IMG/VR virus record: IMGVR_UViG_3300028548_004295
Coordinates: 1-37,212 of that record
Reading direction: 5' to 3' (one strand)
Origin: a virus
Length of the DNA stretch: 37,212 nt
The notes below the pieces were generated by a model, which was given only the letters and a program-made list of their open reading frames with translations, had not been told where the DNA came from and searched no databases. Of this stretch, positions 1 through 37,212 are shown piece by piece; the stretch's first letter is position 1; the number at the start of each line of letters is the position of its first letter. A program made the translations under genes and the position numbers.

Positions 1-1
1 A

Positions 2-811
2 GGATTTCCACCAGGAGATAATCCAGGGGCAGGAATCCCAGGTTCAGGTATACCACCAATAGATTTTGAGCCAGGTTTAATTCCTCCAGGGTTTACTCTC
101 CCACCACTTCCGCCAGGGTTTACTCCTCCAGGGTTCAGTGAGCCAGGAATAGGCGGATTACCGCCAGTTGATCCAGGTATGACACCTATGGTAATTGTTT
201 ATGGTCCAGACGGCACGCCATATTCTAGTCCAGCAGCAGCAATAGAAGCAGGAGTTATGGATTATTCTATGACGCCACCAGGTTCTTCATCCGTAGCCGG
301 TTCACAATTTCCTCCTATGATGCCACCAGGAGATGGGGGACAATTTCCTCCTATGATGCCACCTGTAGCCCCGCCAATGGATATAGCTCCACCTATGCCA
401 CCAATGGCACCTCCGATGGATAGACCAATTCAAAGACCAATGCCTGAACCGCCAATGGGTATAGCACCGCCACCTATGGATATAGCACGATTACCCACAA
501 AAGGAAGACCAGATGGGTTTATGCCAGAACCGCCACGAGAAAGACCTAAACCTATGGAAATTACTCCTCCGGGAATCGGTGGTTTAGATTATGACGCTCT
601 TACTAAACAGCTACAAAAACAGATGGAGATGCCTAAAGGTGTTGATGAAGATATAGTGATGCGAGACTTAATGAAAAATATGGTACCTACTGAAACGGGA
701 ACTAACGCTGGGGCTATATCATCTTTACCTGGAATGAATTTACCTGTACCTAGAAGGGCAACAGGTATGGAAACTTTAGTATCACCTAGAATGATGAGAA
801 GAGAACGTTAA
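2..811 (+). CDS. Proline/glycine-rich collagen-like structural protein, C-terminal part (5' truncated)
   Basis: The frame is open from the left edge, so the first ATG at 179 is probably internal and the gene begins outside the window. The visible part is dominated by Pro, Gly and Met: PPG and PGF repeats upstream of residue 60, then PPMMPP, APPMD and PEPP repeats, followed by a more ordinary C-terminal 80 residues. Low-complexity Pro/Gly tracts of this kind occur in phage tail fibre, tail tip and internal virion proteins, but no named domain is recognisable. It is transcribed rightward and converges on the helicase gene, their stop codons overlapping by 4 bp (808-811). Calling it structural is inference from composition and from its position opposite the head genes if the genome is circular. 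Confidence 0.6.
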   Translation, partial: GFPPGDNPGAGIPGSGIPPIDFEPGLIPPGFTLPPLPPGFTPPGFSEPGIGGLPPVDPGMTPMVIVYGPDGTPYSSPAAAIEAGVMDYSMTPPGSSSVAGSQFPPMMPPGDGGQFPPMMPPVAPPMDIAPPMPPMAPPMDRPIQRPMPEPPMGIAPPPMDIARLPTKGRPDGFMPEPPRERPKPMEITPPGIGGLDYDALTKQLQKQMEMPKGVDEDIVMRDLMKNMVPTETGTNAGAISSLPGMNLPVPRRATGMETLVSPRMMRRER

Positions 812-2253
812 GTTAGCCAGTCTTTAAGGGTTTCTTCACCTAGTATTGTACTGGCTATAGATTGCTTTTTACGTAACGCTTTTACTATCTTTTCATCGAC
901 TGTTTTTTCACAGACGATATCAATATAGGTTACTTTATTCATTTGACCTATACGGTGTGCACGGTCTTCTGATTGTAAACGTTTTTCAAGGTCGTAATTA
1001 TTACTGTAATAGATAACTGTGCTGGCAGCAGTCAGAGTAATTCCGTAACCGCCTGTCTGGGTATTACCTACAAAAAATCTCATAGGGCTATCGGGGTCTT
1101 GGAATAAATTAATTACTTCTTCTCTACGTTCTTGAGGTACGTCACCGAAATAAGTTCCTACTGATTCTTCACCGTACATTTCTGTTAGTAACTTTTCTAT
1201 TCTTTTTATGTCGTGGCGGTAGTTAGCCCAGATAATTATCTTACCGTCTGTTTCCTCTAAAATAGAGGACAATTCAGAGACTCTATTATTAGTAAACTCG
1301 GTAATACTACCGTCATCCGTCCCTATGAATCCACATGAAATTTGATGTAAACGTATGATCTGAGTCATGACATGATTTATAGTAACAAGCTTATTATTTT
1401 TCAATTGAGTGGCTGCAAAGTTTTGTAATTCTTTATACGCTTTGGTTTGCTCAGCTGTCATTTGTATTTCACGACGTATGTAAACTTTCTCTGGTAAATC
1501 TAAACAGTCTTTCTTTAATATTCTGTGGCTAAACTTACCGAGTGCTTCATTTAACTCTTCTAAGTTTTTATAACCAGTCACCATTTTAAAAGTTCTACCT
1601 TGGCCAGTCATTTCTTTTAGGTCTGCATATCTAGCTCTGAATGCAAAGTAACTACTAAACCCTAGTAAAGCTGGATCTAGAAACATACACTGGCTATATA
1701 AATCTAATGGACTCTTAGTAATAGGTGAGCCTGTTAGTATCCTTCTGTAGTGGGCATACTTACCTAGCCTTACACAATTTACTGTACGCTTAGCGGAAGG
1801 GTTTTTTATAGTAGTACTTTCATCTATTATAAACATAGTCTTATTAGACTGAATAAACTTATTGGCATACTGACAACCTTTCTTAGTACTAAAGGCTTCA
1901 ATATTCATAACTAATATCTTTAGGTTATCGTCGTAAACAAATAACTTTTCTAAGTCTTTTAAAAACTTTTGAGTATGGCTACTAGTCCACTTAACAACGT
2001 CCCTCTCTACATGGTCAGGTATATGGGCGTCTAGTTCTTTATTGACCCACGTACTGTACACACCTTTAGGGGCTACTATTAATATATTATTAACTTTACC
2101 TTGACCGTACAGGTGAACGAAGTTGTCTATAGTAACTTTTGATTTACCACAGCCCATCTCCATAAATAGAGCGTACTCTTTTTTGTCGCATGATTCTACT
2201 AAAGCCTCCAACTGATGGTCGTAAGGTTTAGTCTTAAAAATAAAATTATCCAT
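808..2253 (-). CDS. SNF2/SF2-family DNA helicase/ATPase
   Basis: A 481-residue superfamily 2 ATPase of the SNF2 group. Motif I is MGCGKSK (residues 33-39), motif II is IIDEST (142-147, a DExx variant), motif III LTGSP is near 173, and the second RecA lobe carries IIWANYRHD, GGYGITLTAAS and the typical SNF2 motif VI QSEDRAHRIGQ near residue 430. Such proteins translocate on dsDNA to remodel protein-DNA complexes, and phage versions are usually found in replication or recombination clusters. It has no accessory nuclease domain and is shorter than cellular SNF2 proteins, as is usual for phages. It is the only large leftward gene, divergent from the main operon across a 335-bp control region. An AGAGACGAG stretch just before the start mirrors AGAGACAAG before the divergent gene at 2589. 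Confidence 0.9.
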   Translation of the reverse strand: MDNFIFKTKPYDHQLEALVESCDKKEYALFMEMGCGKSKVTIDNFVHLYGQGKVNNILIVAPKGVYSTWVNKELDAHIPDHVERDVVKWTSSHTQKFLKDLEKLFVYDDNLKILVMNIEAFSTKKGCQYANKFIQSNKTMFIIDESTTIKNPSAKRTVNCVRLGKYAHYRRILTGSPITKSPLDLYSQCMFLDPALLGFSSYFAFRARYADLKEMTGQGRTFKMVTGYKNLEELNEALGKFSHRILKKDCLDLPEKVYIRREIQMTAEQTKAYKELQNFAATQLKNNKLVTINHVMTQIIRLHQISCGFIGTDDGSITEFTNNRVSELSSILEETDGKIIIWANYRHDIKRIEKLLTEMYGEESVGTYFGDVPQERREEVINLFQDPDSPMRFFVGNTQTGGYGITLTAASTVIYYSNNYDLEKRLQSEDRAHRIGQMNKVTYIDIVCEKTVDEKIVKALRKKQSIASTILGEETLKDWLT

Positions 2254-2588
2254 ATCTCGTCTCTTATATAGCTATATAGTAAACTAGGTCAGTATAATTA
2301 AAAAGGATATTGTATGTTTTAGCGTAATAGGGTCGTAATAGGTTTAGCTAATAGCCACAGGACTCTCTACCTTACAATGTATTCTCTCTAACCTATTACC
2401 GATATTACCTAAAGTACTAACTATTTAAAGATTAAACTTTATTAATTATAAAAACTATATATAGTAATAGGTAAGTAATTAAGTTTACTTTCACATTGTC
2501 ATAAGTGTGATTCCTTAAAGGTATAAAGTGGGGGCAATGGAACTACGCGTATCCCCCCCTTTATTTTTAGTAAGATAAAAGAGACAAG
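2254..2588. promoter_or_regulatory. Divergent control region with repeated operator-like sites
   Basis: This 335-bp AT-rich intergenic space separates the leftward helicase from the rightward operon. It contains GTAATAGGG at 2324-2332 and GTAATAGGTT at 2335-2344, which are direct repeats 11 bp apart (one helical turn). The exact inverse AACCTATTAC is at 2390-2399 and a further GTAATAGGT at 2464-2472. TATAAT lies at 2293-2298. A TCACA-N10-TGTGA dyad starts near 2490. The layout suggests binding of a dimeric regulator between divergent promoters. The sites are read directly; the regulator is unknown. No gene is seen here. Confidence 0.5.
2523..2568 (+). terminator. Hairpin with T-tract in the leader of the rightward operon (attenuator candidate)
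   Basis: Arms ATAAAGTGGGGG (2523-2534) and CCCCCCCTTTAT (2553-2564) form a 12-bp stem with one T-C mismatch and an 18-nt loop, followed by TTTT. It reads as a rho-independent terminator for rightward transcription, yet lies 20 bp before the first gene of the operon. It could end upstream transcripts or act as a conditional attenuator. Confidence 0.55.
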
Positions 2589-2900
2589 ATGAGTGTATAT
2601 ATAGTAGAGAAGCCGAGCGATAATAAAAACATATCCTCCGCTTTAGAATATGGTGACTTCGAATTTATATTAGACAGCCGTTCTAATATGATGTATAGTC
2701 CTGTACCCACAATAAGTAGAATACGTAAAAAACTTCAAGACTTTAACGACAATGACTATCTATTATTAATAGGTGATCCAGTTGCGATTGGAGTTTGTAT
2801 GCATTATGCTTTACTTTCTAATACAGGTAAAGTTAAATTGTTAAAGTGGGATAACCGCGACTATAAATATAACATTATAGAGGTAAATATAAATGTTTGA
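2589..2900 (+). CDS. Conserved phage hypothetical protein, first gene of replication operon
   Basis: A 103-residue protein I cannot assign to a function. The C-terminal half has the pattern DNDYLLLIGDPVAIGVCM followed by a basic/aromatic beta-rich tail (KVKLLKWDNRDYKYNIIEV). I have the impression of similar proteins opening replication clusters in other marine phages, but cannot verify it here. No signal peptide or membrane segment is apparent. It opens the rightward operon and overlaps the next gene by 8 bp, indicating translational coupling. Its position immediately before the SSB-like and primase genes suggests an early role. Confidence 0.75.
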   Translation: MSVYIVEKPSDNKNISSALEYGDFEFILDSRSNMMYSPVPTISRIRKKLQDFNDNDYLLLIGDPVAIGVCMHYALLSNTGKVKLLKWDNRDYKYNIIEVNINV

Positions 2901-3423
2901 AGATATAAAAACAGAGGTTAGTGAGGTCTCTTTAAAAACGCTCACCGATAAAGCAAATGAAATGGTAAGGTTAGAGGAACTAGTAGAGGAAAAACAGGCT
3001 AGTTTAAAGCTAACTCAAAAAGAGCTTAAAGTATTAAGCGAGGAAGAAATACCTGCACTACTTAGTGAGGTTGGGTTAAGTGAGATAACCCTTACTAACG
3101 GTAAAAAGATTAGTACTAACCAGTACTACTATGGTCGTATCACCGAGCATAACCAAGAAGAAGCCTTTGAATGGTTACAAAATAACGGACACGGGGATAT
3201 TATAAAGAATGTAGTATCTGTAAGTTTTGGTAGAGACGAAGACGTCGACGCCCAAAAGCTCTTATTAAACCTTAAAGATGGAGGGTATGCTACTAACGGT
3301 AAAAAGTGGGTAGAGCCTATGACTCTTAAAGCGTTTATAAGGGAACAAGTTGAAGGTGGGAACGACCTACCACTAGAAACTTTTAACGTATATATAGGTC
3401 AAAAAACTAGGATAATTAAATAA
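2893..3423 (+). CDS. Coiled-coil protein preceding the SSB-like gene
   Basis: A 176-residue acidic protein. Residues 1-55 are heptad-like and rich in Glu, Lys and Leu, predicting a coiled coil. The C-terminal part is a mixed alpha/beta segment with a clear GKKISTNQYYYGRITE stretch. No catalytic motif is visible. The stop is immediately followed by the ATG of the SSB-like gene with no gap, so the two are probably made together. A partner of the SSB-like protein or a replication accessory factor is plausible from the context alone. Confidence 0.75.
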   Translation: MFEDIKTEVSEVSLKTLTDKANEMVRLEELVEEKQASLKLTQKELKVLSEEEIPALLSEVGLSEITLTNGKKISTNQYYYGRITEHNQEEAFEWLQNNGHGDIIKNVVSVSFGRDEDVDAQKLLLNLKDGGYATNGKKWVEPMTLKAFIREQVEGGNDLPLETFNVYIGQKTRIIK

Positions 3424-4197
3424 ATGACAAATAAAAATGAAATAAGTGACAAGAAAAATACTGATATTGCTGTACCATCAGCCTTTCTAGAAGACGCTGG
3501 TAGTGGACTAGAGAATATTGGTGCCGAGGACGTTACCATACCACGTTTAAAAGTGCTTCAGGCTATGAGCCCAGAAGTCAATAAACATGACGGTAAATAT
3601 GTTGACGGTGCTAGTACTGGTGATATTATCAATACAGTGAGTAGTATGCTCTATAACGATGATAACCCATTGGTAGTTTTACCCGTGGCTTATAAGCGTT
3701 TATTCCTAGAGTGGACTCCTAGAGACTCTGGTGGTGGGTTAGTAGCTCAACACGATGACGCTAGTGTTCTTAGTAAAACTACTAAGAATAAAATAGGTCA
3801 GGATGTTCTAGAAAACGGTAACTATATCCAAACTTCAGCTACCCACTTTGTGTTAGTAATAAACAAAGACGGTGGTTATGATACGGCTATGATATCTATG
3901 GCGGGGACTCAACTTAAAAGGTCTCGTACATGGAACTCTATGATGGCTAGTGTTAAAATGAAGCAGGGCGATAAAGTATTTACACCACCCAGTTTTAGTC
4001 AAAAGTATACGCTCGGTTGTGTACAAGAGTCTAACGACCGTGGTTCATGGTTTGGTTGGGGTATTACTGCCTCGGGTCAAGTCTCAGAAGCTGAGATGAC
4101 TTACTACCAAGCAGCAAAAACTTTTGCTGAGCAAGTAGGGGGGATTAACCTTTCCCAGACTAGTGCCACTACTGATACTGTAGACGCACCGTTTTAA
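3424..4197 (+). CDS. Putative single-stranded DNA-binding protein
   Basis: A 257-residue protein with a mainly beta-rich, aromatic-containing core (LPVAYKRLFLEWTPRDSGGG, DKVFTPPSFSQKYTLG) and a low-complexity Thr/Ser/acidic tail ending in VDAPF. A flexible acidic tail terminating in Pro-Phe is characteristic of bacterial and phage SSBs, where the tip recruits partner proteins. It lies directly before primase and helicase genes and is followed at once by a strong terminator, as expected for a product needed in stoichiometric amounts. The OB fold cannot be demonstrated by eye, so the call rests on the tail, size and context. A recombination-annealing role is an alternative. Confidence 0.55.
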   Translation: MTNKNEISDKKNTDIAVPSAFLEDAGSGLENIGAEDVTIPRLKVLQAMSPEVNKHDGKYVDGASTGDIINTVSSMLYNDDNPLVVLPVAYKRLFLEWTPRDSGGGLVAQHDDASVLSKTTKNKIGQDVLENGNYIQTSATHFVLVINKDGGYDTAMISMAGTQLKRSRTWNSMMASVKMKQGDKVFTPPSFSQKYTLGCVQESNDRGSWFGWGITASGQVSEAEMTYYQAAKTFAEQVGGINLSQTSATTDTVDAPF

Positions 4198-4204
4198 CTA
4201 ACTT

Positions 4205-4232
4205 AGGGGGATTAATTTCCCCCTTTTATTTT
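4205..4232 (+). terminator. Rho-independent terminator after the SSB-like gene
   Basis: A perfect 7-bp stem AGGGGGA (4205-4211) / TCCCCCT (4218-4224) with loop TTAATT is followed by TTTATTTT. It would reduce transcription of the primase operon relative to the SSB-like gene. Confidence 0.85.
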
Positions 4233-4241
4233 GAGGAGTAG

Positions 4242-5750
4242 GTGTTGGAATTACACAAATCTTTTTACGACATTTTTGAGGGGTCACGTAGGGCTCATGG
4301 TGTATTCAACGTTAATCAAAATGGTACAGGACTAAAACAGCAGGGTGTAGCTAAGACTATCAAGACTGCTGGACCAACTGCAGATCACTGGATCGCTCAC
4401 TTAGAAGGTAAAAGTGGTTTAGGTATAATACCAATTAATGAAGAGAATCAAGTACGTTGGGGGGCTATCGATATAGATACCTATCCCCTTGACATACCAG
4501 AATTAGTAAAGAAAATAGAATCATTTAAACTACCTTTGGTAGTATGTAGGTCAAAGAGCGGTGGAGCTCATGTATATTGTTTTGTAGAGAATTTTATACC
4601 TGCTGGAGATATGCAGGATAAGCTAAGAGAATTAGCAGCAGGATTAGGTTACGGGGGTGTTGAGATATTCCCTAAACAAAGAGAAGTTTTAGTTGATAGA
4701 GGAGACATAGGTAGCTGGTTAAATATGCCATACTTTGAAGGCGAGACTTCAGTAAGGTACGGGTATAATCCTAATGGTGTAGCTTTAACCCCCGAAGAGT
4801 TTATAGCGTTTGTCCGTAGTCAAACTATAAGTCATGAAAAATTAGTAGAGTTATCAGTACCCGAAGTAGATGATATAAAAGGTGGACCACCGTGTCTCAA
4901 AACTTTATTGAAGCAAGGCTTCCCTGAAGGTACTCGTAATAATGGGTTATTTAACGTAGGCGTTTATCTTAAACAGGCTACTCCAGATAAGTGGGAAACT
5001 CAGATAGAGGAGTATAACCGTAAGTATGTTAGTCCTCCGCTACCCGCTCAAGAAGTACTGGGTTTAATAAGTACCTTAAAGAAAAAAGAATATAACTATA
5101 AGTGCAGCGACGAGCCTATAAGATCTTACTGTGACGTACAAAAGTGTAGAACTTGTAAGTTCGGTATAGGTAAAGGTAATACAACGCCTAGTTTCTCTAG
5201 TCTAGCTAAACTAGATGCTAAGCCACCTTTATGGTTTTTATCGATAGATGATAAGCGTTTAGAACTAACTACTGAGGAGTTACAGAATCAGACTAAGTTT
5301 CAAAGGGTCTGTATGGAAACCTTAAACCTTATGCCCCCTAAAACTAATGAACGTGAGTGGCAAGCCCAAATACAAACCTTGATGGATTCAGGTATGGAAA
5401 TTATTGAGGTTACTTCAGACGTATCAACCGAGGGGCAGTTCTTAGAATTATTAGAATCATTTACTACTGACCTTGCTCAAGCTAGTACCCGTGAAGAAGT
5501 ACTACTAGGTAAACCATATAGTGAAGGGGGTAACACCTACTTTAGAATAAAAGACTTTAGAGAGTTCCTAGTTAAACACAGGTTTACTGAGCTCGAGACT
5601 AATAGAATAGCTTCTAAGTTGAGAGACATGAAAGCTAAAACTAAATTTTGGAATTTAAAAGGTAGGGGTACTAACGTCTGGTATATCAAAGAGTTTGAGT
5701 ATAAAGATGATACCATAGCTGGTCATAACTTTGAGGAGGATATGATTTGA
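4242..5750 (+). CDS. Archaeo-eukaryotic-type primase (AEP, TOTE-like)
   Basis: A 502-residue AEP-superfamily primase, possibly a primase-polymerase. Motif I is WGAIDID (Asp77, Asp79, metal ligands), motif II is SKSGGAHVYCF (His110, the sxH motif), and EIFPKQ with GDIGSWLNMPYF near 142-165 matches the motif III region of the AEP branch found in TOTE conflict systems and phages. A later PIRSYCDVQKCRTCKFGIG segment carries three Cys of a probable zinc site. The C-terminal third is helical and lacks helicase motifs. The GAGGAG ribosome site lies 3 nt before GTG 4242 and 6 nt before TTG 4245, so the latter may be the true start. It overlaps the following helicase gene by 4 bp, forming a primase-helicase pair. 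Confidence 0.85.
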   Translation: MLELHKSFYDIFEGSRRAHGVFNVNQNGTGLKQQGVAKTIKTAGPTADHWIAHLEGKSGLGIIPINEENQVRWGAIDIDTYPLDIPELVKKIESFKLPLVVCRSKSGGAHVYCFVENFIPAGDMQDKLRELAAGLGYGGVEIFPKQREVLVDRGDIGSWLNMPYFEGETSVRYGYNPNGVALTPEEFIAFVRSQTISHEKLVELSVPEVDDIKGGPPCLKTLLKQGFPEGTRNNGLFNVGVYLKQATPDKWETQIEEYNRKYVSPPLPAQEVLGLISTLKKKEYNYKCSDEPIRSYCDVQKCRTCKFGIGKGNTTPSFSSLAKLDAKPPLWFLSIDDKRLELTTEELQNQTKFQRVCMETLNLMPPKTNEREWQAQIQTLMDSGMEIIEVTSDVSTEGQFLELLESFTTDLAQASTREEVLLGKPYSEGGNTYFRIKDFREFLVKHRFTELETNRIASKLRDMKAKTKFWNLKGRGTNVWYIKEFEYKDDTIAGHNFEEDMI

Positions 5751-7249
5751 CGCCCTGGAATATAGTTCTTGGACCACCAGGCACAGGTAAAACCACCTAC
5801 CTTTTAAACACTGTAGAAAAGTTATTTGATTCTGGTGTACAACCGCATGAGTTAGCCTATGTTGCTTTTACTAAGAAAGCAGCAACTGAAGCTCTAACTA
5901 GGGCAGTTATCAAGTTTGATCATGACGAAGATTCTTATACATACTTTAGAACTATTCATTCACTATGTTATTTTTGGCAGGGCTTAAACAAAGCAGATAT
6001 CTTAGACCGTAAAGACTTACGTTCTTTTAGTAAAGGCGTAGGTGAAAAGATTAGTAGTGCGTGGGACGGTGAAAACTTAATGGCGTTAAATTCTAAGGGC
6101 GATAACATGTTATTCCTAGAAAACATAGCCCGTAATACTTGTATGGATTACCAACGTGCTTGGCAGTTAGCTAACTCTGATTTAAGTTGGATGCATTTTG
6201 ACTGGTTTGTTAAGAGTTACAATAACTATAAACAGACCAACTTCTTAATGGACTACACAGATATGTTATCTGGTTTCTTAAACATGAAAAACTCACCGTC
6301 GTTAAAAGCGTTGATAGTAGATGAGGCTCAAGACTTATCAGCCTTACAATGGAAGTGCGTACATAAACTAGCTAAAGACGTTGACCATGTCTATATTGCT
6401 GGTGACGATGATCAAGCTATTTATAAATGGGCTGGTGCGGATACTGACCACTTTATAAACTTAGCAGGTAAAGAAATATATTTAGACCAGTCCTATAGAG
6501 TTCCCAGAAAGGTTCATGACGTAGCTTTAAATATAGTTAGCCGTATAAAACACAGACGTGAGAAAACATGGATACCTAAAGAAGAGGAAGGCACAGTAAC
6601 CTATCATAAAAGTTTCGAGCACGTCGATATCTCTGAGGGCGACTGGTTGATCCTCGCTAGAAATAATTACTTACTTTCTAAAGTAGAGGAGCACGTTAAG
6701 AACGCAGGGTACTTCTACACTAGAAGTGGTAAGCCTAGCGTAACCGACAACTTGATACAAGCTATTAAAGATTGGGAATCATTACGTAGTGGTAAAAGTA
6801 TAGAAGCTTATCGTATTAAAAAGATTTACGGGTACATGAAAGCTGGTAGGGGCGTCAAGGTAGGATTTAAAACTATGAAACAAGCAGACCCCGAAGCCTT
6901 TTTTGATATAAACCAGTTAAAGAAAGACTATGGTTTAATGGTAGATGATATATGGCACAAGTGCTTTGATCTACTAGGTAATATTAACACACAATACATT
7001 ATAAATGGTTTAAAGAAAGGTCAAAAAGTAAACTCATCTAGAATTAAAATGAATACTATACACGCCACTAAGGGCGGTGAGTGTGATAACGTAATACTAT
7101 TAACTGACGTAGCTACTAAAACCTATGACGAGCTTATACGTAGCCCTGACAACGAGTGTCGAGCGTTTTACGTAGGAGTAACCAGAGCTAAAGAAAACCT
7201 ACACATCATTCAAGGGAGGACTAGGAAAGAGTTTAGAATAATGATTTAG
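5747..7249 (+). CDS. UvrD/Rep-family SF1 DNA helicase
   Basis: A 500-residue superfamily 1A helicase that unwinds DNA 3' to 5' using ATP. Visible motifs in order: I GPPGTGKTT (residues 9-17), Ia VAFTKKAATEA, Ic TIHSL, II LIVDEAQD, III IAGDDDQAIYKWAGA, IV LDQSYRVP, V TIHATKGGECDNVIL, and VI FYVGVTRAKENLHI. All catalytic residues are intact. It is shorter than bacterial UvrD (about 720 residues), with reduced 1B/2B insertions. It starts with TTG inside a TTGA overlap with the primase stop, with a good GAGGAGG site upstream. As no DnaB-type helicase is in the window, this may be the replicative helicase. Confidence 0.92.
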   Translation: MTPWNIVLGPPGTGKTTYLLNTVEKLFDSGVQPHELAYVAFTKKAATEALTRAVIKFDHDEDSYTYFRTIHSLCYFWQGLNKADILDRKDLRSFSKGVGEKISSAWDGENLMALNSKGDNMLFLENIARNTCMDYQRAWQLANSDLSWMHFDWFVKSYNNYKQTNFLMDYTDMLSGFLNMKNSPSLKALIVDEAQDLSALQWKCVHKLAKDVDHVYIAGDDDQAIYKWAGADTDHFINLAGKEIYLDQSYRVPRKVHDVALNIVSRIKHRREKTWIPKEEEGTVTYHKSFEHVDISEGDWLILARNNYLLSKVEEHVKNAGYFYTRSGKPSVTDNLIQAIKDWESLRSGKSIEAYRIKKIYGYMKAGRGVKVGFKTMKQADPEAFFDINQLKKDYGLMVDDIWHKCFDLLGNINTQYIINGLKKGQKVNSSRIKMNTIHATKGGECDNVILLTDVATKTYDELIRSPDNECRAFYVGVTRAKENLHIIQGRTRKEFRIMI

Positions 7250-7250
7250 C

Positions 7251-7284
7251 TTTACTTTACCTTTAGAAGTAAAGTAAAATTTTT
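7251..7284 (+). terminator. AT-rich hairpin with T-tract after the helicase
   Basis: Arms TTTACTTTAC (7251-7260) and GTAAAGTAAA (7269-7278) are perfectly complementary around an 8-nt loop and are followed by ATTTTT. The weak A-T stem suggests partial termination. The arm sequence TTTACTTTAC also recurs in several promoter regions of the window. Confidence 0.55.
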
Positions 7285-7324
7285 AACAGTATTAATAATT
7301 AATACTTTACTTAGAGAATACACT

Positions 7325-7819
7325 ATGAATATATTTTACGTACATAATGACCCCGCAGATGCTGCAATATGCTTACCCGATAAGCTAGTAGTTAAAATGC
7401 CCTTAGAGTCAGCTCAAATGTTAAGCACCGCCCACCGTTTACTTAGCGGTGAGGACTACTGTGATAAACGCGGTATCTATAAAAAAGCCTACATGAACCA
7501 CCCTTGTACTATATGGGCTAGGGAAACTAGTGAAAACTATATGTGGTTGTACTGGCACTTTTTTGCTTTATGTAAGGAGTACGAACATAGGTACGGCAGA
7601 CAGCACCTTAGTTATGTAAAACTAAATCAATCTTTATCTGAGTTACCTATAGGTATCCCTGAGTCTGGTTTAACTACCATGCCACAGGCTATGCCTGACC
7701 AGTATAAAAACCCCGACCCCGTTAAAGCCTACCGTGATTACGTAGTAAACGAAAAGACTTATGCCCAGTGGAATAAAATACCTACTAGGCAACCAGACTG
7801 GTGGCAACGTGCGTCCTAG
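7325..7819 (+). CDS. Conserved phage protein of the HDP...VVKM...MPQAMP family
   Basis: A 164-residue protein whose sequence pattern I recognise as recurring in many phages: an N-terminal YVHNDPADAA, then LVVKMPLESAQMLSTAHR, a central NHPCTIWARETSENYMWLY, HRYGRQH, the TTMPQAMPDQYK block, and a C-terminal AYRDYVVNEK...PDWW. Conserved His, Lys, Trp and Tyr residues make an enzyme plausible, and such proteins are sometimes annotated as pyrimidine-dimer glycosylase-like, which I cannot confirm. A 75-bp gap with a hairpin separates it from the helicase. It overlaps the following nuclease gene if that starts at GTG 7809. Confidence 0.8.
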   Translation: MNIFYVHNDPADAAICLPDKLVVKMPLESAQMLSTAHRLLSGEDYCDKRGIYKKAYMNHPCTIWARETSENYMWLYWHFFALCKEYEHRYGRQHLSYVKLNQSLSELPIGIPESGLTTMPQAMPDQYKNPDPVKAYRDYVVNEKTYAQWNKIPTRQPDWWQRAS

Positions 7820-8147
7820 TAGTGCTAAAGCTAAAGGGCGTAAACTACAGCAGTGGTTTGCTAGTAAGTTAGTAGAGATACTAGGTCTTGATTCAGAAGA
7901 CTTAGAAAGTAGACCCATGGGTAGTCAAGGTGAAGATATTATTATGGGTAAGCAATCCAGGAATATATTCCCATACTCTATTGAGTGTAAGAATCAAGAG
8001 GCTGTGAACGTATGGAAAGCCTATGAACAAGCAGAAAGTAATTGCGGTAAGTATCAACCATTAGTTGTGATTAAACGTAATAGAAGTAAACCATTAGTAT
8101 TAGTAGAAGCAGAGTATTTTATTAAACTACATAAAGAGAAAGAATAA
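7809..8147 (+). CDS. PD-(D/E)XK nuclease, Holliday-junction-resolvase-like
   Basis: About 112 residues from a GTG at 7809. An in-frame ATG at 7761 would give 128 residues but lies deep in the preceding gene and lacks a ribosome site. The fold signature is KAKGRKLQQWFASKL (helix), then GEDII (acidic metal ligand), SIECKNQE (E-x-K catalytic lysine) and a final Val-rich strand LVVIKRNRSKPLVLVEA. This arrangement fits small Hjc/VRR-NUC-like phage nucleases that cut branched DNA before packaging. The start overlaps the upstream gene by 11 bp and the stop overlaps the next ATG by 1 bp, placing it firmly in the operon. Confidence 0.75.
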   Translation: MRPSSAKAKGRKLQQWFASKLVEILGLDSEDLESRPMGSQGEDIIMGKQSRNIFPYSIECKNQEAVNVWKAYEQAESNCGKYQPLVVIKRNRSKPLVLVEAEYFIKLHKEKE

Positions 8148-8992
8148 TGGACAATATTAACCTTAAAAGAGTAGCTGATTTTAATAATTTTATGGTCGAA
8201 CGTCACAATATATTTATACGTAAGGAGTTAAATAATGAGCCCTATCCTTGGAGTGACGATTCTATCCTCACTGCTTACAGTTTTTGTAATGTTTATCGTG
8301 AGCTAGATAGGGTAACTATCTGGATAAGAGAAAACTGGAGAGACCCACATGCTGACCACCCAAACCTACCTTTTGCTATGGCTATGGCTAGGCAAATCAA
8401 TTGGCCACCCACTTTAGCAGAGATTGGCTTCCCTGACACCTTTGACCCAGAACGTATTAAAGGTATTATGAAAGCACGTAAAGATAGAGGTGAGAAGGTT
8501 TATACTGGAGCGTATATGTTAACAGGTACGCTAGGCGGAACTAAAATAGAGCAAACTATTGACAAAATACTTACTCCGCTATATGCTAATTTCCCTACTA
8601 AGTTTGATAGTTTAGAAGAGAGTTGGAAAAGTTTTTTACCCTACCCTGGATTTAGTGACTTTATGTCTTACGAGGTAGTTACTGATTTACGCCATACTAA
8701 ATGGTTACGTAACGCACCCGATATCATGACTTGGGCTAACCCTGGACCAGGAGCAATGAGAGGGTTAAATAGAATATTCGGTAGACCGTTAGACAGTAAA
8801 CAAAAGAAGCCCCTCTTTATACAAGAGATGAGAGACTTACTAGCCTTACTGAATAATACACCTCTACCATTAGAGATGAGAGACATAGAACATTGTCTAT
8901 GTGAGTTTGATAAATATGAGAGGACACGTTTAGGTCAAGGTAGACCGCGTTCCAGATATAAACCCCGTGAATATGAGGAGGACGTACTATAA
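8147..8992 (+). CDS. hmdU-DNA-kinase helical-domain / aGPT-pyrophosphorylase family protein (base hypermodification)
   Basis: A 281-residue mostly helical protein with the hallmarks of the family named for 5-hydroxymethyl-dU DNA kinase helical domains and alpha-glutamyl/putrescinyl-thymine pyrophosphorylases: PWSDDSIL (34-41), FCNVYRELDRVT (46-57), WIREN, a central GTLGGTKIEQTI, the NPGPGAMRGLNRI turn (198-210), and C-terminal DIEHCLCEFDKYER with GRPRSRY. Characterised relatives attach adducts to activated hydroxymethyl-uracil in DNA. There is no Walker A motif, so the kinase half present in some relatives is missing and no kinase is adjacent. The stop and next ATG overlap by 1 bp with the glycosyltransferase. 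Family assignment is from remembered pattern; the reaction is inferred. Confidence 0.7.
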   Translation: MDNINLKRVADFNNFMVERHNIFIRKELNNEPYPWSDDSILTAYSFCNVYRELDRVTIWIRENWRDPHADHPNLPFAMAMARQINWPPTLAEIGFPDTFDPERIKGIMKARKDRGEKVYTGAYMLTGTLGGTKIEQTIDKILTPLYANFPTKFDSLEESWKSFLPYPGFSDFMSYEVVTDLRHTKWLRNAPDIMTWANPGPGAMRGLNRIFGRPLDSKQKKPLFIQEMRDLLALLNNTPLPLEMRDIEHCLCEFDKYERTRLGQGRPRSRYKPREYEEDVL

Positions 8993-9774
8993 TGATTATT
9001 TATATTCCAACCAGAGGCAGGGCACACGATCAAGTGACCTTGTCATTTTTCCCAGATGATATGCGTAAGGATGTTGTCTTAGTAATTGATGACGATGAAG
9101 AGCATTTGTATGAAGGTAAATACGATTGTAAGTACATGGTTATCCCTTCATCTATAAAAGGTATATCAGGTAAACGTAAGTTTATACACGATAACACCAC
9201 AGACCCTAAGATAGTTATGTTAGATGATGACCTGCGTTTTTATATACGTAAGTCTCCTACCGACTGGCATCTAAGATACATGGAGCCTGATGAATATCCT
9301 GCTTTATTTGGTCTTTTAGATAAGTGGTTAGATGACCATGCCCATGTTGGGGTAAGTGCTAGGGAAGGTAATAACCGTGTTGAGCATTTATCAGTTGAAA
9401 ATACTAGGTATATGAGGGTGTTAGGGTATAACCTAGATATGTTTGACGGTATCGAGTTAGCTAGAACTGAGGTCATGGAAGATTTTGATATTAACCTACA
9501 GCTATTGCGTCAAGGTAAAAGTAGTAAGATTAGTTACTACTATGCTCAAGGTCAAAAGTCATCTAACGCGGATGGCGGTTGTAGTGAGTGGCGTACCCCT
9601 GAGGTACAGTCAAATGGTGCTGAGTTACTTCACAGTTTACACCCTGACTTTGTTAAGGTAGTAGAGAAAGAAACTAAAACAGCATGGGGTGGTACTATAC
9701 GTAAGGACGTAAACGTACAATGGAAAAGAGCGTATAACAGTGGTATAAATAAACAATCAGGAGAATTATTTTAA
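8992..9774 (+). CDS. TET-associated glycosyltransferase (TAGT), DNA-base glycosylation candidate
   Basis: A 260-residue GT-A-fold glycosyltransferase. It begins IYIPTRGRA, has VMLDDDLRF (DDD at 78-80, the metal/NDP-sugar site), VSAREGNNR (121-129), VMEDFDINLQLLRQG (161-175, acceptor/base region), QKSSNADGGCSEWRT and a C-terminal KETKTAWGG...DVNVQWKRA. This whole pattern matches the TAGT family described with TET/JBP base-oxidation genes in phages. These enzymes are thought to glycosylate hydroxymethylated pyrimidines in DNA. No TET/JBP oxygenase is in the window. Instead the immediate downstream neighbour (1-bp overlap) is a TS/hydroxymethylase homologue, so the hydroxyl may be installed before replication. 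Acceptor and donor are unknown. Confidence 0.8.
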   Translation: MIIYIPTRGRAHDQVTLSFFPDDMRKDVVLVIDDDEEHLYEGKYDCKYMVIPSSIKGISGKRKFIHDNTTDPKIVMLDDDLRFYIRKSPTDWHLRYMEPDEYPALFGLLDKWLDDHAHVGVSAREGNNRVEHLSVENTRYMRVLGYNLDMFDGIELARTEVMEDFDINLQLLRQGKSSKISYYYAQGQKSSNADGGCSEWRTPEVQSNGAELLHSLHPDFVKVVEKETKTAWGGTIRKDVNVQWKRAYNSGINKQSGELF

Positions 9775-10808
9775 TGGACGTATTAAATTGTAGAAATGTA
9801 AATGACGGCTTTATCAAAGCTATGGATATGTTGTCTTTTGATCAAGGTGACATAACAGAGAGTAGAGCAGGTAATGTTATAGAGCATCCAGTTGCCGTAT
9901 CAACGGTATATGAAAAACCTTGGGAGAGAGTACTGTTTGAAGAAGTACGTGACGCTAACCCTTTCTTTCATTTTATGGAAGGTTTATGGATGTTATCTGG
10001 GCGTAATGACTTAGAGTTTGTTAAGCAGTATAATCAGCGTATGTCTGAATACAGCGACGACGGTAAAACATTACACGGTGCTTATGGTTGGAGATGGATA
10101 GACTATTTCCGTAAAGGTAACAGTGCTGCGTTCACTAGAATTAATCAATTAGATATCATTATTGAAAGACTAAAGAATGATCCTACCGATAGAAGATGCG
10201 TACTACAGATGTGGGATCCCGTAGAAGACTTAGACCGTGAGGGCGTAGATGTACCTTGTAACACTAGTATTTATTTTAAGATACGTAATAACAGGTTATT
10301 AATGACAGTCTGTTGTAGGTCTAACGATGCTATCTGGGGCACATTCGGGGCTAACGTAGTACATATGTCTATGTTACAAGAATACGTAGCTAGTGCTATA
10401 GATGTAGAAATAGGTGAGTACACTCAAGTTAGTGATAGTTTTCATGCGTACACTAAAGTCTTTGAAGAAATGCATTCTAGGTTAGAAGAGTCTGACTCTT
10501 TTGACTACTACTCAATGAAGCATTTTGAGAACCCGTATGATAATAAATCCATTAATAATTTCCCTATGTTCAATAGCGATAACATAGATGACTGGAACGT
10601 AGACCTACATAGATTCTTAGAGCGTAAGCCTTTTGAAGCTGTAGAGTTTAATGATGTGTTTTTTAGTGGCGTGGCTGTACCTTTACAGGATGCTTGGTTT
10701 TTACATAAACAAGGAGAAACTGATGACGCTATGTCAGAAGTACAAAACTGTCTAGCTACAGACTGGGCTAATGCAGGGTTTGACTGGTTACTAAGGAGAG
10801 CAAAGTGA
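9774..10808 (+). CDS. Thymidylate synthase / pyrimidine hydroxymethylase superfamily protein
   Basis: A 344-residue member of the thymidylate synthase fold. The nucleophile is in VPCNTS (Cys162), followed by CRSNDAIWG (Arg182, Ser183, Asp185), GANVVH (Asn194) and SFHAYTKVF (His224, Tyr226). These correspond to E. coli ThyA Cys146, Arg166-Ser167-Asp169, Asn177 and His207-Tyr209. Asn at the base-reading position is typical of dUMP-specific enzymes, whereas dCMP hydroxymethylases carry Asp. The protein is longer than ThyA (264), with extra N-terminal and C-terminal helices, as in phage homologues. Being coupled to the glycosyltransferase suggests it could make hydroxymethyl-dUMP, but plain thymidylate synthesis cannot be excluded. 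Confidence 0.85.
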   Translation: MDVLNCRNVNDGFIKAMDMLSFDQGDITESRAGNVIEHPVAVSTVYEKPWERVLFEEVRDANPFFHFMEGLWMLSGRNDLEFVKQYNQRMSEYSDDGKTLHGAYGWRWIDYFRKGNSAAFTRINQLDIIIERLKNDPTDRRCVLQMWDPVEDLDREGVDVPCNTSIYFKIRNNRLLMTVCCRSNDAIWGTFGANVVHMSMLQEYVASAIDVEIGEYTQVSDSFHAYTKVFEEMHSRLEESDSFDYYSMKHFENPYDNKSINNFPMFNSDNIDDWNVDLHRFLERKPFEAVEFNDVFFSGVAVPLQDAWFLHKQGETDDAMSEVQNCLATDWANAGFDWLLRRAK

Positions 10809-11491
10809 GTGGTCAAATATATCAGTGGTCATACAGTAGACTAGGTACTTTTGAAAAGTGTCCTAAGAAAGCACACTATGCTTATGTTAAGCGTATTAAA
10901 GAGCCTGGGAATAAAGCTATGGATAGGGGTAAGGATATTCATACTCTGTGTGAGGATTATATAAGGGGTCGATTTGATGAGATACCTAAAGAACTAGCAG
11001 ACTTTGAAGAAGCCTTTGATGCATTAAAAGACCTTCACCTTAAAAGTTATGTAACCTGTGAGGGCGACTGGGCTTTTGATAAAGACTGGAAGCCAGCACC
11101 ATGGTTCGGTGAAACTACATGGGGTAGGGCTAAAGTAGATGCGTTTGTACATATTGACGGTACAGATACCGCTAGAGTTATAGACTTTAAAACAGGTAGA
11201 TACGACGGTAACCAAGAAGTACATAGAGAGCAGTGTGAGTTATATGGGGCAGTAGTACTAGAACGTATGCCTGAAATTAAAACCATAACTACTGAGCTCT
11301 GGTACTTAGACCATGGTAAGATTGATAGGTATGAGTATAGTGCTGAAAATATAGTACATAAACAAAAGAAATTAAATGACAGAGCCGTAGCTATGACCGA
11401 GGCTACAGAGTTTCCAGCTAAACCTAGTACGTTTGGTTGTAAGTGGTGTTATTTCGGTAAGGAGAAAATGTGTGATGACAGATATGAATGA
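10805..11491 (+). CDS. RecB/Cas4-like PD-(D/E)XK exonuclease with Fe-S cysteines
   Basis: A 228-residue nuclease. The N-terminal WSYSRLGTFEKCPKKA, RGKDIHTLCEDY (His plus acid), GRAKVDAF (Asp), VIDFKTG (D-x-K) and QCELYG (Q-x3-Y) are the ordered motifs of the RecB/AddB/Cas4 nuclease family. One Cys near residue 19 plus C-terminal CKWCYFG...MC supply four cysteines in the arrangement that binds a 4Fe-4S cluster. A role in processing DNA ends during replication or recombination is likely; CRISPR adaptation is not indicated, as no array or Cas gene is present. It overlaps the TS homologue by 4 bp (GTGA) and the HD gene by 17 bp. Confidence 0.85.
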   Translation: MSGQIYQWSYSRLGTFEKCPKKAHYAYVKRIKEPGNKAMDRGKDIHTLCEDYIRGRFDEIPKELADFEEAFDALKDLHLKSYVTCEGDWAFDKDWKPAPWFGETTWGRAKVDAFVHIDGTDTARVIDFKTGRYDGNQEVHREQCELYGAVVLERMPEIKTITTELWYLDHGKIDRYEYSAENIVHKQKKLNDRAVAMTEATEFPAKPSTFGCKWCYFGKEKMCDDRYE

Positions 11492-11975
11492 TCTATTCAA
11501 TATGATACGTGGTGGTGCTATTAAGCGTTACCACACTTTAGAAACTATAGGTGAGCAGTCAGTAGCTTCTCACTCTTGGGGCGTAGCTATGATACTACAG
11601 TATCTTGACCCTAACGTAAGTAAGGAAGCTATATTAAGAGCTTTAACTCATGACGTAGCTGAACTGTTTACCGGTGATATACCAGCACCAGTTAAGTGGG
11701 CTAACCCTGACTTAGTTGAAGTATTAAAAAGGATAGAAACTAAATACGAAGACAGTATAGGTATCAGTTACAAGCTGAGCCGTGCTGAAAGTAAGCTAGG
11801 TAAACAAGCAGATATGTTTGAGTTATTAGTTTTTTGTGTACGTCAAAGGCGTCTAGGGAATACTAATATGAACGAGGTATTTAGTAACGGTGTGGAGTAT
11901 TTAGCTTCAGATAAATTAAACGAAAGAGGTAAGCATTTACTTGGCTACCTCACTAAGATATACGGAGGTATATAA
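11475..11975 (+). CDS. HD-domain phosphohydrolase (YfbR-like 5'-deoxynucleotidase)
   Basis: 166 residues from ATG 11475, preceded by AAGGAG ten bases upstream. The HD signature is complete: ASHSW (first His), LTHDVAE (HD pair), FTGDIPAPVKW with a downstream acidic residue. The TGD(I/L)P(A/T)PVK block is diagnostic of the E. coli YfbR group, which removes phosphate from dNMPs. In a phage operon containing a TS homologue and a glycosyltransferase it may deplete a competing nucleotide such as dTMP or recycle host dNMPs (inference). The related dATPase DatZ of 2-aminoadenine phages is an alternative, but no PurZ-like gene is present here. Confidence 0.85.
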   Translation: MTDMNDLFNMIRGGAIKRYHTLETIGEQSVASHSWGVAMILQYLDPNVSKEAILRALTHDVAELFTGDIPAPVKWANPDLVEVLKRIETKYEDSIGISYKLSRAESKLGKQADMFELLVFCVRQRRLGNTNMNEVFSNGVEYLASDKLNERGKHLLGYLTKIYGGI

Positions 11976-11976
11976 A

Positions 11977-12267
11977 ATGGCAGGTAGTAATTTTGACTTT
12001 ATAGGTAAGTTAGCTAAAAGTGATGTAGAAGCTTTAGAGATAGCCCAGGAAAGTTATGGAGATAGTTGGCGTTTGAGGGGTGGGGTAGGTGCTTTTATGA
12101 TGCTCGCCCGTAAGTGGGATAGGATAGAGAATCAAGTTAGTTCTGATAACTATGACATATTTAAAACTATTAAACAAGACCCTAGTAGTGACGGCATATT
12201 AGATGACATACGTGACTTACGTAGATATTTATTGTTAGTCGAAGGGCATTTAGCTAGTAATGATTAA
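11977..12267 (+). CDS. Small conserved protein, possible nucleotide-modification-associated domain
   Basis: 96 residues. The start is ATG 11977, with GGAGGT ten bases upstream; a TTG at 11941 would lie inside the preceding gene. The core reads SYGDSWRLRGGVGAFMMLAR KWDRIE and ends DDIRDLRRYLLLVEGHLA, an all-helical pattern I remember from many phages. It resembles the small MazG-like/DUF1599 (Nmad1) proteins that accompany nucleotide-modification genes, but that match is tentative. The DDxRDLRRY segment could bind metal and nucleotide. It overlaps the cytidylyltransferase gene by 8 bp and belongs to the same transcript. Confidence 0.7.
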   Translation: MAGSNFDFIGKLAKSDVEALEIAQESYGDSWRLRGGVGAFMMLARKWDRIENQVSSDNYDIFKTIKQDPSSDGILDDIRDLRRYLLLVEGHLASND

Positions 12268-12664
12268 GGGCATAACATTTGGTGCTTTTGATTTATTCCA
12301 TGCTGGTCATATACTTATGTTAGCTGAGGCTAAAACGGTGTGTGATCACCTAACCGTATGTATTCAAAAAGACCCTAGTATAGATAGACCTAAGAAAAAC
12401 ACACCAATACAAAACATAGTTGAAAGACAGATTCAAGTTAAGGCGTGTAGATATGTTGACGACATACTAGTTTACGAAAGAGAAGACGACCTACTTAATA
12501 TATTAAGGGGCGTACAGTGGGACATAAGAATAATAGGTGACGAGTATTACAAGAAACCTTTTTCCGGACGTAAAGAGTTCGGTATTAAAAAAGTACACTT
12601 TAATAAACGAGCACATCAGTTTAGCTCAACCGAGTTAAGGAATAGAGTATGCCGAGACAAGTAA
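12260..12664 (+). CDS. TagD-like cytidylyltransferase
   Basis: A 134-residue nucleotidyltransferase of the cytidylyltransferase family. It begins GITFGAFDLFHAGHILML, with the HxGH CTP-binding motif at residues 14-17, continues with RIIGDEYY, and ends with FSSTELRNRV, the (I/F)S(S/T)TEL signature. Length and motifs fit glycerol-3-phosphate cytidylyltransferase, which makes CDP-glycerol from CTP. A substrate cannot be read from sequence. The gene lies between a putative modification-associated protein and DNA polymerase, overlapping both (8 and 16 bp), so a CDP-activated donor for base or surface modification is conceivable. Confidence 0.85.
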   Translation: MIKGITFGAFDLFHAGHILMLAEAKTVCDHLTVCIQKDPSIDRPKKNTPIQNIVERQIQVKACRYVDDILVYEREDDLLNILRGVQWDIRIIGDEYYKKPFSGRKEFGIKKVHFNKRAHQFSSTELRNRVCRDK

Positions 12665-14532
12665 GTTTATTTTTGCCTGAGGTGGATTGGACACCCCCGA
12701 GTAGTCTACCTGACCTGAGTGGATACAGTGAAGTAGCTATAGACCTAGAGACCTATGACCCATTATTAATGTCTCATGGTCCATCTTGGGCATTCCCAGA
12801 CGCTGGTTATATCACAGGTATAGCCATAGCCACTAAAGACTTTAGTTTATATTTTCCTATACAGCACGAGGGTGGTGGTAACTTGGATAAAAACCTAGTT
12901 ATCAAATGGATGACTAAACAGATGAGTTACGGTAACGACAAAGTATTCCATAATTCTTTATACGATATGGGTTGGCTTAAACGCTATGGTATAGAAGTCA
13001 AAGGTAAGATACAAGACACTATGTTCGCTGCTCCTTTAATAGATGAGAATCAATATAGTTACTCATTAAATAATCTAGGTAAAAAATATTGTGGTGAGAA
13101 TAAAGATGAAACTTTACTTACTCAAGCAGCAGAAGCTTATGGGTTAAATCCTAAGAGTGAGATGTATAAGTTACCCGCTAGGTATGTTGGTCCATACGGT
13201 GAGCAAGACGCAGCACTTACCTTAAAGTTATGGGGAGTATTTAAAGAGTTACTTAAAGCAGAAAACGTTACCAAGATATATGACTTAGAGACTGCTCTAA
13301 TACCTATCTTACTTGACATGAGATATAAAGGCGTACCTGTTGACCTTGACGTAGCAGAAAGGGTGAGTAAAAAATTAAAGAAAGAAGAAGACACCATACT
13401 AACTTCTATCCATAAAGAGTTCGGTATGAAGCCTGACCTATGGGCAGCACAGTCTATAGCTACAGTATTTGATAGGGCAGGATTAAGCTACCCACGTACA
13501 CCTAAGACTAACGCACCATCTTTTGCTGGTGACTGGTTAGAAGCTCATGACCATAAGTTAGCTAATAACATAGTAAGAGCACGTAAGCTAAATAAAGCTA
13601 GGACTACCTTTATAGATAAGATGATACTAGAGCATAGTGTGGGTGGTAGAATACATGGAGAACTTCATCCTTTACGTAGTGACCGTGGTGGTACAGTAAC
13701 AGGTAGGTTCAGTAGTAGTAACCCTAACTTACAACAAGTACCCGCTCGTAATGAGGATATTGGTCCATTAATTCGTAGTATCTTTATACCTGAAAAAGAC
13801 CATTACTGGGGTTGCTTTGATTACTCTCAGCAAGAACCTAGACTAACAGTACATTACGCTTCAGCTACCGAGCAAGAAGGGGCAGAAGAAGCAGTTGATG
13901 CTTACCGTAATAGGGATGCTGACTTTCATCAGGTAGTAGCAGATATGGCTAACATAAGCCGTAAAGAAGCTAAGATAATTAACTTAGGGCTAAGTTACGG
14001 GATGGGTAAAGATAAGCTAGTAAAACAGCTAGACCTATCTATGCAGGAAGCAGAGTTACTATTTGATACCTATCATAAAAGAGTACCTTTTATCAAGGGG
14101 TTACGTGATCAATGTGCTAGGCTTGGGGCTAACCGTGGATATATAACCACTATAGCTGGGCGTAAATGTAGGTTTAATCTTTACGAGCCTATGAATGATA
14201 GACAACCAGCCTACCCTTATGAAAAAGCTGTTACTGAGTATGGTAGTCAAGTTAAAAGAGCTTTTACCTATAAAGCTATGAATAGATTAATACAAGGCTC
14301 AGCAGCAGATATGACTAAGCAAGCAATGATTGACTTGTACAAAGAAGGTATTTTACCACATACCCAAGTACACGATGAATTAGATATTTCAGTTACCGAC
14401 CCTGACCAGTGTGAACTTATCATGCAGGTAATGGCGGACTGTACACCTTTATGTGTTCCCAATAAAGTTGATGCAGAAATAGGTAGAAGTTGGGGAGAAG
14501 CAACAGTTCATTATAAGGAGTTTTTTAAATGA
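12649..14532 (+). CDS. polA: Family A DNA polymerase with 3'-5' exonuclease, Leu-762 type
   Basis: A 627-residue replicative DNA polymerase. The exonuclease domain has AIDLETY (Asp32, Glu34), HNSLYDMGWL (Asp106) and YGEQDAAL (Tyr183, Asp187), a complete DEDDy set. The polymerase domain has TGRFSSSNPNLQQVP, motif A DYSQQEPRL (Asp391), motif B RKEAKIINLGLSYG and motif C QVHDEL (His575, Asp576). The residue equivalent to E. coli Phe762 is Leu446. Leu here is common in marine virioplankton polymerases and has been associated with slower, more accurate copying and often temperate lifestyles. There is no 5'-3' exonuclease domain. It overlaps the cytidylyltransferase gene by 16 bp and the HTH gene by 4 bp. 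Confidence 0.96.
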   Translation: MPRQVSLFLPEVDWTPPSSLPDLSGYSEVAIDLETYDPLLMSHGPSWAFPDAGYITGIAIATKDFSLYFPIQHEGGGNLDKNLVIKWMTKQMSYGNDKVFHNSLYDMGWLKRYGIEVKGKIQDTMFAAPLIDENQYSYSLNNLGKKYCGENKDETLLTQAAEAYGLNPKSEMYKLPARYVGPYGEQDAALTLKLWGVFKELLKAENVTKIYDLETALIPILLDMRYKGVPVDLDVAERVSKKLKKEEDTILTSIHKEFGMKPDLWAAQSIATVFDRAGLSYPRTPKTNAPSFAGDWLEAHDHKLANNIVRARKLNKARTTFIDKMILEHSVGGRIHGELHPLRSDRGGTVTGRFSSSNPNLQQVPARNEDIGPLIRSIFIPEKDHYWGCFDYSQQEPRLTVHYASATEQEGAEEAVDAYRNRDADFHQVVADMANISRKEAKIINLGLSYGMGKDKLVKQLDLSMQEAELLFDTYHKRVPFIKGLRDQCARLGANRGYITTIAGRKCRFNLYEPMNDRQPAYPYEKAVTEYGSQVKRAFTYKAMNRLIQGSAADMTKQAMIDLYKEGILPHTQVHDELDISVTDPDQCELIMQVMADCTPLCVPNKVDAEIGRSWGEATVHYKEFFK

Positions 14533-14840
14533 GTAGACGTATAGAAAAAGAAGAGATGTATTCTGAAATAGTCATGAGTTCAAAGGAAGGTAAGACTCTT
14601 GAGGAAATAGGATACGAGTTTGGTGTTACTAAAGCACGTGCATGGCAGATTGTTAGGTTCAGTGAATTAGGAGACGGTGACTATTACACTGGGTATAAAA
14701 TGTTTATGGATAAAAAAGCAGAGATATATACCAAGAAAGATACCACCAGTAAAGAAAGAAGCCAGGAACTTAGAGGCTGGTTAAATTCAAAGAACGTTAG
14801 GCTTATAAAAGGTAAGTACGACGATCAACCTAGCTGGTAA
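14529..14840 (+). CDS. Small helix-turn-helix DNA-binding protein
   Basis: A 103-residue protein. Residues near 22-42 (TLEEIGYEFGVTKARAWQIV) form a sigma-70 region 4-like or resolvase-like helix-turn-helix, with the pattern EIG-x5-V-x6-W-x-I. The remainder is charged with no other motif. It overlaps the polymerase stop by 4 bp (ATGA) and ends the replication operon just before the first repeated promoter motif. A role as a transcription switch for the downstream cassette region is an attractive guess. Confidence 0.75.
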   Translation: MSRRIEKEEMYSEIVMSSKEGKTLEEIGYEFGVTKARAWQIVRFSELGDGDYYTGYKMFMDKKAEIYTKKDTTSKERSQELRGWLNSKNVRLIKGKYDDQPSW

Positions 14841-14847
14841 CTTTAAT

Positions 14848-14874
14848 TAGACTATGCTAGTATTGACTAGCGAC
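14848..14874 (+). promoter_or_regulatory. Repeated promoter-like motif, copy 1 (divergent)
   Basis: TAGACTATGCTAG shares its first 12 bases with the motif repeated six more times on this strand between 19.7 and 23.5 kb. It starts 67 bp before the ATG at 14915. The 3' half of the motif is not conserved, so it may be weaker. Confidence 0.5.
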
Positions 14875-14914
14875 CTATAGTTTAATTAATATAGTTAATT
14901 TAAAGGAGAAAACT

Positions 14915-15193
14915 ATGTTAGAATTAAACGGTGAGGTTTGGAAAGCTGCAGACGAGGGTGGTTACTATTTAGAGGACATGCACAATATGCGTATGGCTAC
15001 AGCTTTAATAGGGCTAAAACTAGAAGCTAAGTCAAGTGGTCTTAAGTTTACTAGAATCTCTAGTTTCGGGGTATTAAAAGAATACTTTTACGGGCTTAAG
15101 AAAAGTAAAAAAGATGCATACGACCAGCTAGTAGAAGCGGGTATATATGAACACTTTACCATAGCTACTAAGAAAGATGCACCCAGCGTATAG
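14915..15193 (+). CDS. Hypothetical protein
   Basis: A 92-residue soluble protein with no recognised motif. The N-terminus LNGEVWKAADEGGYYLEDMHNMRMATALIGLKLEAKSSG is helical. It has a strong AAAGGAG site seven bases before the ATG and a promoter-like motif 67 bp upstream, which support translation. It overlaps the next gene by 17 bp. Confidence 0.7.
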   Translation: MLELNGEVWKAADEGGYYLEDMHNMRMATALIGLKLEAKSSGLKFTRISSFGVLKEYFYGLKKSKKDAYDQLVEAGIYEHFTIATKKDAPSV

Positions 15194-15713
15194 CACACAC
15201 TTTGTATACTTTTTACCTGACTTACCTAGTCGGGTAATGAAGTTCAATATGACTGAGATGCATAAAGTAAAAGGCGGTGGTATTTATATAGGTGACCCTA
15301 TGAAAATGTCTCCTTCTTTAGGTATACCCCAAGCTGAGCGTTGGTATAAAGAATACACAGGTAAAGCTAAAAAGTTTGATACTGCTAAATGTGGGCAGTT
15401 TGCTTTATACAAAGTATTAATGAAAAAGGCTAAACATATAACCGAGGATGATATGAAAAATCTATATAAAAACCATAAGGTAGACATACCTAAACCTAAC
15501 AACTACTGTACAACTGTGCGTGGTCGTGACCCTTACGATACTACCCAGATATTAATACGTACAGATAAAGTACCAATGAGCCAAAAGAATAAAAAAAGGT
15601 TATTGAGTTACATAGGTAAGCCGAGTATACAAAAAGTATTAGATAGAGGTGTGCTAACTCTTAATGATATTAAGTATGATATAAAGCTAGGTTATATAAC
15701 TAAAAATTCCTAG
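15177..15713 (+). CDS. Hypothetical basic protein
   Basis: A 178-residue Lys-rich protein (158 if ATG 15237 is the start). No family is recognised. It contains GGGIYIGDPMKMS, a region of Lys/Tyr-rich helices, and NYCTTVRGRDPYDTTQILIRTDK. High charge and short helical segments suggest nucleic-acid contact, but this is not demonstrable. The long version overlaps the previous gene by 17 bp with AAGAAAG directly before the ATG. A long inverted repeat follows the stop. Confidence 0.65.
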   Translation: MHPAYSTHFVYFLPDLPSRVMKFNMTEMHKVKGGGIYIGDPMKMSPSLGIPQAERWYKEYTGKAKKFDTAKCGQFALYKVLMKKAKHITEDDMKNLYKNHKVDIPKPNNYCTTVRGRDPYDTTQILIRTDKVPMSQKNKKRLLSYIGKPSIQKVLDRGVLTLNDIKYDIKLGYITKNS

Positions 15714-15879
15714 TTTAGGCTTACTGTGAGCCGTTTTAAGCCCTTGATTTAAGTATTAGGTACTAAGGCTTTAGTTACTAAATCAAGGCGTAAACCCCCT
15801 TAAATATATTAACAAAATCATTTACTTACCTACTGATGGTATATACTATATATACTATATATTTATATAGGAGTAATAT
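15714..15879 (+). promoter_or_regulatory. Intergenic region with long inverted repeat and TATACTATA tandem repeat
   Basis: CCTTGATTTA (15742-15751) and TAAATCAAGG (15779-15788) are perfectly complementary, with extra pairing inside the 27-nt loop (GTA/TAC). This could be a terminator-like or structured RNA, though no T-tract follows. Downstream, TATACTATA is repeated head to tail at 15842-15850 and 15851-15859, resembling overlapping -10 elements, just before TAGGAG and the ATG at 15880. Confidence 0.5.
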
Positions 15880-16137
15880 ATGAGTGAAGATATAAGAATG
15901 ATTTATTCGGCTAACCATGCTCTTGACCCTCATTGGGTAGTGAGTTATGGTAGTAAGTCTTTAGATGACCGTGAAGAAATTTTATGTTACGAAGAAAGTA
16001 TGATTGAGGACGCGTGTAATTTAGTTGACATGAGATATAACCCAGATACTATCTACGTATTCAAAAGACCTGACCACCCTCAACACCAAGACGCTTACTT
16101 TTGGAAAGGTGGCTCTCTATCGGTGAACGGTAAGTAG
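15880..16137 (+). CDS. Hypothetical protein
   Basis: An 85-residue protein that I do not recognise. It is acidic in the middle (EEILCYEESMIEDACNLVDMRYNPDTIYVFKR) and has no zinc or membrane motif. TAGGAG lies 8 bases before the ATG, and a tandem TATACTATA promoter-like repeat precedes it. The next gene starts one base after its stop codon. Confidence 0.7.
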   Translation: MSEDIRMIYSANHALDPHWVVSYGSKSLDDREEILCYEESMIEDACNLVDMRYNPDTIYVFKRPDHPQHQDAYFWKGGSLSVNGK

Positions 16138-16138
16138 T

Positions 16139-16375
16139 GTGGAGATAACTTCGGACATACCCTTACCCGATAAAGCTAACAACTATAAACAGAAGTATCA
16201 TTTCTATAAGTTAGATGTAGGAGATAGCATGGCTATTGCTTACGATAGCGAAAAAGAAGTAGTCAGGTTTAGAACTGCTGCGTCTGCTTATGGTACTCGT
16301 AATGGTAAGATATTGACTTCCCGTACTGTGTATGAAGACGGTGATAAATACCTAAGAGTATGGAGAACAGAATGA
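16139..16375 (+). CDS. Small conserved phage protein of the ASAYGTRNGK type
   Basis: A 78-residue protein starting at GTG. The pattern LDVGDSMAIAY...VRFRTAASAYGTRNGKILTSRTVYEDGDKYLRVWRTE corresponds to a small basic family I recall from many phages, in which a helix SAYGxRxGKxxTxR is followed by a beta hairpin ending RVWR. A DNA-binding role is plausible given the Arg/Lys content and size. The stop overlaps the next ATG by 4 bp (ATGA). Confidence 0.7.
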   Translation: MEITSDIPLPDKANNYKQKYHFYKLDVGDSMAIAYDSEKEVVRFRTAASAYGTRNGKILTSRTVYEDGDKYLRVWRTE

Positions 16376-16845
16376 CAATATGTGCTGGTCCAGGGTGTAC
16401 TAATACTGTAACCAGATATAGAACATGCGGTACGGTTTGTAGTAAAAAAGTACAAACAAAAAAGAATATGGAAATGTATAAGGGTATTCATAAAGATATG
16501 AATGGTGGTCCTAGGTCTTTTACAACAGCTGGTTCAATTAAAAAAGATGAAGTATTGTTTATGGGTTCTAGTGACCACTTAGTCTCAGACTTCCACGTTG
16601 ACGATGAAATACTTGATATCGCTATACAAAACCACGAAGCTAATTTAAGAGCTAGAGAAGATTATGAATATAAGGTCGTGTTTGACGGACTAAAAGAATT
16701 TAAACGAGCCTACGATGACGCTCATGATATTAGTTACACAACACTACAAAGTAGGAAATACCAGCATACGCAAAGAAGAGAAGATTATAAAATAGGTGCA
16801 AAAAACAAAAGAGATGACAAAAGAAAAAAAGAAGCTAACTCCTAA
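16372..16845 (+). CDS. Zinc-finger-containing hypothetical protein
   Basis: 157 residues from ATG 16372 (GGAG site at 16362-16365); an in-frame ATG at 16360 is inside the upstream gene and less likely. The N-terminus CAGPGCTNTVTRYRTCGTVC has four cysteines fit to bind zinc, similar to short treble-clef fingers. The rest is charged and helical, ending in a Lys/Arg-rich tail. It lies directly before the small terminase gene, which it overlaps by 32 bp, so a role in DNA recognition is possible but unproven. Confidence 0.7.
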   Translation: MTICAGPGCTNTVTRYRTCGTVCSKKVQTKKNMEMYKGIHKDMNGGPRSFTTAGSIKKDEVLFMGSSDHLVSDFHVDDEILDIAIQNHEANLRAREDYEYKVVFDGLKEFKRAYDDAHDISYTTLQSRKYQHTQRREDYKIGAKNKRDDKRKKEANS

Positions 16846-17293
16846 GCAGGAAAAATATGCTCAAAACGTAGCTAAAGGTATGAAGAAGAAAGACGCTGCA
16901 ATAGACGCAGGGTACAGTGAGAAAAACGCTACTCGTGCTGGTTACTTACTAGATTCAGAAGCTAACCCTTTAGTTAAGCAAAGAATAGGTATGCTACAAG
17001 AAAAAGCAGCCAAAAAAGTTGAGCTAGATCTATCTACTCACCTCACTGACTTAAAAGATATTAGAGAAGGGGCTATGCGTAATGGAGCATGGTCTGCTGC
17101 GGTAACTGCGGAAGTTGCTAGGGGTAAAGCAGCAGGGCTTTATGTAAATCGTAGTGAACTAACTGTCAACCGAGTTGATACTATGTCTAAAGAAGAAGTT
17201 TTAGACCGTATGAAACAACTGTATTACGACACTGGCGGAGTATTACCAGCAGGTAAAATTATAGAAGGCGAAGTAGATGAGCAAGAAATATGA
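16814..17293 (+). CDS. terS: Terminase small subunit
   Basis: 159 residues from ATG 16814; a GTG at 16796 would add six. KLTPKQEKYAQNVAKGMKKK DAAIDAGYS is the N-terminal helix-turn-helix of the Terminase_2 small subunit family, which recognises the packaging site on phage DNA. The central region is helical, for oligomerisation. The C-terminal SKEEVLDRMKQLYYDTGG probably contacts the large subunit. It lies unusually far (about 11 kb) from the large terminase gene, separated by small-gene cassettes. It overlaps the next ATG by 4 bp. Confidence 0.88.
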   Translation: MTKEKKKLTPKQEKYAQNVAKGMKKKDAAIDAGYSEKNATRAGYLLDSEANPLVKQRIGMLQEKAAKKVELDLSTHLTDLKDIREGAMRNGAWSAAVTAEVARGKAAGLYVNRSELTVNRVDTMSKEEVLDRMKQLYYDTGGVLPAGKIIEGEVDEQEI

Positions 17294-17481
17294 ACACCCT
17301 AGTTGAAGAAATACTGGCTGAGATAAAAAGAGATATTGCTACAGATAATCTTTTGGCTCTTAGAGAAACGTTAGAAAAACTTTTAACAGATAAAGATAAC
17401 AAACACATACTCACTAAATATTTAAGTGAGTTCCCAGAACTTAGAGAAGAGTATAAAGAAAAATATGAAGTACATAAGTAA
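17290..17481 (+). CDS. Small helical protein downstream of terS
   Basis: A 63-residue acidic, almost entirely helical protein (LVEEILAEIKRDIATDNLLALRETLEKLL...YLSEFPELREEYKEKY). It overlaps terS by 4 bp. Similar short proteins with a terminal LSEFP-like segment occur beside phage structural or packaging genes, but function is unknown. Confidence 0.65.
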   Translation: MNTLVEEILAEIKRDIATDNLLALRETLEKLLTDKDNKHILTKYLSEFPELREEYKEKYEVHK

Positions 17482-17551
17482 ATTAATAAGTAGATTTTTA
17501 GAATGGTCACTACGGAGAACAGAAGATAAATTAATGAGAAAAAGAAAATGA
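17465..17551 (+). CDS. Tiny basic peptide (28 residues)
   Basis: MKYISKLISRFLEWSLRRTE followed by a Lys/Arg-rich end. It overlaps the upstream gene by 17 bp and the downstream gene by 4 bp (ATGA), which argues for a coupled real gene. An amphipathic membrane-associating helix is possible. Confidence 0.45.
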   Translation: MKYISKLISRFLEWSLRRTEDKLMRKRK

Positions 17552-17697
17552 AATGGCGTGGTGGTAAAGGTAGTGCTAGGCGTCCGGAAGACGTAAAAAA
17601 GATAGATGAAAACTGGGATAAAATCTTTAAAAAAGATCGGGAGATCAGTGAGTTAAAGAATGTAGCTGAAGAAAAACAAAAGAAAAAGACCTGGTAA
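17548..17697 (+). CDS. Small conserved phage protein with NWDxIF motif
   Basis: A 49-residue protein. MKWRGGKGSARRPEDVKKIDE followed by NWDKIFKK matches a tiny phage protein pattern with an N-terminal basic GKGSxxRP and a diagnostic NWDxIF. Function is unknown. It overlaps both neighbours by a few bases (ATGA upstream, TAATG downstream). Confidence 0.75.
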   Translation: MKWRGGKGSARRPEDVKKIDENWDKIFKKDREISELKNVAEEKQKKKTW

Positions 17698-17888
17698 TGG
17701 ACAGCGACACTACTAGAATATTTCTTACGCAGTTCAAATTAACAGATACAGATGGTGAAGAAAAAATATTTTCTGGACCGTTTATTTTTGCTTACGATTA
17801 TGATGAAGCTAACCGAGAAGCAAAACTATTAAAGATTGAGATTATAGGTGAAATTGATGAAGAAACAAAACTACCAATACTACATTAA
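17697..17888 (+). CDS. Hypothetical small protein
   Basis: A 63-residue acidic protein, probably a single alpha/beta domain: strand (TRIFLTQFKLTDT), GPFIFAYDYDEANREAKLL helix, and IEIIGEIDEE strand. The ATG shares one base with the preceding stop, indicating coupled translation. No family recognised. Confidence 0.6.
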   Translation: MDSDTTRIFLTQFKLTDTDGEEKIFSGPFIFAYDYDEANREAKLLKIEIIGEIDEETKLPILH

Positions 17889-17898
17889 GGAGTAATAA

Positions 17899-18597
17899 AT
17901 GGATAATGAAAGACCGTATAGAATTAAAAACACTATGTTAGCTTTACAATCTGACTGGATGATTGATAAAACCACACTAGCTATGATTCAAGACTCTGAA
18001 GAAGATTTGCTAAAGTTTCATAAGTCAGAAGGTACAGAAGACTTAAAAATACCTTTACAAGAATATATAAAAGAAGAACTACCCGACGTTTACTCCGTGC
18101 CTTTATTTACGGAAGAATTCTGTGATATGATGCTTGATGAAATCAAAAATATCGAACATTACTTAGGATTTGTAGAAAATTATGATGAAGACGAGTTACG
18201 ACAAATACCTGAGGTGACCCTACAAGATAATGTACCACAGTTGTCTGAAAATCTACACAGCGTAGTGTTAAACCACATGAACCCTTTATTCCTAGCAGTA
18301 TGGCAAAGATTCAGTTTAAAAATAAATTCTATACAGTTAGCTAACTACAATCTAGCTAAAAGAGAGCAAGGTGAGTGGCACCATGACGCTAGTGCTGATA
18401 TAAGTGTAGTTGTGCCTTTAAATACCGGTGATTATGAAGGCGGAGGTACTGAGTTTCATGGTAGAGGAGTTGTACCCCCTTTACCCAGAGGTAGTGCTTT
18501 ATTTTTCCCTAGTTTTACACACATGCACCGTGGTTTAAAGGTTGGTAAAGGTGACAGGTATCTATTGGTATTTTGGTTACTCGGGTCGTATGATTAA
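17899..18597 (+). CDS. 2-oxoglutarate/Fe(II)-dependent dioxygenase (prolyl-hydroxylase-like)
   Basis: A 232-residue protein whose C-terminal 90 residues form the double-stranded beta-helix of 2OG-Fe(II) oxygenases. GEWHHDASAD provides the H-x-D iron ligands, the middle has YEGGGTEFHGRG, and THMHRGLKVGKGDRYLLVFW supplies the distal His ligand and the Arg that binds 2-oxoglutarate. The N-terminal 110 residues are helical. The arrangement is closest to prolyl/PKHD-type hydroxylases common in marine phages, rather than the TET/JBP group. The substrate may be protein or nucleic acid. AAGGAG lies ahead of the ATG. Because base-modification genes lie upstream, a DNA or nucleotide substrate is worth considering. 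Confidence 0.85.
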   Translation: MDNERPYRIKNTMLALQSDWMIDKTTLAMIQDSEEDLLKFHKSEGTEDLKIPLQEYIKEELPDVYSVPLFTEEFCDMMLDEIKNIEHYLGFVENYDEDELRQIPEVTLQDNVPQLSENLHSVVLNHMNPLFLAVWQRFSLKINSIQLANYNLAKREQGEWHHDASADISVVVPLNTGDYEGGGTEFHGRGVVPPLPRGSALFFPSFTHMHRGLKVGKGDRYLLVFWLLGSYD

Positions 18598-18734
18598 GCT
18601 TTACTGTCATTTTGATGTAAGGTTTAATTACCTTAGTTAGTTAGTAACTAGTCAGGCGTTCGGTGACTATAAAAGGTAATGTTCGAGTGTGGGTACCACT
18701 ATAACTGCCCACCTATTTATATTAAGGAGCATAA
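18598..18734 (+). promoter_or_regulatory. Intergenic leader with 14-bp repeat
   Basis: AATTACCTTAGTTA at 18626-18639 recurs exactly at 23230-23243 and 23544-23557, each time in the leader of a small gene. GTGGG/CCCAC could pair near 18690-18712. AAGGAG precedes the ATG at 18735. Confidence 0.45.
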
Positions 18735-19043
18735 ATGAAAGAAAGACCTAAATTAAGTCTAGTTAGCAACAACCCAAACTTGAAGACGTACTACATACCC
18801 CTCACCACTATGACGTGTGAGATATACCCCGTTAAAGCCACCTCAGAATCAGAAGCTTTATTTAGAGCTAACCAAGGTCATATAGGTTCTATTGTTAAGA
18901 AGATTATTCTACAAGAAAGGTATACTAACGATGTTTACCTCGACCCAGACATGCCTACCGCTGACTTATTCAGTAGACAAATAGATGACTTTGAAGTTGA
19001 TATAAACAATTTTGACTATCCTATACCACCTAATAAGTCTTAG
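18735..19043 (+). CDS. Hypothetical protein
   Basis: A 102-residue protein of unknown function. It has a possible beta-rich N-terminal half (TYYIPLTTMTCEIYPVKA) followed by a helix (SESEALFRANQGHIGSIVKK) and an acidic tail. This resembles small phage domains that adopt an alpha/beta fold around an SESEALxxA helix, but no name applies. AAGGAG six bases before the ATG supports expression. Confidence 0.65.
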   Translation: MKERPKLSLVSNNPNLKTYYIPLTTMTCEIYPVKATSESEALFRANQGHIGSIVKKIILQERYTNDVYLDPDMPTADLFSRQIDDFEVDINNFDYPIPPNKS

Positions 19044-19084
19044 GTATAGTAGGTTTTTATTAAATAATAAATACGGGAGTAAAT

Positions 19085-19279
19085 ATGGATAAAGAAACAA
19101 AGCAAAGGCTAGAAAAATCATTACTTACTATTAGTAAGGCTATGCTACCCAGCATGAATATACCTGGTAAGGTTGAAGAAAGCATGCATAACTATGAAGC
19201 GTTTATACAGATAAAACTTTATGTTGAGTCTTGTTTAACTATGGGGGAACTTACTAATGGCTCACGACTGGCGAAATAG
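19085..19279 (+). CDS. Hypothetical small helical protein
   Basis: 64 residues, helical and charged, without a recognisable motif. A GGGAG site precedes the ATG. It overlaps the following zinc-containing ORF by 23 bp. Confidence 0.55.
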   Translation: MDKETKQRLEKSLLTISKAMLPSMNIPGKVEESMHNYEAFIQIKLYVESCLTMGELTNGSRLAK

Positions 19280-19439
19280 TATACTTGTGAATAAAAAAGG
19301 TACTTTAGATAGTGTTCTAGAGTGCGAAGATTGCGGGGCTAGGCAGTATATGAATACTGAGGATAGATTAGAACATCTACATTATCTTCCTACCGAGAGA
19401 TATAATAACCTTAAAAAGTTATTTGATCCTAAGCCTTAA
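19257..19439 (+). CDS. Hypothetical small protein with CxxC
   Basis: 60 residues. A single ECEDCGARQ knuckle resembles half of a zinc ribbon; a histidine pair (LEHLHYLP) further along could complete the site. It is the last gene before a 364-bp structured intergenic region. Confidence 0.55.
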   Translation: MAHDWRNSILVNKKGTLDSVLECEDCGARQYMNTEDRLEHLHYLPTERYNNLKKLFDPKP

Positions 19440-19604
19440 ATTTTGGGGAATATAGGATTCCAAAGCTGTTTGTGAATGATGGCGTAATCGACTTAGATGT
19501 GTGTGACACCCCCTATCTTGACTCAAGAGAGTTTTGTCACCCCAAATAATAGTATTAATTACAATGTGGGTTAATCTAAGACATTCACACTTTTTACAAT
19601 AATT

Positions 19605-19674
19605 CCATGTTACATGGGTTATTAGTCCGCTTGCTTAGTGGCGGATTGAGGTAGCGAGTAGCCATGTAACATGG
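19605..19674 (+). ncRNA. Candidate structured RNA or cruciform element
   Basis: CCATGTTACATGG (19605-19617) and CCATGTAACATGG (19662-19674) are exact reverse complements of one another, and each is itself a near-palindrome. Between them, AGTCCGC (19624-19630) pairs with GCGGATT (19641-19647) around a 10-nt loop. The result is a 13-bp basal stem with an internal 7-bp hairpin, resembling a small structured RNA, though it is not a tRNA (no T-arm consensus). A DNA cruciform or dimer-binding operator is an alternative. Confidence 0.4.
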
Positions 19675-19721
19675 CTCCACTATTACTACGGACTATCACA
19701 CTAAGCACTTTAATCTTCTTT

Positions 19722-19748
19722 TTGACTATGCTTTACTTTACTTATAAT
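19722..19748 (+). promoter_or_regulatory. Repeated promoter-like motif, copy 2
   Basis: TTGACTATGCTTTAC, then TATAAT 15 bases after TTGACT. It starts 82 bp before the ATG at 19804. Confidence 0.65.
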
Positions 19749-19803
19749 CATTAATATACTTAATGGGTACTTAAAAGTTAAGCCTTTAAGGAGGGCAAAA
19801 ATT

Positions 19804-20082
19804 ATGACAAAAGCTACATTAAAAAAGAAGGCTCCCACTACGGTGAAGGGTCAAGTAATACCAACTACTAAGGTTGAGAAAACTGCAACCTTGAAATATG
19901 GTAAATTTCACCCTGATGCTAAATTAAAAGCAACAGGTAAAAAAGTAACCAGCGACGAAAATAACTACAGAGTTAAATCCGTTAATGGTAAAACAGTGAA
20001 AGAAGCACTAGCAGGGGGTTTATATTCCGCTAGTGACTTAAATTATGACATTAATAAAATTAAAACTTTAGAAATTGTCTAG
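19804..20082 (+). CDS. Small basic cassette protein, YDI C-terminal family
   Basis: A 92-residue protein with a Lys-rich, disordered N-terminal half and a compact C-terminal part (YRVKSVNGKTVKEALAGGLYSASDLNYDINKIKTLEIV). The LxYDI...L ending and the ALA helix recur in the two leftward genes at 24342 and 24949, suggesting one paralogous family. It lies in a cassette with its own promoter-like motif and an AAGGAGG site. Basic composition is compatible with nucleic-acid binding. Confidence 0.75.
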   Translation: MTKATLKKKAPTTVKGQVIPTTKVEKTATLKYGKFHPDAKLKATGKKVTSDENNYRVKSVNGKTVKEALAGGLYSASDLNYDINKIKTLEIV

Positions 20083-20245
20083 TCTAGAAGCCTTCAAGAG
20101 TGGTGTAAAAGACGCTCTTGAAGGTAAGCAAAGGAAAAACGCAAGTGACTTTTACGGACCTTATTCGTATAACTACGAAGACGGGTACGATACGGTCAAA
20201 AAACATAAGGTTGATTATGCTATACCATCTAATACATCGGTATAA
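20075..20245 (+). CDS. Putative 56-residue protein, RMF-like pattern
   Basis: An open frame from TTG 20075, overlapping the preceding stop by 8 bp. Its sequence EAFKSGVKDALEGKQRKNAS followed by YGPYSYNYEDGYD follows the A-x3-G-x3-A-x2-G...PY...Y-x2-GY pattern seen in ribosome modulation factor-like and related small phage proteins. No ribosome binding site is evident, so coupled re-initiation would be needed. The composition is protein-like and reads through 56 codons without stops. Confidence 0.45.
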   Translation: MSSLEAFKSGVKDALEGKQRKNASDFYGPYSYNYEDGYDTVKKHKVDYAIPSNTSV

Positions 20246-20286
20246 TACTTAACCTTTAATAAATAAATAATTTATAGGAGTAAATT

Positions 20287-20472
20287 ATGAGTAAACCAAA
20301 ACAATGTGTTATCTGTAAAGGTGCCATAGAAGTAAAGAAAACCGCTGAAGGTAAAGTATACTGGGATTCAGGCGAAAATGCTGAGCCGTATAAAGAAGGT
20401 AGGTGTTGTCTTATGTGCAACGCTGTCTTTGTACTACCTTTAAGAATGTCTCTAATGGGGTTAAAAGTATGA
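20287..20472 (+). CDS. Small zinc-ribbon protein
   Basis: 61 residues with CVICKG near the N-terminus and GRCCLMCN near residue 42, separated by YWDSGENAEPYKEG. This CxxC...NAEP...GRCCxxCN arrangement recalls tiny phage zinc ribbons, likely nucleic-acid or protein binding. TAGGAG precedes the ATG, and the stop overlaps the next gene by 4 bp. Confidence 0.75.
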   Translation: MSKPKQCVICKGAIEVKKTAEGKVYWDSGENAEPYKEGRCCLMCNAVFVLPLRMSLMGLKV

Positions 20473-20693
20473 CTAATAGAAAAATACCAGAAGGCTTAGA
20501 AATACTTGACGATGAACCAGTAGAGGTTAAAAACCCCTACACTGGTGAAGCAGTAATGCTTGAACCTGACGCTGTCGCTGTGTACGATATGATAAAAGGT
20601 AGTGAGCAATTTAGGCTGTATGACGATGTACGTATAGGTTTAGATTGGTTTAAAAAACATGAGCCTACAGCTTACTACGTGTTGTTAGACTAA
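20469..20693 (+). CDS. Small conserved phage protein (NPYTGEAV...YYVLLD)
   Basis: 74 residues from ATG 20469 in an ATGA overlap; an upstream in-frame ATG at 20403 lies inside the zinc-ribbon gene. VKNPYTGEAVMLEPDAVAVYD followed by a helix and GLDWFKKHEPTAYYVLLD is a pattern I recall from many phages and some plasmids, without known function. Confidence 0.7.
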   Translation: MTNRKIPEGLEILDDEPVEVKNPYTGEAVMLEPDAVAVYDMIKGSEQFRLYDDVRIGLDWFKKHEPTAYYVLLD

Positions 20694-20977
20694 TGCTTAA
20701 CATAGAAGACAGTAAGTGCGTTTTAGTAGACGCGATAAGTGACTTATCTTTTAGTGAAGGAGGGGCAGTACAAACTGCTCCCTGCTTGACTCCAGAAATA
20801 ATGAGAGAGTTCCCAGAGTTTAGTGATATTTGTAAAATTATTACGTGGGTAGATGGCAGATACGTTATTCTCCATTGCAACAGTGTTAATGAAGGTAAGT
20901 TTACCAGCCATCTCTCAGTGCATAGTGTTATAAACCATATACCTGACGCAGTTGTGTTAGCTTGGGTTAATGGTTAA
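20693..20977 (+). CDS. Hypothetical protein
   Basis: 94 residues, sharing one base with the previous stop. It is a likely alpha/beta protein (CVLVDAISDLSF, EIMREFPEFSDICKIITWVDGRYVILH). No motif recognised. Confidence 0.6.
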   Translation: MLNIEDSKCVLVDAISDLSFSEGGAVQTAPCLTPEIMREFPEFSDICKIITWVDGRYVILHCNSVNEGKFTSHLSVHSVINHIPDAVVLAWVNG

Positions 20978-21046
20978 GCAGTGGACCAGACTGACCGTAA
21001 GATACTGAAGTATGTTTTTTTATTCTGGCTCCTGTTTAATATCTTT

Positions 21047-21073
21047 TAGACTATGCTATACTTTACTTTTAAT
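21047..21073 (+). promoter_or_regulatory. Repeated promoter-like motif, copy 3
   Basis: TAGACTATGCTATACTTTAC with TTTAAT 15 bases after TAGACT. It starts 74 bp before the ATG at 21121. Confidence 0.65.
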
Positions 21074-21120
21074 CTAACCTATTATTTAGGTATATTAATT
21101 AAATAAATAGGAGTATTAAT

Positions 21121-21276
21121 ATGAAGAATAGTAACGTACTGGCAACGGTAACTTTTGGAGCTAAAGAGCTTCAGGAACTTACAGGTATAGCCCCCGCTAT
21201 AAACGAGGACGGCTCTACTATGACCTTTGAAGAGTTCAAAGCTAGAGAAAAAGCTAAACGCGAGGCTCAAGAATGA
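21121..21276 (+). CDS. Small cassette protein (51 residues)
   Basis: MKNSNVLATVTFGAKELQEL is followed by an acidic stretch and a highly charged C-terminal helix (FEEFKAREKAKREAQE). TAGGAG lies 9 bases upstream, and the promoter-like motif is at the standard distance. The stop overlaps the following ATG by 4 bp. Function unknown. Confidence 0.65.
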   Translation: MKNSNVLATVTFGAKELQELTGIAPAINEDGSTMTFEEFKAREKAKREAQE

Positions 21277-21467
21277 CGCCTTGTAATTTATGCGACGATG
21301 GTATACCTAAAGGCAGAGTGTCTTTAGGTTACGTCACCTGTTTACCTTGCGGAGAAGATATAGCCCAAAGGTTATCCGAGCAGAGGAAAAAGCAATGTGC
21401 ACCTACTTATAATAAAGGTGCGTACCAATATATAACCCTTAACGATACCAAGAGTATAGGAAGATAA
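21273..21467 (+). CDS. Small zinc-ribbon protein (IPKGRVSLGYVTC type)
   Basis: 64 residues with two CxxC knuckles (CNLCDDGIPKGRVSLGYVTC then CLPC context) separated by the recognisable IPKGRxxLGYxTC block. The family resembles DksA/TraR-like short zinc fingers in layout but lacks their coiled coil. It is probably a protein-binding or RNA polymerase-interacting factor, which is only a guess. The start is in an ATGA overlap. Confidence 0.7.
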   Translation: MTPCNLCDDGIPKGRVSLGYVTCLPCGEDIAQRLSEQRKKQCAPTYNKGAYQYITLNDTKSIGR

Positions 21468-21468
21468 T

Positions 21469-21642
21469 ATGACATGGCACTCAGAAACTGTTAAAGGTAG
21501 CCCTAAGAAATTTATGCTATTAGTAGCCTGTGCAGAAGCTATGGTTGATGTGGGCGTTGCTTTAGAAAATGACAACCTTTTAGAAGCTGTGAAAAATGAT
21601 GACTTTGAAGAAGTTAAAAGAATACTAAACGAGGAGTTTTAA
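21469..21642 (+). CDS. Hypothetical small helical protein
   Basis: 57 residues: MTWHSETVKGSPKKFMLLVA followed by acidic helices ending DDFEEVKRILNEEF. It begins one base after the previous stop codon and ends one base before the next ATG. Its GAGGAG near the end serves as the ribosome site for the next gene. Confidence 0.6.
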   Translation: MTWHSETVKGSPKKFMLLVACAEAMVDVGVALENDNLLEAVKNDDFEEVKRILNEEF

Positions 21643-21643
21643 T

Positions 21644-22093
21644 ATGGGATTAGATTGTTATATTGTACACGGCAATGACCGTGATAAAAGTTTTACTAGC
21701 GAAGATGACGAGCGTATAAAAGACGTCAGGTTGTGTGGCGGTATGTTTAGTGGTCTTGGTTGTGACGGCTCGTTTAGGGGTAAAGTGTATGAACCCTTAA
21801 TACAGGAACTTAGTAGCGGAGAACATACATGGTATATCGAACAAGACGAAGACAGTTATATACCCAGTGATAAACTGAAAGAACAAGCTACTTTACTCAG
21901 TGATTTATTACAAGCCGTTAAAGAAATTGTAGGAGTTACTAAAGAAACCATGGATGATGACACAATAGTTTACCAAACTAAAGGTGCGTATTCCCCTTAC
22001 GAAGAAGAATATACCTATAGAGAGGTGCATGACCTAATGACCTTGCTTAAGGTAGCGAGCGAGCGTAAAGCTGTTATGTGCGTATGGTATTAG
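21644..22093 (+). CDS. Hypothetical protein (MGLDCYIV family)
   Basis: A 149-residue protein opening MGLDCYIVHGNDRD, a beginning shared by many uncharacterised phage proteins. It contains two CGG/GCDG-like glycine turns (RLCGGMFSGLGCDGSFRG), a central acidic stretch and a C-terminal helix with Arg/Lys. No catalytic motif is convincing. The next promoter motif begins directly after the stop codon. Confidence 0.7.
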   Translation: MGLDCYIVHGNDRDKSFTSEDDERIKDVRLCGGMFSGLGCDGSFRGKVYEPLIQELSSGEHTWYIEQDEDSYIPSDKLKEQATLLSDLLQAVKEIVGVTKETMDDDTIVYQTKGAYSPYEEEYTYREVHDLMTLLKVASERKAVMCVWY

Positions 22094-22120
22094 TTGACTA
22101 TGCTATACCATGTATTAAAT
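22094..22120 (+). promoter_or_regulatory. Repeated promoter-like motif, copy 4
   Basis: TTGACTATGCTATACCAT followed by TATTAAAT. It begins immediately after the upstream stop codon and 72 bp before the ATG at 22166. Confidence 0.65.
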
Positions 22121-22165
22121 GCTTAGTAAAATAGGTTATTAATAAATAATATAATAGGAATTAAT

Positions 22166-22528
22166 ATGAATAACGAGAATGTAAAAGCCGAAGATTTTGA
22201 AGAATGTGCCCCTGGTGATCGCCCCTTGGCTGATGATAGTGGGTATTTATTCACTATCAAATACCCTAAAGAACTTAACGTGTTACTGCTGGGTCCTAAT
22301 AAAACGCATCGTATAGCTATCAATTTTTACGACTTCAATAAAGGTAGTAATAAAGATCCTAAGTGGTTTACTTACGCTCATGTTGACGGTGGCTTTGAGG
22401 CTCATCACTGGTCGGTAGTTAAAGGTCAGTTTAGTGTACTTCAACTAAAGGCTGTGGCTCATGAATTATTTGCCGAAGATTATAGGTACGTTGATGATTC
22501 TTATAATACACGAGATGGTAGGGCTTAA
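22166..22528 (+). CDS. Hypothetical cassette protein
   Basis: A 120-residue acidic protein. Its likely beta-rich core (YLFTIKYPKELNVLLLG, HRIAINFYDF, KWFTYAHVDGGFEAHHW) resembles a small sandwich domain, but no family is recognised. AATAGGAATT precedes the ATG, with the promoter-like motif at the usual distance. Confidence 0.65.
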   Translation: MNNENVKAEDFEECAPGDRPLADDSGYLFTIKYPKELNVLLLGPNKTHRIAINFYDFNKGSNKDPKWFTYAHVDGGFEAHHWSVVKGQFSVLQLKAVAHELFAEDYRYVDDSYNTRDGRA

Positions 22529-22535
22529 ATACTTT

Positions 22536-22562
22536 TAGACTATGCTATACCATCCTTATAAT
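22536..22562 (+). promoter_or_regulatory. Repeated promoter-like motif, copy 5 (best -10 match)
   Basis: TAGACTATGCTATACCAT with TATAAT starting 15 bases after TAGACT. It starts 74 bp before the ATG at 22610. Confidence 0.7.
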
Positions 22563-22609
22563 GTTTATTATACTTTACTTATAATAAATAATATAAAGGA
22601 GAAGTTATT

Positions 22610-22852
22610 ATGTCAGAACTAATAAAAACAGAAGGTACTAAGCAGGTAGAGAGTAATCTTTACCTAACTTTAAAAACAGATGGGTTATATTTTCATAAGC
22701 GTAAAGCCTTGTGGCATAGTGTATACGGTAAAAATTCTTTCGGTGGGCAGTTTGTCACCCGTTTAAATAGTGAAAGTTTCACTAGTACCTTAGACATGAC
22801 TGAAACCCTATGGGATATGTACAATACTGCCCCTACCCCTATCAACTACTAG
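22610..22852 (+). CDS. Hypothetical cassette protein
   Basis: An 80-residue protein with a beta-rich centre (NLYLTLKTDGLYFHKRKALWHSVYGK). AAAGGAG precedes the ATG, and the promoter-like motif is 74 bp upstream. It is followed after nine bases by another small gene without its own motif, so the two form one cassette. Confidence 0.6.
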   Translation: MSELIKTEGTKQVESNLYLTLKTDGLYFHKRKALWHSVYGKNSFGGQFVTRLNSESFTSTLDMTETLWDMYNTAPTPINY

Positions 22853-22861
22853 GGGGTTACT

Positions 22862-23179
22862 ATGAAATACGGAACATTTGACGAATGGGTAACTAAATTT
22901 CCCTGGGCGGAGCTTCCTTCAGATTGGGAATTAATCAGAGAAGAAAATGGTGACCACAAGCATCAACTAACCCTTAAATACCCCGCACCACTGCGTAAAA
23001 ACCGTACTGGTGATTACCTCGAGTTCTGGAACGATGGCGTTAATACTTTTCACGAGACCAGTGGGGCTTATGATAATGCGGGTGTGAATATTATACGTAA
23101 TAAAATATACACCGACCAAGAGTTGTACGAGTATGGTGTAGAGTTATTTCATCGTTGTCTCACTGAGAGTTGGGATTAA
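22862..23179 (+). CDS. Hypothetical cassette protein
   Basis: A 105-residue protein rich in Trp (FDEWVTKFPWAELPSDWELI). The C-terminal part YTDQELYEYGVELFHRCLTE is helical. The TDQELYxxGVELFHR segment loosely resembles the AVAHELFAEDY segment of the protein encoded at 22166, hinting at distant paralogy. No function can be assigned. Confidence 0.6.
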   Translation: MKYGTFDEWVTKFPWAELPSDWELIREENGDHKHQLTLKYPAPLRKNRTGDYLEFWNDGVNTFHETSGAYDNAGVNIIRNKIYTDQELYEYGVELFHRCLTESWD

Positions 23180-23193
23180 GTTACCTGGTTAAT

Positions 23194-23220
23194 TTGACTA
23201 TGCTATACTATGTATTTGAT
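23194..23220 (+). promoter_or_regulatory. Repeated promoter-like motif, copy 6
   Basis: TTGACTATGCTATACTAT, followed downstream by TTTGATCAGCG and AATTACCTTAGTTA, shared with copy 7. It starts 76 bp before the ATG at 23270. Confidence 0.65.
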
Positions 23221-23269
23221 CAGCGTTAAAATTACCTTAGTTAATAAATACTTAGTGGAATAAATAAAT

Positions 23270-23506
23270 ATGAATAAATTTGATTTAATAGATATTATAG
23301 AAGACCAAGGCGGTCCTAATAAAAAGCTACTCGACATTATGGAAAACTCAACTACTTATGGTGAATGCTTCAATGTCAAAATAGTAAATAATGAAGTACT
23401 TAAAAAGTATCATGGTGGTGAATGGTTTGAGGGAGATGGTCCTGATTATACTGGCAGTTTAGGCTACGCTTTAGAGAACTTATATAGTATTAAACTATTT
23501 GATTAA
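23270..23506 (+). CDS. Hypothetical cassette protein
   Basis: A 78-residue acidic protein (FDLIDIIEDQGGPNKKLLDI at the N-terminus, SLGYALENLYSIKLFD at the C-terminus). It lacks a clear ribosome binding site (AGTGGAATAAATAAATATG). The promoter motif of the next cassette begins almost at its stop codon. Confidence 0.6.
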   Translation: MNKFDLIDIIEDQGGPNKKLLDIMENSTTYGECFNVKIVNNEVLKKYHGGEWFEGDGPDYTGSLGYALENLYSIKLFD

Positions 23507-23507
23507 T

Positions 23508-23534
23508 TTGACTATGCTATACCATGTTATTGAT
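23508..23534 (+). promoter_or_regulatory. Repeated promoter-like motif, copy 7
   Basis: TTGACTATGCTATACCAT, with the same downstream leader elements as copy 6. It starts 75 bp before the ATG at 23583. Confidence 0.65.
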
Positions 23535-23582
23535 CATTAGTATAATTACCTTAGTTAATAACTAATATAAAAGGAATAAATT

Positions 23583-23816
23583 ATGAAAAATACTAACTGT
23601 GATGAATGTGATACTGTAATTTTTAAAGAGTATTTATTAGACCAAGAAAAATCTTGCCCTAGTTTACCTTGTGGTGAGTACTGGGTTAAAAGCTATTACG
23701 CAAGAGGAGCAACCTACTACCACGAGAGTGGCTGTGATGAAGGCGAGGCTGTGTGTTACAATTGCGCACCTAACCTTAAAGGTGATATAGATTTAAGTAA
23801 ATTGAGAATGGCTTAA
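23583..23816 (+). CDS. Cysteine-rich putative zinc-binding cassette protein
   Basis: 77 residues with CDECD at the start and CYNC near residue 60, which could chelate one zinc, plus further Cys (CPSLPCGEYW, GCDEGE). The middle is aromatic (WVKSYYARGATYYHES). It is the last rightward gene of the cassette array; a hairpin follows 20 bp downstream. Confidence 0.65.
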   Translation: MKNTNCDECDTVIFKEYLLDQEKSCPSLPCGEYWVKSYYARGATYYHESGCDEGEAVCYNCAPNLKGDIDLSKLRMA

Positions 23817-23836
23817 GCTGTTACTTATATACTACT

Positions 23837-23863
23837 GTGGAAAAACCATAAAAGTTTTTTCAC
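23837..23863 (+). terminator. Hairpin after the cassette array
   Basis: GTGGAAAAAC (23837-23846) pairs with GTTTTTTCAC (23854-23863), 10 bp with one G-T pair and a 7-nt loop. The U-rich 3' arm could promote termination, although no T-run follows. Confidence 0.5.
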
Positions 23864-23872
23864 ATTTCAAGA

Positions 23873-23894
23873 CTATTAGCTAATATGCTAATAG
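23873..23894. repeat. Inverted repeat CTATTAGC
   Basis: CTATTAGC (23873-23880) and GCTAATAG (23887-23894) are exact inverse copies separated by TAATAT. Confidence 0.6.
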
Positions 23895-23941
23895 CTAACC
23901 TTCTAGGAAGCTGTAGTTAGTCCTTCTTACTAGGTTATTGG

Positions 23942-23986
23942 CTACCCTATTATGAGCCTATTAGTATGGTGAAGGTAATAGGGTAG
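23942..23986. repeat. Inverted repeat CTACCCTATTA
   Basis: CTACCCTATTA (23942-23952) and TAATAGGGTAG (23976-23986) form a perfect 11-bp inverted repeat with a 23-nt spacer. The core GTAATAGGG is the same word found in the divergent control region at 2324. Confidence 0.65.
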
Positions 23987-24000
23987 TGAATGGGTGGTTA

Positions 24001-24093
24001 ATGGTACTACCAGAGATAAAGCATATAACAGAAACTAACGAAGTAATAGACCTCTCCACTATAACCTATATAGTGACAACTAAGAAACCATAG
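24001..24093 (+). CDS. Possible 30-residue peptide
   Basis: ATG at 24001 with GGTGG just upstream. It encodes MVLPEIKHITETNEVIDLST and a hydrophobic/Thr-rich end. Too short to be sure; it may be chance. Confidence 0.3.
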   Translation: MVLPEIKHITETNEVIDLSTITYIVTTKKP

Positions 24094-24191
24094 GCTAAGA
24101 CACACGAACCAAAAACCTACGGCTATTAACAATTGACCATGAACCATGGTTGAAGACACAAAAACCAAAGACACAGCCAATATGGCAATAC

Positions 24192-24291
24192 GATCCATCG
24201 TCCACAGATCACGATCTAGATGTTCCGGATCATGATCACGATCCAAAGACAAAGACACACTATATATGCACCATGGATCATGATCATGATC
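24192..24291. repeat. Cluster of nine GATC sites
   Basis: GATC begins at 24192, 24207, 24213, 24228, 24234, 24240, 24276, 24282 and 24288, several within ATGATCATGATC palindromes. Spacing is often 6 bp. Such density is typical of Dam/SeqA-controlled origins or of protein-binding arrays, though function here is unknown. Confidence 0.7.
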
Positions 24292-24306
24292 TCTTATTAT
24301 AGGTAC

Positions 24307-24330
24307 AAAAAAGGGGAGCCGTAGCCCCCC
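24307..24330 (-). terminator. Rho-independent terminator of leftward gene at 24342 (UACG tetraloop)
   Basis: On the minus strand GGGGGGC pairs with GCTCCCC (one G-U) around a TACG loop closed by C-G, followed by TTTTTT. Stable UNCG-type hairpin. Confidence 0.9.
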
Positions 24331-24341
24331 AACCCTAGCCC

Positions 24342-24572
24342 TTACTTGAGGACTAAACTACCTTTTGAAATATCGTAGTTAAGGTGAGTTTGAGCACCTT
24401 TAGGATATATAGTAGCATAGTGAGCTAACGCAGATTCAACAGACATACCGCGAACCGCCTTAGCACGCTTGATATTGTGTTCTGCCCTAGCTATACCAGG
24501 CATATATTGAAGTACCTGAGGAGATACTTTAGGAGTTACCGCAATAGCGGATTTAGTTTTAGTATTTTTCAT
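24342..24572 (-). CDS. Small basic leftward cassette protein, YDI C-terminal family
   Basis: A 76-residue basic protein starting MKNTKTKSAIAV. The core AEHNIKRAKAV...ESALAHYATIY and ending HLNYDISKGSLVL align without large gaps to the protein encoded at 24949 (THNINRASKV...ANALALYKTL, LAYDIKGGRLINL). The ending also resembles the protein encoded at 19804. It has its own terminator just downstream and a degenerate copy of the promoter motif upstream, so it is an independent transcription unit. Role unknown; the lysine-rich N-terminus suggests nucleic-acid binding. Confidence 0.8.
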   Translation of the reverse strand: MKNTKTKSAIAVTPKVSPQVLQYMPGIARAEHNIKRAKAVRGMSVESALAHYATIYPKGAQTHLNYDISKGSLVLK

Positions 24573-24629
24573 TATACATTTTTCCGTAAGGCTATTAGTT
24601 AAACACTGATTAGACGCCTTATTACCTAA

Positions 24630-24656
24630 ACAGTATAATAATTATAGCGTAGAAGT
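24630..24656 (-). promoter_or_regulatory. Degenerate promoter-like motif for the gene at 24342
   Basis: On the minus strand CTTCTACGCTATAAT followed by TATTATACTG matches the repeated motif only in its CTAxGCTATA core. It lies 84 bp before the ATG, near the usual distance. TTTACTTTACTT lies just upstream of it. Confidence 0.45.
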
Positions 24657-24769
24657 AAAGTAAAGTAAAGTATTATTTAAAAAGAAGTATATAAAAGATA
24701 TATATAAAAACCATACATAATGTTCCCTGCGGGGCACACAGAGCATTAGGAGGAGCAGCAGCACACACA

Positions 24770-24780
24770 CCCCCCCCCCC
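24770..24780. repeat. Poly-C tract (11)
   Basis: Eleven consecutive C residues following a CACACACAC run, in an otherwise AT-rich phage. Confidence 0.7.
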
Positions 24781-24821
24781 GATAAACCATCGTCCATGGA
24801 ATTCTGCTCGCTATCGCTCGC

Positions 24822-24861
24822 AAAGACAAAGACACAAAGACAAAGACACAAAGACAAAGAC
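24822..24861. repeat. 14-bp tandem repeat AAAGACAAAGACAC
   Basis: Nearly three consecutive copies (24822-24835, 24836-24849, 24850-24861). A single copy is at 24245-24258 in the sister module. Iteron-like, non-coding on both strands. Confidence 0.8.
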
Positions 24862-24913
24862 ATCTACATCATGATCATGATCTTGTTCATAATCATAATC
24901 TTATTATAGGCGT

Positions 24914-24935
24914 AAAAAAGGGGGCTTACGCCCCC
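24914..24935 (-). terminator. Rho-independent terminator of leftward gene at 24949 (GNRA loop)
   Basis: On the minus strand GGGGGC pairs perfectly with GCCCCC around a GTAA loop and is followed by TTTTTT. Sister of the terminator at 24307. Confidence 0.9.
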
Positions 24936-24948
24936 CGCCTAACTAACC

Positions 24949-25218
24949 TTAACTAAGGTTAATAAGCCTACCGCCCTTAATGTCATAGGCTAGGTCCCCG
25001 CCCCCGTAACCTAGGGTTTTATATAAGGCTAACGCGTTAGCGTAAGTAAAGGTATTAACCTTACTAGCCCTATTAATATTATGGGTAGCCCCGTTTTTAA
25101 CTACGTACGTAAGTACTAAGTTATTAGCCCTTATAGTAGCTAAAGGCGTATTAGTTTTAGCTACGCTAGGTTTTACGCTAGTAGCCGGTTTAGTTTTAGT
25201 ATTAGTATTAATAATAAT
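24949..25218 (-). CDS. ATG-less paralogue of the 24342 protein (ATT start candidate)
   Basis: An 89-codon open frame reads from ATT at 25218 (alternatives ATT 25215, 25212) to a TAA. The frame is closed by TAA four codons upstream and contains no ATG, GTG or TTG near its start; an AAGGGG Shine-Dalgarno-like stretch sits directly before the ATT triplets. The product NTKTKPATSV...THNINRASKV...ANALALYKTLGYGGG...LAYDIKGGRLINL aligns along its length with the protein encoded at 24342. It almost lacks Glu, Gln, His, Met, Cys and Trp, as the dinucleotide depletion demands. It may be a real gene using a rare start or a decayed copy; the intact frame, promoter motif and terminator favour function. Confidence 0.6.
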   Translation of the reverse strand: MIINTNTKTKPATSVKPSVAKTNTPLATIRANNLVLTYVVKNGATHNINRASKVNTFTYANALALYKTLGYGGGDLAYDIKGGRLINLS

Positions 25219-25270
25219 AACCCCTTTTTAAGTACCTAATTTAGTTAGTTTATAAGGCGGTACTAGTAAA

Positions 25271-25297
25271 CCTTATATAACTAGTATAGCGTGTCTA
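25271..25297 (-). promoter_or_regulatory. Repeated promoter-like motif on the minus strand
   Basis: TAGACACGCTATACTAG followed by TTATATAAGG. It begins 79 bp before the ATT at 25218, inside the 67-84 bp range of the other copies. TTTACTTTACTT lies just upstream of it. Confidence 0.6.
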
Positions 25298-25432
25298 GTA
25301 AGTAAAGTAAAGTATTAAGTATACTAATTATATATATATAAACTATACATATTTTGTCTTATACCCCGCCCTAACGGGCGACCCACGCAATATAAATAAA
25401 AGCTTTACTTTACTTTACTTATATAGTATAAT

Positions 25433-25509
25433 AGTCGTCGGCTTCAAAAAGCTCCCTGCGGGGCACACACCGGCAGGAGCCGACCCACGGAGACTACACC
25501 ACGACGACT
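25433..25509. repeat. Nested palindromes (cruciform candidate)
   Basis: AGTCGTCG (25433-25440) is the inverse of CGACGACT (25502-25509). Inside, GTCGGCT (25437-25443) is the inverse of AGCCGAC (25478-25484), and GCTCCCTGC (25451-25459) nearly mirrors GCAGGAGC. The arms compete for alternative hairpins. Confidence 0.7.
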
Positions 25510-25518
25510 CCACCACCA

Positions 25519-25533
25519 CCCCCCCCCCCCCCC
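25519..25533. repeat. Poly-C tract (15)
   Basis: Fifteen consecutive C residues after CACCACCA, followed by ATCTAT-type repeats. Such a tract is unstable in replication and assembly. Confidence 0.7.
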
Positions 25534-25736
25534 GGATCTATATCTATATCTATACCGGTTTCAGCTCGGCTCCCGCGGGCACATAAAAACACCCCCCACC
25601 CCCCTTATACAGGAGCTGGTGTGAGTTTAGCCGTAGCTTAGATTTAAAGAGCCATAAGCCATGACTTTCACATATTGGAAAAGTAAGCTAGAATTAGGGT
25701 CTCCTAACCAAAATTTTTTGCAAATTTTCAGAGCCT

Positions 25737-26105
25737 ATGAGAGACTACTTTGAACACATAAAGCCCGTATGCCCTCATTCCTTAGAGTCATTTGACCAAG
25801 GTCGGTTACTTGTTTTTGAGTACCACCCCTCACTATTAGGCATCTATTATGAGACCTTAGAAAACTATGACGCGGTTTTATTCAAGTGTCACCCCTCGAC
25901 CATTCGCGATGATCTAATATCCATGGTCGAAGATTTAAGTAACAATAAACCAGACGCCATGTGGTTTTGGTCACACCCCGAGGACGAACATTACTCGACC
26001 AGTGTCCCTAGTATCATTATGCAGAATAAAGAAACTTTACAAACTGCACGTAAAGAGTATAAAATGAAGCTCAAGGATATGGAACAAAGAATCAATGGAA
26101 AATAA
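25737..26105 (+). CDS. Hypothetical protein before the structural block
   Basis: A 122-residue protein of unknown family. It contains two His-Pro-rich turns (VFEYHPSLLG, FKCHPSTIRD) and WFWSHPEDEHYS, and ends in a charged helix. There is no obvious ribosome site and no close promoter, so the start is uncertain. It overlaps the next gene by 11 bp, which supports translation. Confidence 0.6.
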   Translation: MRDYFEHIKPVCPHSLESFDQGRLLVFEYHPSLLGIYYETLENYDAVLFKCHPSTIRDDLISMVEDLSNNKPDAMWFWSHPEDEHYSTSVPSIIMQNKETLQTARKEYKMKLKDMEQRINGK

Positions 26106-28275
26106 ATACTCACCTTTAGGGTATGAAGAGATGCTAGAACGCATCAAGTACAAAAAGATGCTTGAGGAAATGAGTTCCACTAACGATCCTTCTTACGGCA
26201 CGGAACAAATAGCTTCCCCTTTAGAACGTGGACCAACACAAAAGTTCGGTGACCTAATAGGTAAAGGTTTATACAAGCAACCTTTTGGTTTTAACGATGA
26301 ACGTAGTGCCATGGCTTCTGGTCAAGATTTAGCAACTGTAGCATCCTATACTCCTGGACCAGGGAACGTACTCGGTTACCTAGAAGGTGAAAAGATGATC
26401 GAAGAAGGCAACCCGTTACTAGGTAGTTTAATATCAGCAGCTTCAATTGGTCTACCTGGGAGTAGTAAAGTTTCTTCTTCTGTAAAACCTAAACTAAAAA
26501 CATACCAAGAACCTCCACTACTACCACCACCTCCTAAGCCTCAAGCTTTAGAACACAAAGTACTACACACCGCAGACCGTCCTAGAAATCTAAATGACAA
26601 AGTAGGTACAAACTCTTGGAATAGTGGCACATACTCCGAAGGTAACTTAATGCCTTTAAGGTACGCCGACAACGACACACAGATGATGAGTCAAATAGCT
26701 TTAGCTGAATCAGACCTTTATAAAAAACCTAACAAAATTTACCCAATAAACAACATACTTCAAGGTATGCGAAGATACGGGGTAACGGGTAAAGGTAACG
26801 TAAACCAAAACGTAGATAGACAAATAGATGACTTTTTATCAGAAGACTTTTTAGCTATTGGTAGTGCTACTCCTGCTCAAGTTATGAACGAATTACAGAG
26901 AAACGCTCCTAAAATACAAGAGACCAGTGCATATTACGGGTTAAACTCAACTATGGATGATACAGCAGAATCAGGTTATTCATACTTAACTACTAAAAGA
27001 CCTGTTTATGATTTAGACAGTCCTACAACCTCGTATAACGAAGCCAGACAAACCATGAGCCAATCTTACGGTGAACGTAAGTTTAGTATGTTCGATGACG
27101 GTCAACTTTACGGTAAACAAGGATCAGGAAAAACAAGTTTTCAAAACATGAGACACAACGAAGTGGGATTAGGTACTAAATTAAGTAATAGCCAAGCACC
27201 TAGAGCGAACAACTACATGCACCAAAGATACACGTTTGAAACTATGGACGGAGAGGATAATGTGTTAGTACTGCAAGAAATCCAAAGTGACCCTTACTTA
27301 CTCACTAGAGATCAAGGTAAATTGGCAGCTTCTGTAGCAAAACAAGATGAATTCGGCGATAGAATGCATGTCGACCACATAGTCTCTAAAATTGGAGACG
27401 ACCCCAGAATACCTTTTGAGGACATAGAAACAGGAAAATACACTGCGGGCGAGGCACTAGAAATTAGTGAAGATACAGTAGATTTTCATAATTTTTTAAA
27501 AGAAGCTGGTGAATTAGATAATTTTAATACAGAGTTTGATGAAATAATAGCAAAGTTTCAAACTGAGCAGCAAGACGCTCTAAGTTCTGGTAGTTTTGAA
27601 ATGGAAGAAGGTTCATTTCGTGGTAGAGGATACCCTGTAGAATATAATCCAGAAGTAGCAGACGCATACAACCAAAGAGCAGAACGTTTAGTTTCAAAGT
27701 ACATGTCTGATTTCAGTGAGTATTTAGGAATAGTGTCAGACCCTAAAAACCTACCTAGGAGTGTTGACTGGTTCACGGATAACGTAAAACTAGGTTTGCA
27801 AACTGGAGCCAACAATAACTCACCCTTCGTTTTAATACCTAACGGTGCTAGGTCGTTAGCACTTCCCGCAGGTGAAACTACAGTTGTACCACCTAAAATG
27901 GTGCGTTTCGTAGAAGAACGTTACTCAAACGACCCAAACTATCTACTCAATTACGACACTAAAGGTAACTTTTTAAACCTTCAAGGTAGAAATACAAATG
28001 ATCCTATAACAGGTGAGTTAGAGACACTACGTTTCGGTTCCCCAAGTAAAGAAGCTGTTAACCGAGCTAAAAGTTATAATGACTTCCTTAAAAAAGCCAT
28101 GAAACAAACCGAACAAGATTACGGGGTTAAACTAAACGCTACTGAATACATAGACGCCTACGACCAAGAGTTTTTAAAAATAGAACTTACACCAGAACTA
28201 AAAGAAGCTTTTAAAGTATTTAGGATGAACCATGGTGGAGAAGCTAGTTTAATGCAGTTAAAATATGACCTCTAA
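26095..28275 (+). CDS. Large putative virion-associated protein
   Basis: A 726-residue protein with no assigned enzyme domain. Residues 60-130 contain Gly/Ala-rich hydrophobic segments (TPGPGNVLGYLEGEKMI, LLGSLISAASIGLPGSS) and a Pro-rich linker (PPLLPPPPKPQ). The centre has VLQEIQSDPYLLTRDQGK, resembling the EIQSD motif of phage internal virion or polyvalent proteins. The end FRMNHGGEASLMQLKYDL has the MNxGG signature also seen in small proteins downstream. Location directly before terminase, overlapping by 11 bp, suggests an ejected or injected protein or packaging partner. Confidence 0.65.
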   Translation: MENKYSPLGYEEMLERIKYKKMLEEMSSTNDPSYGTEQIASPLERGPTQKFGDLIGKGLYKQPFGFNDERSAMASGQDLATVASYTPGPGNVLGYLEGEKMIEEGNPLLGSLISAASIGLPGSSKVSSSVKPKLKTYQEPPLLPPPPKPQALEHKVLHTADRPRNLNDKVGTNSWNSGTYSEGNLMPLRYADNDTQMMSQIALAESDLYKKPNKIYPINNILQGMRRYGVTGKGNVNQNVDRQIDDFLSEDFLAIGSATPAQVMNELQRNAPKIQETSAYYGLNSTMDDTAESGYSYLTTKRPVYDLDSPTTSYNEARQTMSQSYGERKFSMFDDGQLYGKQGSGKTSFQNMRHNEVGLGTKLSNSQAPRANNYMHQRYTFETMDGEDNVLVLQEIQSDPYLLTRDQGKLAASVAKQDEFGDRMHVDHIVSKIGDDPRIPFEDIETGKYTAGEALEISEDTVDFHNFLKEAGELDNFNTEFDEIIAKFQTEQQDALSSGSFEMEEGSFRGRGYPVEYNPEVADAYNQRAERLVSKYMSDFSEYLGIVSDPKNLPRSVDWFTDNVKLGLQTGANNNSPFVLIPNGARSLALPAGETTVVPPKMVRFVEERYSNDPNYLLNYDTKGNFLNLQGRNTNDPITGELETLRFGSPSKEAVNRAKSYNDFLKKAMKQTEQDYGVKLNATEYIDAYDQEFLKIELTPELKEAFKVFRMNHGGEASLMQLKYDL

Positions 28276-29779
28276 TTTAAATGACTTACCCGAGTCGGTA
28301 CTAAAAGAACACCTAGAACTAGCTGAAAGGTTAGATCAAATAGAAAAAGTAGAACGCTGTCAAAGTGGATTCATGCATTTTGTTAAAGACCAATGGCCAT
28401 CGTTTATCGGCGGGGCTCACCACAAAAAGATGGCAGACGCCTTTGACCGTATAGCAACAGGCAAAATAAAAAGGCTTATAATCAATATGCCTCCGCGTCA
28501 TACTAAAAGTGAGTTCGCCTCGCATTACTTTCCCGCATATTTAGTAGGTCGTAACCCAGCTTTAAAGATATTACAAGCAACCCACACGGCAGATTTAGCA
28601 GTTAAGTTTGGTCGTAAGATTAGGGATTTAATGTTAACCGAGGACTATGAAAAGATATTCCCCGACGTACTCATTAACCCAGACTCAAAAGCAGCAGGTA
28701 AGTGGGAAACTCAAATGAAGAGTAACCCTAAACTAAAAGGCGAGTATTATGCTGCTGGTGTTGGCGGAGCGTTAGCCGGTAGGGGAGCGGACTTATTTAT
28801 AATTGATGACCCACATAGTGAACAAGACGCTATGAACCCAAAGTCCATGGAAGATACTTACGATTGGTATACCTCAGGTCCAAGACAGAGATTACAGCCA
28901 GGGGGTGCCATAGTTATAGTTATGACGCGTTGGAATATCAACGACCTTACGGGTAAATTATTAAGGGACGCAGCACGTGACCCTAAAGCTGACCAATGGG
29001 AAGTCATAGAACTACCAGCCATTTTACCAAGCGGTAAACCCTTGTGGCCAGAATACTGGAAGCTAGAAGAACTAGAAGGCGTAAAAGCCAGTTTACGTGG
29101 CGGTCCTAAATGGCACGCCCAGTACATGCAGAATCCAACCAGTGAAGAGGGTGCACTTATTAAACGTGAATGGTGGAAGCAATGGGAAAAAGAAAAACCA
29201 CCTACATGCGATTATCTAATTCAAAGTTACGACACAGCCTTCTTAAAAAGTTCCTCGGCAGATTACTCAGCTATAACAACGTGGGGAGTATTTTACCCAG
29301 AGGGAACTATAGGTACTGATTTCTACGACGGCAGATCAGCCCACATTATTCTACTTGACTGTATTAAAGGTAAGTACTCATTCCCTGAATTAAAAGGCGT
29401 AGCTTTAGAACAGTATCATGAGTGGAGCCCTGACGTAGTTATTATAGAAGGTAAAGCTAGTGGTATTCCGCTTACCCAGGAATTAAGAAACATAGGTATA
29501 CCCGTACAAAACTTTACTCCTTCTAAAGGAAATGATAAGATAGCCAGAGTTAATGCTAGTACCCCACTATTTGAATCGGGTATGGTATGGGCACCAGATA
29601 CTAAATGGGCTAACGAGGTTATAGAAGAGTGTGCGGTATTCCCCGCTGGGGACAACGACGATTTAGTCGACTCTACTACTCAAGCTATGTTAAGGTTCAG
29701 GCAAGGCGGGTTTGTTAAATTACCAAGTGATTGGGAGGATGAAGAACTATACTACAAGCGTAAAGTAAGTTATTATTAA
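28265..29779 (+). CDS. terL: Terminase large subunit
   Basis: 504 residues. The ATPase has the variant Walker A PPRHTKS (76-82), Walker B LFIIDDP (178-183) and a downstream coupling region (VIVMTRWNINDLTG). The nuclease domain has YDTAFLKSSSADYSA, VIIEGKASG and NDDLVDSTTQA, giving the acidic RNase H-fold triad. This is the terminase 6/6C type: the motor pumps DNA into the prohead and the nuclease cuts the concatemer. It overlaps the upstream gene by 11 bp, and the portal gene starts two bases after its stop. The small subunit is not adjacent but about 11 kb upstream. Confidence 0.95.
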   Translation: MTSNLNDLPESVLKEHLELAERLDQIEKVERCQSGFMHFVKDQWPSFIGGAHHKKMADAFDRIATGKIKRLIINMPPRHTKSEFASHYFPAYLVGRNPALKILQATHTADLAVKFGRKIRDLMLTEDYEKIFPDVLINPDSKAAGKWETQMKSNPKLKGEYYAAGVGGALAGRGADLFIIDDPHSEQDAMNPKSMEDTYDWYTSGPRQRLQPGGAIVIVMTRWNINDLTGKLLRDAARDPKADQWEVIELPAILPSGKPLWPEYWKLEELEGVKASLRGGPKWHAQYMQNPTSEEGALIKREWWKQWEKEKPPTCDYLIQSYDTAFLKSSSADYSAITTWGVFYPEGTIGTDFYDGRSAHIILLDCIKGKYSFPELKGVALEQYHEWSPDVVIIEGKASGIPLTQELRNIGIPVQNFTPSKGNDKIARVNASTPLFESGMVWAPDTKWANEVIEECAVFPAGDNDDLVDSTTQAMLRFRQGGFVKLPSDWEDEELYYKRKVSYY

Positions 29780-29781
29780 TT

Positions 29782-32223
29782 ATGGCAATAGAAAAACCAC
29801 CTTTAAACATGTCACAAGATAGTGGCATAGACATAGAAATCATGGACATGCTACAAGGTCAAGCCCCCGAAGAATCTATGGGCATGGAAGTACAGCTTCC
29901 TGAAGAAATGAATATACAGGGCGATATGACTTCAGCTTTTGAAATAGGTGCAGACGGCAACGTCATACCTATGTTTGAACAAGAAGAAGTAACCATCACA
30001 GATCATCAAGCCAATCTTGCGGAAACACTAGACTCCTCAGATTTATCCACACTAGCTAGTGAACTTTTAGAAGCGTACGATTCAGATAAAGAATCCCGAC
30101 AGGACTGGCTTGATACCTTTACTAATGGTCTAGACTTACTAGGTATTAAAACAGAAGAAAGGGAAGATCCATTCCCAGGAGCTACAGGCGTACATCACCC
30201 ATTATTGGCTGAAGCCGTAACCCAGTTCCAAGCACAATCATATAAAGAGTTACTACCTCCTGGTGGTCCAGTAAAAACTAGAATCATGGGAGCCGAAACT
30301 CCAGAAGTTACTGACCAAAACCAGCGTGTTAAAGAATTCATGAACTATCAAATCACTGAGGTCATGAAAGAGTATGACCCTGAGATGGACAGTTTATTAT
30401 TCTATCTACCTTTAGCGGGTAGTGCATTTAAAAAGATTTATTACGATAACCTATTAGGTAGAGCTACCAGCCGTTTAGTTAAAGCTGAAAACTTAGTAGT
30501 AGCTTATGAAACTGTAGATTTAGAGACTAGCCCACGTTTTACTCATTCTATGACTATGACAGGCAATGATTTAAAGAAATTACAGATGAACGGAACATAC
30601 CGTGAAGCTGATATAGGCGAAGCTAGTCTAGATATGGACTATAACGAAGCAAAAGAGAAGATGGATGAGCTACAAGGTATCTCCCCATCCATGACAGACT
30701 ACGATGAATACTCAGTTTTAGAGATGCACGTCAATTTAGAGCTATCTGACGAAGAAGATTACGGTTACGCAGTCCCTTACGTCGTGACTATACTAGAAGA
30801 ACAGAGCGAAATACTAGCTATACGTCGTAATTGGGAAGCAGAAGACGAATTATTCAGGAAAAAAGAGTATTTTACCCATTATAAGTTCCTACCAGGACTA
30901 GGTTTTTATGGTTTTGGTCTAATTCACATGATTGGAGGACTAACTAAGTCCGCTACATCAATTTTACGTCAATTAGTTGACGCTGGTACGCTAAGTAACC
31001 TACCAGCAGGGTTTAAAGCACGTGGAATGAGGATACAAGGCGAAGATGAGCCACTAAGACCTGGTGAATTTAGAGATGTTGACGTTCCAGGTGGTATTAT
31101 CAGAGATGCACTGATGCCTTTACCGTATAAAGAGCCAAGTAACGTATTAAGTCAGTTATTAGGCACTATTATTGACTCTGGAAGACGTTTTGCGTCAATT
31201 GCGGACATGAATGTAGGTGATATAGGCTCTCAACAGCTACCAGTAGGCACAACAGTCGCCATGTTAGAACGTGGTACTAAAGTAATGAGTGCTATACATA
31301 AACGTATGCATTATGCCCAAAAGAAAGAATTTAGGATGTTAGCTAACATATTTGCTAAGAGTTTACCCCCAGTTTACCCATATGAGGTCCCAGGGGCGAG
31401 TAGAGAGATAAAAGCGACTGATTTTGACGCTAAAATAGACATTATACCAGTTAGTGACCCTAATATCTTCAGTATGGCTCAAAGGGTAATGTTAGCCCAA
31501 CAAGAGCTAGAAATGGCTAGAGCAGCACCTGAAATACACGATTTACGTGAAGCTTACCGTCGTATGTACGAAGCTTTAGAAGTTAAGAATATTGATGGTC
31601 TTTTACCTCCTCAAGCGGAAGTTCCAGCCCGTGACCCTATAACAGAGCAGCAATCTGCTTTAACTGGTCAACCTATACAAGCTTACGTTTTTCAAAACCA
31701 CGATGCGTATATTGCTAGTCATACAGCATTCTTACAGAATCCTATGGTACAACAGAATCAAAGTGCGACTATCGCAGTTCAAGCTAATATACAAGAGCAT
31801 CAAGCTATGAAGTATAGACAACAGATTGAACAAGTACTAGGTCAACCGTTACCACAAATGGGTGAAGGTGAAATGCCTCCAGAAATAATGAATCAGATCG
31901 CAGCACAAGCAGCACAAGCTACTCAACAAGTAACTGGTCAAGAACAAGCTCTAATAGAAGCACAGCAAATACAAGCACAAGCAGCACAGACTCAACCTCT
32001 GGTAGAATTGAAACAAGCTGAGATACAACAGAAAGCACAAAGCGATCAAATGAAAGCTGAAGTAGACATGATGAAACAGCAGTCAACCGAAGCGATAGCC
32101 GAAATGAAAATAGCCCAACAAAGAGAAGATTCTCTTATAAAAGAAAAAGGTCTAATGCGTAAGGATTATCGTGATATACTAAAAGACGTCAGAGATTCTG
32201 ATAATAAAACTAAAGGTGTGTAA
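29782..32223 (+). CDS. Portal protein (large type)
   Basis: An 813-residue portal, the dodecameric ring through which DNA enters and leaves the head. The N-terminus is acidic. The clip/stem core includes LPPGGPVKTRI, EVTDQNQRVKEFMNYQ, FYLPLAGSAFKKIYYD, FTHYKFLPGLGFYGFGLIH and the long helix region SGRRFASIADMNVGDIG. The C-terminal 150 residues are Gln/Ala-rich (IAAQAAQATQQ) and probably form an extended barrel/coiled coil. Length is at the large end, as in many podovirus-like portals. It overlaps the next gene by one base. Confidence 0.88.
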   Translation: MAIEKPPLNMSQDSGIDIEIMDMLQGQAPEESMGMEVQLPEEMNIQGDMTSAFEIGADGNVIPMFEQEEVTITDHQANLAETLDSSDLSTLASELLEAYDSDKESRQDWLDTFTNGLDLLGIKTEEREDPFPGATGVHHPLLAEAVTQFQAQSYKELLPPGGPVKTRIMGAETPEVTDQNQRVKEFMNYQITEVMKEYDPEMDSLLFYLPLAGSAFKKIYYDNLLGRATSRLVKAENLVVAYETVDLETSPRFTHSMTMTGNDLKKLQMNGTYREADIGEASLDMDYNEAKEKMDELQGISPSMTDYDEYSVLEMHVNLELSDEEDYGYAVPYVVTILEEQSEILAIRRNWEAEDELFRKKEYFTHYKFLPGLGFYGFGLIHMIGGLTKSATSILRQLVDAGTLSNLPAGFKARGMRIQGEDEPLRPGEFRDVDVPGGIIRDALMPLPYKEPSNVLSQLLGTIIDSGRRFASIADMNVGDIGSQQLPVGTTVAMLERGTKVMSAIHKRMHYAQKKEFRMLANIFAKSLPPVYPYEVPGASREIKATDFDAKIDIIPVSDPNIFSMAQRVMLAQQELEMARAAPEIHDLREAYRRMYEALEVKNIDGLLPPQAEVPARDPITEQQSALTGQPIQAYVFQNHDAYIASHTAFLQNPMVQQNQSATIAVQANIQEHQAMKYRQQIEQVLGQPLPQMGEGEMPPEIMNQIAAQAAQATQQVTGQEQALIEAQQIQAQAAQTQPLVELKQAEIQQKAQSDQMKAEVDMMKQQSTEAIAEMKIAQQREDSLIKEKGLMRKDYRDILKDVRDSDNKTKGV

Positions 32224-32417
32224 TGTTAAATAGAGCAAATTTTGAAGAGATGATGGGCGGTAACGCTAATCGTAGACGTATGAGAAACGGTGGTGAAGTA
32301 CCTAAAGGTTATCATAAAATGCCTGACGGTTCTATAATGAAAAATTCAAAGATGAAGAATATGAACAAGGGTGGAAGTTCAATGACTGACACTAAAAAAC
32401 ATTTAAGGAGACCATAA
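32223..32417 (+). CDS. Small basic glycine-glycine-motif protein 1
   Basis: 64 residues, rich in Met, Asn, Lys and Gly. NANRRRMRNGGEVPKGYHKM and KNMNKGG contain the NGG/NKGG motif shared with the next two genes and with the end of the 726-residue protein. One-base overlaps on both sides give tight coupling with portal. Function unknown; probably virion-associated. Confidence 0.7.
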   Translation: MLNRANFEEMMGGNANRRRMRNGGEVPKGYHKMPDGSIMKNSKMKNMNKGGSSMTDTKKHLRRP

Positions 32418-32632
32418 TGAATAGAGGCATGCAGAAAATGAACCGTGGCGGTGAAAAGAAGAAGAAAATGACTGACGGAGGCAAAGCCAAAATGATGAAT
32501 GGTGGAATGCCAGTTACTCAGATGATGGACAGTGGAATGCCCGTTGCTAAAATGATGGACGGTGGTAAAGCTAAAACAGGTATGGCTAGAGGTTGCGGAG
32601 CAGCAACACAAGGCAAAGGGTATAATAAATAA
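32417..32632 (+). CDS. Small basic glycine-glycine-motif protein 2
   Basis: 71 residues made of imperfect repeats MTDGGKAKMMNGGMP, MMDSGMPVAKMMDGGKAK, ending MARGCGAATQGKGYNK. The RGxGAAxxGxxY/F terminal motif occurs in small proteins of many marine phages. Overlaps both neighbours by one base. Confidence 0.7.
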   Translation: MNRGMQKMNRGGEKKKKMTDGGKAKMMNGGMPVTQMMDSGMPVAKMMDGGKAKTGMARGCGAATQGKGYNK

Positions 32633-32928
32633 TGGCTAAACCTCCAGGACTATACGCGAATATAGAAGCAAAACGTAAAAGAATAGCAGCAGGCTCAGGT
32701 GAAAAAATGAGAAAGGTTGGATCAAAAGGTGCACCAACAGCACAAAATTTTAAAGACGCTGCAAAAACTGCTAAGAAATCACACGGTGGAGAACTACACG
32801 GTGGTCAGAAAAAACTAGACAAAAACAAAGATGGTAAAATATCTGGGAAAGATTTTAAAATGATGCACAAAGGCGGTTCTGTGGTAGCGGGTAATGCTAA
32901 CCGTAGAAGAGCTAATCATCATGGCTAG
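32632..32928 (+). CDS. Small basic protein with EF-hand-like loop
   Basis: 98 residues, strongly basic. DKNKDGKISGKD fits the 12-residue calcium-binding EF-hand loop (Asp1, Asn3, Asp5, Gly6, Ile8, Asp12), followed by MMHKGG. The C-terminal NANRRRANHHG repeats the NANRRR word of the first protein of the set. A single EF-hand-like loop may bind Ca2+ or be a chance match. Confidence 0.7.
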   Translation: MAKPPGLYANIEAKRKRIAAGSGEKMRKVGSKGAPTAQNFKDAAKTAKKSHGGELHGGQKKLDKNKDGKISGKDFKMMHKGGSVVAGNANRRRANHHG

Positions 32929-33178
32929 TCCAAGAAAAGGTAAAGCAAAGGTTAAGGTAACTAAATCTGGTAAAAAAGTTAGTTACGGGCAAGCAGGGAA
33001 AGCCAAAGGTGGTGGACCAAGAGTTAAACCAGGAACATCTAAAGGTGATTCTTATTGTGCGAGGAGTTTGGGTATAAAGAAAGGACTTTCTAAAAAGAAA
33101 AAGAATGATCCTAATACCCCTAACAATTTATCACGTAAGCGTTGGAAGTGTTCGGGTGCGAAGTCAAGGAAAAAATAA
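32921..33178 (+). CDS. Highly basic conserved phage protein (SYCARS...KWKCSG)
   Basis: 85 residues from ATG 32921, overlapping the previous stop by 8 bp; an upstream in-frame start (32894) is less likely. The block VKPGTSKGDSYCARSLGIKK and the end NLSRKRWKCSGAKS with two Cys are a recognisable marine-phage pattern. About a third of residues are Lys/Arg, suggesting DNA binding in the capsid. Confidence 0.7.
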   Translation: MASPRKGKAKVKVTKSGKKVSYGQAGKAKGGGPRVKPGTSKGDSYCARSLGIKKGLSKKKKNDPNTPNNLSRKRWKCSGAKSRKK

Positions 33179-33182
33179 TTGA

Positions 33183-33356
33183 ATGTTAGATAAGTTACGT
33201 AAACAGATTATAGAAAGACAAGAGCAACTAAAAGATGCCCTTGCTGGTGGCGGTGTTCAAAATTTTGAAGGTTACCAAAAGATAGTAGGCGAAATTACAG
33301 GTCTGTCGTTTACTCTCTCACTACTAAAAGACCTGCACAAGGATAATGAAGAATAA
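33183..33356 (+). CDS. Small coiled-coil protein before the GroES-like gene
   Basis: 57 residues: MLDKLRKQIIERQEQLKDAL then GGGVQNFEGYQKIVGEITGL and a helix. The pattern (AL-x2-G-x2-xxF-x2-YQ) recurs near phage portal/co-chaperonin genes. The ATG is five bases after the previous stop, and it overlaps the next gene by one base. Confidence 0.7.
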   Translation: MLDKLRKQIIERQEQLKDALAGGGVQNFEGYQKIVGEITGLSFTLSLLKDLHKDNEE

Positions 33357-33817
33357 TGTCGAAAAAAATAGATGCCTTCGGTTCAGGCGGAGAACCAATA
33401 CCCAACAAAGTAGAAAGATTCATTGCACCAGAGGAAAAAGCACCTAGTGTTACACCTGAAACTGTACATGAAGATGAAGAACTACAATCAAAACTTCCCA
33501 AACCAACGGGATACAGAATATTAATACTACCTTTTAGTCCGAAACAAAAGACTAAAGGCGGTATTTATCTAGCAGACTCAGTATTAGAAAAAGAACGCAT
33601 TGGTACTAATGTTGGGTTTGTGGTAGCACTTGGTCCAGACGCTTACCGTGATGGGAATAAATTCCCTGAAGGGGCATGGTGTCAGGTTAGAGACTGGGTG
33701 ATATTTGGCAGGTATGCAGGAGCCAGACTCAAAATTGAGGGTGGTGAACTGCGTTTATTAAACGATGATGAAATACTAGCTGTTGTCTCCAACCCTGAAG
33801 ACATACAATCAGCTTAA
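33356..33817 (+). CDS. Phage GroES-like co-chaperonin
   Basis: 153 residues. After a disordered 45-residue N-terminus, LPKPTGYRILILPFSPKQ and KTKGGIYLADSVLEKE correspond to the first strand and mobile loop of Cpn10. GFVVALGPDAY, WCQVRDWVIFGRYAG and ELRLLNDDEILAVV complete the seven-strand barrel pattern. Such proteins replace or supplement host GroES for GroEL-assisted folding of the capsid protein, as T4 Gp31 does. It lies just before the scaffold and capsid genes, matching that role. Confidence 0.85.
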   Translation: MSKKIDAFGSGGEPIPNKVERFIAPEEKAPSVTPETVHEDEELQSKLPKPTGYRILILPFSPKQKTKGGIYLADSVLEKERIGTNVGFVVALGPDAYRDGNKFPEGAWCQVRDWVIFGRYAGARLKIEGGELRLLNDDEILAVVSNPEDIQSA

Positions 33818-33844
33818 TTTCATTACGCACATAAGGAGAAAATC

Positions 33845-34744
33845 ATGGCAGAAGCTATGCAGTCGATAGAAGAAGAAGATGAAGGTACAGAAGTTGAACT
33901 CCCTGAGAGTGAAAACGATGATACTGGAACCGAAATTGTAGAAGAAGAAGTAGTTGCTAAATCCGACCAAGAAGAGGAGATTGAAGACTACAGTGAAGGT
34001 GTTAAAAAACGTATCAACAAACTGACTTATAAGGTCAGGGAATCAGAAAGAAGAGAGCAGGCAGCAATAGACTATGCCCAATCTGTTCAGGACGAATTAA
34101 ATAAAACGAAAAATAAACTTTCAAAAACAGATCAGAACCTATATGATGAATATAGTACCAGAGTTACTTCTCAGCTAAACCAGGCACAAGAGAGTTACAA
34201 GAAGGCGTATGAATCAGGAGATACAGACGCTTTAATGGAATCTCAAAAGAGTCTTGCTAAGCTGGCAGTAGAGGAAGAAAGTTTGAAAAGGGTAAGACCT
34301 ACTCAAACCGAAACTCAACAAGAAGCTACTCAGGTAGAGCAACAGGTTGCTCCTCAATGGAATCAACAACCTGCCCGACAACAGGCTCCAAAGCCTGATC
34401 CAAAAGCGAAAGCTTGGGCAGATAAAAATGATTGGTTTGGGGATGACCTAGCTATGACAACTGCAGCTTTTGCGTTCCATAGACAGCTCACAGAAGGTGA
34501 AGGTTATGATCCTACTTCGGATGATTATTATAAAGAAGTAGATAAAAGACTTGCTGAGTCGTTCCCTCATAAATTAGGGAAAACTCAAAAAGAGGTGAGA
34601 GAGACAGTAGCTGGTTCTAGCAAAGGTGTTGGAACTACAAGAGCTCGTTCACGTAGAACTATAAAACTCACACCGAGTCAAGTAGCGATAGCTAAAAGAC
34701 TAGGCGTGCCACTAGAAGAATATGCTAAGCATATTAAGGAGTAA
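33845..34744 (+). CDS. Capsid scaffolding protein
   Basis: 299 residues: a very acidic N-terminus (EEEDEGTEVELPESENDD), a long coiled coil (RVRESERREQAAIDYAQSVQ-like helical stretch up to residue 150), a Gln/Pro-rich linker, and a basic C-terminal helix (TRARSRRTIKLTPSQVAIAK). This acidic coiled coil with basic tail is typical of podovirus scaffolds, in which the C-terminal helix binds the coat. AAGGAG precedes the ATG. It lies immediately upstream of the head genes. Confidence 0.8.
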   Translation: MAEAMQSIEEEDEGTEVELPESENDDTGTEIVEEEVVAKSDQEEEIEDYSEGVKKRINKLTYKVRESERREQAAIDYAQSVQDELNKTKNKLSKTDQNLYDEYSTRVTSQLNQAQESYKKAYESGDTDALMESQKSLAKLAVEEESLKRVRPTQTETQQEATQVEQQVAPQWNQQPARQQAPKPDPKAKAWADKNDWFGDDLAMTTAAFAFHRQLTEGEGYDPTSDDYYKEVDKRLAESFPHKLGKTQKEVRETVAGSSKGVGTTRARSRRTIKLTPSQVAIAKRLGVPLEEYAKHIKE

Positions 34745-34747
34745 AAA

Positions 34748-35224
34748 ATGGTAGATGAAAAAAACACTACAAACTCAGATCGTACTCCACGATCTGCTGA
34801 AAGTCGAGATACAGTATCTCGCCGTAAACCTTGGCAACCCCCGTCTTTATTAGACGCCCCTACCCCACCGCAGGGATATGTATACAGATGGATACGAGAA
34901 TCAATGATAGGGCAAAGCGACCCAGCGAATATGTCGAAACGTATTCGTGAAGGTTGGGAACCCGTAAGAGCTGAAGATCACCCCGATTTTGAAGCTCCTA
35001 CTGTTGATGATGGTAAACATGCTGGTGTCATAGGAGTTGGTGGCTTAATTCTAGCTAAGATCCCCAAGGAGACTGTTGATGAAAGGAGGGCATACTATCA
35101 AAACGTTGCCGACCAACAGATTCAAGCAGTTGATAATGATCTTATGCGAGAAAGTAATCAAGTGATGCCTATTAGTACACCTAGTAGATCATCCAAGGTT
35201 ACATTTGGTAAAGGTGGTTCTTAA
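34748..35224 (+). CDS. Putative head-associated conserved protein
   Basis: 158 residues. The segment PPQGYVYRWIRESMIGQSDP, KRIREGWEPVRAEDHPDFEA, then a Gly-rich ILAKIPKE strand, forms a compact fold that recurs between scaffold and capsid genes of marine phages. The tail is disordered (SSKVTFGKGGS). Minor capsid or assembly role inferred from position. Confidence 0.65.
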   Translation: MVDEKNTTNSDRTPRSAESRDTVSRRKPWQPPSLLDAPTPPQGYVYRWIRESMIGQSDPANMSKRIREGWEPVRAEDHPDFEAPTVDDGKHAGVIGVGGLILAKIPKETVDERRAYYQNVADQQIQAVDNDLMRESNQVMPISTPSRSSKVTFGKGGS

Positions 35225-35274
35225 CTTAGGTTAAGGACTTTAATAAAATTATATTTTATATAAGGTGAATAAAA

Positions 35275-35814
35275 ATGGCTAATACAAACGCCCCAGATGG
35301 ATTCACACCAGCTTATCATATGTCAGGTGGTACAATCCGACCTTCAGAATTTGCGATAGCAAGTGCTACAGATGCCTCGATCTTTTCAGGCGACGTAGTA
35401 AATCTAGCGAGTGGTTTGGTTATACAAGGGACTGCTACAGGCACCCCACTTGGCGTATTTTACGGTGTAGAATTCCAAGCAGCAGACGGTTCAATTGTTT
35501 TTTCAAACACTTGGACAGCGGATGTTGTGACTTTAGGTTCTGCGAATGCTAAAGCATTTGTTTATTCCGATCCTGATATTGTTTACGAGGCTCAGTCAAC
35601 TGGGACTCCTACACAAGCATCAATCGGTACAACAAATACGATTAGTACTACAGCAGGGAATACAAACAATGGTCGATCAAAAGAAGGTGTAACAACTACA
35701 ACTTCTAGTGGCATTGCAACAGTGGTAGGCTTCCCAGATAAGCCAAATAATACCATTGGGCAACACGCTAGAGTTTATGTGACGTTCCCAGCTTCTGTCT
35801 TCGGCAATAGCTAA
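35275..35814 (+). CDS. Putative capsid decoration protein
   Basis: A 179-residue, mostly beta-strand protein rich in Ala, Gly, Thr and Ser, with a Thr-rich region (TTNTISTTAGNTNNG) and no charged coiled coil. Gly/Ala/Thr-rich sandwich proteins directly upstream of the major capsid gene often stabilise the head surface. The start ATG follows AAGGTG. Structural assignment is by position and composition only. Confidence 0.65.
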   Translation: MANTNAPDGFTPAYHMSGGTIRPSEFAIASATDASIFSGDVVNLASGLVIQGTATGTPLGVFYGVEFQAADGSIVFSNTWTADVVTLGSANAKAFVYSDPDIVYEAQSTGTPTQASIGTTNTISTTAGNTNNGRSKEGVTTTTSSGIATVVGFPDKPNNTIGQHARVYVTFPASVFGNS

Positions 35815-35827
35815 AAGGTAATTTAAA

Positions 35828-36736
35828 ATGGCAATAAATAGAGCTCAATTAGTAAAAGAACTCGAACCAGGACTAAATGCACTTTTTGGTCTTGAGTACG
35901 ACAGATACGAAAACGAACATACTGAAATTTTTGATACAGAAAATTCAGATAGAGCGTTTGAGGAAGAAGTAATGTTATCAGGTTTTGGACAAGCTCCCGT
36001 CAAAGGCGAGGGTGCATCTGTAACTTATGATACTGCACAAGAAACTTTCACAGCAAGGTACAGCCACGAAACTGTAGCTTTAGCATTTGCGTTGACAGAA
36101 GAAGCAATAGAGGACAACCTTTATGACAGTCTTTCTTCAAGATACACAAAAGCTTTAGCTAGATCAATGGCGACTACTAAGCAAGTAAAAGCAGCAAACG
36201 TATTAAATAATGGTTTTTCAAACTCCTTCCCAGGAGGAGACGGAAAAGCACTTATGGCAGCTGATCACCCTACCTTATCAGGTGGAGATCAGTCGAATGA
36301 GCCAAGCGTAGCAGCTGACTTAAATGAAACTTCATTAGAGAACGCGATGATCGACATATCTCAGTTCACTGATGAAAGAGGCATTAAAGTAAATGTTCAA
36401 GCAAGGAAGCTAATAATACCACCTCAACTACAATTTGTAGCTGAGAGAGTATTAAAAACTGCAGGTAGAGTTGGTACTTCTGATAATGACATTAACGCAT
36501 TGAAAAACATGGGAATGCTCCCTGAAGGATATGTTGTTAATCATTACTTGACTGACACAGATGCATTCTTTATCAAAACTGATGCACCTAACGGACTTAA
36601 ACATTTCGTTAGATCTCCTATGTCAACAGGCATGGAAGGTGACTTTGAGACTGGAAACGTTAGATACAAAGCTAGAGAGAGATACTCTTTCGGCTTTAGT
36701 GACTGGCGTGGAATCTATGGTTCTCCAGGAGCGTAG
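35828..36736 (+). CDS. Major capsid protein (HK97 fold, Mu gpT-like)
   Basis: 302 residues. The sequence begins with an N-terminal arm (MAINRAQLVKELEPGLNALF), then GQAPVKGEG, the E-loop region TYDTAQETFTARYSHETVAL, the spine helix (LALTEEAIEDNLYDSLSSRY-like segment), and the A-domain with LIIPPQLQFVAERVLKTAG and DTDAFFIKTDAPNGLKHF. The ending YKARERYSFGFSDWRGIYGS is typical of Mu gpT-like coats. It follows scaffold and a decoration candidate and is followed by the strongest terminator in the window, as expected for a very abundant product. Confidence 0.85.
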   Translation: MAINRAQLVKELEPGLNALFGLEYDRYENEHTEIFDTENSDRAFEEEVMLSGFGQAPVKGEGASVTYDTAQETFTARYSHETVALAFALTEEAIEDNLYDSLSSRYTKALARSMATTKQVKAANVLNNGFSNSFPGGDGKALMAADHPTLSGGDQSNEPSVAADLNETSLENAMIDISQFTDERGIKVNVQARKLIIPPQLQFVAERVLKTAGRVGTSDNDINALKNMGMLPEGYVVNHYLTDTDAFFIKTDAPNGLKHFVRSPMSTGMEGDFETGNVRYKARERYSFGFSDWRGIYGSPGA

Positions 36737-36756
36737 TTCATTAACTTGAACAAACT

Positions 36757-36785
36757 AAAGGGAGCTTCGGCTCCCTTTCTTTTTT
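36757..36785 (+). terminator. Strong rho-independent terminator after the major capsid gene
   Basis: A perfect 9-bp stem AAAGGGAGC / GCTCCCTTT with a TTCG tetraloop, followed by CTTTTTT. Confidence 0.95.
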
Positions 36786-36889
36786 ATGAAGATGGGTATA
36801 TCATTAAAATCTAGGATTATTAACTTGTTCTATCGACTGACCTAGCAGACAAGCCGATACTATAGAACTTATTTCCTTAGGAGGAAATT

Positions 36890-37212
36890 ATGGCGAATTC
36901 AACATTTAGTGGACCAGTTAGGTCCGAAAATGGTTTTAAAACCATTGATACAAATACAACAACAGGCGTAGAAACAGATGGATTGGTAATCAATTCAGAT
37001 GGTAATATTTTTACTGATGCTGGTGCGCATACTCAGTATGTAGCAGCAACAGGATATGGTCCCGCTGACTTTATCGTAGGTAAAGGTGGCAGCCAATATA
37101 ATACTGTTGATCCGTTTACTTCAGGACTTTCAGAGTTATTTCCTTTAGGAAGTAGATTACTTTATGGTAATACTGTTTATGCATACGGTAGATTAGCAGC
37201 AACTGCTGTTAC
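36890..37212 (+). CDS. Structural protein, 5' part (continues past the window)
   Basis: ATG 36890 with a strong GGAGGAAA site. 107 codons are visible without a stop. It opens MANSTFSGPVRSENGFKTID, an N-terminal FSGPVRSENGFK stretch seen in decoration or head-fibre proteins of marine phages, then Gly/Asp/Asn-rich strands. It probably lies on the next transcript after the capsid terminator; the 104-bp gap before it shows no clear promoter. Confidence 0.75.
   Translation, partial: MANSTFSGPVRSENGFKTIDTNTTTGVETDGLVINSDGNIFTDAGAHTQYVAATGYGPADFIVGKGGSQYNTVDPFTSGLSELFPLGSRLLYGNTVYAYGRLAATAV

Follow-up and report, generated by a model that had tools for sequence, protein, structure and literature searches.

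Near-complete loss of the dinucleotide TS from one transcription unit of a phage with a predicted thymidine-hypermodification system

Why would a segment of about 440 bp in a phage genome be almost free of four dinucleotides? The segment lies at 24897-25343 of the window, by which we mean the whole 37,212-nt stretch analyzed (IMG/VR record IMGVR_UViG_3300028548_004295, positions 1 to 37,212). An initial annotation, made from the letters alone, described it as purged of GA, TC, CA, and TG and left 3 options for the cause: selection against recognition sites, an unusual mutational or editing process, and an artefact.

Composition and boundaries of the purged unit

According to base composition, 102.7 GA, TC, CA, and TG steps are expected in 24897-25343, of which 8 are observed (GA 0, CA 1, TC 4, and TG 3). 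For 24901-25320 the values are 98.3 and 7, in agreement with the earlier hand count of 7 against about 98. Sliding 200-bp ratios of observed to expected steps place the locus far below everything else, with a minimum of 0.02 compared with 0.37 for the next lowest value in the window and a whole-window mean of 0.88 (sd 0.17). Step-free runs reach 210 bp here (at 25083) and at most 61 bp outside the purged unit. All other dinucleotides have at least 0.74 of their expectation in the segment. Together with its complement, one strand-symmetric motif, 5'-TS-3' (S = C or G), covers all 4 depleted steps; this motif was described before the kinase gene discussed below was found in the window. The GC content of the segment (0.358-0.374) is not lowered.

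The TS desert coincides with a minus-strand transcription unit, referred to as M2 (Table 1), in which a promoter-like site and a rho-independent terminator flank an open frame at 24949-25227. Besides the coding part, the purge takes in the promoter, leader, and terminator. The consensus −35 element TTGACA contains TG, GA, and CA; in M2 its place is taken by TTTACT, which lacks all 3. Since ATG, GTG, TTG, and CTG all contain the purged TG, none of them is available as a start, and 3 ATT codons following AAAAAGGGG are the sole candidates. The suggestion that the purge accounts for the missing ATG is supported, the only possible in-frame starts being ATT at 25210-25218.

To judge coding sequences, a floor was used, defined as the smallest number of forbidden steps attainable by synonymous recoding of the given protein. 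The coding part of M2 has 5 such steps, with a floor of 3 and about 43 for random synonymous codons. The remaining steps are mostly located in codons of conserved residues, e.g., His, or Asp within the DLxYDI motif.

Table 1. Positions of the features discussed, in window coordinates.
Feature	Coordinates	Strand	Evidence or remark
Divergent intergenic region before early operon, second TS-depleted spot	2254..2588	.	41 steps versus 71 expected
5-hmdU DNA kinase (HMUDK)	8147..8992	+	Pfam PF18723 E 1.3e-47
TET-associated glycosyltransferase (TAGT)	8992..9774	+	Pfam PF20691 E 4e-23; PHROG 842 E 3e-52
Thymidylate-synthase homolog, putative dUMP hydroxymethylase	9774..10808	+	PF00303 E 5e-23; phrog_5131 E 5e-113
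YfbR-like 5'-deoxynucleotidase, likely precursor metabolism	11469..11975	+	PF12917 E 1e-17
TS-rich repeat spacer below M1	24090..24341	.	~52% of T in TS
M1 terminator	24313..24330	-	sequence
M1, tandem paralog, ATG start, not purged	24342..24572	-	45% identity to M2; fraction 0.85
M1 promoter, putative, TTTACT-17-TATAAT	24641..24669	-	sequence
TS-rich spacer between M1 and M2, TTGTC/GTGTC + GATCATGATC repeats	24721..24885	.	~67% of T in TS
TS desert = M2 transcription unit, both strands nearly without TC/TG	24897..25343	-	8 steps versus 103
M2 rho-independent terminator	24910..24936	-	GGGGGGCGTAAGCCCCC + T run
M2 coding sequence, 87 aa	24949..25212	-	basic disordered N-terminus + predicted beta-3helix-beta core
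Shine-Dalgarno-like AAAAAGGGG then ATT ATT ATT, putative non-ATG start	25210..25229	-	sequence; G032 likewise ATG-less
M2 promoter, putative sigma-70-type, TTTACT-17-TATACT	25283..25311	-	layout same in G001-G003, G005, G012
Terminase large subunit (terL), landmark of association test	28265..29779	+	homology

Comparisons of the M1 and M2 proteins with Pfam, PHROG, and PDB sequences give no match of weight. Relatives of the M2 protein are absent from the GTDB genome scan and from annotated phages, and none of those found has a known function. The AlphaFold model of the M2 protein has a mean pLDDT of 70 with the N-terminal 30 residues disordered; Foldseek reports nothing at E < 0.001 for it against PDB and BFVD, and a second look at 10 chains with VIA-align gives a best Z of 4.3. 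The lack of a listed fold is not taken as evidence for a new one.

Relatives, modification genes, and depletion elsewhere

The purge recurs in relatives. Two further IMG/VR records from different metagenomes share both protein and purge with the window, one of them with synonymous differences, and this excluded in practice the artefact that the initial annotation had kept among its options. Six strongly purged orthologs, including those of G001, G002, G003, G005, and G012, retain 5-7 steps in the coding part, with a floor of 3-5 and an expectation of 36-43. Partly purged orthologs also exist, i.e., G008 with 0.77 (35 versus 43) and G013 with 0.50, and G042 is TS-free in the leader region only. 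Relatives that combine the same protein with normal dinucleotide usage were to count against the purge; orthologs range from nearly fully purged to partly relaxed, and normal usage belongs to the adjoining paralog.

Genes of the M1/M2 family occur in dozens of marine IMG/VR records. Far relatives with about 40% protein likeness (L094, L096, L100, and L102) are purged too, in some cases on the opposite strand, and the purge tracks the gene family despite altered gene content or orientation (L094, G032, and G033). A very divergent member at G032:31263-31514 has a full TS desert and apparently an ATG-less start. In contrast, the sister gene M1 at 24342, the comparison proposed initially, is not purged (ratio about 0.85-0.9), and across records it has 0.79-1.08 of expectation, being normal in all 13 measured. 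Between related M2 units, differences at TS steps alter C/G in 129 cases and T/A in 84 (pairs overlap) and go to several products. That C/G is hit as well as T/A is better accounted for by selection against the dinucleotide than by a modified T simply mutating.

As for a possible agent, genes for a kinase, a TAGT, and a thymidylate-synthase homolog stand side by side at 8147-10808, and the window contains both genes, the kinase and the thymidylate-synthase-like one (which would supply 5-hmdU), by which a 5-hmdU-kinase hypermodification system is recognized. The same pair is found in the 5-hmdU DNA kinase phages Pseudomonas M6, Salmonella ViI, and Delftia phiW-14, where TS is modified: restriction data for M6, ViI, and phiW-14 place hypermodified thymine in TG or TC, and the kinase was proposed as the origin of this specificity (Flodman et al. 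2019, PMC6449724). SP8 DNA treated with purified kinase becomes resistant at sites containing TG or TC (PMC7653180). The motif purged from M2 is the reported modification motif, and the TS-specific depletion indirectly supports hypermodified T in this context for the window phage. Because TS is the hypermodified site in kinase phages and a kinase is present here, the M2 unit is predicted to be nearly free of hypermodified thymine, in a genome where about 1 in 3 T sits in TS (32-35% across the whole window).

The association with the kinase was evaluated at terL loci having at least 3 kb upstream, a desert being defined as a 300-bp stretch with <0.35 of expectation. A desert is found upstream of 25 of the 35 window-like terL loci versus 0 of 27 in the sister group (HTVC027P-like terL), where the lowest ratio is 0.63. 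Seven of the 35 have none, and short contigs explain some but not all of these. G029 and G031 appeared to be exceptions, but their contigs do not cover the sequence upstream of terL. All long desert-bearing records examined contain the complete trio of kinase, TAGT, and thymidylate-synthase-like genes. No kinase is detected in the sister group, for which 11 records of 21-63 kb were searched (in a run that returned no positive, although the same family search is positive elsewhere), or in 4 relatives with complete genomes. The association is supportive and not proof, because the contrast is largely that of one clade with its sister.

Unlike the window phage, 8 cultured kinase phages from outside the group (M6, phiW-14, SFP10, and others) have no TS desert; they are mostly GC-rich, and none has a detectable TAGT. 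For M6, phiW-14, and the ViI-like SFP10, TS depletion is absent as well, and no TAGT homolog is detectable from that of the window. Thus, modification alone does not force a desert.

Within the group, a milder depletion extends beyond M2. Synonymous-level TS in replication genes is 0.81-0.97 in 12 kinase-bearing phages versus 1.01-1.07 in 4 controls, and capsid genes show no depletion in either set. The idea that the entire genome obeys a TS rule was rejected, the genome-wide trend being only mild. The second depleted spot, 2254-2588, separates the early operon from a helicase gene of divergent orientation. Its equivalent, located about 1.7-1.9 kb ahead of the primase gene, has a ratio of 0.31-0.55 in 11 of 12 relatives versus 0.73-0.86 in 4 controls. 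With both this spot and M2 being TS-poor, the strongest depletion falls at sites where early transcription would start. A smaller third TS-poor stretch is the intergenic region with a hairpin at 15714-15880 (14 steps versus 34 expected).

Regarding the affiliation of the phage, its PolA, TerL, portal, and capsid proteins are 47-74% identical to those of HTVC027P, HTVC023P, psg01, and DSL-LC04, and it has homologs of all the proteins that characterize the HTVC023P type (PolA, TerL, portal, capsid, and GroES). According to PMC9599517, pelagiphages of this type are widespread in the ocean, Clades V, VIII, and IX have thymidylate synthase ("TS") and aG/PT-PPlase1 near PolA, and some phages of these clades have 5'-deoxynucleotidase and glucosyltransferase. 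By its gene content, the window phage is a candidate member of Clade V/VIII/IX. The passages of PMC9599517 consulted here contain no mention of a compositional desert or of an early gene of the M2 type.

Explanations for the purge

Avoidance of TS is well supported: direct observation shows the purge and where it ends, how close it comes to the minimum set by the protein, that it recurs in relatives, and that it goes together with the kinase clade. The cause is very probably that the phage avoids its own TS hypermodification. It is likely that selection emptied the complete minus-strand M2 unit of TS and that unmodified host RNA polymerase can thereby read this unit from the modified incoming genome; that early transcription is the reason is a purpose we infer with somewhat better than even confidence. 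In this mechanism the TS thymines of the incoming genome would be hypermodified, both the modification of this DNA and the use of TS by this kinase being presumed, and unmodified host RNA polymerase would transcribe such a genome poorly. According to PMC11550810 (introduction) and PMC7653180, phosphorylation of 5-hmU by 5HMUDK stopped E. coli RNA polymerase from transcribing in vitro, and bulky or charged thymine modifications are described as hindering bacterial RNA polymerase. The TS-free M2 unit would stay readable, and its product would be a first-expressed protein; as a guess, this small basic protein might next help the polymerase on modified DNA. Counting against avoidance for early transcription are M1, which has the same promoter type and is not purged, the cultured kinase phages with no desert, the partly purged orthologs, and the 7 desert-free window-like terL loci. 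Put more tentatively, M2 could be a "modification-exempt pioneer gene", whose product, as the first protein made by unaltered host RNA polymerase, would open the modified genome to transcription, with TS-rich spacers perhaps serving as insulators.

Of the options left initially, selection against recognition sites turned out to be the correct type of answer, with the dinucleotide TS as the recognized site in place of a set of restriction sites. As in restriction-site avoidance, selection appears to remove a short motif recognized by a DNA enzyme; in contrast to it, the enzyme would be one that the phage itself uses for modification, only 2 bases define the motif, and the removal is limited to one transcription unit. 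Avoidance of host restriction sites as such is hardly credible, even with GGCC, CCGG, GCGC, and GATC being rare in the phage's genes: CCGG, GTAC, CTAG, and CGCG are still present in the unit, and the adjoining GATC-rich spacers are not purged. Genome-wide loss of whole restriction sites was rejected for similar reasons, since TS-less palindromes persist and the purge is local. A different purpose for unmodified DNA is unlikely, whether to start packaging, to serve as a replication origin, or to bind a modification-intolerant protein. The position of M2 between the early genes and terL and the repeat- and hairpin-rich spacers beside it speak for such a transaction, but the boundaries of the desert match a promoter and a terminator, the purge follows the gene family through the rearranged records, the second TS-poor spot precedes the early operon, and mild depletion extends to replication genes.

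Mutation without selection, either by context-dependent deamination or through a mutable hypermodified T, would agree with the mild genome-wide depletion in kinase-bearing phages. It is nevertheless quite improbable, considering that the paralog M1 is untouched, the spacers are TS-rich, GC is kept, capsid genes are undepleted, and both S and W bases are changed to several products. Fungal RIP and deaminase hypermutation likewise lose CA/TG and gain TA; however, M2 has also lost TC/GA, has kept its GC, and shows mixed changes and sharp transcription-unit bounds. Single-direction deamination or RIP-like decay was rejected on GC and the mixed changes, which also bear out the initial opinion that C-to-T decay is a poor fit. 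Selection at the RNA level, for instance with the encoded protein or another enzyme being an RNase that spares M2 mRNA, would explain why the purge coincides with the transcribed region, but it is very improbable, because TC/TG and GA/CA are equally purged and the untranscribed promoter is included. For an assembly or sequencing artefact, the chance is practically nil: no point in its favor was found, independent metagenomes carry the same unit with protein-preserving differences in one, and homologous deserts occur in dozens of records.

In a limited literature search, no prior description was found of a transcription unit rewritten to evade the modifying enzyme of its own phage, or of a modification-free gene. 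The unit appears to be new as a kind of feature, the chemistry in this clade being predicted from sequence; already known are the gene set in HTVC023P-type pelagiphages (PMC9599517) and the TS context in other phages. Avoidance of the phage's own modification bears on how a host polymerase unprepared for it comes to transcribe heavily modified incoming phage DNA. If this reading is true, the purged unit would be a direct genomic answer, and the question becomes testable. The sequence context of the enzyme, and perhaps also the first-acting genes, could then be read from genome sequence alone.

Spacers and neighboring features

The spacers at 24090-24341, 24721-24885, and 25344-25640 consist of short hairpin and repeat arrays (TTGTC/GTGTC, GATCATGATC, and CCCTGCGGGG). 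The former 2, being TS-rich, may act as densely modified insulators. T7-type primase sites were considered for the GTC repeats of the spacers and dropped.

Strong avoidance of GGCC, CCGG, GCGC, and GATC in the window genes suggests a restriction pressure separate from the TS effect. On the plus strand, 19804-20082 encodes a 92-aa protein of normal composition with a C-terminal SASDLNYDINKIKTLEIV that resembles the C-terminal motif of M1 and M2; judging by this similarity, it is likely a third, distant member of the family.
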